Source of the DNA: Oscillospiraceae bacterium
GTDB lineage: Bacteria > Bacillota > Clostridia > Oscillospirales > Ruminococcaceae
DNA length: 64,000 nt
NCBI GenBank assembly: GCA_015067025.1
Contig: SVNC01000002.1
Coordinates: forward strand, 124,001-188,000
Reading direction: 5' to 3'
Shown piece after piece: positions 1 through 64,000 of the stretch. Below the pieces are notes generated by a model that worked only from the letters and a program-made list of their open reading frames with translations, made no database searches and had not been told where the DNA came from. Position numbers and translations under genes: made by a program. The number at the start of each line of letters is the position of its first letter. The stretch's first letter is position 1.

Positions 1-249
1 GGTGCTATCTACAAGGGTAAGGTAGTTCGTATTATGAACTTCGGTGCTTTCGTAGAAATCGCTCCCGGTAAGGATGGTATGGTACACGTTTCCGAGCTTG
101 AAAACAGAAGAGTTGAAAAGGTTGAGGACGTTGTATCCATCGGCGATGAAATCATCGTAAAGGTTCTTGAAATTGACAATCAGGGCAAGATCAGACTTTC
201 AAGAAAGGCTGCACTTGCTGATATCGAAGCAAAGAAAAAGAACGGCTGA
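1..249 (+). CDS. pnp: Polyribonucleotide nucleotidyltransferase (PNPase), C-terminal fragment
   Basis: The window opens inside this gene; only about 82 residues are present. They form a complete S1 RNA-binding domain (starting [11 protein letters not shown], with [17 protein letters not shown] and the closing KIRLSRKA) followed by a short lysine-rich tail. PNPase is the 3'-5' phosphorolytic exoribonuclease of the RNA degradosome and ends in KH plus S1 domains, and the [14 protein letters not shown]...KIRLSRKA pattern is typical of it. The catalytic core lies upstream and out of view, so another S1-terminal protein cannot be wholly excluded. A strong terminator follows 17 bases after the stop. 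Confidence 0.85.
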
Positions 250-266
250 TTAACTGAATAAAAATT

Positions 267-304
267 ACACCCGAAGAAATTGTAGTTTCTTCGGGTGTTT
301 TTAT
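267..304 (+). terminator. Intrinsic terminator of pnp
   Basis: Perfect inverted repeat ACACCCGAAGAAA / TTTCTTCGGGTGT with a 6-base loop, followed by a T-rich run. It ends the pnp transcript and lies against the convergent XRE gene. Confidence 0.9.
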
Positions 305-306
305 CT

Positions 307-1398
307 TTAGCAATATGATTTTATTTTTTTGAGTGTGGACATAAAATAGTCGTCTTCTTTCAGCCAGTTTTCTAAACCATAGTTTGATATAAATGTTAAT
401 AAATCTTCATATAAGTTTTTCTGCGAATGCTTCATTCTGTTTTGTGAATTGTTTTCGCAAAAACACAACCACGGAACATCATATTTCGTTTTATCGGGAC
501 GCTTTTCGAAATTGTCGGCGTATTTTAATGCTTTCTCAAGATATTGAACAGTTTTTTCTTTATTTTCATTTTTGATGTATAGCTTAAGTATTTGCAGTGC
601 GTTTGAAAACAGTTGATGAAAACCTGAATTCTCTCCACCAATCAGAAGAAGTAATTGTTCAGCCATAAGAGATATTTCTATTTTTTCCTCGTCGGAATAT
701 TCGCTACGAATTCGTAAGTCGGAAATGTTATGATATAGTCCCACCATAAAATATATGATGTTTTTTTGGTATTCTTCCGTTGCTTCACGACCTTTCAAGG
801 TATGGGGAAGAAGCATTTCACGACAGCAAGGTATAAACGGGGCTTTCATTGCTACTTCCTTTGCTTTTTCGTATTCACCTATCTCTAAATAATTGAATAC
901 CAACATCTGACGGCAGCAACCACCTTCGTCAAAATTTTCATTTGCATAATAAAGTGCTTTATTTAATAATCCTATAGTTTCCGTTGCAGCCTTTCTTCTG
1001 TCTTCTTTTGTGAACGCTTCACCACTCTGAAAATGTAAACTGTATAGTGACTGAGCCAAGCAATAAAGCAAGCGTGATTCGTTTGGAAATTCAATAAGTC
1101 CTTGCCGTAAAAGCTTAATGGATTTTCTTGTTTCGCCATTACTATGGAAAATCCTGTTTTCTTTAAGGATAGCATTTATTCGTTCTTCCTTACGTGTGTT
1201 ATCAAATCCTATTATTTCATCAATGCTTATATCAAAGTAGCCAGCAATGGTCGGTAGCAGCGTTATATCGGGGTAGGTTGAACCATTTTCCCAACGACTG
1301 ACTGCTTGTGCTGATACTCCGAGAACATCTGCAAGCTGCTCCTGGGTCAGTTCGCGGTTTGTTCTGTATTTTTTTAGGTTTTCGCCAAGTTTATGCAT
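307..1398 (-). CDS. XRE-family transcriptional regulator with long helical C-terminal region
   Basis: 363 aa. Residues about 5-62 form a Cro/C1-type helix-turn-helix (LTQEQLADVLGVSAQAVSRW, then NGSTYPDI and a DISIDEIIG end). The remaining 300 residues are helical, with paired-helix segments rich in Leu/Tyr/Ala (for example around residues 90-125) that resemble the TPR-like sensor of large XRE regulators; no exact repeat count is claimed. The start ATG has GGAGG about 6 bases upstream on the minus strand. It is monocistronic, with its own promoter at 1438-1466 and a 9-bp inverted repeat just upstream that could be its operator. The target genes and ligand are unknown. Confidence 0.8.
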   Translation of the reverse strand: MHKLGENLKKYRTNRELTQEQLADVLGVSAQAVSRWENGSTYPDITLLPTIAGYFDISIDEIIGFDNTRKEERINAILKENRIFHSNGETRKSIKLLRQGLIEFPNESRLLYCLAQSLYSLHFQSGEAFTKEDRRKAATETIGLLNKALYYANENFDEGGCCRQMLVFNYLEIGEYEKAKEVAMKAPFIPCCREMLLPHTLKGREATEEYQKNIIYFMVGLYHNISDLRIRSEYSDEEKIEISLMAEQLLLLIGGENSGFHQLFSNALQILKLYIKNENKEKTVQYLEKALKYADNFEKRPDKTKYDVPWLCFCENNSQNRMKHSQKNLYEDLLTFISNYGLENWLKEDDYFMSTLKKIKSYC

Positions 1399-1437
1399 AG
1401 TTTTATCCTCCGTATATTTAGTGGAGCTCCTGTTATA

Positions 1438-1466
1438 ATAATACCCGATTTTATTCGGTTTGTCTA
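1438..1466 (-). promoter_or_regulatory. Sigma-A promoter of the 363-aa XRE gene
   Basis: On the minus strand, TAGACA, 17-bp spacer, TATTAT, about 40 bases before the start codon. Confidence 0.6.
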
Positions 1467-1473
1467 CAACGTA

Positions 1474-1496
1474 TTAGTTGAGAAAAACTCAACTAA
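1474..1496. repeat. Perfect 9-bp inverted repeat upstream of XRE promoter
   Basis: TTAGTTGAG, loop AAAAA, CTCAACTAA, placed 7 bases upstream of the -35 element of the XRE gene. A candidate operator; it lacks the T-run expected of a terminator. Confidence 0.5.
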
Positions 1497-1512
1497 AGTG
1501 AGAGAGACGTAC

Positions 1513-1546
1513 AAAAAATCTCGTATCTTGTTCAGATACGAGATTT
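1513..1546 (-). terminator. Intrinsic terminator of C39-like lipoprotein gene
   Basis: 12-bp perfect stem (AAATCTCGTATC / GATACGAGATTT), 7-base loop, followed on the minus strand by six Ts. It lies 24 bases past the stop of the lipoprotein gene. Confidence 0.9.
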
Positions 1547-1569
1547 ATAGTTTGGTATTTAATTATCCT

Positions 1570-2298
1570 TTATTCAATTAACACTGCCTGAGATTCCATA
1601 CTTTCATACATTTCTGTAAAAGTTTCGTTCATAACGTTAAGTGTTTTACCATTATCAGATACAAGAATAACTTCAGAATTGTTGTAACCGATCATGGCGT
1701 AGCATCTTGGTGACATTTTACATTGTACTTCTTCACCTTCGTCTGTTACCCAGCAATATTCATCTACAACAACAGCCGCGTTACCTGTTATTGTACCCCA
1801 AACGATAACGGGTTTTTTATTATCGATATAACCTTTAAGTGTAGTAAGATCAGAACCGGAAACATCTTTTACAGTTCTGCCTTTGCATTTAGAAGGATAA
1901 TCATTATAGTATTTATTTATCATATTTACAATAGGAGGTGCGTAATAGAAAGAAAGAGTACCTTTGGGGTTACCTACAATCATTTTCCATGGAGATGGTG
2001 TGCCGTCTACATAAGATGTACTTTCTTCAATATCAGCATATGCTCTGAGATCAGCCGGTTTTATAGAAATACCATAGTATCCGAGAATTGCTGATGCTGC
2101 TGTAATTGCTGAGCCTCCCGGGACGAAAGGTCTGCCGTCTACCCCTTTTACTTCAAGCAAAACTTCTCCACCTCTGTCGATTTCGATAACGGGCAGGGAA
2201 GAATCCTCGGGATTAATGGTGTTGCCAGGCGTATTGGAACATGCAGTTGTAAGTAAACATACTGATAAAAGCATTGCTATAAGTGATTTCTTCTTCAT
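1570..2298 (-). CDS. Lipoprotein with degenerate C39-like (papain-fold) domain
   Basis: 242 aa. Residues 1-20 are a lipoprotein signal peptide with lipobox LTTAC (Cys20). The rest matches the layout of Peptidase_C39_2-like proteins: a PGGSAITAASAILGYYGI block where active members have a Gly-Cys catalytic motif, a YAPPIVNMINKYY segment, KPVIVWGTI, and a final CYAMIGYNNSEVILVSDNG block. The expected catalytic Cys is Ser (TCA codon), and the usual His before the GY-D/N motif appears to be Arg or Cys, so it may be an inactive, binding-only pseudo-peptidase. It would be anchored to the outer face of the membrane. It has its own promoter and terminator. The family assignment is by motif pattern from memory. 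Confidence 0.65.
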   Translation of the reverse strand: MKKKSLIAMLLSVCLLTTACSNTPGNTINPEDSSLPVIEIDRGGEVLLEVKGVDGRPFVPGGSAITAASAILGYYGISIKPADLRAYADIEESTSYVDGTPSPWKMIVGNPKGTLSFYYAPPIVNMINKYYNDYPSKCKGRTVKDVSGSDLTTLKGYIDNKKPVIVWGTITGNAAVVVDEYCWVTDEGEEVQCKMSPRCYAMIGYNNSEVILVSDNGKTLNVMNETFTEMYESMESQAVLIE

Positions 2299-2381
2299 TT
2301 TTCGTTCCTCTCAAGTATATCAATTTGTATACTTATTATGATAATTACGACATTTTAGTCGCATCAACTATTTATGATTTA

Positions 2382-2410
2382 ATTTTACCATATCTATTGG
2401 TAAATGTCAA
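2382..2410 (-). promoter_or_regulatory. Sigma-A promoter of C39-like lipoprotein with embedded inverted repeat
   Basis: Minus strand: TTGACA, 17-bp spacer, TAAAAT. The spacer carries TTTACCA/TGGTAAA (2384-2390 and 2398-2404), a possible operator between the promoter elements. Confidence 0.65.
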
Positions 2411-2448
2411 TGAAAATTCACATTTTTAAGGTTTTTTATTTGTTTATA

Positions 2449-2477
2449 TTGATTTTAAAACAAATTTGTAGTATAAT
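2449..2477 (+). promoter_or_regulatory. Sigma-A promoter of tadA
   Basis: TTGATT, 17-bp spacer, TATAAT; divergent from the lipoprotein promoter. Confidence 0.65.
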
Positions 2478-2509
2478 GAATATAACTTTTTTGAAAAGGA
2501 AAAGTATAA

Positions 2510-2959
2510 ATGACTGCAGATGAAGAATACATGAAAATATGCATTGAGCTTGCTAAAGAAGCGGCTGCAAACGGCGAATGTCCGGTCGGGGCGATTGTAG
2601 TAGATAGTAGTGGTGATATTTTAAGCAAAGGATACAATAAGCGAGAAAGCAACAGTTCGCCTACGGCACATGCAGAAATTATTGCAATAGAAGAAGCCGC
2701 AAAGAAACTTAATTCCTGGCGGCTGTCTGATTGTACTTTATACGTCACATTAGAACCATGTCCGATGTGTGCTGGAGCAATTATCAATTCAAGATTAAAA
2801 AGAGTTGTTTATGGTGCCTTCGATGAAAATGGTGGTGCATGTGCATCGGTTATGAATATGTTTGAGTATCCGTTTAATCATAAACCTTTAGTACGTAGCA
2901 GAATTCTTATGGATGAATGCTCTGCACTTCTTACAGAGTTTTTTAAAGGTTTAAGATAA
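2510..2959 (+). CDS. tadA: tRNA-specific adenosine deaminase TadA
   Basis: 149 aa, normal family length. It converts A34 to inosine in the anticodon wobble position of tRNA-Arg(ACG). The zinc deaminase signature is complete: H54-A-E56 (the catalytic Glu) and P83-C-P-M-C87. The C-terminal part (GAFDENGGACASVMN... and the final helix) matches TadA rather than free-nucleoside deaminases. The start ATG has GAAAAGGAAA upstream and its own sigma-A promoter. It stands alone; the next gene pair is convergent. Confidence 0.93.
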   Translation: MTADEEYMKICIELAKEAAANGECPVGAIVVDSSGDILSKGYNKRESNSSPTAHAEIIAIEEAAKKLNSWRLSDCTLYVTLEPCPMCAGAIINSRLKRVVYGAFDENGGACASVMNMFEYPFNHKPLVRSRILMDECSALLTEFFKGLR

Positions 2960-2962
2960 ATC

Positions 2963-3064
2963 TCACATATCGCGGATTGCTTTTTTATAAAGTGATTCAA
3001 TTATTACTATTGCAGAAACAAATATTGCTGTTGCTGCAATCAATGCTAATAATAACTTTTTCAT
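2963..3064 (-). CDS. Small single-pass membrane peptide (33 aa)
   Basis: A 33-codon frame: MKK, then a hydrophobic stretch LLLALIAATAIFVSAIVII, then a charged tail ESLYKKAIRDM. It starts 22 bases after the stop of the upstream XRE gene on the same strand and has a good ribosome site (GGGAG, 7 bases before ATG), so the two are probably co-transcribed. It could also be a short signal-anchor peptide. No homologue is recognised and the role is unknown; linkage suggests a partner or target of the XRE regulator. Confidence 0.55.
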   Translation of the reverse strand: MKKLLLALIAATAIFVSAIVIIESLYKKAIRDM

Positions 3065-3086
3065 ATCTTCACTCCCGTGAAATCGC

Positions 3087-3770
3087 TTATTCTTTATCGT
3101 TATCGAGATTAAGAATTCTTGATTCGGTATTTTTTATGAGACTTAAAAGTGCAGTACCGCGTTTGTTGTATTCTTCTTCGATTGAACTTGTTGTGATGCC
3201 CGGTGCAGTAGCTGAACTTCCGCTTCTTGCTGCGGTTACAGCTTTGCTTTCATCAACACATATAGCTGAATTTATAAGATATGGTGCGGTCTGAGCAGGT
3301 ATCCTGAATATGTTTTTATCATTTTTATTGTTTGTAAGATGAGTTATTCTGAAAGCTTTATAAACGGAAAGCATAAACATGGAAGAAATGCTTTTTGTAA
3401 GTGCCGTGGATTTTATTCTTCCAAGAAGATTGAATATAATTTCAATACTGTTTGTTATAAGCTTTTTGTTGAGCGTCAGCATCAGATCTCCGCTCTTGGA
3501 TTCGCTCTTGTCATTGAAATCAATTTCAGGAATATCCTTCTCAGTGATGATCTCGCCGCTTGATACTGGTGAGCGTCCAAGCAAATAATCAGTAGATACG
3601 TTATAATAATCAGCAGCCTTAACAAGAAAGTCAAGACCACATTCTCTTTTACCTTTTTCGTAGTGAGAAAGAAGTGCCTGAGCTACGTCTAAATCTGCTG
3701 CAACTTGTTTTTGTGTAAGACCACGTTCTTTTCTTAATAAAGATAATATGCGAGGGAATTCGTTGTTCAT
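3087..3770 (-). CDS. XRE-family transcriptional regulator
   Basis: 227 aa. N-terminal Cro/C1 helix-turn-helix at residues about 5-66 (LTQKQVAADLDVAQALLSHYE, then NVSTDYLLGRSP). The C-terminal half (KLITNSIEIIFNLLGRIKS onward) is helical with no recognised domain; it contains an alanine/serine-rich stretch near AARSGSSATAPG. Its promoter at 3806-3834 overlaps repeats that may be its own operator. Probably the first gene of a two-gene unit with the 33-aa membrane peptide. Confidence 0.8.
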   Translation of the reverse strand: MNNEFPRILSLLRKERGLTQKQVAADLDVAQALLSHYEKGKRECGLDFLVKAADYYNVSTDYLLGRSPVSSGEIITEKDIPEIDFNDKSESKSGDLMLTLNKKLITNSIEIIFNLLGRIKSTALTKSISSMFMLSVYKAFRITHLTNNKNDKNIFRIPAQTAPYLINSAICVDESKAVTAARSGSSATAPGITTSSIEEEYNKRGTALLSLIKNTESRILNLDNDKE

Positions 3771-3805
3771 TATCTATACACTCCGTTTCATATTTCGCAA
3801 AGTAT

Positions 3806-3834
3806 ATTATAGCCCAATTATGCCCGATTGTAAA
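3806..3834 (-). promoter_or_regulatory. Sigma-A promoter of the 227-aa XRE gene with repeats
   Basis: Minus strand: TTTACA, 17-bp spacer, TATAAT. The spacer holds a direct repeat (GCCCAATT / GCCCGATT on the plus strand, 3812-3829), and the -35 element is one arm of TGTAAA-N6-TTTTACA (3829-3847). Autoregulation is plausible. Confidence 0.6.
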
Positions 3835-3942
3835 GCGTGATTTTACACAAAAAATATGGTTGTTTTTTAGCGAATAAAACAGTTTTATGTCGAAAATAAT
3901 TAAATCTATATAAAATATTAAAACAAGTAGAAAGGAACAATA

Positions 3943-4551
3943 ATGAAAAATTACAGAATTTATATTATCAGACACGGTATAACACAAGGTAATCTTGATG
4001 GGAAGTATATTGGAGTTACCGATCTTCCTTTATGTGAAGAAGGTGAAGAGGCAATCTCCTCTCTTAAAGCACTTGATGTATATCCAAGGGTGCAGAAAGT
4101 GTACTCCAGTCCGTTAAAGCGTTGTTTACAGACAGCTGAGATAATTTATCCTGACAAGCTTTTAAAACGAATTGATGCAATCAGCGAATGTGATTTTGGC
4201 GATTATGAAAACAAGACACAGCAGGAGCTTAGCGATGACGAAACTTATCTGCAGTGGCTCAAAGGCGGATACGATGCTGCACCACCGAACGGAGAAAGCT
4301 TTGGACATTTTACACTCCGTTGCCTTGATGGACTTGAGGAGATATTCAAGGATATGATGTCAAATGAGATAACATCGGCCGCAGTGATCACGCACTCGGG
4401 TGTTATTATGAATTTACTTTCAGGTTATGGTCTGCCTAAGCTTAAACCTATTGATTTTGCCTGCAATCAGGGAGAGGGATTTGAAATTCAATTAAGTACT
4501 TTCTTATGGCAACACGGACCTGTGTTTGAAATTGTAGGAAAATTATTCTGA
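3943..4551 (+). CDS. Histidine phosphatase family protein (phosphoglycerate mutase-like)
   Basis: 202 aa. The N-terminal IIRHGIT motif gives the phospho-accepting His11, VYSSPLKRCLQTA supplies the second conserved Arg block, and AAVITHSGVI (about residue 150) the second catalytic His. The length and GNLDGKYIGVTDLPL region fit CobC/GpmB-like phosphatases rather than the larger glycolytic GpmA. The substrate cannot be read; there are no cobalamin genes nearby. The gene sits 20 bases before tex and is probably co-transcribed with it. Confidence 0.8.
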   Translation: MKNYRIYIIRHGITQGNLDGKYIGVTDLPLCEEGEEAISSLKALDVYPRVQKVYSSPLKRCLQTAEIIYPDKLLKRIDAISECDFGDYENKTQQELSDDETYLQWLKGGYDAAPPNGESFGHFTLRCLDGLEEIFKDMMSNEITSAAVITHSGVIMNLLSGYGLPKLKPIDFACNQGEGFEIQLSTFLWQHGPVFEIVGKLF

Positions 4552-4571
4552 AATATTGGAAGGGAAAAATA

Positions 4572-6713
4572 ATGGATATTTTACAGCAGATAGCTAAAGA
4601 ATTTAAAATCAGAGATGAGCAGGTAAAAAATACTGTTCAGCTTATCGATGAAGGTAATACTATACCTTTTATTTCACGATACAGAAAGGAAATGACAGGT
4701 GGACTTGATGATCAGCTTTTAAGAGAACTTAGCGATCGTCTTACATATCTTCGTAATTTAGAACAGAGAAAGAATGAGGTTTCTGCATCTATTGAAGCGA
4801 GTGGTAATATGAATGAGAAAATTGCCGAGGATCTTCTTAAAGCGGTAACCCTTGCGGAAGTTGAAGACATTTACAGACCTTTCAAGCCCAAAAGAAAAAC
4901 AAGAGCAAGCATTGCCAAAGAAAAGGGACTCCAGTCTCTTGCAGATTTTATTATGGAGCAAAGTCTTGCATCTGTTAATCTTGAAGCACAAAAATATATT
5001 GATGAAGAAAAAGGCGTAGTAACTATCGAAGATGCCATTGCAGGAGCTTCAGATATAATTTCTGAAACTATATCCGATGATGCAGATCTACGTAAAAAGC
5101 TTTATGAAGAATATTTCGGTTATGCAATGATAGAAACAACGGCAACTGATCCCGAAGCAGAAACAGTATATAAGAATTATTACGATTACAGCGAAAGAGG
5201 TTCTAAAATACCTGCTCACAGACTTCTTGCAATTGACAGAGGTGAAAGAGAAGAGGCTATCAAGGTATCTGTAGCTCCCGATGAAGAGCGTGTAATGAAA
5301 TTTATTACAAAAGCCTATGTCAAGGCTGACAACGAAAACGGTAGAATTGTACGTGCCGCTTGTGAAGATAGCTATAAGCGTCTTATTCATCCTTCACTCG
5401 AACGCAGAATGAGAAACGAGCTTACAGAAAAGGCTTGTAACAGCTCTATCCATATTTTCTCTGATAACTTAAGACAGCTTTTAATGCAACCTCCTGTAAA
5501 AAATGCAGTAACTCTTGGTCTTGACCCTGCTTACAGAACAGGCTGTAAAATCGCTGTCGTTGATGGCACAGGTAAGGTTATTGATACGACGGTTATTTAT
5601 CCCACACCTCCTCACAACAAGATAACGGAAGCTAAATCTATAATAAAAAAGCTTATCGCAAAGCATGGAGTTACTGTAATTGCAATAGGTAACGGTACAG
5701 CGAGTCACGAAAGCGAAGTGTTTGTAGCAGAGCTTATAAGAGAAATTGACACAAAGGTAAGCTATATGGTAGTATCCGAAGCGGGTGCAAGTGTCTATTC
5801 GGCAAGTAAGCTTGCCGCTGAAGAATTCCCTGAATATGATGTGTCATTGAGAAGTGCTGTATCTATAGCAAGAAGACTGCAGGATCCTCTTGCAGAGCTT
5901 GTTAAGATCGATCCTAAAGCAATAGGTGTAGGACAATATCAGCACGATATGCCGCCTGCACAGCTTTTTGACGCTCTCGGTGGTGTTGTTGAAGGCTGTG
6001 TAAACAATGTAGGTGTAGATCTCAATACAGCATCAGTATCACTTCTCAGTTATGTTTCGGGCGTCAATAATACAGTTGCTAAAAATATAGTAGCATATCG
6101 TGAGGAAAACGGTAAATTTACACGCAGAAGTGAACTTTTAAAGGTTGCAAAGCTCGGAAAGAAAGCTTACGAGCAGTGCGCAGGTTTTATGAGGATTTCA
6201 GACGGTAAAAATCCGCTTGATAGCACGTCCGTCCATCCTGAAAGTTATAAGGCGGCAGAGGCACTTCTTGAAAAGTGCGGATTTAAGTTGGCGGATTTAA
6301 AGGGAGGTATTCCCAATATCAGAGATAGTGTAAATAATTTAGGTGCTGCTAAACTTCCTGAAGAGCTTGGTATCGGTGCTATGACTTTATCTGATATAGT
6401 AAATGAACTTGCAAAGCCCGGAAGAGATCCGCGAGATGAGCTTCCCGCTCCCTTACTTCGTACTGATATTGCAGATATTGATAGTCTTCAGCCCGGTATG
6501 ATACTTAGCGGAACTGTAAGAAATGTTATAGATTTCGGTGCTTTTATCGATATCGGTGTACATCAGGACGGACTTGTACATATATCTCAGCTTTCTGAAA
6601 GTTATGTCAAGCATCCGCTTGACGTGGTGAAAATCGGAGATATCGTAAAGGTGAAGGTGCTTGATATCGATTCATCAAAAAAGAGAATTTCGCTTACTAT
6701 GAAAGGAATTTAA
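4572..6713 (+). CDS. tex: RNA-binding transcriptional accessory protein Tex
   Basis: 713 aa, normal length. Domains in order: N-terminal helical Tex domain with the hallmark NTIPFISRYRKEMTGGLDD (residues about 28-46); a YqgF/RuvC-like fold starting TLGLDPAYRTGCKIAVVDG (about 315) with IAIGNGTASHESE; helix-hairpin-helix units (SYVSGVNNTVAKNIVAYREENG); and a C-terminal S1 domain ending RISLTMKGI. Tex binds nucleic acid and affects transcription and RNA turnover. Followed after one base by the YcxB-like gene, so it is part of a small operon 3943-7849. Confidence 0.93.
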   Translation: MDILQQIAKEFKIRDEQVKNTVQLIDEGNTIPFISRYRKEMTGGLDDQLLRELSDRLTYLRNLEQRKNEVSASIEASGNMNEKIAEDLLKAVTLAEVEDIYRPFKPKRKTRASIAKEKGLQSLADFIMEQSLASVNLEAQKYIDEEKGVVTIEDAIAGASDIISETISDDADLRKKLYEEYFGYAMIETTATDPEAETVYKNYYDYSERGSKIPAHRLLAIDRGEREEAIKVSVAPDEERVMKFITKAYVKADNENGRIVRAACEDSYKRLIHPSLERRMRNELTEKACNSSIHIFSDNLRQLLMQPPVKNAVTLGLDPAYRTGCKIAVVDGTGKVIDTTVIYPTPPHNKITEAKSIIKKLIAKHGVTVIAIGNGTASHESEVFVAELIREIDTKVSYMVVSEAGASVYSASKLAAEEFPEYDVSLRSAVSIARRLQDPLAELVKIDPKAIGVGQYQHDMPPAQLFDALGGVVEGCVNNVGVDLNTASVSLLSYVSGVNNTVAKNIVAYREENGKFTRRSELLKVAKLGKKAYEQCAGFMRISDGKNPLDSTSVHPESYKAAEALLEKCGFKLADLKGGIPNIRDSVNNLGAAKLPEELGIGAMTLSDIVNELAKPGRDPRDELPAPLLRTDIADIDSLQPGMILSGTVRNVIDFGAFIDIGVHQDGLVHISQLSESYVKHPLDVVKIGDIVKVKVLDIDSSKKRISLTMKGI

Positions 6714-6714
6714 A

Positions 6715-7230
6715 ATGATAGACGCAGTTATCGGCTGGAATGAAAAAAATATAAAAGAATATGTAAAATACGTTATTATAGAAAAAAATAAAGGCACAAA
6801 AACAGGGCTTACTATTTACTCTGTTCTTATGGCTGTTATAGCAGCTGCCGCACTCGTTGCCGCTTTTGTGACAGGTATGATGTGGTTACTTATAGCTACA
6901 ATCTGTGCAGCATTAATGATTGGTATCTTTCTTCTCGTACTCTGGTATGCAATAAACAGATACACAAGGGATATTTTTGAAATCAATGACGGCAGTACAA
7001 TAAATGGCATTGAGATAACATCAACTGCTCTTTGCGTAAAAAAAGACGATATCGCCAAAGGGCTTATAAGCTGGGAAAATGTCACTGAAATAGATTTTAA
7101 TAAAGACAATGCATATATTTCAACGGCAGAAGGATATCTCATCATTATAGAAAAGGCAAATATTAAAGAAGGTTCCCTTGACGAACTTAAAAAAATAGTT
7201 GAAGAAAAGCTGGTGAAACAAGGTGATTAA
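6715..7230 (+). CDS. YcxB-like two-TM membrane protein
   Basis: 171 aa. Two transmembrane helices at about residues 31-52 and 55-80, flanked by a short cytoplasmic N-terminus and a C-terminal beta-rich domain (ISWENVTEIDFNKDNAYIST...GYLIII), the arrangement seen in YcxB-like proteins. The start ATG is one base after the tex stop and the end overlaps queH by 8 bases, so translation is coupled. No catalytic motif; function unknown. Confidence 0.65.
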   Translation: MIDAVIGWNEKNIKEYVKYVIIEKNKGTKTGLTIYSVLMAVIAAAALVAAFVTGMMWLLIATICAALMIGIFLLVLWYAINRYTRDIFEINDGSTINGIEITSTALCVKKDDIAKGLISWENVTEIDFNKDNAYISTAEGYLIIIEKANIKEGSLDELKKIVEEKLVKQGD

Positions 7231-7849
7231 TTATCAACTTGAAACCGACAAGATAATTAAAAGCCTTGATTATACGCCCACTCTTTTTCTTCATGCTTGC
7301 TGTGCTCCTTGCAGTAGCTATGTTCTCGAATATCTGTCTGAGTATTTTGATATCACGGTTTTCTTTTATAATCCCAATATTACTGAATATGATGAATATC
7401 TTAAAAGGAAAAATGAACTTATTAGATTTATAAAAGAGAAAGGCTTTAAAAATCCTGTAAAAATGATCGATGGGGACTTTTCTCCCGATGTGTTTTTTGA
7501 AATGTCGAAGGGTCGAGAAGAGCTTCAGGAGGGCGGAGCAAGATGTTTCGACTGTTATCTGTTAAGACTTGAAAAAACCGCTTTGCTTGCAAAGGAAAAC
7601 GACTTTGATTATTTTTGTACTACGCTTTCTGTAAGCCCTTATAAAAATTCACAGAAATTAAATGAAATTGGTGGACATCTGAGTGAAAAATATGATGTAA
7701 AATATCTTTTTTCTGACTTTAAGAAACGTAACGGATACAAGCGCTCAATCGAACTTTCAGCAGAATTTAATCTTTATAGACAGAATTACTGTGGATGTGT
7801 TTACAGTAAAGCACACGCGGAAAAGAGAGAAACGAAAGAAAATAAGTAA
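7223..7849 (+). CDS. queH: Epoxyqueuosine reductase QueH
   Basis: 208 aa, the normal size of the QueH (formerly DUF208) family, which makes queuosine from epoxyqueuosine in tRNA independently of the QueG enzyme. All cysteine motifs are present: HACCAPC (C26, C27, C30), RCFDCY (about 107-111) and YCGC (about 188-191), which bind the Fe-S cluster and adjacent metal. GTG is taken as start; it overlaps the previous gene by 8 bases. No other queuosine gene is in the window, so queuine/preQ1 salvage or synthesis must be encoded elsewhere. Confidence 0.9.
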   Translation: MINYQLETDKIIKSLDYTPTLFLHACCAPCSSYVLEYLSEYFDITVFFYNPNITEYDEYLKRKNELIRFIKEKGFKNPVKMIDGDFSPDVFFEMSKGREELQEGGARCFDCYLLRLEKTALLAKENDFDYFCTTLSVSPYKNSQKLNEIGGHLSEKYDVKYLFSDFKKRNGYKRSIELSAEFNLYRQNYCGCVYSKAHAEKRETKENK

Positions 7850-7865
7850 AATTTTACTGAAAGTA

Positions 7866-7898
7866 CACAAAAAGTGTTGTAAAGCAACGCATTTTGTG
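7866..7898 (+). other. Inverted repeat at end of queH, overlapping the corA promoter
   Basis: CACAAAAAGTGTTG / CAACGCATTTTGTG with a 5-base loop, 13 of 14 positions paired, 16 bases past the queH stop. The T-run is poor, so it may be a weak terminator; its 3' arm and loop contain the -35 and spacer of the corA promoter. Confidence 0.5.
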
Positions 7899-7905
7899 CT
7901 AAAAT
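7877..7905 (+). promoter_or_regulatory. Sigma-A promoter of corA
   Basis: TTGTAA, 17-bp spacer ending in an extended TGC, then TAAAAT. Predicted start near 7912, leaving an untranslated leader of about 135 bases. Confidence 0.65.
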
Positions 7906-7945
7906 ATTAAAGGCTTAATTTAGCTAATATTTTTTATGAGGTGAT

Positions 7946-8043
7946 AGACAATGACTGCGGACCCTTGTGGGAAAAGTTTAAAATTTGAATAACTGTGCAG
8001 AAATTGTCTTTAGGCGTAAGACTCTTTCTGCATAGAGAAAGAG
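7946..8043 (+). promoter_or_regulatory. corA leader RNA with mutually exclusive hairpins (candidate translational switch)
   Basis: Three helices compete. A: AGACAAT-GA-CTGC (7946-7958) pairs with GCAG-AA-ATTGTCT (7997-8009) and encloses the start of a 13-codon uORF. B: GCAGAAA (7997-8003) pairs with TTTCTGC (8025-8031), and inside it GTCTT (8006-8010) pairs with AAGAC (8018-8022). C: CTCTTTC (8022-8028) pairs with GAAAGAG (8037-8043), covering part of the corA ribosome site. B excludes both A and C. There is no T-run, so control would be at translation. It does not match the M-box consensus. Confidence 0.6.
7951..7992 (+). CDS. Leader peptide uORF MTADPCGKSLKFE upstream of corA
   Basis: A 13-codon frame with a strong ribosome site (GAGGTG ending 7 bases before ATG) and a TAA stop, wholly within the corA leader and 57 bases before the corA start. 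The peptide carries Asp4-Pro5 early, as does the Salmonella MgtL leader (acidic/proline codons sense Mg2+ through ribosome destabilisation). Its codons lie inside competing RNA helices, so ribosome position would decide which helix forms. Expression is inferred, not shown. Confidence 0.6.
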   Translation: MTADPCGKSLKFE

Positions 8044-8049
8044 GTGTTT

Positions 8050-8982
8050 ATGCTCAAGTTTTACAAAACCGTAAATAATAATATTGTTGAAATAGAAGAA
8101 GCAGAGGCTGGGTGCTGGATCTCTGCCGTTTCTCCTACAGAAACTGAAATTTCAACGTTACAGAACGATTTTAACATTGAACGAGATTTTATCCGTTCTG
8201 CACTCGACGAAGAAGAAAGCTCGCGTATTGAAAGCGATGATGGTCGTACACTTATAGTCCTTGACTACCCTGTTGCAGAAAAAACATCAGATGAAGATGA
8301 TGTTATCAGCTATTCTACAATGCCTATGAGTATTATTCTTACAGAGAGTAACGTTATAACTGTATCCTTAAAAGAAAATTCAATAATCGACGATTTTTCA
8401 AAGGGTGTTGTAAAGGGGATACAGACTCAGTACAAGACACGTTTTATATTCAGTCTTCTTTTACGCATTGCAGGTAAATATCTGCAGTACTTAAAACAAA
8501 TAGACAAGCTGTCAGGGTATGTTGAAGCTCAGCTTCAGAAATCGATGAAGAATAAGGAGCTTATTCAGCTTTTAGGTCTTGAAAAATCTCTCGTTTATTT
8601 TTCTACATCCCTAAAATCTACAGAAAGTGTACTTGAAAAGATACTCCGTGGTCGAGTTATCAAGCTTTACGAAGAAGATCAGGAACTACTTGAAGACGTA
8701 CTTATTGAAGTAAAGCAGGCGATAGAGATGAGCAGTATCTATTCAAATATCCTTTCCGGTACAAGAGACGCTTTTGCGAGCGTTATCTCAAACAATATGA
8801 ATATAGTAATGAAGGTCCTCACAGTCCTCACAATTATCATGGAAGTTCCGACTGTTGTATTCAGCTTCTATGGTATGAATGTCGGACTGCCATTGCCTTA
8901 TGCGTGGTTCCCTATAGCGTTAGCGGCAGTGCTTGCGGTTATAGTTGCCATAATAATTACAAAAACAAAATTCTTCAGGTGA
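8050..8982 (+). CDS. corA: CorA-family magnesium/cobalt transporter
   Basis: 310 aa from the ATG at 8050, preferred over an in-frame GTG at 8044 because GAGGTG then sits at proper spacing. CorA proteins are pentameric channels for divalent cations. The large N-terminal cytoplasmic alpha/beta domain is followed by the long stalk helix and two C-terminal transmembrane helices; the selectivity motif YGMN at the end of TM1 is intact (SFYGMNVGLPLPY), and a basic tail KTKFFR closes the protein. The promoter and a structured leader with a uORF are upstream, implying regulation, presumably by Mg2+ supply. Confidence 0.93.
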   Translation: MLKFYKTVNNNIVEIEEAEAGCWISAVSPTETEISTLQNDFNIERDFIRSALDEEESSRIESDDGRTLIVLDYPVAEKTSDEDDVISYSTMPMSIILTESNVITVSLKENSIIDDFSKGVVKGIQTQYKTRFIFSLLLRIAGKYLQYLKQIDKLSGYVEAQLQKSMKNKELIQLLGLEKSLVYFSTSLKSTESVLEKILRGRVIKLYEEDQELLEDVLIEVKQAIEMSSIYSNILSGTRDAFASVISNNMNIVMKVLTVLTIIMEVPTVVFSFYGMNVGLPLPYAWFPIALAAVLAVIVAIIITKTKFFR

Positions 8983-9017
8983 AATATAAACAGAGATAAA
9001 CTACCTTTGGAGGTAAT

Positions 9018-9971
9018 ATGGAAAGAGTTAAATTATCTATCCGTGGTCACGATTTTGCGTTAAAAACGGATAATCCCGAAAAGCTTGAAAAAGTTGCCGC
9101 CGAATTACAGTCAAAAATAAAGAAAATGGAAGAAATGGCTGTATCTATGTCATTTACGGATGTTGTTATGCTTGTGGCACTTGAAATATCAGAGGAAAAT
9201 TATGATAGTTCAAGACTTGTAAAAGAAGCCGAAGAAACGGTTAAGAAAACACAAGAAATTGAAAATAAAGCGTATGAAGACATAAAGGTTGTAAACGATA
9301 AGAATACAGCTCTCGAATCTGAGATAGCTGAACTTAAATCATCGCTGACACAGGCAAGAGAAGAACTCGGTGCATTAAATGCAAAATATCAGAATGTTGA
9401 TCCCGAAGCAGAAGTGAAGCTTATTGAGGAGAACAGAGTTCTTAGCAACAAAATAAAGGATGCAGAGGCTGAAATTCAGAAGATACAAGCATCAGAAAGT
9501 CATGCAATCGAAGAATTGGTAAATGCTGATGATAAAAATAAAGCCCTCGAGTCGGAAATTACAGAGCTTAAGAGTTCTTTATCTCAGGCACAGGATGAAC
9601 TAACTGCATTAAAATCACAGTATGAAAATGCTTCCTCGAAAGCTGATGCAGAACTTACTGGAGAAAATGCTGCACTTATTGATAAAATAAAAGATCTTCA
9701 GAAAAAAAATGCAGATCTCGAGGAATCCTTAGCGAAGTTAAATGCCGACTATGAAATTTCTCAGAAGAAAAATCAGAATTCCCAAAATGAAGAAATGGAC
9801 AAGCTCCGTACAACAGTAGCTACATACGAAAAAACGTTCGATGAATACGCAACACAAAGAAACGGAGAAGTAAAAGCACTTAACGATGAGCTGAACGCAC
9901 TTAGAAAGAAATATGCTGATCTTTCAGCTCAGATGAACGAAATAGTAAACGACGGACAACTTACATTATGA
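9018..9971 (+). CDS. zapA: ZapA-like cell-division protein with long repeated coiled coil
   Basis: 317 aa, about three times the usual ZapA length. Residues 1-75 match ZapA (RVKLSIRGHDFALKTDNPEKL, then the helix containing MSFTDVVMLVALEISEE), the FtsZ-ring cross-linking protein. The rest is coiled coil with an internal near-duplication: the block beginning NTALESEIAELKSSLTQA (about 95-165) recurs as NKALESEITELKSSLSQA (about 175-245). GGAGG precedes the ATG by 6 bases. The stop overlaps the U32 gene start (ATGA), so the two are coupled, the usual zapA-U32 neighbourhood in Firmicutes. Confidence 0.82.
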   Translation: MERVKLSIRGHDFALKTDNPEKLEKVAAELQSKIKKMEEMAVSMSFTDVVMLVALEISEENYDSSRLVKEAEETVKKTQEIENKAYEDIKVVNDKNTALESEIAELKSSLTQAREELGALNAKYQNVDPEAEVKLIEENRVLSNKIKDAEAEIQKIQASESHAIEELVNADDKNKALESEITELKSSLSQAQDELTALKSQYENASSKADAELTGENAALIDKIKDLQKKNADLEESLAKLNADYEISQKKNQNSQNEEMDKLRTTVATYEKTFDEYATQRNGEVKALNDELNALRKKYADLSAQMNEIVNDGQLTL

Positions 9972-12010
9972 GTGAAATTTTAGCGCCCTGCGGAAGCTAT
10001 GAAAGTCTTGTTGCAGCGGTAAATTCAGGGACTGATGCGGTATATCTTGGAGAAGAATCCTTTTCTGCAAGAAAAAATGCCGCAAACTTTAGTTATGAGC
10101 AATTGTGTGAAGCGGTAAAGCTATGTCATTATTCCTCGGTGAAGGTGTATGTTACACTTAACACTCTTGTATTTGATAAAGAAATACCCGCATTAAAAAA
10201 AGCAATAATAAATTGTGCAAAAGCGGATGTGGACGCATTTATCGTTCAGGATCTCGGAGTTGCAAAGCTTGCGAGAGATATCGTTCCTGATATGCCGCTA
10301 CACGCTTCCACACAGATGACTGTCAATTCTCTCCACGGAGCAAGACTTTTAAAAAAGCTTGGCTTTTCAAGAGTGGTGCTTGGCAGGGAACTGTCATACG
10401 AACAAATTAAGACTATAACAGAGGGCTGTGATATTGAAACAGAGGTTTTCGTTCACGGTGCTCTTTGTGTATGTTTCAGCGGACAATGTTATATGAGTAG
10501 TGTATTAGGTGGCAGAAGCGGAAATAGAGGTCTTTGTGCACAACCCTGCAGACTTAATTTCACATCGGATAAAAGACAGAATGTTATATCTCTGAAGGAT
10601 CTTTCTATAATCGAGCATCTTGAAGCACTTAAAAGTGCAGGCGTAACTTCCTTTAAAATTGAAGGAAGAATGAAGCGTCCTGAATACGTTGCCGGAACGG
10701 TAAATGCGTGCCGTACGGTTATTAATGGTGGTAAACCTGATTTAGAAAGTCTCAAGTGCGTTTTTTCGCGAAGCGGCTTCACAACAGGGTATTTTGCAGA
10801 CGATTTTACGAATATGCAAGGGGTAAGAACAAAGGAAGATGTAGTTTCGGCTCCAAAGGCACTTACAGCTATGAAACAGCTTTATCACAAGCCTTTTGTT
10901 CGTTATGATGCGAATATTTCTGCTGTAATAAAAAAAGATGAGCCGATTGTAATAAAAGCTCAGTCACAGGACATAGCTGTAACAGTTATTGGAAACGAAC
11001 CGGAAACAGCTATCAATAAGGCTGTTGATAAAGAGTATATCACAAAGCAACTTTCTAAGCTGGGTGGAACTTTATACAAAGCTGATAGAGTCAGTGCAGA
11101 AGTTGATGACGGGCTTGTGGTTTCTGCATCAGAGCTTAATGAAATGAGAAGAAAAGCCATAGCATCGCTTTCAGAAAAGATTTTAGAAAAAAACTCCAAC
11201 AATTATAAGCTTGGAAAAGTTGAAGAGGTTGCTGTAAACAGCAACAAGAAGATTCGCCCTGAATTCAGATGCGAAATTGCTACTAAAGAACAGCTTTCTC
11301 AGGTTCTGCAGGAAGATGAATACAGCTATATCTATGTGCCTATGAAGTTCCTTGATGAAAATACAGAGGATAAATTCAGGATTGTAATAGTTCCTCCCGT
11401 TTTTCTCGGTGATTGTGAGGAAAAGATAATAGCACAGCTAAAAAAGCTAAAAAGCTTCGGTTATGAGAATGTTTGTGCTCCCACACTTTCTCATATCGAA
11501 ATTATAAATCAACTTAATATGAAGACGTTTGGTAGCTTCAGACTCAATATTACAAACAGCTATTCATTATCTGAATATCGCAGACTCGGTGTTGCAGATG
11601 CAGTGCTTTCTGTTGAGCTTATGATGCGGGATGCTCAAGAGCTCTGTGGCTCGTCATTTATTAAGACAGGTATTATTGGATATGGCAAGTTGCCGCTTAT
11701 GATAACCAGAAGATGTCCGATAAATGACAATAAGCCCTGCGGAAAATCAAAGAGAAAGGATTGTCCTCATAGTATTACAGATAGGCAGGGGAATACTCTC
11801 AAATGCTACTGTGATGACAATGCTGTAGAAATATTTAATCCTGACACGCTGATCCTAAGCGACAGACAGAAGGATATTTCGAAATTTGATTTTATCTTAC
11901 TTAAATTCACTGATGAAGAGGATACCCACTCAATTCTTGATATGTATCTTAATGATATAAAGCCTGATGGAAAGCTGACAAGAGGATTATACTACAGAGG
12001 GGTTCAATAA
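9968..12010 (+). CDS. Peptidase U32 family protein (collagenase-like/RlhA-like)
   Basis: 680 aa. The N-terminal TIM-barrel-type U32 domain carries the signature region EVFVHGALCVCFSGQCYMS, followed by GNRGLCAQPCR and the substrate-contact block TSFKIEGRMKRPEY. The cysteines in this part match those proposed to bind an Fe-S cluster in U32 proteins such as RlhA (23S rRNA C2501 hydroxylation). A long C-terminal region ends with a second Cys-rich patch (RRCPINDNKPCGKSKRKDC). It could be a peptidase or an RNA hydroxylase; sequence alone does not decide. Coupled to zapA by a 4-base overlap and 2 bases before dut. Confidence 0.85.
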   Translation: MSEILAPCGSYESLVAAVNSGTDAVYLGEESFSARKNAANFSYEQLCEAVKLCHYSSVKVYVTLNTLVFDKEIPALKKAIINCAKADVDAFIVQDLGVAKLARDIVPDMPLHASTQMTVNSLHGARLLKKLGFSRVVLGRELSYEQIKTITEGCDIETEVFVHGALCVCFSGQCYMSSVLGGRSGNRGLCAQPCRLNFTSDKRQNVISLKDLSIIEHLEALKSAGVTSFKIEGRMKRPEYVAGTVNACRTVINGGKPDLESLKCVFSRSGFTTGYFADDFTNMQGVRTKEDVVSAPKALTAMKQLYHKPFVRYDANISAVIKKDEPIVIKAQSQDIAVTVIGNEPETAINKAVDKEYITKQLSKLGGTLYKADRVSAEVDDGLVVSASELNEMRRKAIASLSEKILEKNSNNYKLGKVEEVAVNSNKKIRPEFRCEIATKEQLSQVLQEDEYSYIYVPMKFLDENTEDKFRIVIVPPVFLGDCEEKIIAQLKKLKSFGYENVCAPTLSHIEIINQLNMKTFGSFRLNITNSYSLSEYRRLGVADAVLSVELMMRDAQELCGSSFIKTGIIGYGKLPLMITRRCPINDNKPCGKSKRKDCPHSITDRQGNTLKCYCDDNAVEIFNPDTLILSDRQKDISKFDFILLKFTDEEDTHSILDMYLNDIKPDGKLTRGLYYRGVQ

Positions 12011-12012
12011 CA

Positions 12013-12447
12013 ATGAACATAAATGTAAAAAAAGTGAACGAAAACGCGATACTCCCACACAGAGCGACGGCTCTTAGTGCAGGTGCCGATCTCTATGCCT
12101 GTATTTCTCAAGATGTCGTTATAGGTCCGTCTGAAAGAATGCTTATTCCGACAGGAATAGCAATGGCTATACCCGAGAGCTACGGCGGTTTTATTTTTCC
12201 GAGAAGCGGAACAGCTTCAAAATTCGGCATATCTCTTTCAAACTGTGTAGGCGTTATCGACAGCGATTACAGGGGAGAAATAAAGATAGCGATAATAAAT
12301 CACAGCAACGAGTCGTACATTATAAAAAAAGGCGATAGAATTGCTCAGATGGTTATTATGCCTGTAGACTTATGCAGTTATGAAGAATGTGACACTCTTG
12401 ATGAAACTGACAGAGGTGAAGGTGGTTTTGGTTCTACCGGAAAGTAA
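12013..12447 (+). CDS. dut: Deoxyuridine 5'-triphosphate nucleotidohydrolase (dUTPase)
   Basis: 144 aa. Hydrolyses dUTP to dUMP and PPi, keeping uracil out of DNA. All five trimeric-dUTPase motifs are present: SAGADLYA (1), PRSGTASK (2), GVIDSDYRGEI with the catalytic Asp (3), KGDRIAQMV (4) and the C-terminal P-loop-like RGEGGFGSTG (5). It ends the zapA-U32-dut operon. Confidence 0.95.
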   Translation: MNINVKKVNENAILPHRATALSAGADLYACISQDVVIGPSERMLIPTGIAMAIPESYGGFIFPRSGTASKFGISLSNCVGVIDSDYRGEIKIAIINHSNESYIIKKGDRIAQMVIMPVDLCSYEECDTLDETDRGEGGFGSTGK

Positions 12448-12516
12448 TAATGCAAATTGCATAAATAACTGAAAAAAATTAACAATTATTTATTTATTTT
12501 TAAAGTTGCTTTTTGG

Positions 12517-12545
12517 TTGTATGACTGGAAAAAAAGTGCTATAAT
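12517..12545 (+). promoter_or_regulatory. Sigma-A promoter of the mre cluster
   Basis: TTGTAT, 17-bp spacer, TATAAT, about 47 bases before the mreB start, in an AT-rich 144-base gap after dut. Confidence 0.65.
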
Positions 12546-12591
12546 AATAAAGTGAAATTAGATACATTTATATATACTCGGAGGTAACAAA

Positions 12592-13617
12592 ATGTTTTCA
12601 AAAGATATCGGTATTGACCTTGGTACTGCAAACACTCTTGTTTATATGAGAGGAAAGGGAATTATAATCAGAGAACCCAGTGTAGTGGCAGTTGATGTCA
12701 AGCAAGACAGAGTTCGCTACGTAGGTCAGGAAGCAAAGGATGTAATAGGTCGTACACCCGGTTCAATAGTTGCTGTAAGACCTTTAAAGGACGGTGTAAT
12801 TGCAGACTTTGATATGACAACAAGTATGCTTCAGGCATTTATAAGAAAAGCTCTTAAAGGTCGTTCTTTCGGTCCTTCAAGAGTAAGAGTAATTATCTGC
12901 ATCCCTTCCGGGGTAACAGCAGTTGAACGCAGAGCTGTAAAAGAAGCAGCCCAGAACGCAGGTGCTAAACGTGTTTCTATTATTGAAGAGCCAATGGCTG
13001 CTGCTATTGGTGCGGGTTTACCCGTTGCTGAGCCTACAGGTAGTATGATAGTTGATATCGGTGGTGGTACAAGCGAAGTTGCAGTAATCTCTCTTGGCGG
13101 TATTGTTTCTTCACGTTCTGTAAGAGTTGCAGGCGACGAATTTGATTCTGCTATCATAAACTATATCAAGAAAAAGTATAACCTGCTTATAGGCGAAAGA
13201 ACCGCAGAAAACGTAAAGACTGCCATTGGTTCAGCTTATCCTTATACAGATAATGAGCCTTCAATGGATATAAAGGGTAGAAACCTTTTAAACGGTCTGC
13301 CCGAAAATATTACTATCACTTCAGAAGAGATAAGAGAAGCACTTTCTGAGCCTTTAAGTCACGTAATCGACGCTATAAAGGTTACTCTCGAAAAGACTCC
13401 TCCCGAGCTTGCCGCAGATATTATTGATCAGGGTATTACTCTTGCGGGAGGCGGTGCTAATCTTAAAGGGCTTGATCTTCTTATTCATGCCGAAACAGGT
13501 ATGCCTGTAAAGATTGCTGAACGACCTCTTGACTGCGTTGCTGACGGAACAGGTAAAGTTCTTGAAAATATTGATAAGCTTGTTGATGTTCTTACAGACG
13601 ACGATTCGAGATATTAA
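12592..13617 (+). CDS. mreB: Rod-shape-determining protein MreB
   Basis: 341 aa bacterial actin. Phosphate-1 loop [14 protein letters not shown] near the N-terminus, phosphate-2 [16 protein letters not shown] (about 150), the adenosine loop [10 protein letters not shown] (about 285) and the hinge-type sequences fit MreB/Mbl. MreB filaments guide elongation-specific peptidoglycan synthesis on the inner membrane face. The start is fixed by CTCGGAGG upstream. mreC, mreD and a class B PBP follow, the canonical order, which supports MreB over an orphan Mbl. Confidence 0.94.
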
Positions 13618-13634
13618 TAATTGACTTTTTAATG

Positions 13635-13666
13635 TTATGGCTAACTGTTTTTGCGGTTAGTCATAA
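13635..13666 (+). other. Stem-loop between mreB and mreC
   Basis: TTATGGCTAAC / GTTAGTCATAA with a 10-base loop and no strong T-run. It may be a partial terminator or processing hairpin that lets mreB be made in excess of mreCD. Confidence 0.5.
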
Positions 13667-13721
13667 TGTGTTATATGTAGGACTCTAAAGTTATGTATAC
13701 AAAAGGAAAGGAGTAGCTGTT

Positions 13722-14567
13722 ATGAGGGATTTCTTTTATGGAACAAAATTTAAAATAATCGTATGTTTATTTGCTCTTGTGCTTGGCGTTGTAATTTATG
13801 CTGCAGTATCAGGAGGATTTTCTACTGTTCCTGAGACGATTATAACAACTATAACAAAGCCTTTTGTTGAAGTTTCTAATTCAATTTCCAACTGGGTTGA
13901 GGATACACTCGACAAGTTTTCTAATGCAGATAAATATAAAAATGAAAATGAAGAACTGAGAAGCAAACTGAATGAACTTTATAAAGATCTGATAGATTAC
14001 GATGACATTCAAAGTGAAAATGAACAATTAAAACAGATACTCAAAATAAAAGAAGAAAATGATGATTTTGAGTTTTCTGCACCATGTAATATAATCGCAC
14101 ACAATTCCAATGATGCTTATGGTGGATTTACTATTGACAGAGGATCTGATGACGGAATTTCTCTTTACGATCCTGTTATGACTGCTGACGGTTTAGTGGG
14201 TATGATAAGTGAGATAGGGCCAAATTATGCAAGGGTAACAACTATTATCTCAAGTGAAATAAACATAGGCATAATGACTCTTGAAAGCAAAGCGGTCGGT
14301 GTAATAAATAACGATGTAGAACATGCTAATGCAGGCGAATGTCTTATGAGCTATATTGATAATCCCGATAACATAAAAAAGAATGAAATAATTAAGTCTG
14401 TTGCGGGTGTTATATTTCCCGGAGATTTACTTGTAGGTACTGTAAAAGAAATATACAGAGAAAACGGTTTAGCTGTACGAGTAGTAGTGACTCCTGCAGT
14501 TGACGTTCATAAAATAACAAATTGCGTTGTAATTACTCATTTTAAAGGACAGGGTGTAGTTAACTGA
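13722..14567 (+). CDS. mreC: Rod-shape-determining protein MreC
   Basis: 281 aa. One N-terminal membrane helix (about residues 11-31, IIVCLFALVLGVVIYAAVS), a coiled coil at about 65-115 (KYKNENEELRSKLNELYKDL), then the extracytoplasmic beta-barrel MreC domain (GFTIDRGSDDGISLYDPV, DGLVGMISEIGPNYARV). Bridges MreB/MreD to PBP2 outside the membrane. AAAGGAG precedes the ATG. Ends overlapping mreD by one base (TGATG). Confidence 0.93.
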   Translation: MRDFFYGTKFKIIVCLFALVLGVVIYAAVSGGFSTVPETIITTITKPFVEVSNSISNWVEDTLDKFSNADKYKNENEELRSKLNELYKDLIDYDDIQSENEQLKQILKIKEENDDFEFSAPCNIIAHNSNDAYGGFTIDRGSDDGISLYDPVMTADGLVGMISEIGPNYARVTTIISSEINIGIMTLESKAVGVINNDVEHANAGECLMSYIDNPDNIKKNEIIKSVAGVIFPGDLLVGTVKEIYRENGLAVRVVVTPAVDVHKITNCVVITHFKGQGVVN

Positions 14568-15169
14568 TGAATTTCAGAATTGTTAATTTAGGTGCAACCA
14601 CAAGAAAAGATGCTATACGCTGTGTTGTGAGATGGGTATTATATGCACTTCTCCTAATCATTGGATTTACATTACAATGTACTCTTCCAATATACAAATG
14701 GCAACCTTTTTTTGTAATAGCTGTTTCATGTGCAGTTTCGTTTTACGAAGGTGAACTAAGCGGATGCGTTTTTGCTGCTTTTGCCGGATTTATGCAGGAT
14801 TTAGCAACAGGCGGACTTTTTGGCTTTACATCTATATGGCTCGTTCCTTGTTGTATGTTTGTAACTCTTCTTGTAGTTAATCTTATACACAGAAATCTGA
14901 TAAACTATCTTTGGATGACTACTGCAACACTCGTAATTACACAGCTTGCAGAGCTTTTATTTAAACATGTTTTATGGAGAAATCCAAACATCGATATAAT
15001 TATACTTCAGTATATGCTTCCATCTGTTATTATAACGATATTGTTATCTGCTTTGATTTATCTGATCGTTAAATTCCTAAATAAAAAGCTTGGTGTTGAG
15101 GTGTCTGATAATGAAATAGGAAGCGTATTCCGCGATGTAGATGTACATGAAGAAAAGGTAAGATATTAA
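14567..15169 (+). CDS. mreD: Rod-shape-determining protein MreD
   Basis: 200 aa, polytopic: about five hydrophobic helices, including VLYALLLIIGFTLQCTL, FVIAVSCAVSF, GFMQDLATGGLFGF and IWLVPCCMFVTLLVV. The FMQDL-x5-FG motif is typical of MreD. The C-terminal tail (EVSDNEIGSVFRDVDVHEEK) is charged. Translation is coupled to mreC (TGATG) and PBP2 begins 12 bases on. Confidence 0.88.
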   Translation: MNFRIVNLGATTRKDAIRCVVRWVLYALLLIIGFTLQCTLPIYKWQPFFVIAVSCAVSFYEGELSGCVFAAFAGFMQDLATGGLFGFTSIWLVPCCMFVTLLVVNLIHRNLINYLWMTTATLVITQLAELLFKHVLWRNPNIDIIILQYMLPSVIITILLSALIYLIVKFLNKKLGVEVSDNEIGSVFRDVDVHEEKVRY

Positions 15170-15181
15170 TGGAGGAAAAAA

Positions 15182-17278
15182 TTGACTAAACTTAGCAGAC
15201 AGATACGAAATCTTGTGCTGGTCGTTGTAGTTATAGCATTATCCTTTGCTTGTACGCTTGAACTTTTACAAATTCAGATTGTTGACGGCGAGTATTATCG
15301 CTCGCAGACGACCGGTGTTTATGGTATAGATCAGACCGTGCAGGCGTCAAGAGGACAGATCATGACCTCCGATGGAGTCGTGCTTAACTCAAATAAGCTG
15401 GTATATAAGGTTATTATTCAGAAAGCTTTCTTTGAAAGCGGAACTGAAAATGATGTTATTTGCAAAACTATTAAAATTTTACAGGAAAAAAACGAAAAAT
15501 GGACAGATACTCTTCCTATAACTAAAACGACCCCTTATAAATTTACGGGTGATGAGGATGAGATAGATGCCCTTCGTGAGGAACTTGAGCTTGGTGTGTA
15601 TGCAACTGCAGAAAACTGTATGAATGCTCTTTACGAAAAATATAAAATTTCTGATATTTATGGCCAGGAGATGAGAAGGAATATCGCAGGCATACGTTAT
15701 GAGATGCAGATAAGAGATTTTTCCTACGTCAACAGATATGTAATGGCAGAAGATGTAAAGCTTCAGACTGTTATAGAGCTTAAAGAACAGAGTTTTATGC
15801 TTAAAGGTATAGACATCGTTGAAGAGCCTACACGTGTTTATTTAGGCGGAGAGTTTGTTCCTCATGTGTTAGGCAGAATTGGTGCAATTTCTGCTGAAGA
15901 ATACGAAGAGCTTTCTGATAAAGGGTACGCTCTTAACGATGTGACAGGCAAGTGGGGAATTGAAAGTGCTATGGAAAGCGTACTACGCGGTCAGAACGGA
16001 ATACGCACCATATCAAAGGATTCTGACGGAAATGTCATATCTGATCTTGTGACGACAAAAGCTAAGGAAGGCAATTCCGTGAAGCTGACCATAGATTATG
16101 ATTTTCAGAACGACGTTCAGGCTATACTCGAAAATCATATAAATTGGCTTCATTATAACAACGATCCCACAAGAGGTAATAAAGTAGACGCAGGCGGTGT
16201 TGTTGTTCTTGACGCAAAAACAGGCGGCGTACTTGCTATGGCAAATTACCCGAATTACAACATTAATGACTATATTGATCTAATAAATAATCCTGTGGAA
16301 GACGCTCCAAATCCTACTTATAACAGATGTATATACGGTTTGTACAGACCTGGTTCAACATTTAAAACGATAACCGCTGCAGCAGCACTTACATCAGGTT
16401 TTGCCAACGAACATACAGAGGTTTATTGCGGAGGTATATATACCTATTATTCAGACTATCAGCCTGGGTGTATTATGGGGTTTGTTGGAAATATAGCTGT
16501 AAAAAACGCCCTGAGATATTCCTGCAATATTTATTTTTATGATATGGGAAGACAGATGGGAATTGATTATCTTGCAAAGGTAGCGGGATGGTTTGGTGTC
16601 GGTCAGGACTTGGGTCTTGAAATTGGCGGATTTTCAGGTAGTATGAGTACCCCTGAATATATTGAAGAACTTGGTGGAGACTGGACTCCGGGTTCAACTA
16701 TACAAGCTTCTATCGGACAGCTCGAAACTACCGTTACTCCGCTTACTCTTGCAACCATTGCACTTACATTTGCTAATGACGGAGTTCGTTATCAGCCATA
16801 TCTTGTTGACAGCATAACAAATTATGACGGAACTCAGGTAATCAAAAAAACTGAGCCTGTTATTGCTAACAAAATTGATGCAGATCCTCATATATTCGAA
16901 GTTATAAGAGAAGGTATGATAATGGTAGCAGATGATGTACAGTGGCCGATGGGCTCAGGTAGAACGCAGCTTGCCGATCTTCCGTACGGTGTCGCGATCA
17001 AAACAGGTACACCGCAGGTTACAGAAGATACGTTCAATTCAACCATCCTTGGTTACTACCCTGCAGAAGACCCTCAGATATGCTTCGGTATAGTACTTGA
17101 AAAGGGTGAATTCACAAGATTGATGATAAGAAATATAATAGAATCCTATTTTTATGATAACTATCAGCCTATTATAAACGAAAAGGGAGAAGTTACTCTT
17201 CCGTGGGGAGGAAAAGAAACAAATACGCCGGGTCGACCTGAAAGAAACTTTTTCAAAAAAGAAAACGATAATCAATAA
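15182..17278 (+). CDS. mrdA: Penicillin-binding protein 2 (elongasome transpeptidase)
   Basis: 698 aa class B PBP. TTG start with GGAGG 7 bases upstream. One membrane helix (about 9-27), a PBP dimerisation domain, then the transpeptidase: active-site S392-T-F-K395 (GSTFK), SCN motif in RYSCNIYFY, and K607-T-G-T. It cross-links peptidoglycan during side-wall growth. Its place after mreBCD assigns it to the elongasome rather than septum; no rodA is present here. A linker at about 95-160 is longer than in E. coli PBP2. Confidence 0.9.
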   Translation: MTKLSRQIRNLVLVVVVIALSFACTLELLQIQIVDGEYYRSQTTGVYGIDQTVQASRGQIMTSDGVVLNSNKLVYKVIIQKAFFESGTENDVICKTIKILQEKNEKWTDTLPITKTTPYKFTGDEDEIDALREELELGVYATAENCMNALYEKYKISDIYGQEMRRNIAGIRYEMQIRDFSYVNRYVMAEDVKLQTVIELKEQSFMLKGIDIVEEPTRVYLGGEFVPHVLGRIGAISAEEYEELSDKGYALNDVTGKWGIESAMESVLRGQNGIRTISKDSDGNVISDLVTTKAKEGNSVKLTIDYDFQNDVQAILENHINWLHYNNDPTRGNKVDAGGVVVLDAKTGGVLAMANYPNYNINDYIDLINNPVEDAPNPTYNRCIYGLYRPGSTFKTITAAAALTSGFANEHTEVYCGGIYTYYSDYQPGCIMGFVGNIAVKNALRYSCNIYFYDMGRQMGIDYLAKVAGWFGVGQDLGLEIGGFSGSMSTPEYIEELGGDWTPGSTIQASIGQLETTVTPLTLATIALTFANDGVRYQPYLVDSITNYDGTQVIKKTEPVIANKIDADPHIFEVIREGMIMVADDVQWPMGSGRTQLADLPYGVAIKTGTPQVTEDTFNSTILGYYPAEDPQICFGIVLEKGEFTRLMIRNIIESYFYDNYQPIINEKGEVTLPWGGKETNTPGRPERNFFKKENDNQ

Positions 17279-17462
17279 AAGATAAAAAGATTTTTTGTTG
17301 AACAAATTGCACAAATTTAAATGCCTATATTTTGTTTTTTTAACGAAATTTAAAAAATATCCTTAAAAACCCTTTATTTATGTATTTTTTTATGGTACAA
17401 TATCCTAAGATAGATAGATAAATAAAAGCTGAAAATTTTATTATAAAAGGAGAGCGATATTT

Positions 17463-18200
17463 ATGTCACAGATTATAGCAGTAACAGCAGGTAAGGGTGG
17501 TACAGGTAAATCTACCACATCCGCAAATGTTGCACGTTCGCTTGCCGCTTTAGGAAAAAGAACACTTTTAGTAGAACTTGACTTTGGTCTTAGATGTCTT
17601 GATATTATGCTTGGTATCAAGGATAAGGTAAAGCATGATATCGGTGAATATCTTGAAGGTAAGATCGATATCCTTACAGCTACAACAAAGGTTGAAACCG
17701 TTGAAAACCTTTATCTTGTGTGTGCTACAAGAAATCCCTTTATTGATATCAACCCTGAAAAGATCATGGCTGTTTGTGAAGAGATGCGTCAGCATTTTGA
17801 TTATATTATTATAGATACTGCAGGTGTAGGTAGCTCAGTATTCAGCGTTATCAAGGCTGCTGAACTTATTCTGATGGTAACGACGCCTGATACTGTATGC
17901 GTGAGAGATGGTGCTATACTTTCTGACTTCCTTTACGTTAAAAACTGTACAAATCAGCGTCTTATAATCAACAAGGTAAGCCAGAACTTCAAAGAAGAGG
18001 AAATCCTTTATGACCTTGATGAAGTTATGGATTCTGTTGGTATTCAGCTTGTAGGTGTTGTACCGGAAGATAATAATATTAAAATCTGTGGTGCGAAGGG
18101 TCTTCCTCTTCCTCCGTCATGTGCAGGCGCGAAGGCGTATATGGCTATTGCGAGCCGTATACTTGGTGAGGATGTTCCTCTTACTATCAATATAAACTAA
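17463..18200 (+). CDS. MinD/ParA-like ATPase lacking a membrane-targeting tail
   Basis: 245 aa. Deviant Walker A KGGTGKST (residues 11-18), VELDFGLRCLDIMLG (switch region; MinD usually has D-x-G-L-R-N-L-D), and YIIIDTAG. These place it in the MinD subgroup of the ParA superfamily. The C-terminus ends LGEDVPLTININ and lacks the basic amphipathic helix that anchors MinD to membranes, and no minC or minE follows. It may act as a cytosolic positioning ATPase or be a MinD relative tied to the elongasome. AAAGGAG ribosome site. The promoter is probably TTTATT-N17-TACAAT at 17373-17401. Confidence 0.75.
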   Translation: MSQIIAVTAGKGGTGKSTTSANVARSLAALGKRTLLVELDFGLRCLDIMLGIKDKVKHDIGEYLEGKIDILTATTKVETVENLYLVCATRNPFIDINPEKIMAVCEEMRQHFDYIIIDTAGVGSSVFSVIKAAELILMVTTPDTVCVRDGAILSDFLYVKNCTNQRLIINKVSQNFKEEEILYDLDEVMDSVGIQLVGVVPEDNNIKICGAKGLPLPPSCAGAKAYMAIASRILGEDVPLTININ

Positions 18201-18253
18201 ATAACAAAGTTTAAAGCATAAATATATGAAATTCGTTTAAAAGAGGTTTAATT

Positions 18254-18652
18254 ATGAATATTGCAATAATTGCGCACGATTCAAAAAAAGAGCTTATGGT
18301 ACAGTTCTGTATAGCTTACTGTGGTATATTAAGTCGACATAATCTTTGCGCTACAGGTACTACAGGAAAGCTTGTTTCAGAAGCTACAGGTCTTCATATC
18401 CAGCGTTATTTAAGTGGTGCTCAGGGTGGCGACCAGCAGATTTCTGCACGTATTTCCTGCAATGAAATCGACGTACTCATATATTTCCGTGACCCTTTAA
18501 ATGCAAAATCTTACGAACCTAATGAGATGAATCTTCTGCGTTTGTGCGATGTACATAATATTCCTCTTGCTACAAACATAGCAACTGCTGAGGCGCTTAT
18601 TCATGCGCTTGAACGTGGTGACCTTGACTGGCGTGAAATTGTCAGAGGTTAA
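18254..18652 (+). CDS. mgsA: Methylglyoxal synthase
   Basis: 132 aa. Converts dihydroxyacetone phosphate to methylglyoxal and phosphate, a bypass relieving sugar-phosphate stress. Conserved elements: IAHDSKK at the N-terminus, [10 protein letters not shown] (phosphate loop), GGDQQI with the catalytic Asp60, and the [15 protein letters not shown] block with [10 protein letters not shown]. Enzyme length is slightly shorter than E. coli MgsA (152). It ends in a strong terminator. mgsA next to a minD/mre cluster is common in Firmicutes. Confidence 0.93.
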
Positions 18653-18663
18653 TTTTGTAATTT

Positions 18664-18697
18664 ACAGGCGTGCTACGGTACGCCTGTTTCGTTTTTT
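18664..18697 (+). terminator. Intrinsic terminator of mgsA
   Basis: ACAGGCGT / ACGCCTGT, 8-base loop, followed by TTTCGTTTTTT. Confidence 0.9.
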
Positions 18698-18724
18698 ATA
18701 TGTAATGTGAAAGGAAAAAAGAAA

Positions 18725-20005
18725 ATGGAATTAGTAACTAAAAAGCCCCGTGGTACAGAGGATAAACTGCCAAAGGATATATATAAGTGGCACACGGTGG
18801 AACAGGTAGCAAAGCAGATAGCAGAGGTTTATGGCTGTAAGGAAATTCGTACACCTACCTTTGAACACACAGAGCTTTTTCAGCGTGGTGTAGGTGGAAC
18901 TACTGATGTTGTTCAGAAGGAGATGTATACCTTTAACGACAAAAAGGGAAGAAGTATAACATTAAAGCCTGAAGGTACAGCAGGTATGGTTCGTTCTTCG
19001 ATAGAAAACGGACTTTTAAATGATGCTTTACCTTTAAAGACCTATTATTTTACTCGTTGCTTCAGATATGAAGCACCCCAGAGTGGTAGACTTCGTGAGT
19101 TCAACCAGTTTGGGGTAGAAGTACTTGGTGCTTATGCTCCTTCTGCTGATGCAGAGGTTATAGCACTTGCTAACGATGTAATAAAGACACTCGGCATAAA
19201 GAATATTTCTCTGGAAATAAACAGTATCGGTTGTCCTAAGTGCCGTGCGGAATACCACAAGGCTCTTAAGGAATATTATTCCCAGTATAAGGATCAGCTT
19301 TGCAGTACCTGTCTTGAAAGACTTGACAGAAATCCTATGCGTCTTCTTGACTGCAAGAGTGAGATTTGCAGTAGTTTCAAAGATAATGCTCCGACCATTC
19401 TTGATTTTATCTGTGACGAATGTAAAGAACACTTTGAAAGCGTAAAAGCAAGACTTGATGCTCTTAATATCGAATATAAGATCAACCCTCTTATTGTAAG
19501 AGGTCTTGACTACTACACAAATACAGTATTTGAGTTTATATCAAATGAAATAGGTTCACAGGGAGCTGTTTGTGCAGGCGGCAGATATAATGGTCTTGTA
19601 GAAGAAATCGGCGGAAATCCCACTGCAGGACTTGGCTTTGGCATGGGACTTGAAAGAATTATTATGGTTATGGAAAACCAGAAGCTTTCTTTCTTACCCG
19701 AAAAGAAATGCGATCTTTATATCGCTTCTTTTGACGAAGAAACCAATATCTATGCTATGAAGCTTGTAAAACAGCTCAGAGAGTTTGGATTCTGGGCAGA
19801 GTGTGATGTTTCAGGTAGAAGCTTCAAGGCTCAGATGAAATATGCAAATAAAATCGGGGCTACCTACTGTATGGTAGTAGGCGGAGACGAGATAGCAAAC
19901 AAGTCAGCAAAACTCAAGAGAATGTCTGATGGTACTGAAATTCCCGTTATACTTGATGAAAATTTTGCAGAAAGATTAAACACTCTTGTTCTTGATATTA
20001 TTTAA
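18725..20005 (+). CDS. hisS: Histidyl-tRNA synthetase
   Basis: 426 aa from ATG 18725, chosen over an in-frame GTG at 18707 because AAAGGA lies 9 bases upstream of the ATG. Class II synthetase: motif 1 around ELFQRGVGGTTDVVQKEMY, motif 2 (TRCFRYEAPQSGRLREFNQF), HisRS-specific VRGLDYYTNTVFEF and motif 3 GFGMGLERI, then a C-terminal anticodon-binding domain from about residue 330. Charges tRNA-His. No T-box leader is visible; the mgsA terminator sits directly upstream, so hisS relies on read-through or a promoter overlapping it. Confidence 0.95.
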   Translation: MELVTKKPRGTEDKLPKDIYKWHTVEQVAKQIAEVYGCKEIRTPTFEHTELFQRGVGGTTDVVQKEMYTFNDKKGRSITLKPEGTAGMVRSSIENGLLNDALPLKTYYFTRCFRYEAPQSGRLREFNQFGVEVLGAYAPSADAEVIALANDVIKTLGIKNISLEINSIGCPKCRAEYHKALKEYYSQYKDQLCSTCLERLDRNPMRLLDCKSEICSSFKDNAPTILDFICDECKEHFESVKARLDALNIEYKINPLIVRGLDYYTNTVFEFISNEIGSQGAVCAGGRYNGLVEEIGGNPTAGLGFGMGLERIIMVMENQKLSFLPEKKCDLYIASFDEETNIYAMKLVKQLREFGFWAECDVSGRSFKAQMKYANKIGATYCMVVGGDEIANKSAKLKRMSDGTEIPVILDENFAERLNTLVLDII

Positions 20006-20007
20006 CA

Positions 20008-20733
20008 ATGAACAATACGTGGAATCCTTGGCATGGATGCAAGAAATTCAGTGAAGGCTGCAGAAATTGTTATGTGTATAGAAGAGATGTAAAATATGAT
20101 ATTGATAGCTCAGCAGTTGTAAAAAACAAATCCTTTTACGCACCTGCCGAGCGTTATAAATACGGAAATTATAAAATGCTTCCGGACGATGGGATAATCT
20201 ATACCTGCTTTACGTCTGATTTCTTTTTAGAAGAAGCCGACGAATGGAGAAGTGAATGTTGGGAAATGATAAAGCAAAGACAGGACGTTACTTTCTTCTT
20301 TATCACAAAACGCATCCACAGATTTTACGATTGCATTCCTTCTGATTGGGGAAGTGGATATCCTAACGTTCATATAGGATGCACTTGTGAAAATCAAAAA
20401 TCGGCTGACAATCGTCTTCCGATTTTTATAAAAGCCCCTATAATAAATCGAACTATAATTTGTGAACCATTACTTGAAGAGATAAATTTATCAGATTATC
20501 TTGATAATAGGTTGATTCATAGCGTAGTTGTCGGTGGCGAATCAGGCAATGAAGCAAGAATTTGTAATTTTGACTGGGTTATGTCAATAAGAAATCAATG
20601 TGAAAATGCAAACGTTGATTTTACCTTTAAGCAAACAGGTGCGAAGTTTATCAAAGATAATAAGCTTTACAGAATAAAAAGGGAATTTCAACATTCCCAA
20701 GCAAGAAAAGCGAATTTAGATTTAAAATTTTAA
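20008..20733 (+). CDS. DUF5131 family protein (phage Gp37/Gp68-like)
   Basis: 241 aa. The N-terminus TWNPWHGCKKFSEGCRNCYV with paired cysteines is the hallmark of the Gp37/Gp68 (DUF5131) family, often compared to radical-SAM-like proteins because of its CxxxxxxCxxC cysteines; VVGGESGNEAR near residue 176 and FKQTG near 212 are also typical. The biochemical role is not established. It begins 2 bases after the hisS stop with no Shine-Dalgarno seen, so translation probably depends on hisS termination. Often carried by phages, but nothing else here looks phage-derived. Confidence 0.82.
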   Translation: MNNTWNPWHGCKKFSEGCRNCYVYRRDVKYDIDSSAVVKNKSFYAPAERYKYGNYKMLPDDGIIYTCFTSDFFLEEADEWRSECWEMIKQRQDVTFFFITKRIHRFYDCIPSDWGSGYPNVHIGCTCENQKSADNRLPIFIKAPIINRTIICEPLLEEINLSDYLDNRLIHSVVVGGESGNEARICNFDWVMSIRNQCENANVDFTFKQTGAKFIKDNKLYRIKREFQHSQARKANLDLKF

Positions 20734-20746
20734 AAAAATTACAATT

Positions 20747-20778
20747 AACGGCTTTATGTTGACATAAAGCCGTTTTAG
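20747..20778 (+). terminator. Intrinsic terminator after DUF5131 gene, overlapping thrS promoter
   Basis: 12-bp perfect stem AACGGCTTTATG / CATAAAGCCGTT around loop TTGA, followed by TTTAG. The loop and first bases of the 3' arm form the -35 hexamer of the thrS promoter. Confidence 0.8.
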
Positions 20779-20787
20779 TGTTATAAT
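20759..20787 (+). promoter_or_regulatory. Consensus sigma-A promoter of thrS
   Basis: TTGACA, 17-bp spacer, TATAAT: a perfect consensus promoter. Start predicted near 20794, giving a 63-base leader. Confidence 0.85.
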
Positions 20788-20794
20788 AGTAAGG

Positions 20795-20847
20795 TGTACA
20801 AGTGTACATAAATTAAAGACCGCTCTCGTATGGCGGCTTAATGGAGG
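20795..20847 (+). promoter_or_regulatory. thrS leader with tRNA-Thr anticodon-arm-like hairpin before the ribosome site
   Basis: Two hairpins. The first is TGTAC-AAGT-GTACA (20795-20808). The second is a 5-bp stem CCGCT/GGCGG (20820-20824 with 20832-20836, one U-G pair) closing a 7-base loop CUCGUAU. Loop positions equal a tRNA anticodon loop: C32, U33, anticodon CGU, A37, U38. CGU is a threonine anticodon. Flanking TTAA/TTAA extends the stem to 20842, directly against GGAGG (20843-20847). E. coli ThrRS represses its own mRNA through such mimicry; the same here is inference. Confidence 0.55.
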
Positions 20848-20856
20848 AGAAAACCA

Positions 20857-22776
20857 ATGATAAAAATTACACTCAAGGATGGCAGTATCAAGGAAATTGA
20901 AAACTCAAGCTCAGTTTTTGATATTGCAAAAGAAATCAGTCAGGGTCTTGCAAAGGCAGCTTGTGCCGCAAGAATTGACGGCGAAGTCAAGGATTTAAGA
21001 ACAATCATTGATAAGGATTGCACTCTTGAAATTCTTACGTTTGATGACGAAGACGGCAGAAAAGCATTTCGTCACACAGCATCTCACATATTAGCTCAGG
21101 CAGTAAAAAGACTTTACCCTGACGTAAAGCTTGCGATAGGTCCTGCTATTGATAACGGATTTTATTACGATTTTGATAAAGAAACTCCCTTTTTACCTGA
21201 AGATCTTACAAAGATCGAAGCAGAAATGAAGAAGATCGTTAAAGAGGGAATTAAGCTTGAACAGTATACAATGGCTCCTGATGAAGCAATTCAGTATTTA
21301 AAGGATGTTGACGAGCCTTACAAGGTTGAGCTTTGCGAAGAACATGCCGGTAACGGTGAACCTATTTCTTTCTATAAACAGGGTGAATTTACAGACCTTT
21401 GTGCAGGACCTCACCTTATGTCTACATCTTCCGTAAAGGCATTCAAGCTTACAAGCTGTACCGGTGCTTATTGGAGAGGTAGCGAAAAGAATAAGATGCT
21501 TTCCCGTATTTATGCCACAGCATTCCCCAAAAAGGAAGAGCTTGAAGAATATCTTGCAAAGATCGAAGAGGCTAAGAAGCGTGACCACAGAAAGCTTGGC
21601 AAGGAGCTTGAATTATTCACAATTATGGACGAGGGTCCCGGATTTCCGTTCTTCTTACCTAAGGGTATGATCTTAAAGAATACTCTTATCGACTATTGGC
21701 GTCAGATTCACACACGTGATGGATATGTTGAGATTTCTTCACCTATGATGCTGAACAGACAGCTTTGGGAAACATCAGGTCACTGGTATCACTACAAGGA
21801 TAATATGTATACAACCGTTATCGACGATACAGACTTTGCTATCAAGCCTATGAACTGCCCCGGCGGACTTTTAGTATATAAGAGTAAGCCTCGCTCATAC
21901 AGAGAGCTTCCTATCAGAATGGGCGAACTTGGCCTTGTACATCGTCACGAAAAGTCAGGTGCATTACACGGACTTATGCGTGTAAGATGCTTTACTCAGG
22001 ACGATGCTCACATCTTTATGATGCAGGATCAGATCATTGATGAAATCAAGGGTGTTGTAAAGCTTATTGATGAAGTATACACTCTCTTTGGCTTTAAGTA
22101 TCACGTTGAGCTTTCTACACAACCCGAAGACAGTATGGGCAGCAAGGAAGATTGGGACGTTGCAACAGAAGGACTTAAGAACGCACTTGAAGAACTTAAC
22201 CTTCCTTATGTAATTAACGAGGGTGACGGTGCATTCTATGGTCCTAAAATCGACTTCCACCTTGAGGACTCGCTCGGCAGAACATGGCAGTGCGGTACAA
22301 TTCAGCTTGACTTCCAGCTTCCTGTAAGATTTGATATTGATTATACAGGTGCAGATGGCGAAAAGCATAAGCCTATAATGATTCACCGTGTTGTATTCGG
22401 TTCTATCGAAAGATTTATCGGTATTCTTACTGAGCATTTTGCAGGTGCTTTCCCTCTGTGGTTATCACCCGTTCAGGTAGAGCTTATGCCTATTGCTGAC
22501 AGACACAATGAATTTACAGAAAAGGTTGCCAACGAGCTTAAGAAATTTGGTATCAGAGCCGATATAGATAGTAGAAGTGAAAAGATCGGATTCAAAATTC
22601 GTGAAGCTCAGCTTCAGAAGGTTCCTTATATGCTGGTTATCGGTGATAAGGAAGTTGAAACAGGTAACGTTTCTATCCGTTGCCGCAAGAGAGGGGATAT
22701 CGGCACTATGTCGGTTGAAGAATTCTGTGCAATGGTTAAGAAAGAAATTGAAGAAAAAACAATCATTACTGATTAA
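20857..22776 (+). CDS. thrS: Threonyl-tRNA synthetase
   Basis: 639 aa, full length. N-terminal TGS domain (residues 1-61), editing/SAD domain with HTASHILAQAVKRLYP (HxxxH) and the distant CxxxH-like CAGPHL, class II catalytic core with MNCPGG, RMGELGLVHRHEKSGALHGLMRVR (motif 2) and HRVVFGSIERFIGILTEHF (motif 3), and a C-terminal anticodon-binding domain from about residue 540. Charges tRNA-Thr and edits Ser-tRNA-Thr. Strong GGAGGAG ribosome site. The leader carries a tRNA-like hairpin instead of the T-box common in Firmicute thrS genes. Confidence 0.97.
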   Translation: MIKITLKDGSIKEIENSSSVFDIAKEISQGLAKAACAARIDGEVKDLRTIIDKDCTLEILTFDDEDGRKAFRHTASHILAQAVKRLYPDVKLAIGPAIDNGFYYDFDKETPFLPEDLTKIEAEMKKIVKEGIKLEQYTMAPDEAIQYLKDVDEPYKVELCEEHAGNGEPISFYKQGEFTDLCAGPHLMSTSSVKAFKLTSCTGAYWRGSEKNKMLSRIYATAFPKKEELEEYLAKIEEAKKRDHRKLGKELELFTIMDEGPGFPFFLPKGMILKNTLIDYWRQIHTRDGYVEISSPMMLNRQLWETSGHWYHYKDNMYTTVIDDTDFAIKPMNCPGGLLVYKSKPRSYRELPIRMGELGLVHRHEKSGALHGLMRVRCFTQDDAHIFMMQDQIIDEIKGVVKLIDEVYTLFGFKYHVELSTQPEDSMGSKEDWDVATEGLKNALEELNLPYVINEGDGAFYGPKIDFHLEDSLGRTWQCGTIQLDFQLPVRFDIDYTGADGEKHKPIMIHRVVFGSIERFIGILTEHFAGAFPLWLSPVQVELMPIADRHNEFTEKVANELKKFGIRADIDSRSEKIGFKIREAQLQKVPYMLVIGDKEVETGNVSIRCRKRGDIGTMSVEEFCAMVKKEIEEKTIITD

Positions 22777-22802
22777 ATTTCTTCAGGAAAGGAGGGCTAT
22801 AT

Positions 22803-23000
22803 ATGGATCTCACTTCATATATTGCAAATGTTTCTATGAGTATGGCACAGACAAGTCTTATGAATAGTGTTGGTACTGCAATGCTTTCAAAGACTATAAG
22901 TGCTGCCGAAACAGAAGGTGCTAATATGGTTAATATGCTTAATAGTGCTGAATTACCTCCGGCTGGTGCGAAAGGACACTTACTTAATATAAGAGTGTAA
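22803..23000 (+). CDS. YjfB-family putative motility protein
   Basis: 65 aa. The pattern MDLTSYIANVSMSMAQTSLM ... VGTAMLSKTISAAETEGANM ... ending GHLLNIRV matches the small YjfB family, linked to motility regulons in Bacillus and clostridia. Strong ribosome site AAAGGAGGG. It lies 26 bases after thrS and before a terminator, so it may be transcribed from the thrS promoter. Molecular function unknown; it hints that the organism is flagellated. Confidence 0.75.
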   Translation: MDLTSYIANVSMSMAQTSLMNSVGTAMLSKTISAAETEGANMVNMLNSAELPPAGAKGHLLNIRV

Positions 23001-23033
23001 ATAAGCACCGATATTCATAAGAATATCACCTCA

Positions 23034-23077
23034 GGGACTATTCTGACAAAGTTGTCAGAATAGTCCTATATTTTTTA
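23034..23077 (+). terminator. Intrinsic terminator of thrS-yjfB
   Basis: 15-bp complementary arms GGACTATTCTGACAA / TTGTCAGAATAGTCC followed by TATATTTTTT. A second small hairpin, GATATTC-ATAA-GAATATC, precedes it at 23010-23027. Confidence 0.92.
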
Positions 23078-23088
23078 TATCAAATCTA

Positions 23089-23118
23089 TTGACAGTAGGT
23101 GCTTTTTTTGTGTATTAT
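23089..23118 (+). promoter_or_regulatory. Sigma-A promoter of ECF S-component operon
   Basis: TTGACA, 18-bp spacer, TATTAT. The leader is about 30 bases, too short for a riboswitch. Confidence 0.6.
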
Positions 23119-23153
23119 ATATTTATAACTTAAAACAAAAAGGAGTATTTTAT

Positions 23154-23690
23154 ATGTTTTCTTATTTACACATCAAAAATGAACTGGCAAAAAAAATTAT
23201 AATATCTGCTTTAGCCGTTATTTCAGCTATTATCCTTCCTCAGCTTTGCCATGCCGTAGGTATACTTACAGGAACAGGTGCTAAGCTCGGTTCAATTCTT
23301 TTACCGATGCATATTCCTGTAATTCTTGCAGGTTTTTTTGGCGGTGCAATTGTCGGAGGAATGGCAGGCATTCTTAGCCCTGTAATCAGCTTTGTAGTAT
23401 CCGGTATGCCTACAGCTGCTTTACTTCCTTTTATGATTATTGAACTTGCAGTCTATGGGCTTGTATCAGGACTTTTATCAAAGAAGAATTTCAACAGCAT
23501 TTTAAAGGTTGCTATTGTTCTGATTTGTGGCAGAGCAGCAAGATCATTAGCAGTCGTTACCTCTATTTACGCTTTAGGAAACGAGAAACTTGCTATAACA
23601 GCAGCATATATGTTTATCGTTGAAGGAATAATCGGCTCATTAATTCAGCTTATAGTAATTCCATTTGTAATAAGCAGAAAGAAAGCGTAA
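23154..23690 (+). CDS. ECF transporter S component (substrate-binding membrane subunit)
   Basis: 178 aa, about six hydrophobic helices. The segment LPMHIPVILAGFFGGAIVGG and the following GILSPVISFVVSGMPTAALLPFMIIELAVYGLVSGLL are characteristic of vitamin-binding S components of energy-coupling factor transporters. S components bind a vitamin or related micronutrient and share EcfA/A'/T modules encoded elsewhere; none is adjacent. The substrate cannot be read from sequence. Good AAAGGAG ribosome site; overlaps the next gene (TAATG). Confidence 0.8.
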   Translation: MFSYLHIKNELAKKIIISALAVISAIILPQLCHAVGILTGTGAKLGSILLPMHIPVILAGFFGGAIVGGMAGILSPVISFVVSGMPTAALLPFMIIELAVYGLVSGLLSKKNFNSILKVAIVLICGRAARSLAVVTSIYALGNEKLAITAAYMFIVEGIIGSLIQLIVIPFVISRKKA

Positions 23691-24118
23691 TGAACGATTT
23701 AGAAAAAGCAAAGGAAATTCTTGAAAAAGGCAATTATACCTGTGTAATCTGTAGGGGAGATACAGTCTATACATCCGTACAAAGAGGTGTAGCTCCGATT
23801 CTTGATCTTATAGAAAATAAAACTAACGTCTGTGGATTTTCTGTTGCAGATAAAGTTATAGGCAAAGCTGCTGCGATGCTTTTTTCTTTGGCAGGGGTTA
23901 AGGAAATCTTTACTGACGTAATAAGTATTCCTGCAAAGGATTATCTTAAAAAACAGGGAATAACTGTATCTTATAATAAACTTACTGAAAAAATAATAAA
24001 CAGAACAGGCGATGGGCTTTGTCCTATGGAATCGCTTGTTATGAATATAAACGATGAAATAGAAGCCTTTCATGCTATTTCAGAAAAATTAAGGGCGCTC
24101 AGGAAGGAAAAAGAATGA
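23690..24118 (+). CDS. DUF1893 domain protein
   Basis: 142 aa. The pattern LEKGNYTCVICRGDTVYTSVQRGVAPIL ... GFSVADKVIGKAAAML ... DGLCPMESLV fits DUF1893, a cytidine-deaminase-like fold without a proven activity. The conserved Cys in LCPMES and the KAAA helix correspond to the family's conserved sites. It is translationally coupled on both sides (overlaps of 1 and 4 bases), so it works or is at least expressed with the S component and the reductase. Confidence 0.78.
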   Translation: MNDLEKAKEILEKGNYTCVICRGDTVYTSVQRGVAPILDLIENKTNVCGFSVADKVIGKAAAMLFSLAGVKEIFTDVISIPAKDYLKKQGITVSYNKLTEKIINRTGDGLCPMESLVMNINDEIEAFHAISEKLRALRKEKE

Positions 24119-25227
24119 AAAAATTAGGTTTTGGGCTTATGCGTTTACCTCTTTTAGACGGTAATGATCATAAGAGCTTTGATAAAGAACAGATATTCAA
24201 AATGGTTGATAGCTTTATGGAAAAAGGCTTTACATATTTTGATACAGCATATATGTACCACGCAGGTGCAAGCGAAAATATGGTTAAAGAAGCCGTTGTC
24301 GACAGATATCCGAGAGATAGCTTTCAGCTTGCAACAAAACTTCCTACTATGATGTTAAAGGAAGTCGAGGATTCTCCTCGTATTTTTAACGAACAGCTTG
24401 AAAAGTGCGGTGTTAAATACTTCGACTACTATTTATTACATTGCCTGACAAAGGATAATTACGAAATATGCAATAGACTGAGCGTATTCCAGTTCGCACT
24501 TCAGAAAAAAGAAGAAGGCTTTATTAAAAAGCTCGGTTTCTCATATCACGATAATGCAGAATTACTTGATGAAATACTTACTGCGCACCCTGAAATGGAA
24601 TTCGTTCAGCTTCAGATAAACTACCTTGATTGGGAAAATGATTGGGTACAATCCCGCAAGTGCTACGAGGTTGCCGTAAAGCATAATAAGGATGTAATTG
24701 TAATGGAACCTGTAAAGGGTGGTGCTCTTGCAGACGTTCCTAAAAGAGCAGAGGTACTTTTAAAAGAAAAGGAACCCGATATGTCGGTAGCATCCTGGGC
24801 AGTAAGATATGCCGCAAGCCTTGATAAAGTATTTATGGTACTAAGCGGAATGAGCAATATAGATCAGCTTAATGACAATATCGGTTATATGGATAATTTC
24901 AAGCCTCTGACAGAAGATGAAATTGCCCTTTGCTTTAAAGTAGCAGATGTAATCAATTCTACAATTTCTGTTCCTTGTACTGCTTGTAGATATTGTGTAG
25001 ATGATTGTCCTATGACGATTGCTATTCCTGAATATTTTGCACTTCTCAACGCACAGCAGAGAGGTGATGATGATACTGCTATTCAGAAAAAGAAGGAATA
25101 CGATGATCTTATAATAAATCACGGTGCGGCATCATCCTGTATTGGATGTAAGCAGTGTGAAGAGCATTGCCCACAGCATATTGATATTACAAAATTCCTT
25201 GGTATTGTAGCAGAGAAATTTGAATAA
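24115..25227 (+). CDS. Aldo/keto reductase with C-terminal ferredoxin domain
   Basis: 370 aa. N-terminal AKR (beta/alpha)8 barrel, with the tetrad recognisable in FDTAYMYHAG (Asp, Tyr), ATKLP (Lys) and YLLHCL (His). The C-terminal 90 residues hold two 4Fe-4S motifs, CTACRYCVDDCP and CIGCKQCEEHCP. This is the common anaerobe-specific AKR fused to a 2[4Fe-4S] ferredoxin, which probably takes electrons from ferredoxin rather than only NADPH. Overlaps DUF1893 by 4 bases. Substrate unknown. Confidence 0.88.
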   Translation: MKKLGFGLMRLPLLDGNDHKSFDKEQIFKMVDSFMEKGFTYFDTAYMYHAGASENMVKEAVVDRYPRDSFQLATKLPTMMLKEVEDSPRIFNEQLEKCGVKYFDYYLLHCLTKDNYEICNRLSVFQFALQKKEEGFIKKLGFSYHDNAELLDEILTAHPEMEFVQLQINYLDWENDWVQSRKCYEVAVKHNKDVIVMEPVKGGALADVPKRAEVLLKEKEPDMSVASWAVRYAASLDKVFMVLSGMSNIDQLNDNIGYMDNFKPLTEDEIALCFKVADVINSTISVPCTACRYCVDDCPMTIAIPEYFALLNAQQRGDDDTAIQKKKEYDDLIINHGAASSCIGCKQCEEHCPQHIDITKFLGIVAEKFE

Positions 25228-25232
25228 AGATT

Positions 25233-25270
25233 AAAGCAGATTACAGTAAAATGTAATCTGCTTTTTATAT
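25233..25270 (+). terminator. Intrinsic terminator of the ECF-DUF1893-AKR operon
   Basis: 13-bp perfect stem AAAGCAGATTACA / TGTAATCTGCTTT and a T-run. Confidence 0.9.
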
Positions 25271-25302
25271 AAAAACACAAATTGATATTAGTAAATAGTA
25301 TT

Positions 25303-26277
25303 TTACATATCTAAATATATCTTCATTTTGTTGTATTGATTAACTAAATTTCTATCGGTTGTTTGGTACTCATCAGAATAACTATTATAACTACCATAAG
25401 GATTAATAACAAGATTAGAAAAGTTTTGATAAAGTTCAACAAATGATTTTAGTTCATTATATATTTCAGTGTAATCGTCAGGTACTTCTGTCATAAACTT
25501 CATCATTTCAATTATATCCTCGTTAGCAATTTCAATTTTAGAAATGGAAGTTTTATAATCAGGTTCTTCAAAAAGGGTTGTCAACGCATCATTGAAGTCG
25601 CTATAAAATATGCCGTTATTTTTTGTAAATTTATCCGTTGTAGTATCTGATTTTTGAGTTATGCAATTTTTCCATACGTTTAATGTGAGATTACCAATAT
25701 TTTCACATTCAGCACCGCTTTTCAAAATTGCGCTGACTATTAATTTTGAATTATCTTTATATGATATGCGATTATTCTTCGTTATAATTTCGTTTTTTTG
25801 ATTTTCGCTTATAAACTCTTTTCCATAAAAGAATTTATAATAAGTATTTATCAATTCAATTGCCGAAAGGTAGTACTGTATAGGTAAACAAGAGCCTAAA
25901 GAAACATTTAATGATGCTAAACCTAAGCCTGCGTTAGCTAAGGATAAATCTAATGGTCCTCTTTTTATATCATCTGCAAATTTAGAGTAATCAGTGTCAC
26001 TATCTAATTCTAACTCAATTTTATCCATTACATGAATTTTACTTGCAAATTCTATTAATTCATCATTTGCAAAAGTATTATTTGTCATCATTTCTTTATG
26101 TGCTTGTTCAAAATCATCAAACATTTCGGATATATTTTTAATCTCAGCATCATTTAATAAAAATGCCTGTATTACTTCGAAGCGAATGCCTCCTCCATTA
26201 GAACAACCACTTAATGTCACAATAGATGTGAACACCATTGCTAATGATAGCATAAAGGAAATAACTTTCTTTTTCAT
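25303..26277 (-). CDS. Hypothetical lipoprotein
   Basis: 324 aa. Lipoprotein signal peptide with lipobox LSGC (Cys25) after a hydrophobic core (VISFMLSLAMVFTSIVT). The mature part is helical and Asn/Asp/Glu-rich with no recognised motif. GAGAGG ribosome site. AT-rich like its neighbour, the divergent small XRE gene, with which it shares a repeat-bearing intergenic region; this suggests a regulator-target pair and possibly acquired DNA. Confidence 0.7.
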   Translation of the reverse strand: MKKKVISFMLSLAMVFTSIVTLSGCSNGGGIRFEVIQAFLLNDAEIKNISEMFDDFEQAHKEMMTNNTFANDELIEFASKIHVMDKIELELDSDTDYSKFADDIKRGPLDLSLANAGLGLASLNVSLGSCLPIQYYLSAIELINTYYKFFYGKEFISENQKNEIITKNNRISYKDNSKLIVSAILKSGAECENIGNLTLNVWKNCITQKSDTTTDKFTKNNGIFYSDFNDALTTLFEEPDYKTSISKIEIANEDIIEMMKFMTEVPDDYTEIYNELKSFVELYQNFSNLVINPYGSYNSYSDEYQTTDRNLVNQYNKMKIYLDM

Positions 26278-26309
26278 AATTTCAACCTCTCTTCTTTATA
26301 TTTGTCAAA

Positions 26310-26449
26310 ACAACGAAATTTAAGTAAAATTTCGTTGTATCGAGTCAGATGATTTTTACTTTGTTGTAGAATTTTATTTAATTATAGCACATAAAATACT
26401 ATCTGTCAATAAGAAATTCTATTTAGTAAACAGTTTTTATTTTGTTGTA
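26310..26449. promoter_or_regulatory. Candidate operator array between lipoprotein and XRE genes
   Basis: A 12-bp perfect inverted repeat ACAACGAAATTT / AAATTTCGTTGT (26310-26321, 26327-26338) and two more copies of the core TTTGTTGTA at 26360-26368 and 26441-26449. The last copy sits 18 bases before the XRE ribosome site. The repetition of (T)TYGTTGTA suggests binding sites for the divergent XRE regulator. Confidence 0.5.
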
Positions 26450-26479
26450 AAAATGTTATCATTGACTAGAGGTGATAGA

Positions 26480-26812
26480 ATGAAAATTGATTATAAAAAG
26501 ATAGGAAAACGTATATCAAAACGAAGAAAAGAACTTGGCCTAAAGCAATATGAGGTTTGCGAAATGATAGATGTTAATTATAAATATCTCTCAAATCTTG
26601 AAACAGGTCGTAGTGCACCAAGTCTGGAACTTATTATGAACTTATGTGATGTTTTGCAAACAACCCCTAACTATTTTCTGATTGGTACATCATTTGAATC
26701 ACATTATGATAAAGATATCACTTCCAAAATCACCTCGTTATCTGATGAACATAAGTATGTGGTAAGTGAAATGATTAGGCTTTTGTTAAATATTGAAAAT
26801 AATGAAATATAG
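26480..26812 (+). CDS. Small XRE-family regulator
   Basis: 110 aa from the ATG at 26480, which has AGAGGTG 5 bases upstream; an in-frame ATG at 26453 lacks a ribosome site. Helix-turn-helix at residues about 6-65 (IGKRISKRRKELGLKQYEV, YKYLSNLETGRSAPSLELI, TTPNYFLIG), with a short C-terminal helix likely for dimerisation. Probably regulates itself and the divergent lipoprotein gene through the shared repeats. Confidence 0.85.
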   Translation: MKIDYKKIGKRISKRRKELGLKQYEVCEMIDVNYKYLSNLETGRSAPSLELIMNLCDVLQTTPNYFLIGTSFESHYDKDITSKITSLSDEHKYVVSEMIRLLLNIENNEI

Positions 26813-26817
26813 AATTA

Positions 26818-26848
26818 ATCCCCGTAAAAAATACGGGGATGTTTTTTT
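26818..26848 (+). terminator. Intrinsic terminator of small XRE gene
   Basis: ATCCCCGTA / TACGGGGAT with a 5-base A loop, followed by seven Ts. Confidence 0.92.
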
Positions 26849-26904
26849 GGCTGTTATTTGTAAATTTTAAATATAATGTCCATGCTCTTTTATTTGCTTT
26901 TTGC

Positions 26905-26966
26905 ACAAAAAATAATGTCTGCCATTTCACGGATAATTTCTTTACTAACCGCTATAGACAGACATT
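26905..26966 (-). terminator. Probable terminator of the hydrogenase operon
   Basis: On the minus strand AATGTCTG pairs with CAGACATT around a 37-base inner region with partial pairing, followed by ATTATTTTTT. It lies about 70 bases past the hydA stop; the long loop lowers certainty. Confidence 0.6.
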
Positions 26967-27033
26967 TTAATAATATAAAGCTTTATAAACACATTTTATA
27001 TTATGTGTAATTTAACTTTTTTATAACTTACAA

Positions 27034-28785
27034 TTACTTGCTTAAGTTGCTTGCCTTGTAAGTTGTGTGGAGAAGCTCGTGAGCCTTGTGGCTACCGGGT
27101 TCACCTAAGAAGTTTTCATAAACTTCCTTAACGTCAGCACTTTCGTGTGACTTTCTTACTGTGTTAGCGTTGTCGAGGCTGTAAAGAGCCTTAGCACGCT
27201 CAGCACGGATATCTGTGAAGTTGTGAACGTCAGCAGGCTGGATAACCTGACCACCACCGTTTACACAACCGCCGGGGCAAGCCATGATTTCGATGAAGTG
27301 ACATTCAACTTCGCCGTTCTTAACCTGGTTTAAGAACTTCTTAGCATTTGCAAGACCGGAAACAACTGCTACCTTAACAGTTAAATCGCCAACCTTGTAT
27401 TCAGCCATCTTGATACCTTCAACGCCTCTTACGTCGTTGAATTCGATGGGGCTGTCAGCATTTTCGCCTGTGAGCTTCCATACTGCAGTTCTGAGAGCTG
27501 CTTCCATAACGCCGCCTGTAGCACCGAAGATAACAGCAGCACCTGTACCTGTACCGAGAGGAGAATCAGCCTTTTCATCAGGAAGATCTCTGAAGCGTAA
27601 ACCAGCCTTGTTGATCATCTTAACGAGTTCTCTTGTTGTGATAGCAATATCAACGTCAGGAACACCAGCTGCAGACTGATCATCTCTGCCGATCTCAAAC
27701 TTCTTAGCTGTACAAGGCATAACGGATACACTTACGATGTTCTTGGGGTCAATACCCATCTTCTGTGCCCAGTATGTCTTTGTGATAGCACCGTTCATCT
27801 GCTGAGGAGACTTGCAGGAAGAAAGGTTAGGAATGAATTTGGGGAAGTATGCTTCGCAGAAACGAATCCATCCGGGTGAGCAGGATGTGATCATAGGAAG
27901 AACACCGCCATTTGTAACTCTGTCTAAGAATTCGTGTGACTCTTCCATAATTGTAAGGTCAGCACCGAAGTTTGTATCAAATACAGCGTTGAAGCCGAGT
28001 CTCTTAAGAGCTGCAACCATCTTACCTTCAACGGGAGTACCCATTTCGTAACCGAAAGCTTCACCAAGAGAAGCTCTTACAGCGGGAGCTGTCTGAACAA
28101 CTACAACCTTTTCAGGATCAGCGAGTGCTTCCCAAACCTTATCTGTATCATCCTTTTCAGAAAGAGCGCCTGTAGGACAAGCTGTGATACACTGACCGCA
28201 GGATACACATGCTGTTTCTGCTAAAGGCATTTCAAATGCACTTGCGATAGAAGTGTTAAAGCCACGGTTGTTAGCACCGATTACACCGATATCCTGAGTG
28301 ATACCGCATGCAGCGATACAACGACGGCAGAGGATACACTTGTTGTTATCTCTGTACATATGCTTAGCACTTAAATCAATATCGTACTGATTCTTAACGC
28401 CTTCAAAATACGTTGAATTATCAACACCGAGTTCTTTACAAAGCTGCTGAAGTTCGCAGTTGCCACTTCTTGAACATGCAAGGCAGTCCATATTGTGGTT
28501 TGAAAGAATGAGCTGAAGTGTCATCTTTCTGCTTTCGAGAACAGCAGGGGAATGAGTTAAAATGTTCTTACCCTCATCGAACTTAGAAAGAGGGTATACA
28601 CAAGAAGCAACAAGGCTTCTCGCACCTGTCATTTCAACTACGCAGATACGGCAAGCACCAATTGCATTGGTGTCCTTTAACCAGCAGAGAGTAGGAATTC
28701 TGATACCGTTAGCACGACATGCTTCAAGTATGGTAGTTCCTTCTTCTACGGAGTATTCTATGCCGTTAATTTTAATATTAACCAT
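27034..28785 (-). CDS. hydA: [FeFe]-hydrogenase catalytic subunit HydA (NADH/ferredoxin-dependent type)
   Basis: 583 aa from MVNIKINGIEYS; an upstream in-frame extension lies inside hydB and is rejected. Domains in order: [2Fe-2S] plant-type ferredoxin (residues 1-75), His/Cys [4Fe-4S] region (HNMDCLACSRSGNCELQQLC), 2[4Fe-4S] ferredoxin (CILCRRCIAAC, CVSCGQCITACP), then the H-cluster domain with L1 TSCSPGW, L2 MPCTAKKFE, L3 MACPGGCVNGGGQ, and a small-subunit-like tail. Reduces protons to H2. With HydB and HydC it forms the trimeric, electron-bifurcating type of complex that uses NADH and reduced ferredoxin together. Confidence 0.95.
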   Translation of the reverse strand: MVNIKINGIEYSVEEGTTILEACRANGIRIPTLCWLKDTNAIGACRICVVEMTGARSLVASCVYPLSKFDEGKNILTHSPAVLESRKMTLQLILSNHNMDCLACSRSGNCELQQLCKELGVDNSTYFEGVKNQYDIDLSAKHMYRDNNKCILCRRCIAACGITQDIGVIGANNRGFNTSIASAFEMPLAETACVSCGQCITACPTGALSEKDDTDKVWEALADPEKVVVVQTAPAVRASLGEAFGYEMGTPVEGKMVAALKRLGFNAVFDTNFGADLTIMEESHEFLDRVTNGGVLPMITSCSPGWIRFCEAYFPKFIPNLSSCKSPQQMNGAITKTYWAQKMGIDPKNIVSVSVMPCTAKKFEIGRDDQSAAGVPDVDIAITTRELVKMINKAGLRFRDLPDEKADSPLGTGTGAAVIFGATGGVMEAALRTAVWKLTGENADSPIEFNDVRGVEGIKMAEYKVGDLTVKVAVVSGLANAKKFLNQVKNGEVECHFIEIMACPGGCVNGGGQVIQPADVHNFTDIRAERAKALYSLDNANTVRKSHESADVKEVYENFLGEPGSHKAHELLHTTYKASNLSK

Positions 28786-28825
28786 AGTATAAAATTTCCT
28801 TTCATAATCCGTTATCGTTTGCTGA

Positions 28826-30619
28826 TTATTCCTTGATAATAGCACCGAACTTACACTTAGACATACAAGCACCGCACTTGATACACTTAGTTGTATCAAT
28901 TACATGAGGCTGCTTAACTGCGCCGGAGATTGCACCAACAGGACAAGCTCTTGCACAAGCTGTACAACCCTTACACTTGTCTTCAACAACCTTGTATGTA
29001 AGAAGATCCTGACATACGCCGGCGGGACACTTCTTGTCAACAACGTGAGCGATGTATTCGTCCTTGAAATAACGGAGTGTGGAGAGAACAGGGTTAGGAG
29101 CTGTCTGACCAAGACCGCAAAGTGAATTGTTCTTGATATAGTAGCAAAGCTTTTCCATCTTGTCGATATCTTCGAGAGTAGCGTTACCGGAAGTAATCTT
29201 TTCGAGCATTTCGTAAAGACGCTTTGTACCGATACGGCAAGGTGTACATTTACCGCAGGATTCATCAACTGTGAATTCGAGGAAGAACTTAGCGATATCA
29301 ACCATACAGTTGTCTTCGTCCATAACGATAAGTCCGCCTGAACCCATCATAGAACCGATAGCGATAAGGTTATCGTAGTCGATTTCTACGTCGATAAGAT
29401 CCATAGGAATGCATCCGCCTGAAGGACCGCCTGTCTGAGCAGCCTTGAACTTCTTGCCGTTAGGGATACCGCCACCGATTTCGTATACAACTTCACGGAG
29501 TGTAGTACCCATAGGAATTTCTACAAGACCTGTGTTGTTGATCTTACCACCGAGTGCGAATACCTTTGTACCCTTGGACTTTTCGGTACCCATGGATGTG
29601 AACCAGTCAACACCCTTTAAGATGATCTGAGGAATATTTGCATAAGTTTCAACGTTATTAAGAACAGTAGGCTTTCTGAAAAGACCGCTTTCTGCAGGGA
29701 AGGGAGGTCTGGGTCTGGGTTCGCCTCTATTACCTTCGATAGATGTCATAAGAGCAGTTTCTTCACCACATACGAAAGCACCTGCACCAAGACGGATTTC
29801 AAGATTGAACTTGAAGTCTGTACCGAAAATGTTTTCGCCGAGAAGACCGTATTCCTTAGCCTGATCGATAGCAATCTGTAAACGGTTTACTGCGATAGGA
29901 TATTCAGCACGTACGTAAACGTAACCCTGTGTTGCACCGATTGCATAGCCTGCGATAGCCATAGCTTCGATAAGTGCGTGGGGGTCACCTTCAAGGATTG
30001 AACGGTCCATAAATGCACCGGGGTCACCTTCGTCGGCGTTACAGCAAACGTACTTCTGGTCTGCATCCTTTACGAGATCCTTAGCGAGCTGCCATTTCTT
30101 ACCTGTGGGGAATCCACCGCCGCCTCTGCCTCTGAGACCTGAATCAAGAATTGTCTTGATAACGTCATCGGGAGTCATTTCATTAAGTACCTTGTAAAGA
30201 GCCTGGTAGCCGTCTACACCGATATATTCTTCGATGTTTTCGGGGTTAATAACACCACAGTTTCTGAGAGCTACACGCTTCTGCTTCTTATAGAAGTTTG
30301 TTTCGTTAAGAGATTTGATTTCGTTCTGAGCAACTGTTTCATCATAAACGAGACGAGTAACAACACGACCCTTTAAGAGGTGCTCTTCAACGATTTCAGG
30401 GATATCATCAATGTTTACTGTAGAGTAGAATGTACCCTCGGGGTAAACAATCATAATAGGACCAAGTGCACAAAGACCGAAGCAACCGGTTCTTACAACC
30501 TTAACTTCGTCGGCAAGTCCATTTTTTGCAATTTCTTCTTCAAGTTTGTCGGCGATTTTCATACTGCCTGATGATGTACAACCAGTACCACCGCAAATAA
30601 GAACTTGTGAACGATACAT
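28826..30619 (-). CDS. hydB: Hydrogenase subunit HydB (NuoF-like, NADH-binding)
   Basis: 597 aa. N-terminal thioredoxin-like [2Fe-2S] domain (CGGTGCTSSGS ... GCFGLCALGP), NuoF core with the FMN/NADH glycine-rich loop LRGRGGGGFPTGKKW, SLBB segment, the [4Fe-4S] site ESCGKCTPCRIG, and a C-terminal 2[4Fe-4S] ferredoxin (CKGCTACARACP, CIKCGACMSKC). It is the NADH-oxidising flavoprotein of the trimeric hydrogenase. 40 bases upstream of hydA in the same operon. Confidence 0.94.
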   Translation of the reverse strand: MYRSQVLICGGTGCTSSGSMKIADKLEEEIAKNGLADEVKVVRTGCFGLCALGPIMIVYPEGTFYSTVNIDDIPEIVEEHLLKGRVVTRLVYDETVAQNEIKSLNETNFYKKQKRVALRNCGVINPENIEEYIGVDGYQALYKVLNEMTPDDVIKTILDSGLRGRGGGGFPTGKKWQLAKDLVKDADQKYVCCNADEGDPGAFMDRSILEGDPHALIEAMAIAGYAIGATQGYVYVRAEYPIAVNRLQIAIDQAKEYGLLGENIFGTDFKFNLEIRLGAGAFVCGEETALMTSIEGNRGEPRPRPPFPAESGLFRKPTVLNNVETYANIPQIILKGVDWFTSMGTEKSKGTKVFALGGKINNTGLVEIPMGTTLREVVYEIGGGIPNGKKFKAAQTGGPSGGCIPMDLIDVEIDYDNLIAIGSMMGSGGLIVMDEDNCMVDIAKFFLEFTVDESCGKCTPCRIGTKRLYEMLEKITSGNATLEDIDKMEKLCYYIKNNSLCGLGQTAPNPVLSTLRYFKDEYIAHVVDKKCPAGVCQDLLTYKVVEDKCKGCTACARACPVGAISGAVKQPHVIDTTKCIKCGACMSKCKFGAIIKE

Positions 30620-30642
30620 ATTTATCTTATCCTTTCAAAATA

Positions 30643-31014
30643 TTACTTCATTACGGAATTGATTGTGTACTTTGTAACAACTTCTCCGCCGATAAGGTGA
30701 AGCTCAATAACTTCAGCAGCCTTTTCAGCTGTCATCTTTACGTAAGTTACCTTATCCTTGCCGGGCTGGTTGATTTCAACGATAGGCTCGTACTGGCAAA
30801 GACCTGCACAACCTGACTGTACAACCATTATGTTTTCAAGATTTTTTTCCTGAACAGCATCAGAGAATGCCTTAAGAACAGGTCTTGCACCGGCTGCAAT
30901 ACCGCATGTAGCCATACCGACTACAACTCTTATAGCATTTTCATCTTCTGCTCTTAAGTTAACCTGAGCTTGCATTTTATTGCGAATAGCCATTAATTCT
31001 TCAAGCGTCTTCAT
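30643..31014 (-). CDS. Thioredoxin-like [2Fe-2S] ferredoxin
   Basis: 123 aa. The cysteine pattern MATCGIAAGA ... VQSGCAGLCQYEPIV is that of the thioredoxin-like ferredoxin domain, also seen at the HydB N-terminus; the first of the usual four Cys pairs is spaced TCGIAAG rather than CxxxxC. In clostridial hydrogenase operons this small protein sits between hydC and hydB and probably passes electrons within or to the complex. Confidence 0.85.
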   Translation of the reverse strand: MKTLEELMAIRNKMQAQVNLRAEDENAIRVVVGMATCGIAAGARPVLKAFSDAVQEKNLENIMVVQSGCAGLCQYEPIVEINQPGKDKVTYVKMTAEKAAEVIELHLIGGEVVTKYTINSVMK

Positions 31015-31041
31015 AAGTTTTACATTCCTTTCTTGAATGAG

Positions 31042-31599
31042 TTAAAATACTGCACCATTGTTTATCTCTGCAGTATTTTCATCCAAATACTGCTTTATGA
31101 ACACCGAAACTTCAGGTGTATTCAAGGGAGCGTTACCAAGAATTTTTCTGAACTCTCTCGTATCAAGTGTATATCCGTTTCCGTCAACTGTATAGGAATA
31201 GATAAAATCCTTATCATCATTAAGAGTTACAATTGTATGGATGGTGAACGTCATATCTCCGAGCGGCATTCTGTCAATGTGAGACAGTCCGAAAACAGCC
31301 TTTACTTTTGTACCTACTCCTTTTTCAGAAGTGATACTGAAACTTCCGCCTGTATTTTCTGCTGCCATTTTGAAGAAGGGGACACCAAGTCCTATTTTTC
31401 TTGTCTTTCTTGTTGTATAAAAAGGATCAACAACAGCTTTTACTTGTTGCTCGTCCATTCCGCAACCGTTGTCATTTATACACACTATAAGAGTATCAGC
31501 AGCTCTGTCAATTTCAACAGTGATTTCTGTCAGCATTGAGCCTGCGCTGATTGAATTCTGTGCAACGTCCAGTATATTAAGAGATATTTCCGGTAGCAT
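31042..31599 (-). CDS. ATP-binding protein (GHKL/HATPase domain)
   Basis: 185 aa. N-box DVAQNSISAGS, G1 box NDNGCGMD, and a G2-like IGLGVPFFKMAAENTGG place it among histidine-kinase-type ATPases, but there is no H-box or sensor. The C-terminal 70 residues are extra. It overlaps the hydrogenase operon tightly (2 bases after hydC) and is a regular companion of such operons; a signalling or anti-sigma-like role is likely, perhaps with the sensory hydrogenase operon divergent from it. Confidence 0.82.
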   Translation of the reverse strand: MLPEISLNILDVAQNSISAGSMLTEITVEIDRAADTLIVCINDNGCGMDEQQVKAVVDPFYTTRKTRKIGLGVPFFKMAAENTGGSFSITSEKGVGTKVKAVFGLSHIDRMPLGDMTFTIHTIVTLNDDKDFIYSYTVDGNGYTLDTREFRKILGNAPLNTPEVSVFIKQYLDENTAEINNGAVF

Positions 31600-31601
31600 A
31601 A

Positions 31602-32102
31602 TTAGTCAGTGTACTTAGCTAAAACACTGTCAAGATCGTTTACTGTAAGCTTACCGTAAACATCATCATTAATTGTAAGTACGGGTGCGAGACCGCAAGC
31701 ACCTATGCAACGACATGCTTCAAGAGAATACTTACCGTCAGGTGTGCATTCGCCATCCTCAAGAGAAAACTTTTCCTTGAGCTTATTGTATAAGTCGCCG
31801 GAACCCTTAACGTAGCAAGCGGTACCGAGACATACGGAAATTTTGTATTTGCCCTTGGGGAAGAGAGAGAACTGAGCGTAGAATGTAACTACACCGTAAA
31901 TCTTTTCTAAGGGAATACCGGTTTCTTCAGCGATGATTGTCTGTACTTCGATAGGAAGATAGCCGTAAATGTCCTGAGCCTGCTGAAGAATAGGCATCAG
32001 AGCACCCTGCTGACCTTTGTGTGCTGCGATAACTTCACGCAGAGCCTTTTCCTGCTCCGCAGTTCCGTTAAAGGGCACTGATTTTTTTTCTGTGGAACCC
32101 AT
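31602..32102 (-). CDS. hydC: Hydrogenase subunit HydC (NuoE-like, [2Fe-2S])
   Basis: 166 aa. Thioredoxin-like NuoE fold with the four cluster cysteines in CLGTACYVKGS and CRCIGACG, and the N-terminal helical part LMPILQQAQDIYGYLP typical of the family. First gene of the minus-strand operon hydC-ATPase-fdx-hydB-hydA. AAGGAGG ribosome site. Confidence 0.94.
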   Translation of the reverse strand: MGSTEKKSVPFNGTAEQEKALREVIAAHKGQQGALMPILQQAQDIYGYLPIEVQTIIAEETGIPLEKIYGVVTFYAQFSLFPKGKYKISVCLGTACYVKGSGDLYNKLKEKFSLEDGECTPDGKYSLEACRCIGACGLAPVLTINDDVYGKLTVNDLDSVLAKYTD

Positions 32103-32445
32103 TATAGAACCTCCTTGTGATTTCGCTGTGAGTCTGTTAAAAACTTATCACAGTACATATCAATAGTATACCACAAATCGCTGAAAATTTCTATTATAAT
32201 ATGTTACTAAAAAGAAATGTTTTATTTGTAGAATTTGTACAATTTTTTCAAAAATCGTCGTAAAGAGGACTCTTTTAGTCCGCTTTTATTGGAAGAATTG
32301 CACAAAAATTGCATCTATTTTTCAACTTTACACAATATGATTTATATGGTATAATTAAACAAGATGGTGTTAAGAGTATCTTTTTATCTTATGCACTATT
32401 CCTAAAAACAACGATCTTTTGCTTTTAAGCTGAAAGGAAATTTTT
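32103..32445. promoter_or_regulatory. Divergent regulatory region between the two hydrogenase operons
   Basis: 343 bases without a gene. A clear plus promoter is at 32327-32355; a minus-strand TATACT at 32165-32170 is the likely hydC -10 with a poor -35. AT-rich with runs of A and T. No Rex-type palindrome (TTGTTAA-N4-TTAACAA) was seen. Confidence 0.55.
32327..32355 (+). promoter_or_regulatory. Sigma-A promoter of the sensory hydrogenase operon
   Basis: TTTACA, 17-bp spacer, TATAAT, about 90 bases before the first start codon. Confidence 0.7.
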
Positions 32446-32796
32446 ATGACAATAAGAGAAATCAGCAAATTACTTGACGCAGAAATAATCTGTTGCGAAG
32501 AAAACGCAGATATGAATGTACACACAGCTTGCGGTTCAGACATGATGAGTGACGTATTAGCCTATGTAAAGGATCAGTCTGTATTGCTTACCGGGCTTTG
32601 TAATCCACAGGTTATAAGAACCGCTGAAATGATGGATATCATCTGTATAGTTTTTGTGAGAGGCAAAAGACCTGACGACGCTATGGTAGAGCTTGCCGTT
32701 GAGAGAGGTATTCCTTTGCTTTCTACCGGCCATCGTATGTTCAATAGTTGCGGTTTATTATACGATAACGGTCTTCGCGGCGGGGGTGATAACTGA
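32446..32796 (+). CDS. DRTGG-domain protein
   Basis: 116 aa. MTIREISKLLDAEIICCEEN, the central GSDMMSDVLAYVKDQSVLLTGL and the end GIPLLSTGHRMFNSCGLLY match small DRTGG-domain proteins. Such proteins recur in clostridial operons with HydS-type hydrogenases and PHP phosphoesterases; the domain is presumed to bind a ligand. First gene of the operon 32446-35592; ends in TGATG overlap with the next gene. Confidence 0.75.
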   Translation: MTIREISKLLDAEIICCEENADMNVHTACGSDMMSDVLAYVKDQSVLLTGLCNPQVIRTAEMMDIICIVFVRGKRPDDAMVELAVERGIPLLSTGHRMFNSCGLLYDNGLRGGGDN

Positions 32797-33218
32797 TGTT
32801 TGATACAATAAAATTTACGTATAAGGTTTCAGGTGACGATTTCACAAGAGCCGGTGAAGCATCGAGTGACGTAAAGGGCAAGCTCAAACAAATGAACGTT
32901 CCACCTGATGCAGTACGCAAGGTAGCCATATCTATGTATGAAGGTGAAATTAATATGGTTATCCACGCCGACGGCGGTGAAATAACGGTTGAAATCACCA
33001 AAGACTGTATCACAATGGTGCTTGCTGATAAAGGCCCGGGTATAAAAGATATCGATCAGGCTATGCAGGCGGGATTTTCCACTGCTCCCGATAATATAAG
33101 AACTCTTGGTTTCGGTGCAGGTATGGGTCTTCCTAACATGAAAAAATACAGTGATGAAATGAAGGTGGAAACTGAGCTCGGCGTTGGTACTACCGTAACC
33201 ATGAAAGTTTACATCTGA
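32796..33218 (+). CDS. Anti-sigma-factor-like serine kinase (RsbW-type ATPase)
   Basis: 140 aa. GHKL ATPase of the RsbW/SpoIIAB type: N-box region RKVAISMYEGEINMVIHA, G1 LADKGPGI, G2 GFGAGMGLPNMKKYSDEM, and end TTVTMKVYI. Such kinases bind sigma factors or anti-anti-sigma proteins. No partner sigma or STAS gene is adjacent; its place before a sensory hydrogenase suggests it relays redox or H2 state. Confidence 0.82.
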   Translation: MFDTIKFTYKVSGDDFTRAGEASSDVKGKLKQMNVPPDAVRKVAISMYEGEINMVIHADGGEITVEITKDCITMVLADKGPGIKDIDQAMQAGFSTAPDNIRTLGFGAGMGLPNMKKYSDEMKVETELGVGTTVTMKVYI

Positions 33219-33270
33219 TCTTACATAACAATAATATATATAAATTCTCCAAAGAAAAGAGGGGATTACA

Positions 33271-34524
33271 ATGGATAATTTCTATCATTCTGTACATTTG
33301 GACAGTTCGCTATGCAAGGGATGTATCAATTGTATAAAGCGATGTCCTACTCAGGCAATAAGGGTACATAACGGAAAAGCCGTTATTAAAAATGCGTTCT
33401 GTATAGATTGCGGCGAGTGCATAAGAATATGCCCTCACCATGCAAAACAAGCTTCTTACGATAGTCTTGATGTACTAAATGATTATGAATATAAAATAGC
33501 TTTACCTGCACCATCACTTTATGCTCAGTTCAATAACGTAGATGACGCAAATATCGTTCTCAGAGCCCTTATTGGTATGGGTTTTGATGACGTATATGAA
33601 GTCAGCGGTGCCGCAGAACTTGTATCCGAAATGTCAAGAAAATACATTGAAGAACATCCTGAAGGAAAACCATTTATAAGTACCGCCTGTCCTACGGTCG
33701 TAAGACTTGTAAGAGCGAGATTTCCTAATCTTATCGACCATCTTCTGCCTTTTAATGCTCCTGTAGAGCTTGCCGCTTCACTTGCAAGAAAAAAAGCTAT
33801 CGAAGAAACAAAATTACCATCAGAAAAAATCGGTGTAATTTTCATCTCCCCCTGTCCTGCAAAGGTGTCAGCTTGCAAACAAGGACTCGGCATCAAAAAA
33901 TCAGACGTTGATGCCGTTGTAGCTATTAAAGAAGTTTACCCCAAACTACTTCCGCACATGACCAATAACGATGATTTATCATCAGATTTCGTCCGTTCAG
34001 GCAGAATCGGTGTCGGCTGGGGCAACAGTGGCGGCGAAGCAGGTGGTTTGCTTACTGACAGCTATCTCGCAGCGGACGGAATTGAAAACGTTATAAGAGT
34101 ACTTGAAGATTTAGAAGATCAAAAGTTCGGAGAGCTTGATTTTATCGAACTTAACGCTTGCAGCGGCGGCTGTGTAGGCGGTGTACTTAACGTAGAAAAC
34201 CCATACGTGGCACAGGCAAAACTAAAAAAGCTCTGCAAGTATCTTCCTGTAGCAAGAAATCATGTCAACGGAACTTATGTCGATCGTGCGTTCTGGGATG
34301 AGCCTATTGAATATACGCCCGTATTTAAACTCGGTAAAACCTTTACAGAAAGTTTTGATAAAATGAAGTTCGTCGAAATGCTTTGTACCGAATTACCCGG
34401 TCTCGACTGCGGATCGTGCGGTGCACCTACTTGTAAGGCTCTTGCTGAAGATATCGTCAGGGGAGAGGCGTCAGTAAATGACTGCATCTTTGTTTTAAAA
34501 GAATTCTTTAACAATAAACAATAA
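33271..34524 (+). CDS. Sensory-type [FeFe]-hydrogenase (HydS-like)
   Basis: 417 aa. N-terminal 2[4Fe-4S] ferredoxin (CKGCINCIKRCP, CIDCGECIRICP), an H-cluster domain with altered loops (L1 STACPTVV, L2 SPCPAKV, L3 NACSGGC), and a C-terminal [4Fe-4S] domain CGSCGAPTC. In L1 the proton-relay Cys of catalytic enzymes is Ala, as known for group C/D putative sensory hydrogenases. It lacks a PAS domain. Probably senses H2 or redox state and signals through the neighbouring RsbW-like kinase, rather than turning over H2 at high rate. GAGGGG ribosome site. Confidence 0.85.
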   Translation: MDNFYHSVHLDSSLCKGCINCIKRCPTQAIRVHNGKAVIKNAFCIDCGECIRICPHHAKQASYDSLDVLNDYEYKIALPAPSLYAQFNNVDDANIVLRALIGMGFDDVYEVSGAAELVSEMSRKYIEEHPEGKPFISTACPTVVRLVRARFPNLIDHLLPFNAPVELAASLARKKAIEETKLPSEKIGVIFISPCPAKVSACKQGLGIKKSDVDAVVAIKEVYPKLLPHMTNNDDLSSDFVRSGRIGVGWGNSGGEAGGLLTDSYLAADGIENVIRVLEDLEDQKFGELDFIELNACSGGCVGGVLNVENPYVAQAKLKKLCKYLPVARNHVNGTYVDRAFWDEPIEYTPVFKLGKTFTESFDKMKFVEMLCTELPGLDCGSCGAPTCKALAEDIVRGEASVNDCIFVLKEFFNNKQ

Positions 34525-34549
34525 AAAATATATCGAAAGGATTTTTACA

Positions 34550-34879
34550 ATGACAGTAAAAGAACTTACAGAAAAGAATATTTTCACCCTTGTAAACGAT
34601 GGTGGAAATAGTGATACTGTAATAACAAAGCCTTTTGCCTGCGATCTTCTTAGTTTTGCAATGAGCAAAGCAAGTGCTGATTGTGCCTGGTTTACGGTTA
34701 TGGGAAATATCAATACAATAGCGGTAAGCGTTCTCGCTGATTGTGCTTGTATAATACTTTGTGAAGGAGCAGAGCTTGATGAACCTGCTACCGTAAAAGC
34801 ACAACAACAGAATGTAACTGTATATAAAACCGATGAACCTGTATTTGAAGCGGCTTTAAGGCTGTATAATCTGTTATGA
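34550..34879 (+). CDS. Second DRTGG-like small protein
   Basis: 109 aa. MTVKELTEKNIFTLVNDGG, the middle ACDLLSFAMSKASADCAWFTVMGNINTIAVSVLADCACIILCEG and end VYKTDEPVFEAALRLY match the second DRTGG-type protein of this operon kind. It is shorter and diverged from the first (32446-32796), and the end overlaps the PHP gene by 4 bases. No catalytic residues recognised. Confidence 0.65.
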   Translation: MTVKELTEKNIFTLVNDGGNSDTVITKPFACDLLSFAMSKASADCAWFTVMGNINTIAVSVLADCACIILCEGAELDEPATVKAQQQNVTVYKTDEPVFEAALRLYNLL

Positions 34880-35592
34880 TAAATTTAAGCTACGATTTAC
34901 ATATTCATTCTTGCCTTTCACCTTGCGGCGATAATGATATGTTACCGTCAAACATAGTAGGTATGGCTGCACTTAAAAATCTTGATGTTATTGCAGTAAC
35001 AGATCATTGCTCTTGCAAAAATTGTCCTGCTGTAGCAAAGCTTGCCGACGCATACGGACTGACCGCCTTATTCGGTATGGAGCTTACAAGCGAAGAAGAA
35101 GTACATATATTATGCCTTTTTGATGAGCTTAAGGCCGCTATGGAATTCGGAGAATACGTTCGTTCAGAGTATCTCGATATTATGAACGTGCCTGCAATAT
35201 TCGGAGATCAGTTAATAGTCGATGAAGACGACAATGTAATCGGGACAGAAGAAACGTTGCTTATCAATGCCACAAAAATCGGCTTTGAATACGTATATGA
35301 CAGAGTAACCGAATACGGTGGGGTAATGATTCCTGCTCACGTTGAGAAGAAAGCAAACAGTCTTATCGCCAATTTAGGTGCAGTACCTGAAGAAAGCAAA
35401 TTCAGGACTTTCGAAACGAAGCATATCGGCTATAAAGATGAATTATGCGAAATGCATCCATATTTTAAAAACTGTATGATGATTTCAAACTCTGATGCTC
35501 ATTATCTTGAGCATATAAACGAACCGATCAACTTTTTACAGGCAGATGAAAAGTCTGCAAAATCAGTATTAAAAGCGTTGAAAAATTTATAA
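34876..35592 (+). CDS. PHP-domain phosphoesterase
   Basis: 238 aa. PHP metal motifs: YDLHIHSCLSPCG (HxH), VTDHCSC (Asp-His), MIPAHVEKK (His), and ISNSDAHYLEHI (Asp-x-His). Trinuclear-metal phosphoesterase; the family member resembles small PHP proteins with Cys near the metal site (SCKNCPA). Last gene of the sensory hydrogenase operon. Substrate unknown; could make or degrade a nucleotide signal. Confidence 0.85.
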   Translation: MINLSYDLHIHSCLSPCGDNDMLPSNIVGMAALKNLDVIAVTDHCSCKNCPAVAKLADAYGLTALFGMELTSEEEVHILCLFDELKAAMEFGEYVRSEYLDIMNVPAIFGDQLIVDEDDNVIGTEETLLINATKIGFEYVYDRVTEYGGVMIPAHVEKKANSLIANLGAVPEESKFRTFETKHIGYKDELCEMHPYFKNCMMISNSDAHYLEHINEPINFLQADEKSAKSVLKALKNL

Positions 35593-35638
35593 ACGCTTAA
35601 CTTTCATATTTTAAGAACATAAGGAAGGAATTCAGATA

Positions 35639-36958
35639 ATGGAATGGTTTAAAAATACAAGTGTATATCACATATATCCTCTCGGATACTGCGGTTGCCC
35701 CAAAATCAATGATTTTACCGTAAATAAAGAAAATAAATTAAAATTGATTGAGGATAATATTCCTCATATAAAATCAATGGGATTCAACGCAGTTTATTTT
35801 GGTCCTGTATTTGAGTCTGTAGCTCACGGATATGATACTGTAGATTACACAAAAATCGACTCAAGACTTGGTACAAACGAAGATTTTGCAAACCTTTGCA
35901 ATAAGCTACACGAAAACGGAATAAAGGTTATCCTTGACGGTGTTTTCAACCATGTCGGCAGAGAATTCGGCAAATTTGTTGAAGTCAGAAACGGAAACAA
36001 CCAGTATCGTGACTGGTTCCATATAAATGATGGTAATTCTTGCTATAACGATGGTTTTTACTATGAAGGTTGGGAAGGTCATTATGAACTTGTTAAGCTG
36101 AATCTTTATAATCCAGCCGTAAAGGAATATATCAAGGACTGTATTACAGGCTGGGTGAAGGAATTCGGCATTGACGGTATAAGACTTGACGTAGCGTACT
36201 GCCTTGACCTCAATTTCCTTAAAGAGCTTCACGGTCATTGCAAATGGCTCAGAGATGATTTCTGGCTTATGGGCGAAACACTCCATGGCGATTATAATAA
36301 GTGGATGAACCCCGAAATGCTTGACAGTGTTACAAATTACGAATGTTATAAGGGGCTTTACTCAAGCTTCAATGACCTTAATATGTTCGAAATATCTTAT
36401 TCACTCAATCGTCAGTTTGGTAATGAAAACTGGTGTATTTACAGAGGAAAGCTTTTATACTCCTTTGTAGACAACCACGACGTATCAAGAATTGCTACTA
36501 TTTTAAAAAACAAAAAGCATATTCCTGTTGTTTACTCGCTTCTGTTTACTATGCCCGGCATACCCGGAGTGTATTACGGTAGTGAATTTGGTATTGAAGG
36601 CGATAAGGCTCACGGTGATGATGCGTTAAGAACTATGTTCGAATATGATAAATACAAAAACAATGGAATTTACGACGCAACAGAACTTCTCGCAAAGCTC
36701 TGTAAACTTAGAAATGAAAGCAAAGCTTTAGCTTATGGCAGTTTTACAAATCTTCAGATTACAAACAGACAGTATTCTTTCCGTAGAGATGCCGACGACG
36801 AAACTGTTGTAACTCTTCTCAACGCAGACGAAAGCAGTTTTGACTTTAATCCCAACATAGGAGGAAACTTTATAGATATCCTTACAGGAGAAAAAGTAGA
36901 CCTTTCCGCCCCTGTTCACATTGACGGCTGTAAGGCTATCGTGGCGGTAAGAGTATGA
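35639..36958 (+). CDS. Alpha-amylase family glycosyl hydrolase (GH13)
   Basis: 439 aa, no signal peptide, so cytoplasmic. GH13 regions: GVFNHVGREF (I), GIRLDVAYC with nucleophile Asp (II), MGETLHG with acid/base Glu (III), FVDNHDVSRI with third Asp (IV). The compact size and small C-terminal beta domain suggest an intracellular maltodextrin-acting enzyme (alpha-glucosidase or maltodextrin glucosidase type). Works logically with the glycogen phosphorylase at 45460. Coupled to the HAD gene by a 4-base overlap. Confidence 0.85.
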   Translation: MEWFKNTSVYHIYPLGYCGCPKINDFTVNKENKLKLIEDNIPHIKSMGFNAVYFGPVFESVAHGYDTVDYTKIDSRLGTNEDFANLCNKLHENGIKVILDGVFNHVGREFGKFVEVRNGNNQYRDWFHINDGNSCYNDGFYYEGWEGHYELVKLNLYNPAVKEYIKDCITGWVKEFGIDGIRLDVAYCLDLNFLKELHGHCKWLRDDFWLMGETLHGDYNKWMNPEMLDSVTNYECYKGLYSSFNDLNMFEISYSLNRQFGNENWCIYRGKLLYSFVDNHDVSRIATILKNKKHIPVVYSLLFTMPGIPGVYYGSEFGIEGDKAHGDDALRTMFEYDKYKNNGIYDATELLAKLCKLRNESKALAYGSFTNLQITNRQYSFRRDADDETVVTLLNADESSFDFNPNIGGNFIDILTGEKVDLSAPVHIDGCKAIVAVRV

Positions 36959-37614
36959 TAAAAGCAGTTTTATTTGATATGGACGGCACTCTCCTTGACA
37001 CCGAAAGCACAGGACTTAAAGCGTGGCAGTATATTATAGATAAGTATGACCTTAATCTCGACCTTACTTTGCCGATAAAATCCATCGGACTTAACAATAA
37101 ATCAATGTCCGAGCTTTTCTATAACGAACTTGGTGCAGATTTTCCTTTTAAACAATACTGGCAAGAGGGAACTGAGTATCTGAAAAAATACGAAGAAGAA
37201 CATGGCATCGACGTAAAAGATGGTTTTGAAGAACTATCTGCATATCTTAAAGAGAATAACGTCAAAATGCTTGTAGCGACCTCTACATACCACAATTCAG
37301 CGATAGAAAAGCTGAAAAAAGCAGGAATATACGAGCATTTTGACGGCCTCATCGGCGGAGATGAAATTGAAAACGGTAAGCCAGCACCTGATATTTTTCT
37401 TGAATGTGCTAAACTTGCCGGCTATTCTACAGAGGAATGTCTTGTAGTCGAAGATAGTGAAAACGGCGTAAGATCTGCCTTAGCCGCAGATATCAGGTGT
37501 ATATACATAAAGGATATCAAGGATATAAACGGCGAGCTTAAATCAAAAGTGTTCAGAGAGTGTAAAGATTTATCTCAGATTATTGAAGTGATAAAAGAAG
37601 TAAATTTCATTTAA
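36955..37614 (+). CDS. HAD-family phosphatase (beta-phosphoglucomutase-like)
   Basis: 219 aa. Motif I FDMDGTLLDTES, motif II ATSTYH, motif III Lys in GKPAPDIF, motif IV VVEDSENG. Subfamily IA with a helical cap, as in beta-phosphoglucomutase and sugar phosphatases. The cap and overlap with a GH13 gene make a sugar-phosphate substrate likely, but mutase versus phosphatase cannot be told from this. Confidence 0.85.
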   Translation: MIKAVLFDMDGTLLDTESTGLKAWQYIIDKYDLNLDLTLPIKSIGLNNKSMSELFYNELGADFPFKQYWQEGTEYLKKYEEEHGIDVKDGFEELSAYLKENNVKMLVATSTYHNSAIEKLKKAGIYEHFDGLIGGDEIENGKPAPDIFLECAKLAGYSTEECLVVEDSENGVRSALAADIRCIYIKDIKDINGELKSKVFRECKDLSQIIEVIKEVNFI

Positions 37615-37696
37615 ACTATTGATTTTTTTTTCGTTTTATGTTAAAATTACTCATTGTTGTATGACGAAAGAAAAGACAAAGGAAAGGTAAGACAGT

Positions 37697-38620
37697 ATGC
37701 CAATAAATATACCAAATAATCTGCCTGCATTTTCTACACTTGTAAACGAAAATATCTTCGTAATGTCCGATGAAAAGGCATCAAAGCAAGATATAAGACC
37801 TCTTAAGGTAGCAATAGTAAATCTGATGCCAACTAAGATCGTAACTGAAACACAGCTTTTAAGATTACTTAGTAACACTCCTCTTCAGGTGGATATTACA
37901 CTTATAAAAACAGAAACTCATAACCCTAAAAACACTTCACAGGAACATTTAATCAATTTCTATACCACCTTTAACGAAATAAAGGATCAGTACTTTGATG
38001 CAACCATTATAACCGGTGCACCTGTTGAACTTCTTGATTTTGAATCGGTAAACTACTGGAAAGAATTATGCGACATTATGGAATGGAGCAAATCCCATTC
38101 TTTTAGCACAGTACATATCTGCTGGGCAGCTTTTGCAGGTCTTTATTACCATTTCGGACTTCAGAAGAAAGTACTTGACAGAAAAATGTTCGGCATTTTC
38201 CCTCATAAGCTTTGTGTATCTAATCATCCTTTATTAAAAGGATTTGACGATACCTTTATGGTACCTCATTCACGCTACACAGAGGTAAGTATCGAAGATA
38301 TACAGAATTGTCCCGGACTTAATATGCTCGCATATTCTGATATTTCAGGTGCTTATATAATCGCTGACAGTACAAACAGACAGATATTCATTACAGGTCA
38401 CGCTGAATATGACAGAGATACACTCAAGACTGAATATATGAGAGATGTAGATAAAGGTCTTCCAATCGATGTTCCTTATAATTATTTCCCCGATGATAAT
38501 CCTAATTTAATCCCGCCCTTCTGCTGGAGAGGTCATGCCAGCCTTATGTATTCAAACTGGCTCAATTTCTGCGTATATCAGGAAACACCCTTTGACCTGA
38601 CACAGATCAAGCCGTTATAA
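37697..38620 (+). CDS. metA: Homoserine O-acyltransferase MetA (predicted acetyltransferase)
   Basis: 307 aa. Activates homoserine for methionine synthesis. MetA signatures: IVNLMPTK, VHICWAAFAG with catalytic Cys, EYDRDTLKTEY with Glu, and VPHSRYTE. In the motif TGAPVELLDF a Glu stands where succinyl-CoA-using MetA has Gly (TGAPLG in E. coli); the Bacillus enzyme with Glu uses acetyl-CoA, so acetyl transfer is predicted. AAAGGAAAGG ribosome site. Bases 38476-38589 recur perfectly at 40024-40137. Confidence 0.93.
   Translation: MPINIPNNLPAFSTLVNENIFVMSDEKASKQDIRPLKVAIVNLMPTKIVTETQLLRLLSNTPLQVDITLIKTETHNPKNTSQEHLINFYTTFNEIKDQYFDATIITGAPVELLDFESVNYWKELCDIMEWSKSHSFSTVHICWAAFAGLYYHFGLQKKVLDRKMFGIFPHKLCVSNHPLLKGFDDTFMVPHSRYTEVSIEDIQNCPGLNMLAYSDISGAYIIADSTNRQIFITGHAEYDRDTLKTEYMRDVDKGLPIDVPYNYFPDDNPNLIPPFCWRGHASLMYSNWLNFCVYQETPFDLTQIKPL
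38476..38589 (+). repeat. 114-bp direct repeat, copy 1 (inside metA 3' end)
   Basis: Identical at every position to 40024-40137 (offset 1548). It covers codons near [20 protein letters not shown] to YQETP. Beyond it the two copies differ in codons but still encode almost the same last ten residues ([10 protein letters not shown] here, [10 protein letters not shown] at copy 2). Confidence 0.95.
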
Positions 38621-38659
38621 AAAAGTTACACCCCACAGATTTTAATGTCTGTGGGGTGT
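38618..38659 (-). terminator. Terminator of Thr-rich lipoprotein gene (faces metA)
   Basis: 12-bp perfect stem ACACCCCACAGA / TCTGTGGGGTGT, 8-base loop; on the minus strand it is followed by AACTTTTTT. On the plus strand the T-run is weak, so it may act only partly for metA. Confidence 0.85.
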
Positions 38660-38664
38660 GGTGT

Positions 38665-39735
38665 TTATATTTCAAGATTAAAATGATAGTCAATATGTTC
38701 TTTTGAAAATTCGTGATTAGATTCTAATACATATAAATTAACAGTGTCGTAGTAGTGTCCGTAATCACTTACACTAACACCATTAACATAATTAGATAAA
38801 AGAATATCGCCATCAAGAGTGTTACTCCACATGTGTACTTTTAATATACCATCAATTCTTGATTTATCTGGCTCGCCATACAACTCTTTTAATTTGTTAA
38901 AAAACATATCATAATCAGGGCATTTCTTTTCTTTGCAGAATTCGAAGTGCCCCATAGAATACTCACCACCGCCCCATAAATTAAATCCATATACATCATG
39001 TAATTCTACAGATGTCTGAACCTCATATAGTAAAGTTATTCCTTGTTCGGTATTATAGCAACAGCCGTTATAGGGTAGCGTTATACCAAACAGGTTAAAA
39101 TAGTCGCCGTACGATAAGAATTTGCCGCCTTTTTCTCCAAATTCCCATCCGTAATTATAATAAAAGCCTTCATTTTCTAACGGCTCACCTAATTCTACTA
39201 ATGTTTTTCCCCACAATTTATCAAATCCTTCGCAATGTCCTGTCGGAGTATCATCAGGTTTTTCAGTGGCTATGGTTGTAGTTTCGGGTGCCTTTGTAGT
39301 AGTTGTTGTGGTGGTTTCAGGCTTTGGTGTAACTGTAGTTTCGGGTTTTTTAGATGTAGTTGTGGTAGTTGTTTCGGGCTTTGGTGTAGCAACAGTTTCA
39401 GGCTTTTTCGTTGTGGTGGCTGATGCAGTAGTTTCAGGCTCTGGAGTAGATTCTGTTTCTGTTGCTTTCGTTGTGGTAGTAGTTTCTGTTTTTTCTGTTG
39501 TCGTTTCAACTACAGAATTTTCTTCAGTTTCAGGGTTCTTTGTAACCTCTGACTTGCTTTCCGAATCAGTTATACTTGTTTCCTGCCCGCTTATAGCTTC
39601 ATCAACGGAGCTTTCAACCTTGCTTGTTGTTTCTGGTACAGAAGACAAGACGGATTCGTCTTCGGGTGTTCCGCAGGAACAGAGCAGGGAAACGGAAAGT
39701 AAAAGACATACCGCTTTAAGTAAGTGCTTTTCCAT
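38665..39735 (-). CDS. Thr/Pro-rich linker lipoprotein, unknown function
   Basis: 356 aa from MEKHLLKAVC; an upstream in-frame ATG lies within the leader terminator and is rejected. Lipobox LCSC (Cys21). Residues about 25-165 are low complexity: Ser/Glu-rich, then PETTTTTT-like repeats with KPETT/KAPETT units, an extended wall-spanning linker. The C-terminal 190 residues are a folded, aromatic-rich domain (LWGKTLVELGEPL, YNYGWEFGEKGGKFLSYG) with no known family. AAAGGA ribosome site. It sits between two copies of a metA segment and is preceded by a promoter, a structured leader and a terminator. Confidence 0.75.
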   Translation of the reverse strand: MEKHLLKAVCLLLSVSLLCSCGTPEDESVLSSVPETTSKVESSVDEAISGQETSITDSESKSEVTKNPETEENSVVETTTEKTETTTTTKATETESTPEPETTASATTTKKPETVATPKPETTTTTTSKKPETTVTPKPETTTTTTTKAPETTTIATEKPDDTPTGHCEGFDKLWGKTLVELGEPLENEGFYYNYGWEFGEKGGKFLSYGDYFNLFGITLPYNGCCYNTEQGITLLYEVQTSVELHDVYGFNLWGGGEYSMGHFEFCKEKKCPDYDMFFNKLKELYGEPDKSRIDGILKVHMWSNTLDGDILLSNYVNGVSVSDYGHYYDTVNLYVLESNHEFSKEHIDYHFNLEI

Positions 39736-39752
39736 GGTTAAAATTCCTTTCA

Positions 39753-39784
39753 AAATAAAAAAGTGCGCAGCCGAAGCCACGCAC
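39753..39784 (-). terminator. Terminator hairpin in the leader of the Thr-rich lipoprotein (attenuator-like)
   Basis: Minus-strand stem GTGCGTGGC / GCTGCGCAC with UUCG tetraloop, followed by TTTTTTATTTT, ending 18 bases before the start codon and downstream of the gene's promoter. A terminator in this place implies conditional read-through. Confidence 0.75.
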
Positions 39785-39809
39785 CGAAAAATGCAAAGCT
39801 CCGATTGTT

Positions 39810-39916
39810 GCGACACAATTCTGCTATTCTAGGAATGCAAGAAAAGAGCATGCACTTTTACCATGAAAAGTAAAAATAGCATTCCCGTATGAATAGCAAA
39901 ATATTGAATTGTGTCG
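39810..39916 (-). ncRNA. Rod-like structured leader RNA (candidate riboswitch or regulatory element)
   Basis: Nested complementary arms: GCGACACAATTC/GAATTGTGTCGC (12 bp perfect, 39810-39821 with 39905-39916), GCTATTC/GAATAGC (39823-39829 with 39891-39897), GGAATGC/GCATTCC (39832-39838 with 39879-39885), and an apical region with ACTTTT/AAAAGT. The predicted transcription start falls right at the outer stem. Followed by a terminator and the lipoprotein gene. It matches no riboswitch consensus known to the annotator. Confidence 0.5.
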
Positions 39917-39923
39917 CATCTTT

Positions 39924-39952
39924 ATTTTAACACAAAGGGAGAATTTTGTCAA
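39924..39952 (-). promoter_or_regulatory. Sigma-A promoter of the Thr-rich lipoprotein leader
   Basis: Minus strand: TTGACA, 17-bp spacer, TAAAAT; start predicted at about 39917, at the edge of the structured element. Confidence 0.75.
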
Positions 39953-39960
39953 TACGTTAA

Positions 39961-40008
39961 CACCTTATCCTCAAGGAGAAGGTGTCAGCGTAGCTGGCGG
40001 ATGAGGTG
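39961..40008. repeat. Palindromic repeat element (CACCTYATCC...GGATGAGGTG type)
   Basis: Outer arms CACCTTATCC and GGATGAGGTG pair with one wobble; inside are CACCTT/AAGGTG and CAGC-GTA-GCTG hairpins. Repeats of this kind (CACCTCATCC ends, AAGG/CCTT core) are widespread in intergenic regions of gut Firmicutes. It sits next to copy 2 of the metA repeat. Confidence 0.65.
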
Positions 40009-40023
40009 CAAAAATCCGCCCCT

Positions 40024-40168
40024 TTATAATTATTTCCCCGATGATAATCCTAATTTAATCCCGCCCTTCTGCTGGAGAGGTCATGCCAGCCTTATGTATT
40101 CAAACTGGCTCAATTTCTGCGTATATCAGGAAACACCTTACGATTTAACACAAATAAAACCACTTTAA
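40024..40168 (+). pseudogene. Duplicated 3' end of metA (fragment)
   Basis: Encodes the last 47 or so residues of MetA ending [10 protein letters not shown] and a stop, with no start or upstream body. Bases 40024-40137 are identical to metA; the last 31 bases use different codons and a Tyr for Phe. It has its own terminator. Either a remnant left when foreign DNA entered at the metA 3' end, or a duplication later partly converted. Confidence 0.9.
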
Positions 40169-40176
40169 TAATTATT

Positions 40177-40206
40177 AAAAGCTATGAATTTCATAGCTTT
40201 TTTTAT
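40177..40206 (+). terminator. Intrinsic terminator after metA fragment
   Basis: AAAGCTATGAA / TTCATAGCTTT followed by seven Ts. Probably the original metA terminator. Confidence 0.85.
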
Positions 40207-40290
40207 TTAATAAAAATTTAATAAACTTTTAAGGATTATTTAATAATTCTCCTGTTATAATTAAGACATAACAGGAAAGGAGCATAAGAA

Positions 40291-42657
40291 ATGTATCTTA
40301 GCATTCTGAAAAAAGACCTTAAAAGAAAAAAGGCAATGAATATAATTCTGCTTATATTCATTATACTTGCAACGATGTTTGTAGCAAGCGGTCTGAATAA
40401 CGTGTTCACAGTTATAAACGGCACGGATTATTACCTTGACAAAGCGGAAATAGGCGATTTTGTAGTTATTACGATGGGCGATGATTCGAGAGGACACGCC
40501 GACGGTATACTCGAAAAAGCGGACTGTGTAAAAAGCCACAAAATTGAAACCTGTATTTTCGGCTCGCAGAACAGTGTTTCGCGTGTTGACGGCTCAGATG
40601 TTCAAACTAAAAATACAGCATTGTTTCAGTCTATGTCAGACGCTAAGCTGAAATTTTTTGATATCAAGAATGAACTTGTTACCAATGTAAATCAAGGCGA
40701 GGTAATGATTGCAGGTAAATTTATAGAAAACAACAATTTCGAGATAGGCGATTCTATCCGCATCAAATTAGGCGATGTAGAAATGGATCTGAAAATTGCA
40801 GGAAAAGTCAAGGATGCTTTTTTAGGCTCTGATTTTATGGGCAATACGAGATTTCTGCTGAATCAGGCGGATTACGATAAGTTCCTCGCAGATGACATGA
40901 TAAAGGCACACTATCAGGGCGAGGTTGCTTATATCGAAACAGATGACGTGGCATCAACCATATCAGCTATTGCAGATATTCCCGGAATCGCCTTTTCGGG
41001 TGCAAGAAGCACTCTTGTAATGTGCTATGTAATGGAAATGATCGTAGCGTTTGTCGTGCTTGTTTTAAGCATATGTCTTATAATCGTATCCTTTGTAGTG
41101 CTTCGTTTTTCAATTGGCTTTACAATTGCCGAGGAATACAGAGAAATAGGCGTCATGAAGGCTATAGGTATTAAAAACCATAAAATAAGAGGCCTTTATA
41201 TAGTAAAATATCTTATTATGTCGGTAGTTGGCGGTATTATAGGCTTTTTCGCAAGCATCCCCTTCGGTAATCTACTGATGGCGTCTGTAACTGAAAATAT
41301 GGTACTTGGTAATAATGCGGGTGTGCTTATAAATATTATCAGTACAATCGCTACAATAATTATTATCCTTTTGTTTGCATACGGTTCAACAGGAAAAGTA
41401 AAGAAGCTTACACCTATAGATGCAATACGTTCGGGGCAGACAGGAGAACGCTTTGGCAAAAAAAGCTTCCTTCGTATAGGTAGAACAAAAGTCAGACCCT
41501 CTTTATATATGGCAATAAACGATGTATTAAGTGCTCCAAAGCGTTTTATGACAATTATAATTTCATTTTTCCTTTGCACACTTTTTGTACTTATGCTTGT
41601 AAATACAGTTTCCACGATGAAAAGCCCTAATCTTATCACAACCTTCGGAACAAAAAGTGATCTTTATATAACTGATATTGATGGCGCAATGGAACTTATG
41701 AATACAAGCGATAAGGAAAATCTCGAAATTGAACTGAAAAAACTTTCTGATAAGATTTCAGATGCAGATATGCCTTGCGACATAAGTGTTGATATACAGT
41801 ACAAGTACAAGGTTATAGTTTCAGAAAAGGAATTTGCAATATCCTGTGCACAAAGTATAAACATTCCTGTAGACAAATACGACTATCTTGAAGGAACAGC
41901 TCCACAGAACAAAAAAGAGATTGCCGTAACACCTCAGGTTTCTGAATTGCTGAATATAAAAATAGGCGATACAGTAACAATTGATTTTGTAGGTGAAAAA
42001 ATCGACTGCATAGTAACAGCATACTTCCAAACAATGAACAATCTTGGTGAACTTATCCGTCTTCATGATGATGCACCTACAGATATGAGTTGTGTTTCAG
42101 CCATCAGACAATATCAGGTTGACTTTACTGATAATCCATCTGATACTGAAATTGAAAACAGAAAGGAAAAAATCAAGGAGCTTTTAGATATCGAAGAAAT
42201 AATGAATGCAACTGAATACTGTGTAGACTGCGTATCGGTTGTTCCTACAATGGATGCTGTTAAGCTTCTGCTTTTAATAATAACAATTATTGTAGTTATT
42301 CTTGTTACAGTTCTTGTTGAACGCTCCTTTATCTCAGATGAAAAGAGCCAGATCGCCCTTTTAAAGGCTATCGGTTTCAGAAACAGAACCATAATTAACT
42401 GGAACACCTTACGCTTTGGTATAGTTGCACTTATTGCAGCAATTTTGGCCGCAGCAGCGTCAATCCCTATGACAGTACTTTGTATTACACCTATTTTCGG
42501 AATGATGGGTGCAACAAAAATCGAGTTTAATATTGATCCTTTACAGATATTCCTGATTTATCCCGCGATTATTTTTGCTGTAACAATTATTTCAGCATTC
42601 CTCACATCGCTCTATACAAGAAAAATCAAATCATCAGACACAGCCAGCATTGAGTAA
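40291..42657 (+). CDS. ABC transporter permease, FtsX/MacB type
   Basis: 788 aa. An N-terminal helix (about 14-34) and extracytoplasmic domain, then FtsX helices at about 245-395, a second extracytoplasmic domain, and further helices at about 655-780: the two-FtsX-unit layout of BceB/YknZ-like exporters. The motif EEYREIGVMKAIGIKN and its copy DEKSQIALLKAIGFRN mark both FtsX domains. Works with the ATPase just downstream and the linked two-component system, suggesting response to a membrane-active peptide or signal. AAAGGAG ribosome site; -10 TATAAT at 40256-40261. Confidence 0.85.
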   Translation: MYLSILKKDLKRKKAMNIILLIFIILATMFVASGLNNVFTVINGTDYYLDKAEIGDFVVITMGDDSRGHADGILEKADCVKSHKIETCIFGSQNSVSRVDGSDVQTKNTALFQSMSDAKLKFFDIKNELVTNVNQGEVMIAGKFIENNNFEIGDSIRIKLGDVEMDLKIAGKVKDAFLGSDFMGNTRFLLNQADYDKFLADDMIKAHYQGEVAYIETDDVASTISAIADIPGIAFSGARSTLVMCYVMEMIVAFVVLVLSICLIIVSFVVLRFSIGFTIAEEYREIGVMKAIGIKNHKIRGLYIVKYLIMSVVGGIIGFFASIPFGNLLMASVTENMVLGNNAGVLINIISTIATIIIILLFAYGSTGKVKKLTPIDAIRSGQTGERFGKKSFLRIGRTKVRPSLYMAINDVLSAPKRFMTIIISFFLCTLFVLMLVNTVSTMKSPNLITTFGTKSDLYITDIDGAMELMNTSDKENLEIELKKLSDKISDADMPCDISVDIQYKYKVIVSEKEFAISCAQSINIPVDKYDYLEGTAPQNKKEIAVTPQVSELLNIKIGDTVTIDFVGEKIDCIVTAYFQTMNNLGELIRLHDDAPTDMSCVSAIRQYQVDFTDNPSDTEIENRKEKIKELLDIEEIMNATEYCVDCVSVVPTMDAVKLLLLIITIIVVILVTVLVERSFISDEKSQIALLKAIGFRNRTIINWNTLRFGIVALIAAILAAAASIPMTVLCITPIFGMMGATKIEFNIDPLQIFLIYPAIIFAVTIISAFLTSLYTRKIKSSDTASIE

Positions 42658-42671
42658 GAAAGGAAATTACC

Positions 42672-43433
42672 ATGAATATTTTAGAAGTAAAAGACCTTTG
42701 CAAAACATATATCGTAAACAAGCGTCAGAACAATGTTCTTAAGAATGTAAATTTCTCTGTAGCAAAAGGAGATATGGTGACAATTATGGGGCCTTCCGGT
42801 TCCGGTAAATCGACACTTTTATATACCGTATCAGGTATGGATAAGGCTACAGCAGGCGAAGTTTCATTCTGTGGTAAAGATATTACCAAAATGAATGATA
42901 AGAAACTTGCAGACGTAAGACTTGATGAAATGGGATTCATATTCCAGCAGATGTATATGATGAAAAATATGTCTATACTTGATAACATAATCCTTCCTGC
43001 CTGTCAGTCTAAGAAAACAAATGAAAGCAGAAAGGCAATTACTGAAAGAGGTCTTACTCTAATGAGGAATTTAGGCATAGTTGATATTGCTGATAATGAT
43101 ATCAACGAGGTTTCAGGTGGTCAGCTTCAGCGTGCTTGTATTTGCCGCAGTATGATTAATAACCCCGAAATCATCTTTGCTGATGAGCCTACAGGTGCAC
43201 TTAATCGTGCATCATCTGATGAAGTTATGGAAGAATTAAAAAAGCTCAATGATAACGGTACAACCATTCTTCTTGTTACTCACGACGTAAAGGTTGCAGC
43301 AAAATGCAAAAGAGTGCTTTTTATAGTTGACGGAAACATAAAAGGGGAGTATAATTTAGATAAAGGTGAAAATATTTCAATGAGAGATAAGGAAAGAGCA
43401 GTAAACAACTGGCTTATGGAAATGGGCTGGTAA
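42672..43433 (+). CDS. ABC transporter ATP-binding protein (MacB/LolD type)
   Basis: 253 aa. Walker A GPSGSGKST, Q-loop FIFQQMYMMKN, signature VSGGQLQRA, Walker B IIFADEPTGAL and H-loop VTHD. The TGALNRASSDEVM pattern is typical of the FtsX-partner subfamily. Forms the transporter with the permease 15 bases upstream. Confidence 0.93.
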   Translation: MNILEVKDLCKTYIVNKRQNNVLKNVNFSVAKGDMVTIMGPSGSGKSTLLYTVSGMDKATAGEVSFCGKDITKMNDKKLADVRLDEMGFIFQQMYMMKNMSILDNIILPACQSKKTNESRKAITERGLTLMRNLGIVDIADNDINEVSGGQLQRACICRSMINNPEIIFADEPTGALNRASSDEVMEELKKLNDNGTTILLVTHDVKVAAKCKRVLFIVDGNIKGEYNLDKGENISMRDKERAVNNWLMEMGW

Positions 43434-43522
43434 ACGCAGAGCGTTTAACCTCAGTTCCGCCGTGCGATGACGTGCATTTGGCATATAAGAAAAAATTTCG
43501 CCTGACATTGAAAGGAACGTAT

Positions 43523-44185
43523 ATGACTGATATTCTTATTGTGGAAGATAACAAGGAGTTATCTGAACTCCTCTCAGCCTTTTTAAGAGCAGAAAACTAT
43601 ATTGTAACAGTTGCAGAAACAGGCGAAAAAGCACTATCTTTGTACGAGAAATACGGAGCAAAACTTATTGTCCTTGATATAATGCTACCCGGCATTGACG
43701 GCTTTGCCGTATGCAAAAGAATACGGGAGCAGAGCAACACTCCTATTCTTATCGTAAGTGCCAAAAACGAGAAGGACGACAAGCTGACCGGTCTTACACT
43801 TGGTGCTGATGATTACATAGAAAAGCCTTATGATATTGATATAATGCTGGCGAAGATTTCAGGTATATTCAAGCGCAGATATGCCGTAGACGAGATTATT
43901 GACGGCGATATAAGAATAAACAAGGCAAGCCGCAGCGTTTATAAAAACGATATAGAAATAGAGATGACCGCCAAGGAATATGAGATACTTGTTCTGCTGA
44001 TGGAAAACAAGGGTAAGGCTATGACAAAGGAATATCTTTTCAATCAGATATGGGGAAGTGACAGTTTTTCCGAGCAGCAGACGCTGACTGTTCATATAAA
44101 GTGGCTCAGAGAAAAAATAGAAGATGATCCCAAAAATCCGACAAGAATAGCAACAGTATGGGGAGTAGGGTATAAGTATATATGA
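43523..44185 (+). CDS. OmpR-family response regulator
   Basis: 220 aa from MTDILIVEDN, preceded by AAAGGA at 6 bases; the upstream in-frame ATG at 43472 lacks a ribosome site. Receiver domain with phospho-acceptor Asp in IVLDIMLPG, Thr/Ser in ILIVSAK, Lys in EKPYD; C-terminal winged helix from about 125 (EYEILVLLMENKG ... VWGVGYKYI). Linked to the ABC transporter before it, likely its regulator. Confidence 0.92.
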   Translation: MTDILIVEDNKELSELLSAFLRAENYIVTVAETGEKALSLYEKYGAKLIVLDIMLPGIDGFAVCKRIREQSNTPILIVSAKNEKDDKLTGLTLGADDYIEKPYDIDIMLAKISGIFKRRYAVDEIIDGDIRINKASRSVYKNDIEIEMTAKEYEILVLLMENKGKAMTKEYLFNQIWGSDSFSEQQTLTVHIKWLREKIEDDPKNPTRIATVWGVGYKYI

Positions 44186-45414
44186 AAAGCTTTAATAAAT
44201 TTTTTCTGTTTGTACTGATTGTCATAGTGCTTGTATTCGTCGGATCAAATGTAATACTGATATCTCAGGATAATAGCAATGTCGGAAGACCCTACAGAGT
44301 AGAAGTAAACCGCATAGCTCTACAGATTGAAGAAAAGGGAATAGAAAGTATCAATTTAAATGATTATAGCTTCATAACCGCAGTTGTAAAAGAAAATGAC
44401 AATTTTTACGATACGGACAGCGATTACATAATAAAAGAGATAAAAGGCGAGCTTTATCGCTTTGACTATAATGCTGATAAAAACACTGACAATAACTTCA
44501 ATTTTTTGCTTGTGAACTTTTGTCTTGGTGTAATGACTATAGTCGTTGTAGCTGTACTGTTATACCTCAGAGCAAAGATATTAAAACCCTTTGATAAGCT
44601 CACAGACATACCTTATGAGCTTTCAAAGGGAAATCTTACAGTACCTATGAAGGAATCAAAAAGCAAGTTCTTCGGCAGATTTATCTGGGGTACAAACCTC
44701 CTTCGAGAAAATCTTGAACAGCAGAAAAAACGCGAGCTTGATCTTCAGAAAGAAAGAAAAATGCTCCTTTTATCCTTATCGCATGATATAAAAACTCCTC
44801 TTTCTGCTATAAAGCTATATTCAAAAGCATTATCAAAAGGGCTTTATACCGATGCTGAAAAGCAAACAGAAATAGCTGAAAATATAAACAGCAAGGCTGA
44901 TGAAATAGAAGGCTATGTATCACAGATAATAACCGCATCAAGAGAGGATTTTCTATGCCTTGACGTTAATGTTTCAGAATTTTATCTATCGGAGATAATT
45001 GATAAGACCGAAATTTATTACAAGGAAAAATTAGAGCTTATCAAAACACCCTTTAAAGTAGAAAAATACAGTAACTGTCTTGTAAACGGTGACGCAAACA
45101 GATGTATTGAAGTTTTGCAGAACGTCATCGAAAATGCTATAAAATATGGTGACGGAAAGGGAATTGAGATAAGCTTTTCAGAAGAAGACGGTTGTGTACT
45201 GGTAACTGTTAAAAATAGCGGTTGTACATTGTCAGAAAATGATCTCCCACATATATTCGACAGCTTCTGGAGAGGGGAAAATGCCACGGACAAGAACGGC
45301 AGCGGACTGGGACTTTATATCTGCCGTCAGCTTATGCTTAAAATGAACGGAGATATATTCGCTGAAATTAAAAATGGATTTATGCAGGTGACTGCAGTAT
45401 TTATGAAGATGTGA
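44182..45414 (+). CDS. Membrane sensor histidine kinase
   Basis: 410 aa. Two membrane helices (about 5-27 and 112-133) around a roughly 85-residue external sensor, HAMP-like linker, HisKA with phospho-His in LSHDIKTPLSAIKLYS, and HATPase with N-box NVIENAIKYGD, F-box/G-boxes PHIFDSFWRGE and GSGLGLYICRQL. Overlaps the response regulator by 4 bases. Pairs with it to control the transporter. Confidence 0.92.
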   Translation: MKSFNKFFLFVLIVIVLVFVGSNVILISQDNSNVGRPYRVEVNRIALQIEEKGIESINLNDYSFITAVVKENDNFYDTDSDYIIKEIKGELYRFDYNADKNTDNNFNFLLVNFCLGVMTIVVVAVLLYLRAKILKPFDKLTDIPYELSKGNLTVPMKESKSKFFGRFIWGTNLLRENLEQQKKRELDLQKERKMLLLSLSHDIKTPLSAIKLYSKALSKGLYTDAEKQTEIAENINSKADEIEGYVSQIITASREDFLCLDVNVSEFYLSEIIDKTEIYYKEKLELIKTPFKVEKYSNCLVNGDANRCIEVLQNVIENAIKYGDGKGIEISFSEEDGCVLVTVKNSGCTLSENDLPHIFDSFWRGENATDKNGSGLGLYICRQLMLKMNGDIFAEIKNGFMQVTAVFMKM

Positions 45415-45417
45415 AAA

Positions 45418-45458
45418 TATCCACCTCTGAGTTTTTCTCAAAGGTGGATAGCTTTTTA
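45418..45458 (+). terminator. Intrinsic terminator between sensor kinase and glgP
   Basis: TATCCACCT / AGGTGGATA plus inner CTGAG/CTCAA pairing, then GCTTTTTATTT. Lies between convergent genes and may work in both directions. Confidence 0.85.
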
Positions 45459-45459
45459 T

Positions 45460-47832
45460 TTACTTAATTTCCAAAGGTTCTATCTTCCAGATTTCCTTTG
45501 CGTAATCGTCAATAGTTCTGTCAGAGCTGAATTTACCCGAGAAGCACATATTAGCCCAGCATTTTCTTGCAAAATCAAGTCTTGCATTCTTATAATCGCT
45601 GTTTGCTTTGAGCTTTGCTTCTACATAGCTTTCAAGATCGCCGATAAGATAATAATGATCGGGTACGTGCCAGCTTGCACCATCTGTAAGAGCGAAATAA
45701 AGCTCCCTGAAGTCGCCTGAACCGCCGTCACTTACTGTACCGTCAATAAGAGTGTTTATTACTCTTGCTATCTTTTCATTTGTAGCAAGAATTTCTCTGG
45801 GATCATAATCCTTCATTATCTTTTCAAGCTCTTCAACTCTTGCACCGAAGATATAATTATTATCTTCTCCTGCTTCTTCTACAATTTCGACGTTTGCACC
45901 ATCAAAAGTACCGAGTGTAACCGTACCGTTGAGCATAAACTTCATATTACCTGTACCGGATGCTTCAGTACCAGCTGTAGATATCTGCTCAGAAATATCA
46001 GCGGCGGTAACTAACTTTTCTGCATAGGATACGTTATAATTCTGTACAAATATAACCTTTATGAGCTTGTTTACTTCTTCATCTTCATTTATAACTCTGC
46101 CTATTTCGTTAATAAACTTGATGATAGCCTTTGCTCTTTTATATCCGGGAGCAGACTTTGCACCGAAAATAAAGGTGGTAGGGTAAAAGTCCTTGATACT
46201 ACCATCTTTGATGCCAAAGTAGATATAAAGGATACTGAAAGCGTTTAAAAGCTGTCTCTTATATTCATGTAATCTCTTTATCTGAATATCAAAAATGCTG
46301 TCAGGATTTAATTTTACAGCTTCTCTTTCTTCAATGAAATCGGCAAGCTGTCTCTTCTTTTCAGCCTTGATATCTAAAAATCTCTGCATCATCGCATTAT
46401 CGCCACGAAGATGCTCTAATTTTTTGAGCTGAGTCAGATCCTTCTTCCAATCGTCATTACCAAGCTGTTCAGTAATAAGTGAAGATAACTCCTTATTGCA
46501 TAAAGCGATCCAACGACGAGGTGTGATACCGTTTGTCTTGTTCTGGAAACGTTCAGGGAAAAGCTCATACCAATCCTTTAAAACGTCATCCTTTAAGATC
46601 TCTGTATGAAGTCTTGCAACACCATTTGTATAGGATGAGCAGTATACAGCCATCTTTGCCATATGAACAACATTACCTGATATCATCTTCATATAATCAA
46701 TCTTTGCCTTAGGCTGTTTTTTGCTGTACATATCAGCAATAAAGGCTTCATTTATCTGTAAGATAATTTCATAGATTCTGGGGAGTACTTCACTTACAAT
46801 ATCAATACCCCATTTTTCCATAGCCTCAGCCATTACTGTATGGTTAGTGTAATTAAAGGTCTTTTTAGCTATTTCAAGAGCTTCTGTAAATGTAAGTCCT
46901 TCATCATCAACAAGTATTCTTATAAGCTCAGGGATAGAAATGACAGGGTGTGTATCATTAAGCTGGATAGAAACCTTTTCGTAAAGCTTTCTTATATCGT
47001 TACCCTGTGCCTTGTACTTCTTTACAATATCTGAAAGGGAAGCGGCACAGAAGAAATACTGCTGTTTAAAGCGTAAAATCTTACCTTCTCTTGTATCATC
47101 GTTAGGATAAAGCACACGGGAGATATCCTCAGCTTTAATCTGCTCAGCACTTGCCTTTATATAATCCTGATTGTTGAAAAGAATGAAATCAAACTTCTTT
47201 ACAGGCTCCGCCTGCCAGAGTCTTAAAGTACCGATATTTCTTGTATCGTAGCCGATTACAGGCATATCATAAGGGATAGCCCTAACTGTCTGGTCAGCAA
47301 ATACGATATCAACTGCCTCTGCTTCACATCTCTTGCTCCAAGCGTCACCATACTTTGTCCAGTCGTCAGCTTCTTCCTTCTGGAAACCATCAACGATAGA
47401 CTGCTTGAAAAGACCGTATTTATAACGGATTCCGTATCCGTCGAGGGGAAGGGAAAGAGTAGCCGCACTATCTAAAAAGCAAGCCGCAAGTCTGCCAAGG
47501 CCACCATTACCTAAAGCCGCGTCTTCTATATCTTCCATAGCCTTTATATCAGCGCCAAGAGAATTTAACACGTCATTTACGTCCTCTTCGATACCAAGGC
47601 ATAGAAGATTGTTGTAGATAGCTCTGCCTACTAAAAACTCCATTGAAAAATAACAAGCTCTTCTTGCATCAATATGTGCCTTTCTGCTAAGCTTCCAATC
47701 GGCTGAGATCTGCTTCATAACAGCCTTTGATAATGCATCGTGAAGCTGATAGCTTTCAGCCTTATCAGCGGCAACATCATACTTTTCTGAAAGAGAAGAA
47801 ATAATGTCCTGCTTTAACATTTCCTTATTCAT
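45460..47832 (-). CDS. glgP: Glycogen/starch/alpha-glucan phosphorylase
   Basis: 790 aa from MNKEMLKQ; GGAGG lies 5 bases upstream, overlapping an in-frame ATG at 47844 that is rejected. Releases glucose-1-phosphate from glycogen or maltodextrin. GT35 signatures: the N-terminal ALGNGGLGRLAACFLDS, KLSVQLNDTHP-like VSIQLNDTHPVISI, NGITPRRW, and the PLP-lysine site EASGTGNMKFMLNG. Third gene of lepA-hemW-glgP; fits with the intracellular GH13 enzyme at 35639. Confidence 0.95.
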   Translation of the reverse strand: MNKEMLKQDIISSLSEKYDVAADKAESYQLHDALSKAVMKQISADWKLSRKAHIDARRACYFSMEFLVGRAIYNNLLCLGIEEDVNDVLNSLGADIKAMEDIEDAALGNGGLGRLAACFLDSAATLSLPLDGYGIRYKYGLFKQSIVDGFQKEEADDWTKYGDAWSKRCEAEAVDIVFADQTVRAIPYDMPVIGYDTRNIGTLRLWQAEPVKKFDFILFNNQDYIKASAEQIKAEDISRVLYPNDDTREGKILRFKQQYFFCAASLSDIVKKYKAQGNDIRKLYEKVSIQLNDTHPVISIPELIRILVDDEGLTFTEALEIAKKTFNYTNHTVMAEAMEKWGIDIVSEVLPRIYEIILQINEAFIADMYSKKQPKAKIDYMKMISGNVVHMAKMAVYCSSYTNGVARLHTEILKDDVLKDWYELFPERFQNKTNGITPRRWIALCNKELSSLITEQLGNDDWKKDLTQLKKLEHLRGDNAMMQRFLDIKAEKKRQLADFIEEREAVKLNPDSIFDIQIKRLHEYKRQLLNAFSILYIYFGIKDGSIKDFYPTTFIFGAKSAPGYKRAKAIIKFINEIGRVINEDEEVNKLIKVIFVQNYNVSYAEKLVTAADISEQISTAGTEASGTGNMKFMLNGTVTLGTFDGANVEIVEEAGEDNNYIFGARVEELEKIMKDYDPREILATNEKIARVINTLIDGTVSDGGSGDFRELYFALTDGASWHVPDHYYLIGDLESYVEAKLKANSDYKNARLDFARKCWANMCFSGKFSSDRTIDDYAKEIWKIEPLEIK

Positions 47833-47843
47833 AAAAACCTCCA

Positions 47844-48932
47844 TTATATATCTGAAATAATGCCGATAATAGCATTTGATACCAAGAAACCTTCTTTTGT
47901 AAGTCTTAGTCCGCTTTCTGAAATTTCTATAAAATTCTTTGGGATAAGCTTACATCTGTTCAAAATTTGTTCTTTACTTATATTATATCTGTTTTTTGCG
48001 GTTTTAAAATCAATACCTTCACTCAGTCTTAACTTCAGCATCGCCCATTCGTCATAATCTCCCGGATTATCATCTGTTATAACTGTTTTCTGAACAGGAC
48101 ATTCCATAAAATCTATAAGATTTCTGTCTACTGAAAACCGCTTACCGTCGAAGTAGGAGTGAGCTGAAGGGCCTATTCCTATATATTCTTCACATTTCCA
48201 GTATTTTAAGTTGTGTTTGCTTTCATATCCCACTTTTGAAAAGTTGCTTATTTCATACTGTGAAAAGCCTTTTTCGTTAAGATGATCCACAGTTTTAAGA
48301 TAAAGCTCTGACATCAGCTCTTCATCGGCAGGTTGCACGGATTTTCTTGCAAAAACCGTATCAGGCTCGATTTTAAGCATATAAGCTGAAATATGACTTA
48401 GCGGCAGCTGTATCATATAAACAAGTGTATTTTCAAGACTTTTTTTCGTCTGAAAGGGAATACCAATCATTATATCAGCGGATATATTCTTTATCCCTGA
48501 CTTTTCTGCAAGAATAACAGCGTCTGCACCTTCTTTACTGTTATGAAGTCTGCCAAGTGCTTTAAGCTCCTTATCATCACCGCTTTGAAGGCCGAAAGAT
48601 ATTCTGTTCACACCGCTTTGTTTTAGCGAACAGAGTTTATCAAAACTTGTACTGCAAGGGTTTGCTTCAAGTGTGATTTCAGCGTTTTCGGTAATTCTAT
48701 CTCCGATACTATCTAAAATTTCGCAGATTTCTGCCCATAATAGTATAGGCGTTCCACCACCAAAATAAACAGTATCAAAACTTACATCCTGATGTTTTTC
48801 GATATTACGTAGCACTGCTTTTTTATACTCTTCTTTGTATTCATCTGCATTTGCTACCGAATAAAAGTCGCAATAAGGGCACTTAGATTTACAAAAGGGA
48901 ACGTGAATATAAAGTCCTACAGATTTACTCAT
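47844..48932 (-). CDS. hemW: Radical SAM protein HemW (coproporphyrinogen III oxidase-like)
   Basis: 362 aa. Starts [15 protein letters not shown], the radical-SAM CxxxCxxC motif plus the fourth Cys/Phe of the HemN/HemW group, and FGGGTP. HemW has a C-terminal domain of this size, ending in the winged-helix-like region, and lacks HemN activity; it acts as a heme chaperone. No heme synthesis genes are near. The ATG at 48932 is preferred to an adjacent TTG; overlaps lepA by 8 bases, the usual lepA-hemW pair in Firmicutes. Confidence 0.9.
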
Positions 48933-50739
48933 CAAGCTTTAATACCGCCATAAACGCTTCCTGAGGAACTTCTACACTGCCAAGTTGACGCATACGCTTT
49001 TTACCTTCCTTCTGTTTTTCAAGAAGCTTCTTTTTACGGGTAATATCACCGCCATAGCACTTTGCAAGAACGTCTTTTCTCATAGCCTTGACAGTTTCTC
49101 TTGCAATTATCTTGCCGCCGACAGCCGCCTGGATGGGAACTTCAAAAAGCTGTCTCGGGATATTGTCCTTTAGCTTTTCAGCAATCTTTCTTGCTCTTGC
49201 ATAAGCCTTATCAGCGTGAACAATAAAGGACAGAGCGTCAACGATATCGCCATTCAAGAGAATATCAAGTTTTACAAGCTTTGAAGGTACAAAACCCGAA
49301 ACCTCGTAATCGTAGCTTGCATAACCTTTTGTTCTTGATTTAAGTGCATCAAAGAAGTCATACACTATTTCATTAAGCGGTAAATCATAGTGAAGCTCTA
49401 CACGGTTTAAATCAAGGTATTTCATATCCTTGAATATACCTCTGCGTTCCTGGCAAAGATCCATAATGTTACCTACATATTCCGAAGGTGTATAGATGTT
49501 AGCCTTTACCATAGGTTCTTCGGCTATTTCTATCTCTGAAACGTCAGGATAGTTTGTGGGGTTGTCTATAAACACAGTTTCACCATCAGTACGGGTGATT
49601 TTATATACAACCGAAGGTGCTGTAGTAATCAAATCGAGATTATATTCTCTTTCGAGTCTCTCCTGAATAATCTCCATATGGAGCAGTCCTAAAAAACCGC
49701 ATCTGAAACCAAAACCAAGCGCTATAGATGTTTCAGGTTCAAAGGTGAGTGAAGCGTCATTAAGTTGTAACTTTTCAAGCGCTTCTCTTAAGTCGACATA
49801 CTTAGCACCATCAGCGGGATATATACCGCTGAATACCATTGGATTAACATTTCTGTAACCTTCGAGCGGTTCATCAGCAGGATCATCTGCAAGAGTTACT
49901 GTGTCACCGACCTTTGTATCACCGATTGACTTGATAGAAGCCGCAATATATCCAACTTCCCCTGCACGAAGCTCATTTGCCGTTTCAAGACTCTTCGCTC
50001 CCATATAGCCAAGCTCTACAACATCAAACTGAGCACCTGTAGCCATCATTCTGATTTTATCGCCTACACGCAAAGTACCTTCCTTGACTCTTACGTGTAC
50101 GATAACGCCTTTGTAGGAATCATAATAGCTGTCAAAAATAAGTGCTTTCAGTTTTTCATCGGGATTGCCTTTAGGTGCGGGAACAAATTTCACAACCTGC
50201 TCCATAACATCCTTTATATTTATACCCATTTTAGCGGAAATAAGGGGTGCTTCATCTGCAGGAATTCCTATTACATTTTCAATCTCTTCCTTTACTACAT
50301 CAGGCTGTGCAGAGGGGAGATCTATCTTATTGATGACAGGAACGACCTCAAGATTCTGCTCTATAGCAAGATACGTGTTGGCTAAAGTCTGAGCCTCTAT
50401 ACCTTGAGAAGCATCTACAATAAGAATAGCACCCTCGCAGGCATTAAGTGAACGGGAAACCTCGTAGTTAAAGTCTACGTGACCGGGGGTATCTATAAGG
50501 TTAAAAACATACATATTACCATCGTCAGCTTTATAATTTAGTCTTACTGCACGTGCTTTGATAGTGATACCACGCTCGCGTTCAAGCTCCATATTATCAA
50601 GAATTTGCTCTTCCATTTCTCTGTGAGCTACAGTTTCTGTCTGCTCTAAAATTCTGTCTGCAAGAGTAGATTTACCGTGGTCTATATGTGCGATTATACA
50701 GAAATTTCTGATATTGCTTAAATATTCATTATTTGACAA
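48925..50739 (-). CDS. lepA: Elongation factor 4 (LepA)
   Basis: 604 aa. Translational GTPase that back-translocates or remodels stalled ribosomes. G motifs: G1 [10 protein letters not shown]2 within [10 protein letters not shown]3 DTPGH, G4 NKID, then EF-G-like domains and the LepA-specific C-terminal domain ([20 protein letters not shown]). Promoter at 50781-50809. Confidence 0.97.
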
Positions 50740-50780
50740 GCTGTTGTCCTCATTTCCTTTAATAAATTTTAAACATAAAA

Positions 50781-50809
50781 ATTATAGCATATTCCGAGCT
50801 AAAAATCAA
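50781..50809 (-). promoter_or_regulatory. Sigma-A promoter of lepA-hemW-glgP
   Basis: Minus strand: TTGATT, 17-bp spacer, TATAAT. Confidence 0.7.
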
Positions 50810-50866
50810 ATAATATTTATGAATTTAAAGTAAAATTCTATAATTTTGCAAGGGAGATATGAATTT

Positions 50867-51055
50867 ATGCTTAATTGCTCGTTATCAGAGCTCAGAAAGT
50901 TATCCGATATAATAGAATGTGAAAAGAATATCTATTTTAAATATGAAGAATACAGTAAATCTGTAAACGACCCACAGCTTAAAGAAAAATTTCAGAAATG
51001 TGCAGCAACACATAAAAATCAGTTTACTATTTTATCAGAGCTCATAAAAAGTTAA
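50867..51055 (+). CDS. Small helical protein (62 aa)
   Basis: 62 aa from the ATG at 50867; the longer frame uses a TTG with no ribosome site, and GGGAG lies 10 bases before the ATG. Predicted all-helical with heptad-like leucines, Cys4 and Cys49. It resembles, weakly, the helices of small spore-coat/CotF-type ferritin-like proteins; the pair with the next gene supports that. Function not claimed. Confidence 0.5.
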   Translation: MLNCSLSELRKLSDIIECEKNIYFKYEEYSKSVNDPQLKEKFQKCAATHKNQFTILSELIKS

Positions 51056-51073
51056 AAAAAGAGGGGGAGAATT

Positions 51074-51274
51074 ATGTCATATTCAGCTGAAGAAAATATG
51101 TTGAGTAGTTTATTATCTGAAGAAAAATCATTATCTGTAAAATATGCAGAATTATTATCCTCAGTAGTAACACCACAGTTTCAAAACAAAATACAATATA
51201 TCCAAAGAACCAACAATGAAACTATATCTATGTTGATTACCGAAGCTGACAGCAGAGGGTATATAAAAAAATAA
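51074..51274 (+). CDS. Small helical protein (66 aa), CotF-like
   Basis: 66 aa. MLSSLLSEEKSLSVKYAELLSSVVTPQFQNKIQ resembles the helical hairpin of small CotF-type/coat-associated proteins (two helices with a short linker). Strong GAGGGGG ribosome site, 18 bases after the preceding gene; the two are probably co-transcribed. Low similarity, so family is tentative. Confidence 0.5.
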   Translation: MSYSAEENMLSSLLSEEKSLSVKYAELLSSVVTPQFQNKIQYIQRTNNETISMLITEADSRGYIKK

Positions 51275-51306
51275 AGCATTATTTTGCTAAATACGTATTT
51301 ATGATT

Positions 51307-51332
51307 TAACTTTTTTTCTTTTCTGCCGATAT
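51307..51332 (+). promoter_or_regulatory. Sigma-D (flagellar-type) promoter of DUF6033 gene
   Basis: GCCGATAT at 51325-51332 is the sigma-28 -10 consensus; TAAC at 51307-51310, 14 bases upstream, is one base off the TAAA -35. Suggests membership of the motility regulon. Confidence 0.55.
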
Positions 51333-51383
51333 AAATAAAAGAAGGGGTGTATCCTCGCAAAACTGAAAGGAATGTGATTAGAT

Positions 51384-52133
51384 ATGTCTGCAATCAATTC
51401 AATTAATAATAATGGCAATAACGTTTATGAAAAACTTAAAATCAATAAAACTGAAAAAGCAGAAAAGAAGGAAGAAACTGTACAGCTCAGCAAAACCGCA
51501 CAGGAGTATCTTCAGCAATTAAAGCAGAAATATAACAACGTAGATTTTATAATTGCTGATTTCAGCTCCGACGAAGAAGCTCAGCAGCATTTAAACAGCG
51601 GAAAAGGAGAATATAACTGTGTTATAACTCCTGAAACTCTCGAAAAAATGGCTACAAATGAAGAAGAAAGAGCAAAATTCGAGGGAATTATCGAAAATGC
51701 TATCACAGACCTTTCCGGTATCAAAGAAAAACTCGGCGACGACGCTGAAAAGGTTGAAAGTTACGGTATAAGTGTTGACAGCGAGGGAAACGTTTCTTAC
51801 TATGCTTTACTCAAAGAAGGTCTTAAAAAAGATGATAGGGTAGAGAAGGCAAGAGAAAAATCCAGAGAGAAAAAGGCTGAGGAAGCTGAAAAGAAGGAAA
51901 AAGCCGAGTTTAAAGAACGACTTGTAAAGGCCTCTACCATTGAAGAGTTGATAGAACTTATCAAGGGTAAAAACGAAGAGGGTTCAAAAGACCGTATTGA
52001 GATTGGAAAAAATAACGATGAAGCGCTTAAAATAGACAGACTTGATTTCGGCAAAAAGCAGGAGAATGTAGTAGATGAATACATACCCACTGCCGCACCT
52101 GCCGAAAAACATCCGTTTGATTTTAAGGCATAG
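51384..52133 (+). CDS. DUF6033-like protein, possible motility-regulon member
   Basis: 249 aa. A short Asn/Lys-rich start, then KTAQEYLQQLKQKYNNVDFIIADFSSDEEAQQHL and a conserved middle (YNCVITPETLEKMATNEEERA), then a Lys/Glu-rich coiled stretch (about 150-185) and a variable tail. The pattern fits DUF6033 from memory. Non-secreted by sequence. AAAGGAATG ribosome site and a GCCGATAT sigma-D-like promoter point to flagellar or chemotaxis control. Confidence 0.65.
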   Translation: MSAINSINNNGNNVYEKLKINKTEKAEKKEETVQLSKTAQEYLQQLKQKYNNVDFIIADFSSDEEAQQHLNSGKGEYNCVITPETLEKMATNEEERAKFEGIIENAITDLSGIKEKLGDDAEKVESYGISVDSEGNVSYYALLKEGLKKDDRVEKAREKSREKKAEEAEKKEKAEFKERLVKASTIEELIELIKGKNEEGSKDRIEIGKNNDEALKIDRLDFGKKQENVVDEYIPTAAPAEKHPFDFKA

Positions 52134-52148
52134 GAAAAATCGAAGTAG

Positions 52149-52184
52149 AAAGCCAGAGGCGTAGCCTTTGGCTTTTGCTTTTTC
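52149..52184 (+). terminator. Intrinsic terminator after DUF6033 gene
   Basis: AAAGCCAGAGGC / GCCTTTGGCTTT with a 3-base loop, followed by TGCTTTTTC. Confidence 0.85.
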
Positions 52185-52302
52185 ATAAATTAAAATTACA
52201 TTTGTCACGTCAAACTTATTTCAATTGTAACTACACAAAGAATATTTTTTGTGATACAATAATGACAGAAACCCGGAAGGGAAATAAAGAAAGGAAATTA
52301 TT

Positions 52303-53247
52303 ATGGCTTTTGTAGAAGTAAAAAAACTTGTAAAGAATTATGGTGAATTCTGTGCAGTAGATAATCTAAGTTTTGTAGTTGAAGAAGGAGAAATCTTTGG
52401 ACTTATAGGTCCTAACGGTGCAGGAAAATCAACAACAATAAACGTAATCACAACACTTGATGATTTTAACAGCGGAAATATTAAAATAAACGGACTTGAT
52501 ATTGTAAAGGATTGCTCAAAGATCCGTGGTCTTGTAGGTGTTGTACCTCAGGAAATTGCTCTTTATCCTTATCTTACAGCACTTGAAAATGTAAAATTCT
52601 TTGCTTCTCTTTATGGGCTTAAAGGAAAAGAACTTCACGACAGTGCAATGAAAGCATTGCAATTTACGGGCCTTGCAGATAAAGCTGAATTAAAGCCCAA
52701 GAAAATGTCAGGCGGTATGAAAAGACGACTTAACATTGCCTGCGGAATTGCACACCATCCTAAGCTCATAGTAATGGACGAGCCTACAGTTGGTGTTGAC
52801 GCACAATCAAGAGAACACATTATGAATTCTATTCTTTCTCTCAAAGAAAAAGGAGCCACTGTTATTTACACATCTCATTATATGCACGAGGTTGAAACTA
52901 TCTGCGACAGAATAGCAATAATCGACCACGGTCAGCTTGTAGCAAGCGGAACAGAACAGGAACTTGTTTCAATGATAACCGATTGTAGAACGATCAGAGT
53001 AAAAACAAAGTGGTCCGCTGATTTCGATATAAGCAGGCTCACCACAACGCTTTCTGCTTTACCGGGAGTAAACGGTGCAAGCATCGATGAAAACACCATA
53101 AAGATAGATGTAAAGCTTACTGAAAATGATTTTTCCTATATTATCGACGAAATCAGAAAGTTCGGTCTTCCGCTGACGTCAGTAAACTGCGAAACACCCG
53201 ACCTTGATGCTGTATTCTTAGCTTTAACAGGTCACGATATAAGATAA
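52303..53247 (+). CDS. ABC transporter ATP-binding protein (drug/bacteriocin export type)
   Basis: 314 aa. Walker A GPNGAGKST, signature MSGGMKRRLN, Walker B LIVMDEPTVGVD, H-loop TSHY, plus a C-terminal extension of about 80 residues common in CcmA/DrrA-type exporters. First gene of a five-gene unit with two permeases and a two-component system. AAAGGAAA ribosome site. Confidence 0.93.
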   Translation: MAFVEVKKLVKNYGEFCAVDNLSFVVEEGEIFGLIGPNGAGKSTTINVITTLDDFNSGNIKINGLDIVKDCSKIRGLVGVVPQEIALYPYLTALENVKFFASLYGLKGKELHDSAMKALQFTGLADKAELKPKKMSGGMKRRLNIACGIAHHPKLIVMDEPTVGVDAQSREHIMNSILSLKEKGATVIYTSHYMHEVETICDRIAIIDHGQLVASGTEQELVSMITDCRTIRVKTKWSADFDISRLTTTLSALPGVNGASIDENTIKIDVKLTENDFSYIIDEIRKFGLPLTSVNCETPDLDAVFLALTGHDIR

Positions 53248-53269
53248 CAGATTTTGAAAGGATAAAGTT

Positions 53270-54370
53270 ATGCTTAAAGTAGCAATAAAAGAAATGAAAG
53301 GCTATTTCAGAAGTCCTGTAGCAGTCTTTATGACGGTATTTTTCCCTTGTCTTCTGATTTACGTTCTCGGAACAATGCTCCAAAGCCTTGATATATCCGA
53401 TCACAGCATCGGTGACATAAATGTAAAATACAATATATCCGCAACCGATAAATATAACGCTGATGCATTCAAAACGTTTATCACAGGTATTGATATGGTT
53501 AAGGCGGAAGAAACAACAGATAAAGAAGAAGCATTGTCTCTTACAGATAAAGGCGAAATAAATGCTTATATTGAGCTTAACGGCGATGATATCAAAGTGT
53601 TTACCGGAGATAACGATACGATAAACAGAGCGCTTAGATCCATGCTCGGCTCTTATAATACAATGGCTGATACATATAAAAATATCGCTATGGTCAATCC
53701 TGCCGCTTTACAGGAGATTATAAACAAGGATATTTCCGAAATGTCTTACGTAGAGCAGAACGGACTTGGTATTACAAGAAGTATGATCGACTACTACGCC
53801 GTTTCCGTTATCGTAATGATGATATTTATGAGCGGAGTTACAGGTCAGAGTGAAGCTTTTAAAGAAGAAAAGAATACGAACACCTATTCAAGACTTCTTT
53901 TAACTACTACTCCCAAGCTGTCAGTTTTTTTCGGAAAGGTTATAGGCTCTATACCAACGTCAGTAATTACTGTAGGTGCAACGATGATTTTCGCTGTAGT
54001 ATTCTTTGGAGCAAATTATTGCTCTGATATACTCGGAAACGTCCTTCTTGTAGTGATGTTACTGTCTGTTTCGCTTGCCGCTACCTCACTCGGAACAGTG
54101 GCTGGACTTATCATGAAAATTCCTGCAGCATCAGTTTTAATGCCCATATGCTGGCAGATGCTTTTCTTCTCAGGCACATTCTCAAAGGAAAATTTCATAG
54201 AAGGGTATAGCACAAGTCTTCCTCCGTACCTTATTCAGCAGGCGGCATTTGATCTTACCTTATTCGGAGATGGTTCGGGTGCGATAGCAGTTACTCTAAT
54301 AAGCCTTGCTTTATTTATAATCTTAACCGTAATCGGTGCAGCCATATTCTCAAAGAAAAAAGCTGTCTGA
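53270..54370 (+). CDS. ABC transporter permease (ABC-2 type)
   Basis: 366 aa. N-terminal helix (about 17-37), a large extracytoplasmic domain (about 40-175), then five helices from about 180. The LPPYLIQQAAFDL region near the end is typical of YhgE/YadH-like ABC-2 permeases. Partner of the preceding ATPase. Confidence 0.87.
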   Translation: MLKVAIKEMKGYFRSPVAVFMTVFFPCLLIYVLGTMLQSLDISDHSIGDINVKYNISATDKYNADAFKTFITGIDMVKAEETTDKEEALSLTDKGEINAYIELNGDDIKVFTGDNDTINRALRSMLGSYNTMADTYKNIAMVNPAALQEIINKDISEMSYVEQNGLGITRSMIDYYAVSVIVMMIFMSGVTGQSEAFKEEKNTNTYSRLLLTTTPKLSVFFGKVIGSIPTSVITVGATMIFAVVFFGANYCSDILGNVLLVVMLLSVSLAATSLGTVAGLIMKIPAASVLMPICWQMLFFSGTFSKENFIEGYSTSLPPYLIQQAAFDLTLFGDGSGAIAVTLISLALFIILTVIGAAIFSKKKAV

Positions 54371-54387
54371 ACTGAAAGGAAATAAAA

Positions 54388-55512
54388 ATGAACAATATAG
54401 TAAAAATCTTCTGCGGTACACTACGCAGGCTTAAAATAGCTATAATCTTAGCTCTTATATGTGGTATTGCAGGTGTAGCTTTATATTTCCCCGGCAGAGG
54501 AACTGCAGATGCTTTTATGGCAGATGAAAAAATCGATGTTGCGGTGATTGATAATGACAATTCAGAGCTTTCCAAGTGCCTGAAAACCTATTTTGACAAA
54601 AAGGTGAACATGAACATCGTTGAAGAAGCGACGGTAAAAAAATATAACGATATGTTGATTAATACCGACATTTCTGCTATAATAGAGATACCTGAAGACT
54701 TTCAGCAAAGTGTAATCGATGGCAATATCAAAAAGATTACAAGCACAACTCTTGATGATTACGAAAATGCCGCTTACGTAAGTGTTTATATTGATGGCTT
54801 TATGCGTAGTGCTGATGTAGCATCAGCAGCCGCAAAGGGCGATAAGGATATGCTTATTAAAATATTATCCACTGAAACAGGGGCAGAGCTTACTACCGAA
54901 AGCGCGGTCATTTCTTCAAGAGAAGCAGTTTATGTACAATCAGGCTATTACTTCTCATCGGGCTTTCTTACAATGCTTGTTTACGGTGTGGGTATCTTTG
55001 TAACGCTTGCTGTAATGGATGATAAAACATACGGTACATACAACAGAATGAGAGCCTCATCTGTAACCGGTATGCAGTATATTATAGGAACATCAATGGC
55101 GTCCTCAATTTCATCTCTGCTTGTAATGTTACCCGTTTTATTATTCCTTATAATTTCAGGTGCAGAAATCACCTTCAGTATACCTTACGTCCTTATTGCG
55201 AATATACTCTTTGCTCTTATTTCTACAGCACTTGCGATCTTTATAGCGTTACTTGTAAACGAAAAGGCTACAATATTTATGCTTTCAGGCTGTATAGCAG
55301 GTCTTGGGTCAATACTTGGCGGCGCATTCTTCCCAATTATGGAAAGTGCCGGCCCCCTCAAATATATCTCAATGCTGACACCTCAGTTCTGGTTTACAGA
55401 TTTAGTTGGCGGAAGCTCAGCAAACCCTCTTATAAACATAACAGTACTTGCTCTTTATACAGCACTTTTATTCCTTGCGTCAGCGGTTATTTTCTCAAAA
55501 AGAGCTAAGTAA
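54388..55512 (+). CDS. ABC transporter permease (ABC-2 type)
   Basis: 374 aa, same layout as its neighbour: helix at about 16-32, external domain to about 190, then five or six helices; LTPQFWFTDLVGG near the end. Together the two permeases probably form a heterodimer. 17 bases downstream of the first permease, AAAGGAAA ribosome site. Confidence 0.87.
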   Translation: MNNIVKIFCGTLRRLKIAIILALICGIAGVALYFPGRGTADAFMADEKIDVAVIDNDNSELSKCLKTYFDKKVNMNIVEEATVKKYNDMLINTDISAIIEIPEDFQQSVIDGNIKKITSTTLDDYENAAYVSVYIDGFMRSADVASAAAKGDKDMLIKILSTETGAELTTESAVISSREAVYVQSGYYFSSGFLTMLVYGVGIFVTLAVMDDKTYGTYNRMRASSVTGMQYIIGTSMASSISSLLVMLPVLLFLIISGAEITFSIPYVLIANILFALISTALAIFIALLVNEKATIFMLSGCIAGLGSILGGAFFPIMESAGPLKYISMLTPQFWFTDLVGGSSANPLINITVLALYTALLFLASAVIFSKRAK

Positions 55513-55523
55513 AAGGAGAAAAG

Positions 55524-56639
55524 ATGTCTTTACCGTTATTTTATCTTTTCGCAAAAGTAATAGCGCTTATTGCGGCAACACTTATTACAATATCGGATAA
55601 AATGATGTCAGGCGATACGGTCATACCCGTACTCGCCTTTTCCTGCTTTTTCTTGCTTGATTATCTGTTTATGTCAAGAAAAAAGCCCTCGAAAACAATA
55701 GTTCTTATAGCAAACGCTTTATCTCTTGCTCTGATATTCGTAACAGGAGTAAATAGTTACATATATATTATGTTGTTTACTGTGATAGAAATGATCGAAT
55801 ATATCACAGAAGGGAAATATTTCTATCATTTGGCAGGAATTCTTGTTGCTATTTTTTTGTTTATTTTATCCCCAAAGCCCATTGATATCGTTTTGTCGGT
55901 TATTCTCTGTGCTTTTCTCATTTTCGCAAGAATTGTATTTTCTATCCTTGAAAACACCAGAGAAACACTTAGAGAAAGCAGAAAAGAGATAGCAACTCAG
56001 AAGGAAAAGATAAATAATCTTGTTGCATACACAAAAACGGTAAAAGAAACAGCAGCATTAGAAGAAAGAAGCCGCTTTTCCGTAAGAATACACGATCAGT
56101 TAGGGCATGGAATTTCAGGCAGTATTTTACTGCTTGAAGCCGCTAAGCTTAACATAAAAACAAATCCCGAACAAGCGGAAAAGTGTATTGAAACAGCTAC
56201 GGAAAATCTGCGTAGCGGAGTTGACTCTATCAGAATGTCACTACGCCAGGAAAGGCCTGATGTAAAATCTGTTGGTATAGCTGAAATAAGGGAAATACTT
56301 GATAAATACAAAGCTGAGTATAATTTTGATACGATACTGAGCATCGAAGGGGATACCGATGTTATTCCTTTTATTGTATGGAATTGCATCAGAGATAACC
56401 TTATAGAAAGTATGACTAATACGCTGAAACACTCGCAGGCTGATAAATTTTCACTTAAAATTACAATTATGAACAAGCTTGTAAGAGTTGAATACTCCGA
56501 TAACGGAAAGCAGGGTGGCAAATTCACAAAAGGAATGGGACTTACCGCTATCGAAGAAAGAACAGAGCAAGCAAACGGAAAATGTCTGTTTTTACAAAGA
56601 GACGATGGATTCCATACAGTAAATCTTTTTAAACTTTAA
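55524..56639 (+). CDS. Sensor histidine kinase (NarL-partner, HisKA_3)
   Basis: 371 aa. Five or six membrane helices in residues 1-150, then a coiled linker, HisKA_3 with phospho-His in RIHDQLGHGISGS, and a HATPase with SDNGKQGGKF and GMGLTAIEERTEQANG. The N-box is weak (CIRDNLIESMTNTLKHSQ), normal for this class. Phosphorylates the next gene's product. Confidence 0.9.
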   Translation: MSLPLFYLFAKVIALIAATLITISDKMMSGDTVIPVLAFSCFFLLDYLFMSRKKPSKTIVLIANALSLALIFVTGVNSYIYIMLFTVIEMIEYITEGKYFYHLAGILVAIFLFILSPKPIDIVLSVILCAFLIFARIVFSILENTRETLRESRKEIATQKEKINNLVAYTKTVKETAALEERSRFSVRIHDQLGHGISGSILLLEAAKLNIKTNPEQAEKCIETATENLRSGVDSIRMSLRQERPDVKSVGIAEIREILDKYKAEYNFDTILSIEGDTDVIPFIVWNCIRDNLIESMTNTLKHSQADKFSLKITIMNKLVRVEYSDNGKQGGKFTKGMGLTAIEERTEQANGKCLFLQRDDGFHTVNLFKL

Positions 56640-56656
56640 GGGAGAACTTTTCAATT

Positions 56657-57274
56657 ATGAAACTAATACTTTGCGATGATGACGCACTTATAAGAGAAGG
56701 ACTTAAGCTTATTATTTCTTCACAACCCGACTTTGAAATAATCGGAATAGGCAGTAACGGAAAAGAAGCTGTAAAGCTCTGCAGAGAGAATGAAATAGAT
56801 ATTGCACTTCTTGATATCCGTATGCCTGAAATGGATGGAATTGAAGCCGCTGAAATTATGCTGAAAGAAAATCTATGCAAGCCGCTTTTACTCACTACCT
56901 TTGACGAGCAGGAACTTATCTACAGAGCGTTAAAGGTTGGTGTCAGCGGTTACATACTTAAAAACACTCCTACAGACGGCATTTTTAACGCTATAAGAAC
57001 AGTTTATACAGGTGGAACGGTATTCCAGGAAGATATACTTCAGTACATCAGAGAATCGGCAGTAAAAAATTCAGGCAGTAGCGCTGTTTTTGAGCTTTTA
57101 TCTGAAAGGGAGCTTGATATAGTAAAGCTGATTGCTGAAGGACTTTCTAATCAGGAGATTGCCGATAAACTGTTTTTATCCAATGGGACTGTAAGAAATT
57201 ATATAAGCGTTATACTCGAAAAAACGGGACTTGAACACAGAACACAGATTGCGGTTAAATATCTGAAGGGGTGA
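56657..57274 (+). CDS. NarL/LuxR-family response regulator
   Basis: 205 aa. Receiver with acidic DDD near the N-terminus, Asp in LLDIRMPEMDG, and Lys in ILKNT; LuxR helix-turn-helix at about 145-200 (LSERELDIVKLIAEGLSNQEIA, FLSNGTVRNY). Pairs with the kinase just upstream and likely controls the transporter operon. Confidence 0.93.
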   Translation: MKLILCDDDALIREGLKLIISSQPDFEIIGIGSNGKEAVKLCRENEIDIALLDIRMPEMDGIEAAEIMLKENLCKPLLLTTFDEQELIYRALKVGVSGYILKNTPTDGIFNAIRTVYTGGTVFQEDILQYIRESAVKNSGSSAVFELLSERELDIVKLIAEGLSNQEIADKLFLSNGTVRNYISVILEKTGLEHRTQIAVKYLKG

Positions 57275-57278
57275 TATT

Positions 57279-57728
57279 TTGATAAAGCTCGCTACGTTAA
57301 AGGATACAGACACAGTTTTTGATATAACTCAGCACACTATTGATGCGATATACCCAAGTTATTACCCTATAGGTGCGGTAGATTTCTTCAAAAAGCATCA
57401 CAGCAGGGAAAGAATAGAAAAGGATATAGAGAATAAAATAGTCTTTCTTTGCATTACAGATAATGAGATTGTGGGAACTGTAACTGTAAGAGATAACGAA
57501 ATACTGCGGTTATTCGTATCGCCAAAGCATCAGAAAAAAGGTTACGGCAGGGAACTGCTTGATTTTGCAGAAGACAAGGTAAGTGAAGGATACAGCGAAA
57601 TTGTTATAGATGCGTCACTCCCTGCAAAAAGCATTTATCTTAAAAGAGGATATAAGGAAATAAGCTATAACAAGATTCTTACTGATAACGGAGATTATCT
57701 TTGTTATGACGTGATGGTGAAGAAATAA
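57279..57728 (+). CDS. GNAT-family N-acetyltransferase
   Basis: 149 aa. TTG start with GGGGTG 5 bases upstream. Acetyl-CoA motif A: LRLFVSPKHQKKGYGRELLDFAED; motif B YLKRGYKE. Substrate unknown. Co-transcribed with the two-component system, 4 bases after the regulator. Confidence 0.85.
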   Translation: MIKLATLKDTDTVFDITQHTIDAIYPSYYPIGAVDFFKKHHSRERIEKDIENKIVFLCITDNEIVGTVTVRDNEILRLFVSPKHQKKGYGRELLDFAEDKVSEGYSEIVIDASLPAKSIYLKRGYKEISYNKILTDNGDYLCYDVMVKK

Positions 57729-57752
57729 TTATAATTTATTGCAGAAAAATTA

Positions 57753-57795
57753 AAGGCAGACTTACCGAAAGGGAAGGTCTGCCTTATTTCTTTAA
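57753..57795 (+). terminator. Terminator between GNAT and anti-sigma genes
   Basis: AAGGCAGACTT / AAGGTCTGCCTT, loop ACCGAAAGGG, then TATTTCTTT. Convergent genes meet here; it may serve both. Confidence 0.8.
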
Positions 57796-57798
57796 ATT

Positions 57799-59541
57799 TT
57801 ATTCTTCATAACCTGGGAATATAAAATCTCCGCTAAAGTTTGTAAGAAATCTTTTATCGTAATAAGAAAGTTCGTCACATAATTCAGGGAATTTTTCATA
57901 GGGTATTGTCAGCATATATTCAAACTCATAACCATCTTTGAGTCGATAAACAGGATAACCGCCCATTTTGATAGCGTCTTCTTGCGTCAGAACACCAAGA
58001 TAAAAATCATTATAGTAGCAATACTTATCCTGATTTACGGTTATATATCCTTCACTGTCAAGATATACAACTGCGCAGTCATTATTATATTTCAGATGCG
58101 GTTTTATATCATTGATGGTATAGTCGTAATAGTCTATGCCGTCAATACGACGAAGAATTATTTTCTTATCTGTTATCGTTGTTCCATTATCGTCTTTAAA
58201 CTGAGAGGAGGTCTTGATAGTTGATTCGTATTCCGGGGAGTCGTATGATACATACATCAGACTGCCACAGATAGTGGTTCCGCAATATATTTCCGTACAG
58301 TCACCGATAATATCAGCGTCTATATACATTCTATAGGTGAAATATGAATATTTCCAATCAAAGTACGTGTTAGTTGTGAATACATATCTTATAAGAGCTA
58401 TTTCGCTGAATTGTTTGCTGTCATATAATTTGCCATTCACAAACATATAATATAAATCATCAGCGCCATATTCATTCCTTACAGAATACAGACTGATATC
58501 TAATTCTCCAGTATGTTGTTCATCAAGTTTAAGAGATGTCAGATTGGATAAGCTGGGGTCAAAAAAACTTGCCCATTCATCATTTAAATATCGTCTTGCT
58601 TCCGGCAATAAATCATAATCGCATACTGCCACTATAGTATCAACAGGGATATATTTTTTTCCTTTGTAGGTTATCTCTTCTCCGTTTTTTTTCTTTATCG
58701 CTTCCTTATCAGCGTTTGTAAGCTTTCTTTTTGAGTTATCCTGCCCGTTGTTAACCTTTTCGGGTGCAATATCGGGTGTGTTAAGGTCAATTTCTACAGT
58801 AGTATCGCTCATGCTTACGTCTATTTTTACCGACGTAAAACCGAGAGCACCTGTTGTACTGAACCAGGGCCCCATCACCACGTAAACCCCACACTGAAGA
58901 CTTTCAAGAAGCTTTGTTCCATCCTGCTCGGTATTTATATAAAACTCTTCGGAAGGCATTCTGCCTGTCACGTCAAGAATCTCATCATTATCGGGGAAAT
59001 CTTCGTCTACAGCGATAAGATAGAGCATTCCTTTTTGTGTAAACGAGGCGTCTCCGAGGAATTTTAGCGTTATATTTTCTGCATATTCTATTACAGGAGC
59101 AGGAGGATCTGTAACAACTGTTTCAGGTGGCTCGGTTTCTGAATTTTCTGTAGTTGTAGTTTCGGGAACTGATGATATATCTGATTCGTCAGAAGAAATG
59201 GGATCGGAATAAATATCGTTTTGTGACTCACCGGATTCGTCAAACGAAAATTCATCAGCATATGAGCCTGAATCATTTACGTTACTGTTAAATCCTATAG
59301 TGGAGTTTCTGTCTCCGCTTACAGATATAGGCTTACCCGTACTGTTTATAAAAACGGAAAGTGCAATTACACAAACGAAAACCGATAAACAAGCGGCACC
59401 AACAACACATAAGCGGTTTACGAATTTATTACGGCGTTGCTTTGTCAATGCTTTATCTGTGCCATTTTTGATAGTATTCAGCATTTCGGTTTTCTGAATG
59501 CTTGTAGGTGTAATTTCATCAAACGATTTTTTGATCGACAT
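57799..59541 (-). CDS. Membrane anti-sigma factor-like protein with large external domain
   Basis: 580 aa from MSIKKSFDEIT, with GGAAGG 7 bases upstream; the longer in-frame ATG inside the sigma gene is rejected. Cytoplasmic N-terminus (about 1-45), one membrane helix (CVVGAACLSVFVCVIALSVF), then an external region: a Ser/Asp/Glu-rich linker with PETTTT-like units, a beta domain, and a Tyr-rich C-terminal half. It begins one base after the sigma factor stop, the usual sigma/anti-sigma arrangement. Ligand and regulon are unknown. Confidence 0.75.
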   Translation of the reverse strand: MSIKKSFDEITPTSIQKTEMLNTIKNGTDKALTKQRRNKFVNRLCVVGAACLSVFVCVIALSVFINSTGKPISVSGDRNSTIGFNSNVNDSGSYADEFSFDESGESQNDIYSDPISSDESDISSVPETTTTENSETEPPETVVTDPPAPVIEYAENITLKFLGDASFTQKGMLYLIAVDEDFPDNDEILDVTGRMPSEEFYINTEQDGTKLLESLQCGVYVVMGPWFSTTGALGFTSVKIDVSMSDTTVEIDLNTPDIAPEKVNNGQDNSKRKLTNADKEAIKKKNGEEITYKGKKYIPVDTIVAVCDYDLLPEARRYLNDEWASFFDPSLSNLTSLKLDEQHTGELDISLYSVRNEYGADDLYYMFVNGKLYDSKQFSEIALIRYVFTTNTYFDWKYSYFTYRMYIDADIIGDCTEIYCGTTICGSLMYVSYDSPEYESTIKTSSQFKDDNGTTITDKKIILRRIDGIDYYDYTINDIKPHLKYNNDCAVVYLDSEGYITVNQDKYCYYNDFYLGVLTQEDAIKMGGYPVYRLKDGYEFEYMLTIPYEKFPELCDELSYYDKRFLTNFSGDFIFPGYEE

Positions 59542-59542
59542 A

Positions 59543-60025
59543 TCAACCCTTCCTTTCTTCATCGATGATGTTTTTCAGCATAGCCTTGGCTCTCTGTAAT
59601 CTGTTTCTTACCCCGGATGCTGTGATATGTAGCATTTTTCCGATTTCTTCGCTTGTATATCCGTCATAATAATGAAGATAAACAACGATTTTGAGCTTTT
59701 CGGGTAATTTTGAGATTTGTTCGATGACGTCACTTGTTTCCTTGCTTATATAAGGCACATCGGCTTTTTCAATTTCAACGTTTTTTCTGCTCCAATGGGA
59801 AAGCATATTTTTGCAGATGTTGACGCTGACCTTTATAAGCCAGTATTTTTCGTGTTCCTCCGAAGCATACGTGACGTTCTTTTCAATCAGCTTTAAAAAC
59901 GTATCCTGAACTGCATCCTGCGTGTCCTGGACGTTTTTCAGATAAATATAGCAGATACGATAGATCGTTTCTACGTTTCTTTCGTAAATTTCTTCGATAT
60001 TATCTGAAGAAGAAAATGGTACCAT
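59543..60025 (-). CDS. ECF-family RNA polymerase sigma factor
   Basis: 160 aa. Sigma region 2 (VETIYRICYIYLKNVQDTQDAVQDTFLKL) and region 4 (LPEKLKIVVYLHYYDGYTSEEIG, GVRNRLQRAKAML) with a short linker. AAGGAGG ribosome site. Stop is followed after one base by the anti-sigma-like gene. An ECF-type promoter (GGAAC-like) was not clearly found upstream. Confidence 0.9.
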   Translation of the reverse strand: MVPFSSSDNIEEIYERNVETIYRICYIYLKNVQDTQDAVQDTFLKLIEKNVTYASEEHEKYWLIKVSVNICKNMLSHWSRKNVEIEKADVPYISKETSDVIEQISKLPEKLKIVVYLHYYDGYTSEEIGKMLHITASGVRNRLQRAKAMLKNIIDEERKG

Positions 60026-60101
60026 AATTATTCCTCCTTATCTATCTGAATACAATACAAAATTCCTTGCCCTTTTGTCCCATACTTTTAAAATTTTTTT
60101 A

Positions 60102-60133
60102 GAAAAAAAGCCACCTCTTTCAATCCGGCGGCT
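60102..60133 (-). terminator. Intrinsic terminator of HAD fusion gene
   Basis: Minus strand AGCCGCC / GGTGGCT with an 11-base loop, then seven Ts. Confidence 0.85.
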
Positions 60134-60141
60134 GATTTTCT

Positions 60142-61716
60142 TTATTTAATACAGTAAATATACTCATTTCCACGCTTGCCGTAAAAATCAATTATCCCCA
60201 TATATTTAAGGATTTCTATAAGAATGTTACTTTCACTTATATGGCAGAGCTTCTGAAACTGCTTTTGGGTAAAAGTTTCAGGTAAACCCTCGGGTAAAAA
60301 GATACGATAGCTTTCAGGCTCTTCAAGATATATAAGTTCGGATAGCTTTGTGGGAACGGTCTTTTTAAGATCTGTTTTACGTCTTTTCATATCCTTTGCT
60401 GTATAGCGGAAATTTTCAACTTCAAGCTTCGCAATACAGATAGTAAGATTTTTATTGTTAAGATACTGCTTTATGCGGTAAAGTTCTAAGAAAAAGTCAG
60501 TCATATCTTTATGAGCGACAAAATTACCCGATTTAATAAGCTCGCCTGATTTTTTGTCAAAATAATTAAGCCTTGTTCTTTTATGGAAAGGGTAGACTAC
60601 AGTAACATGAGATGCCTGCAAGAATACATCCAGCTTCGGAATAAGCTTTTTAAAATTCTGTGTCTGTATTTCAACAATGCCCGTTTCCGTTACCAAATCG
60701 GCGTAGTAATTGCCGATTTTGATTTCCTTATCAAAAAAGGAAGAGGCAAAGTAGCTTTTAAGCACTGAATGAATCTGCTTTTCGTTAAGAGTGCCTATAC
60801 CGTCAGGTGAAAGCTCTGTTTCAGATTTTGCTATACAATCTGCAAACAATTCATCATCGGGAGTATCGTATAAAGGCTTTTTGTCATAACGCCACATGGT
60901 AGAATTTTCTTCTGCTATAAATAAGGGAACACCACTCTGATTATTGCTCCGTATTACTCCGGTAGCTTTTTCTTTAAGTTCATCTACTGCGTTACTCACG
61001 GCGTAACATCTGTCCGCAACATCAAACATTGAAAAGTCATTTACATTATCTCCAAAGCAGATAACTTCATCAGCATTAAGCAGTTTTTTCAGCTCCAGAA
61101 CAGCATTTGCCTTTGATACATCCTCTCTGTATATTTCATACCAATACTCTTCTGTATCATATGTATCAGGCTGATAGTTTCTTGAAAAGCCGTTTTTGTT
61201 GTCAAAATATAAATCAAGTTCCTCCTTTGACATTTCCGGCATTATAAGAGTAACGTAGTATATTTCTCCGTCAAAAAGGGAAGTATAATTATCACAGGGT
61301 CTGAGACGTTTATCTCCCTCACGATCCTTTATATATCTTTTTACGCCTTTGTTTACATTAGAAGTAAGCCAGCTTACATGTTCCTCTCCGTCAAAATACG
61401 CATATACAAGCAAGGATTCCTTATGTACATCAAAGAAATTTATCAGAAACTCTCTTGATTTATCGCTAAAATAATGAGTTACAAGCTGTTTTTTAGTTAT
61501 AGGATCAACAATAAAAGTACCATTCTGAGTAATTACAGGTAGTGTCAGATTTATATCTTTCATTATAGGTTCAGCAGAATATATTGATCTTGCTGTCGCA
61601 TAGGTGAAATTTACACCGTTTTTTATTTCACGATTTATTACAGCCTCAGTTAGCCTTGACACTTCGGCTTTGTGGTCAAGAAAAGTTCCGTCTAAATCAG
61701 TTATATATAGTTTCAT
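60142..61716 (-). CDS. HAD-IIB (Cof-type) phosphatase fused to nuclease-like and winged-helix domains
   Basis: 524 aa, twice the usual Cof length. Residues 1-265: HAD with motif I DLDGTFLDH, motif II ATARS, C2B cap, and motif IV FGDNVNDFSMF. Residues about 305-460: a separate domain with GNYYADLVTETGIVEIQTQNF, whose D-x(n)-E-x-Q arrangement resembles PD-(D/E)XK folds, followed by conserved VVYPFHKRTRLNYFD. The C-terminus (LPEGLPETFTQKQF ... ILKYMGIIDFYGKRGNEYIY) looks like a winged helix. The extra part resembles a stand-alone unknown family seen in Firmicutes. Monocistronic. Confidence 0.75.
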   Translation of the reverse strand: MKLYITDLDGTFLDHKAEVSRLTEAVINREIKNGVNFTYATARSIYSAEPIMKDINLTLPVITQNGTFIVDPITKKQLVTHYFSDKSREFLINFFDVHKESLLVYAYFDGEEHVSWLTSNVNKGVKRYIKDREGDKRLRPCDNYTSLFDGEIYYVTLIMPEMSKEELDLYFDNKNGFSRNYQPDTYDTEEYWYEIYREDVSKANAVLELKKLLNADEVICFGDNVNDFSMFDVADRCYAVSNAVDELKEKATGVIRSNNQSGVPLFIAEENSTMWRYDKKPLYDTPDDELFADCIAKSETELSPDGIGTLNEKQIHSVLKSYFASSFFDKEIKIGNYYADLVTETGIVEIQTQNFKKLIPKLDVFLQASHVTVVYPFHKRTRLNYFDKKSGELIKSGNFVAHKDMTDFFLELYRIKQYLNNKNLTICIAKLEVENFRYTAKDMKRRKTDLKKTVPTKLSELIYLEEPESYRIFLPEGLPETFTQKQFQKLCHISESNILIEILKYMGIIDFYGKRGNEYIYCIK

Positions 61717-61830
61717 AAATAACCTCCGTTTTCTTATATTATTTTAACATAAAATGTTAGGGATTTCAACAGCTTGTACATTTTGCACAAAAATAGATGA
61801 TAAAAGTTTACATTATTTAAATTGAATTTT

Positions 61831-61848
61831 TTGATATTTTTTTATCAA
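61831..61848. repeat. Inverted repeat upstream of gap promoter
   Basis: TTGATA-N6-TATCAA ending 5 bases before the -35 element of gap; a possible regulator site. Confidence 0.4.
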
Positions 61849-61853
61849 ACCAC

Positions 61854-61882
61854 TTGATAAAAGGAGAAAAATTTAGTATAAT
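61854..61882 (+). promoter_or_regulatory. Sigma-A promoter of gap
   Basis: TTGATA, 17-bp spacer, TATAAT; about 55-base leader. Confidence 0.75.
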
Positions 61883-61945
61883 AAAAGGGTAAAAATTGCG
61901 AAGACTTTGTCAACGCAAATTTAAAATTTTAGGAGGAATATTCCA

Positions 61946-62980
61946 ATGTCAGTTAAAGTTGCTATTAACGGTTTTGGCCGTATCGGTCGTCTTGCATTCA
62001 GACAGATGTTTGGTGCAGAAGGTTATGAGGTAGTTGCAATCAACGACCTTACAAAGCCCTCAATGCTTGCTCATCTTTTAAAGTATGATACAGCACAGGG
62101 TGGTTACTGTGGTAAGATGGGTGAAAACCTTCACACTGTATCCGCAGATGACGAAGCTGGTACAATCACTGTAGATGGTAAGACACTTAAGATTTATGCA
62201 AAGGCTAACGCTGCTGAACTCCCCTGGGGTGAAATCGGCGTAGACGTAGTTCTCGAATGCACAGGTTTCTACTGCTCTAAGGAAAAGTCACAGGCTCACA
62301 TCGATGCCGGTGCTAAGAAGGTTGTAATTTCTGCTCCTGCAGGCAACGATCTTCCTACAATCGTATTCTCTGTAAACGAGAACACACTTACTAAGGATGA
62401 TACAATCATTTCTGCTGCATCCTGCACAACAAACTGCCTCGCTCCTATGGCTAAGGCTCTTAACGATTATGCTCCTATCCAGAGCGGTATCATGAGCACA
62501 ATCCACGCTTACACAGGCGACCAGATGATCCTCGACGGTCCTCACAGAAAGGGTGACCTCAGAAGAGCAAGAGCAGGTGCTGCTAACATCGTTCCTAACT
62601 CTACAGGTGCTGCAAAGGCTATCGGTCTTGTAATTCCTGAACTCAACGGCAAGCTCATCGGTTCTGCACAGAGAGTTCCTGTTCCTACAGGTTCTACAAC
62701 AATCCTTACAGCTGTTGTTAAGGGTACAGACGTTACTAAGGAAGGCATCAACGCTGCTATGAAGGCTGCTGCTTCTGCTTCCTACGGTTACAACGAAGAA
62801 CAGATCGTATCTTCCGACGTTATCGGTATGACATATGGCTCACTCTTCGATGCTACACAGACAATGGTAGCTAAGATTGCTGATGATCTTTACGAAGTAC
62901 AGGTTGTTTCCTGGTACGACAACGAAAACTCTTACACATCTCAGATGGTAAGAACAATCAAGTACTTTGCAGAACTTTAA
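61946..62980 (+). CDS. gap: Glyceraldehyde-3-phosphate dehydrogenase
   Basis: 344 aa. Glycolytic oxidation of glyceraldehyde-3-phosphate with NAD+ and phosphate. Rossmann [12 protein letters not shown], catalytic [12 protein letters not shown] with the active-site Cys, and the His in [16 protein letters not shown] near the end. Codon choice is strongly biased, as expected for a very highly expressed gene. Strong AGGAGG ribosome site; own promoter and terminator. Confidence 0.97.
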
Positions 62981-63005
62981 TTCTCAATTTACTGACTTTT
63001 AAACG

Positions 63006-63036
63006 TAAGCTCTCCGAAAGGAGAGCTTATTTTTTA
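63006..63036 (+). terminator. Intrinsic terminator of gap
   Basis: TAAGCTCTCC-GAAA-GGAGAGCTTA followed by six Ts. Confidence 0.95.
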
Positions 63037-63075
63037 CCTTGTTATATGATAAATATCTGAAATTTAAAAAACAGA

Positions 63076-63114
63076 TTGATTTTTCGCTACTAATATGGTA
63101 AAATACATATTAGT
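63076..63114 (+). promoter_or_regulatory. Promoter and operator-like palindrome of PPIase lipoprotein gene
   Basis: TTGATT, 17-bp spacer, TAAAAT. A perfect 9-bp inverted repeat, ACTAATATG-N8-CATATTAGT (63089-63114), brackets the -10 element, a position where bound protein would block polymerase. Confidence 0.6.
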
Positions 63115-63154
63115 GTTGCATTAACCGTAACAAACCAAGAAAGGAAATTTTAAA

Positions 63155-63997
63155 ATGTTCAAGAAAATTTTAGCTGCTGTATTATGTGTAGCGACAATGT
63201 GTGCAGTTACAGCTTGCTCTTCAGGTGAAGAAGAACTTGAATCAGGCGTAACTTACGTTACAAATGATCCTACAAAGCAAATAGAAGGTAATGTAGGAGA
63301 AGTTAAATTAGAAAGCGGAGATAAGTATGCTGTAATATCCGTAAAGGACTATGGCGATATTACTGTTAAGCTTTTCCCCGATGCCGCTCCCAAAGGAGTA
63401 GAAGTTTTTGAAAAATTAGCAGGGGAGGGCTTCTACAACGGTAAGACCTTCCACAGAGTAATGGCTGACTTTATGGCTCAGGCAGGTGCTGCAGAGGAAG
63501 ATTCCAAGTTTGAACAGTTCACAATCGAAACAAACTACAATATGCGTCATTTCTACGGAGCATTGTGCTATGCAAATGCTATGGGCAAGAATTCTACACA
63601 GTTTTACATTGTAAACAACAAACAATCGGAAGATGTAACAACTTACAGCCCCAGCGTAATGGATAACTACGTTAAAATGTATGAAGATACAGCAAAGCAG
63701 TATGAAAAATCCACCGCAGAATATAAGTACTATTCACATCAGGCTAAGTATTATAAGAATATGAAGGAATCCATCCAGAACTACAGTGATGATGTAATCG
63801 CGAAGTATAAGGAAATAGGCGGAACACCTTCACTTGACGGCAACTACACAGTATTCGGTCAGACAGTAGATGGCTTCGATGTAATTGATAAAATCGCAGC
63901 AGTAGAACTCGAAGTAAATGACAAGATGGGCGGTTCAGAAATAAGCAAACCTGTAGAAGATATTATAATCGAAAAAGTAGAAATCAAGGTATATTAA
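63155..63997 (+). CDS. Lipoprotein peptidyl-prolyl isomerase (cyclophilin type)
   Basis: 280 aa. Signal peptide with lipobox VTAC (Cys21), then a cyclophilin domain: GDITVKLFPDAAPKGVEVF, FYNGKTFHRV (with the catalytic His/Arg region), STQFYIVNN, and YTVFGQTVDGFDVIDKIA. A Tyr/Lys-rich helical insertion of about 65 residues splits the domain between QFYIVNN and the GGTPSLDG block. The usual Gly in the FMxQGG motif is Ala (FMAQAGA). Would assist folding of secreted proteins at the membrane face. Stop at 63997, three bases from the window end. Confidence 0.9.
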   Translation: MFKKILAAVLCVATMCAVTACSSGEEELESGVTYVTNDPTKQIEGNVGEVKLESGDKYAVISVKDYGDITVKLFPDAAPKGVEVFEKLAGEGFYNGKTFHRVMADFMAQAGAAEEDSKFEQFTIETNYNMRHFYGALCYANAMGKNSTQFYIVNNKQSEDVTTYSPSVMDNYVKMYEDTAKQYEKSTAEYKYYSHQAKYYKNMKESIQNYSDDVIAKYKEIGGTPSLDGNYTVFGQTVDGFDVIDKIAAVELEVNDKMGGSEISKPVEDIIIEKVEIKVY

Positions 63998-64000
63998 TAA

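Follow-up and report, generated by a model that had tools for sequence, protein, structure and literature searches.

To our knowledge, the sensing of Mg2+ through ribosome failure on a nascent chain has been described from a handful of enterobacterial leaders. The MgtL leader peptide of E. coli (MEPDPTPLP...) carries Asp4-Pro5 according to PMC8934632, and its EPDP is characterised in PMC11282234 as a Mg2+-dependent destabilising motif and a site of ribosome drop-off at low Mg2+; the motifs presented in PMC11282234 hold at least two acidic residues, the minimum being DPEE in one construct. As portrayed in these two reports and in PMC11552253, the mgtL leader of mgtA in E. coli and Salmonella has its uORF start in a stem, scarce Mg2+ switches the transporter on through poor elongation, and the regulated step is Rho-dependent transcription termination. 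The Salmonella mgtQ ORF, located between mgtC and mgtB, is described in PMC8092293 as having eight codons with early acidic residues and stem-loops 1:2 and 3:4 that alternate with 2:3; stem-loop 3:4 hides the SD of the Mg2+ transporter gene, control is translational, and a failing ribosome turns the gene on. In E. coli and Salmonella, corA itself is preceded by a uORF, corL, with alternative folds, and the translation of corL and that of corA are reported to be inversely related (PMC11552253).

Two structured RNAs are also relevant here. The corA motif RNA precedes corA and has been proposed to sense divalent metals, but its 325 reported examples come from gamma-proteobacteria and metagenomes only (PMC6429828); it was compared with our leader by means of the Rfam scan described below. 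The M-box (ykoK, RF00380) controls Mg2+ transport from leaders in Firmicutes, but it gave no match in our window or in any of the 40 genus genomes searched, while the same search was positive in B. subtilis and L. lactis. An M-box that acts on a uORF, as reported from mycobacteria (PMC12810186), is a different arrangement.

We analysed a window of 64,000 nucleotides from an Oscillospiraceae bacterium, in which the leader of a corA gene holds the following features (numbered from the first letter of the window).

7223-7849: queH (PF02677), the next gene 5′ of the corA leader
7877-7905, forward strand: promoter-like TTGTAA-17-TAAAAT, its second hexamer preceded by TG, 5′ of the leader
7938-7943, forward strand: SD of the uORF, GAGGTG, by direct reading
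7944-7959, forward strand: 5′ arm of helix A by folding (spacer of the uORF SD, start codon, codons 2-3)
7951-7992, forward strand: uORF of 13 codons, MTADPCGKSLKFE, with ATG at 7951 and stop codon TAA at 7990-7992
7960-7965, forward strand: Asp4-Pro5 codons within MTADPCGKSLKFE
7962-7971, forward strand: small hairpin CCC-NNNN-GGG within the uORF (7962-7964 with 7969-7971)
7996-8010, forward strand: 3′ arm of helix A by folding, overlapping the 5′ arm of helix B (seg1)
7993-8010, forward strand: 5′ side of helix B by folding (seg1 and inner strand)
8018-8035, forward strand: 3′ side of helix B by folding, overlapping the 5′ arm of helix C (seg2)
8022-8029, forward strand: 5′ arm of helix C by folding (anti-SD, seg2)
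8036-8043, forward strand: 3′ arm of helix C by folding, overlapping the corA SD
8040-8044, forward strand: corA SD, AGAGG, by direct reading, with the corA start ATG at 8050
8050-8982, forward strand: corA, encoding a CorA-type Mg2+ channel of 310 residues (PF01544, E 4e-57)

The CorA protein of the window also matches TIGR00383, with a score that falls under the curated cut-off of that model. Its translation contains YGMN, GMN being a CorA signature. The promoter-like site shares 9 of 12 consensus positions in a scan in which shuffled sequences held a mean of 0.6 such sites, and a similar TTGTCA..TGTGnTAAAAT was seen by eye in many relatives. Rfam models found no match above the gathering threshold in the window, and a permissive search of positions 7840-8100 gave a best E value of 0.3. 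Helix C (8022-8043) was flagged as terminator-like; it holds only three G-C pairs, and its tail, GTGTTTATGC, contains the corA start.

The original prediction for this leader was a short uORF with a GAGGTG ribosome site of its own, embedded in three helices of which one excludes the other two. Direct reading confirmed the uORF and its ribosome site, and folding of the leader bore out the placement of the helices. Helix A (13 pairs, 7944-7959 with 7996-8010) covers the uORF start, and helix C (8 pairs, 8022-8029 with 8036-8043) overlaps the corA SD. Helix B appears once the 5′ part of the leader is removed (7993-8003 with 8025-8035, and an inner 5 bp at 8006-8010 with 8018-8022); because some of its bases also belong to A and others to C, it is incompatible with each of them, as had been supposed. 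The predicted fold beats its shuffles with a z value of -2.12, and 6 of 200 shuffles were equally good.

The corA leader shows three features of the mgtL/mgtQ kind, in which failing uORF elongation at low Mg2+ raises the gene: an SD-bearing short ORF before a Mg2+ transport gene, early acid and Pro codons, and, in the predicted folds, mutually exclusive structures one of which hides an SD. By analogy, the best reading is that it would work like Salmonella mgtQ and mgtL, in another phylum. In its arrangement the leader resembles mgtQ; mgtQ is enterobacterial, lies within an operon before mgtB and uses Asp2 and Glu5, its Pro codon not being required in the account of PMC8092293, whereas the clostridial uORF occupies the 5′ leader of corA and carries Asp4-Pro5. 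With mgtL, compared by the position of Asp4-Pro5 in the peptide only, the clostridial uORF shares these two residues at the same positions, but MgtL has Glu2 and several prolines, and the clostridial leader appears to act on the corA SD instead of on Rho-dependent termination. The corL leader is set apart by its description in PMC11552253: a UUG start in E. coli, a single Pro and Rho dependence. Among the top matches in the open-access literature (subscription papers and preprints being outside its scope), we found no clostridial corA uORF, and for terms on corA and magnesium the main texts of PMC8632094, PMC11109978 and PMC8040213 yielded only the Thioalkalivibrio mgtE motif (PMC11109978) as related.

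Because conservation in relatives was one point on which the original prediction could fail, we collected the regions upstream of CorA homologues. In the genus, 48 of 71 genomes gave a CorA match, and 46 upstream regions were used after two weak partial matches (G040, G041) had been dropped. A uORF of the M/V-x-x-D type was present in 45 of these leaders: in 38 the Asp-Pro pair occupies exactly residues 4-5, in L022 and L025 it is displaced by an additional codon (MTTADP), and L010 and L012-L015 keep Asp4 with Gly or Glu at residue 5. The leader without the uORF, L046, stands before a CorA of 60% identity whose gene is divided between two contigs. Visual inspection showed the end of queH upstream of the leader in some clades of the genus but not in others, so the conservation of the uORF is not simply that of a kept gene order.

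Beyond the genus, CorA homologues were found in 176 of 347 genomes of the family, 60 of 197 of the order, 85 of 245 of the class and 70 of 249 of the phylum. We took 109 leaders from the 176 matching family genomes, mostly in order of score with some skipped, and the best-scoring 24, 25 and 28 new loci of the 60, 85 and 70 matching genomes of the order, class and phylum, which include several loci already in the sample; the resulting 232 leaders became 229 after the removal of identical ones. A uniform test (an SD of at least 4 matching bases, a start 30-230 nt before corA, an acid at residue 4 and Pro at residue 5) found the D/E4-P5 uORF in 152 of the 229 leaders, namely in 38 of 46 at the rank of genus, 78 of 108 at family, 32 of 47 at order and class, and 4 of 28 at phylum. 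The same test was positive in 0.3-1% of dinucleotide shuffles and in 3 of 229 reverse complements, and when the acid-Pro pair was sought elsewhere between residues 2 and 14, each position gave 0 to 8 leaders. All 152 uORFs have an SD because an SD was part of the counting criterion. Among the 77 leaders that fail the test, some keep an acidic variant, and in others no uORF of this kind was seen. When the SD rule was relaxed, D/E4-P5 was found in 55 of 79 named loci with enough upstream DNA, many of which are identical or closely related to loci of the main sample; named carriers include Anaerotruncus colihominis, Marasmitruncus massiliensis, Anaeromassilibacillus senegalensis and Caproiciproducens galactitolivorans. 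The range of the Asp-Pro uORF with its three hairpins across clostridia is unexpectedly broad and wider than first noted.

Within the 152 positives, the acid at residue 4 is nearly always Asp (149, with Glu in the other 3), and the start codon is ATG in 100, GTG in 44 and TTG in 8. Of the M-x-A-D-P pattern that had been anticipated, Asp4-Pro5 proved near-invariant, but residue 3 is variable (Pro in 58, Ala in 48). The commonest residue among positions 2-3 and 6-9 is Gly7 (77 of 152); Asp2 occurs additionally in 11 uORFs and Glu2 in 1, most having a single acid among their first five residues. Counted to their true stops, including those inside corA, the uORFs are 9-51 residues long (median 24), their C-terminal parts look unrelated between species, and their stops are scattered between 143 nt upstream of corA and 83 nt within it.

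Several phylum-level leaders (L228, L235, L237, L238, L240, L241, L242) show more acidic uORF starts (MDGDPG, MDSDPG, MDTDGS, MDSDGD, MDDPEA, MDGDPS, MDDPRL), and the clostridial M-x-x-D-P form might therefore derive from a more acidic ancestor. In one family, four leaders with no Asp-Pro uORF (L195-L198) have a common stretch, GTCAAAAGCTACTC, about 50-110 nt before corA, which is perhaps another control element.

The uORF was also sought away from corA. The pattern GAGGTGN{2,8}RTGNNNNCNGACCC gave 36 matches in 197 family genomes, 29 of them directly before corA; of the remaining seven, six lie inside open frames of at least 95 residues and one precedes a CNNM/CorC gene. Because the reversed pattern gave 17 matches in the same search, the seven are, as a group, not above chance. 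L356 is a gene of the CNNM/CorC family (PF01595, PF03471), and among 30 family loci of this kind (L356/L358, L360-L387) a script with a loose SD rule found an acidic uORF upstream of 10, or of 9 when L378 is set aside, whose match is probably the N-terminus of the gene itself, against 0.8% of shuffles. These uORFs lie 127-223 nt upstream of the gene (for example MDADPWPD, MDDGDSNAP, MDDSDSSD and MEDSDNN, with more MDD and MED starts seen by eye). Some of them are followed, by eye, by an apparent intrinsic terminator. An Rfam scan of 17 CNNM/CorC leader loci gave no match.

We examined whether the peptide or the RNA is conserved. GAYCC stands at offset 9 from an SD-bearing ATG or GTG in 129 leaders, at offsets 7, 8 and 10 in none, and at the remaining offsets from 3 to 21 in 0-4, in and out of frame alike, so that whole-codon shifts of the motif rest on single leaders (MTTADP, MGDP, MSDP, MDDP). 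Eleven leaders keep the acid at residue 4 without Pro5 (MSADG, MSADE, MSEDG, MADDV, MDTDG, MDSDG), a list from which background hits in the same scan were set aside by judgement. The wobble bases at Ala3 and Pro5 use all four letters. The Asp4 codon is GAC in 143 of 149 uORFs, against 900 of 1680 Asp codons in 102 CorA genes; GGG encodes Gly7 in 67 of 77 uORFs and CGA encodes Arg8 in 38 of 45, although in these 102 genes GGG accounts for 162 of 1139 Gly codons and CGA for 47 of 1025 Arg codons, each being the rarest for its amino acid. In the window, codons 7-8 (7969-7974) are GGG AAA, and GGGCGAAAACG is near-fixed in the leaders of the R-K clade. Because GAC, GGG and CGA are more constrained than the peptide requires, part of the conservation lies at the level of RNA or codons, and judged by the sequences it is both peptide and RNA/codon that are conserved. 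The GAC pairs inside helix A or in the CCC/GGG hairpin, and slow codons or an RNA contact are possible reasons for the preference for GGG-CGA.

The helices were then compared in 10 close relatives. Pairs in which both partners have changed number 4 in helix A, 6 in helix B and 2 in helix C, and the paired cells amount to 92%, 76% and 80%, respectively; the CCC/GGG hairpin is paired in 100% of its cells but varies little and therefore has no support from covariation. When the partners were slid by 1-3 columns, pairing dropped to 44-58% for A, C and the hairpin together (89% unslid) and to 37-54% for B (76% unslid), in a test that favours the unslid structures because they were derived from one of the aligned rows. 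When the 3′ letters were shuffled, the number of double-changed pairs was reached in 9 of 500 shuffles for A, C and the hairpin together and in 46 of 500 for B, and the covariation score in 0 of 500 and 6 of 500, respectively. The number of pair types did not exceed that of letter shuffles in these relatives, for A, C and the hairpin or for B. The arrangement of A and C against B is thus kept with some compensatory change, and the original prediction, which had staked itself on the presence of uORF and helices in relatives, survived.

For the wider sample, the statistics use D/E4-P5 positives only (139 or 138 leaders, mostly with the uORF 70-165 nt before corA); these leaders are kin, and neither the shuffle counts nor the Mann-Whitney p value come from independent trials. 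The script confined the 5′ arm of helix A to -14..+12, its 3′ arm to positions from +24 and seg1 to positions from +18, so the order of the arms is true by construction, which does not hold for the energies or the fraction of shared arms. By duplex energies, p<0.05 against shuffles was reached by A in 76 of 139 leaders, by B in 65 of 138 and by C in 54 of 139, and 111 of 138 leaders had a summed pairing of A, B and C that ranked within the top 5% of their shuffles. The median energies of A, B and C were -21.4, -15.2 and -11.1 kcal/mol, compared with -15.0, -7.5 and -8.4 kcal/mol in shuffles. The arms of A and B overlap by 3 nt or more in 117 of 138 leaders (85%), compared with 38% in shuffles. 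Counted from the uORF start, seg1 lies at about +44 to +58 and seg2 at about +72 to +84, with the stop at a median of +75. Helix B is stronger than C in 106 of 138 leaders, C is statistically the weakest of the three, and the leaders of the order and class give weak results for both B (8 of 22) and C (4 of 22). The sequences of the helices vary widely between leaders while the layout persists, also outside the genus.

An initial test by MFE folding of leaders masked in their 5′ part had let helix B take over in L001 and several near relatives, and helix C persisted in many other leaders; this weaker outcome still holds, and the question was re-asked by the duplex energies against shuffles and by the ribosome-position models. 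A MAFFT alignment of the R-K clade misaligns seg1 by eye and was excluded from the pair counts. In L010, L012 and L013, about 60-80 extra nt were seen by eye between the arms of helix C, both arms being intact. A sequence-only model, R1, matched 18 of 347 family genomes (7 in the genus and 11 outside); of the 11 matches outside the genus 6 lay before corA and 5 elsewhere, and the model was dropped in favour of the search upstream of CorA homologues.

To relate ribosome position to the corA SD, we used a model that holds the ribosome footprint unpaired and then computes the probability that the SD is unpaired. In the window leader, this exposure is 0.14 when no ribosome is present. A P site within codons 1-7 raises it to 0.76-0.91 (0.87 for codon 4 as for codon 5), and a P site at codon 8 or later brings it to 0.11-0.12, positions beyond the 13 codons of the uORF being hypothetical. 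In 60 leaders drawn at random from 116 eligible ones, the modelled mean exposure was 0.349 without a ribosome, 0.473 at codon 4, 0.459 at codon 5, 0.380 at codon 8, 0.349 at codon 12 and 0.333 at codon 15, and shuffles were flat at 0.487-0.512. Exposure rose at codon 5 in 50 of the 60 leaders, compared with 55% of shuffles. This ribosome scan gave a Mann-Whitney p of 1.8e-4, for leaders that are related and trials that are not independent. Over 139 leaders, the modelled mean gain was +0.093, compared with -0.021 in shuffles; only 17 of the 139 gained more than 0.3, and L002, L026, L033 and L079 showed no gain or a loss. The modelled equilibrium switch is thus strong in the window leader and modest on average (+0.09 to +0.11). 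Because the average "on" state is about as open as shuffled leaders, the special feature would be the closed "off" state, which selection seems to have added.

Overall, we consider it probable that this leader is a translational attenuator that couples corA to the failure of ribosomes on an Asp4-Pro5 leader peptide and most probably gauges cytosolic Mg2+. Its predicted anatomy is that of a trp-type attenuator transferred to the SD, with A and C together and B as the alternatives. The uORF would be loaded with a ribosome during transcription. With ample Mg2+, the ribosome would elongate beyond Asp4-Pro5 and disrupt or pass seg1, A would reform behind it, C would form, and corA would be off; at low Mg2+, the ribosome would be destabilised or slowed around Asp4-Pro5, keeping A open and seg1 free, B would form to the exclusion of C, and corA would be on. 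The original prediction that a stall at Asp4-Pro5 leads to helix B and opens corA fits the model, its direction of control being one we infer, as is Mg2+ as the signal. Its counterpart, that a ribosome at the stop codon closes corA, agrees with the low exposure modelled from codon 8 but does not generalise as to the stop codon: seg1, the shared arm, is followed by the uORF stop in 111 of 138 leaders and preceded by it in 21, so the general rule would be a ribosome past seg1 and not one parked at the stop. Mg2+ is suggested by the CorA channel gene, by the Asp4-Pro5 of MgtL with its EPDP, by the mgtQ precedent, by the lack of M-box matches in 40 genus genomes and by acidic uORFs before a second Mg2+ transport family; against it stands the single acid of most uORFs, the published motifs having at least two (Glu2 and Asp4 in MgtL). 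The modest average switch, the codon-level constraint on GAC, GGG and CGA and the 77 leaders that fail the D/E4-P5 test also weigh against the attenuator.

A compact form in Anaeromassilibacillus, Caproiciproducens and others, in which the uORF crosses the corA start out of frame, would give control of the same sign, completion of the uORF blocking corA and abortion freeing it. Among the 152 uORFs, 7 run 26-83 nt into corA, all 7 out of frame with it; in the named loci L306, L307, L309 and L318, the uORF starts 58-61 nt before corA and overlaps it out of frame. A compact VKPDPL uORF was seen in L169, L170, L171, L306, L307, L309 and L318, starting 58-70 nt before corA and extending 26-56 nt into it out of frame.

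Four other explanations were weighed against this attenuator. In a metal- or metabolite-binding riboswitch, the frame would be incidental and GACCC...GGGCGA would be conserved as RNA, and the nucleotide conservation of GAC, GGG and CGA beyond the needs of the peptide speaks for such an aptamer. The GAC is, however, explicable by its pairing in helix A or the CCC/GGG hairpin, Pro5 is replaced in leaders that keep the acid at residue 4, and the helices differ widely in sequence, with no conserved core outside the uORF by eye. Because the motif shifts by whole codons near the start, the wobble bases at Ala3 and Pro5 are free and no Rfam model matches above threshold, we rejected a riboswitch as the main explanation and hold it to be highly improbable. 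That the peptide is a small protein regulating CorA in trans would agree with its conserved N-terminus and good SD; near-invariance is limited to residues 4-5, however, and with lengths of 9 to 51 residues and unrelated C-terminal parts such a role is exceedingly improbable.

Translational coupling, in which complete translation of the uORF would open helix C and turn corA on, draws support from the many stops 12-40 nt before corA (in L009 only 3 nt), where a terminating ribosome would cover or melt helix C. In the window, however, the SD is modelled as closed with the ribosome at codon 8 or later, by a model that allows refolding and is silent on re-initiation; the stops are not tied to the corA SD, and in the 7 uORFs that cross the corA start out of frame completion should block initiation. 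A conserved Asp4-Pro5 would, moreover, then lower an importer at low Mg2+, and we give coupling a slim chance. A classical starvation attenuator sensing the charging of Pro- or Asp-tRNA would use the one Pro and one Asp codon at which a stalled ribosome favours helix B, and Salmonella mgtP is said in PMC8092293 to respond to charged tRNA-Pro. Here, however, the codons are single and locked at positions 4-5, variants with Glu4-Pro5 or with Asp4 and no Pro occur, and the downstream gene encodes a Mg2+ channel and not a biosynthetic enzyme, which leaves starvation sensing a slimmer chance still.

The attenuator reading suggests that these clostridia gauge Mg2+ by a ribosome stumbling on an Asp-Pro leader peptide. 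We regard as evenly balanced the broader proposition that Asp4-Pro5 ribosome destabilisation is a widespread clostridial Mg2+ sensor replacing the M-box, with an acid-Pro rule at residues 4-5 in fast-evolving corA switches and an M-D-D-x-D rule before CNNM/CorC genes, either independent of enterobacterial mgtL or anciently shared with it. If true, ribosome destabilisation would be a general principle of metal sensing beyond enterobacteria. The 152 natural variants separate the residues that matter, Asp4 first and Pro5 second, from those that do not, and the leader offers a candidate Mg2+ sensor for clostridia of a genus in which no M-box was detected.
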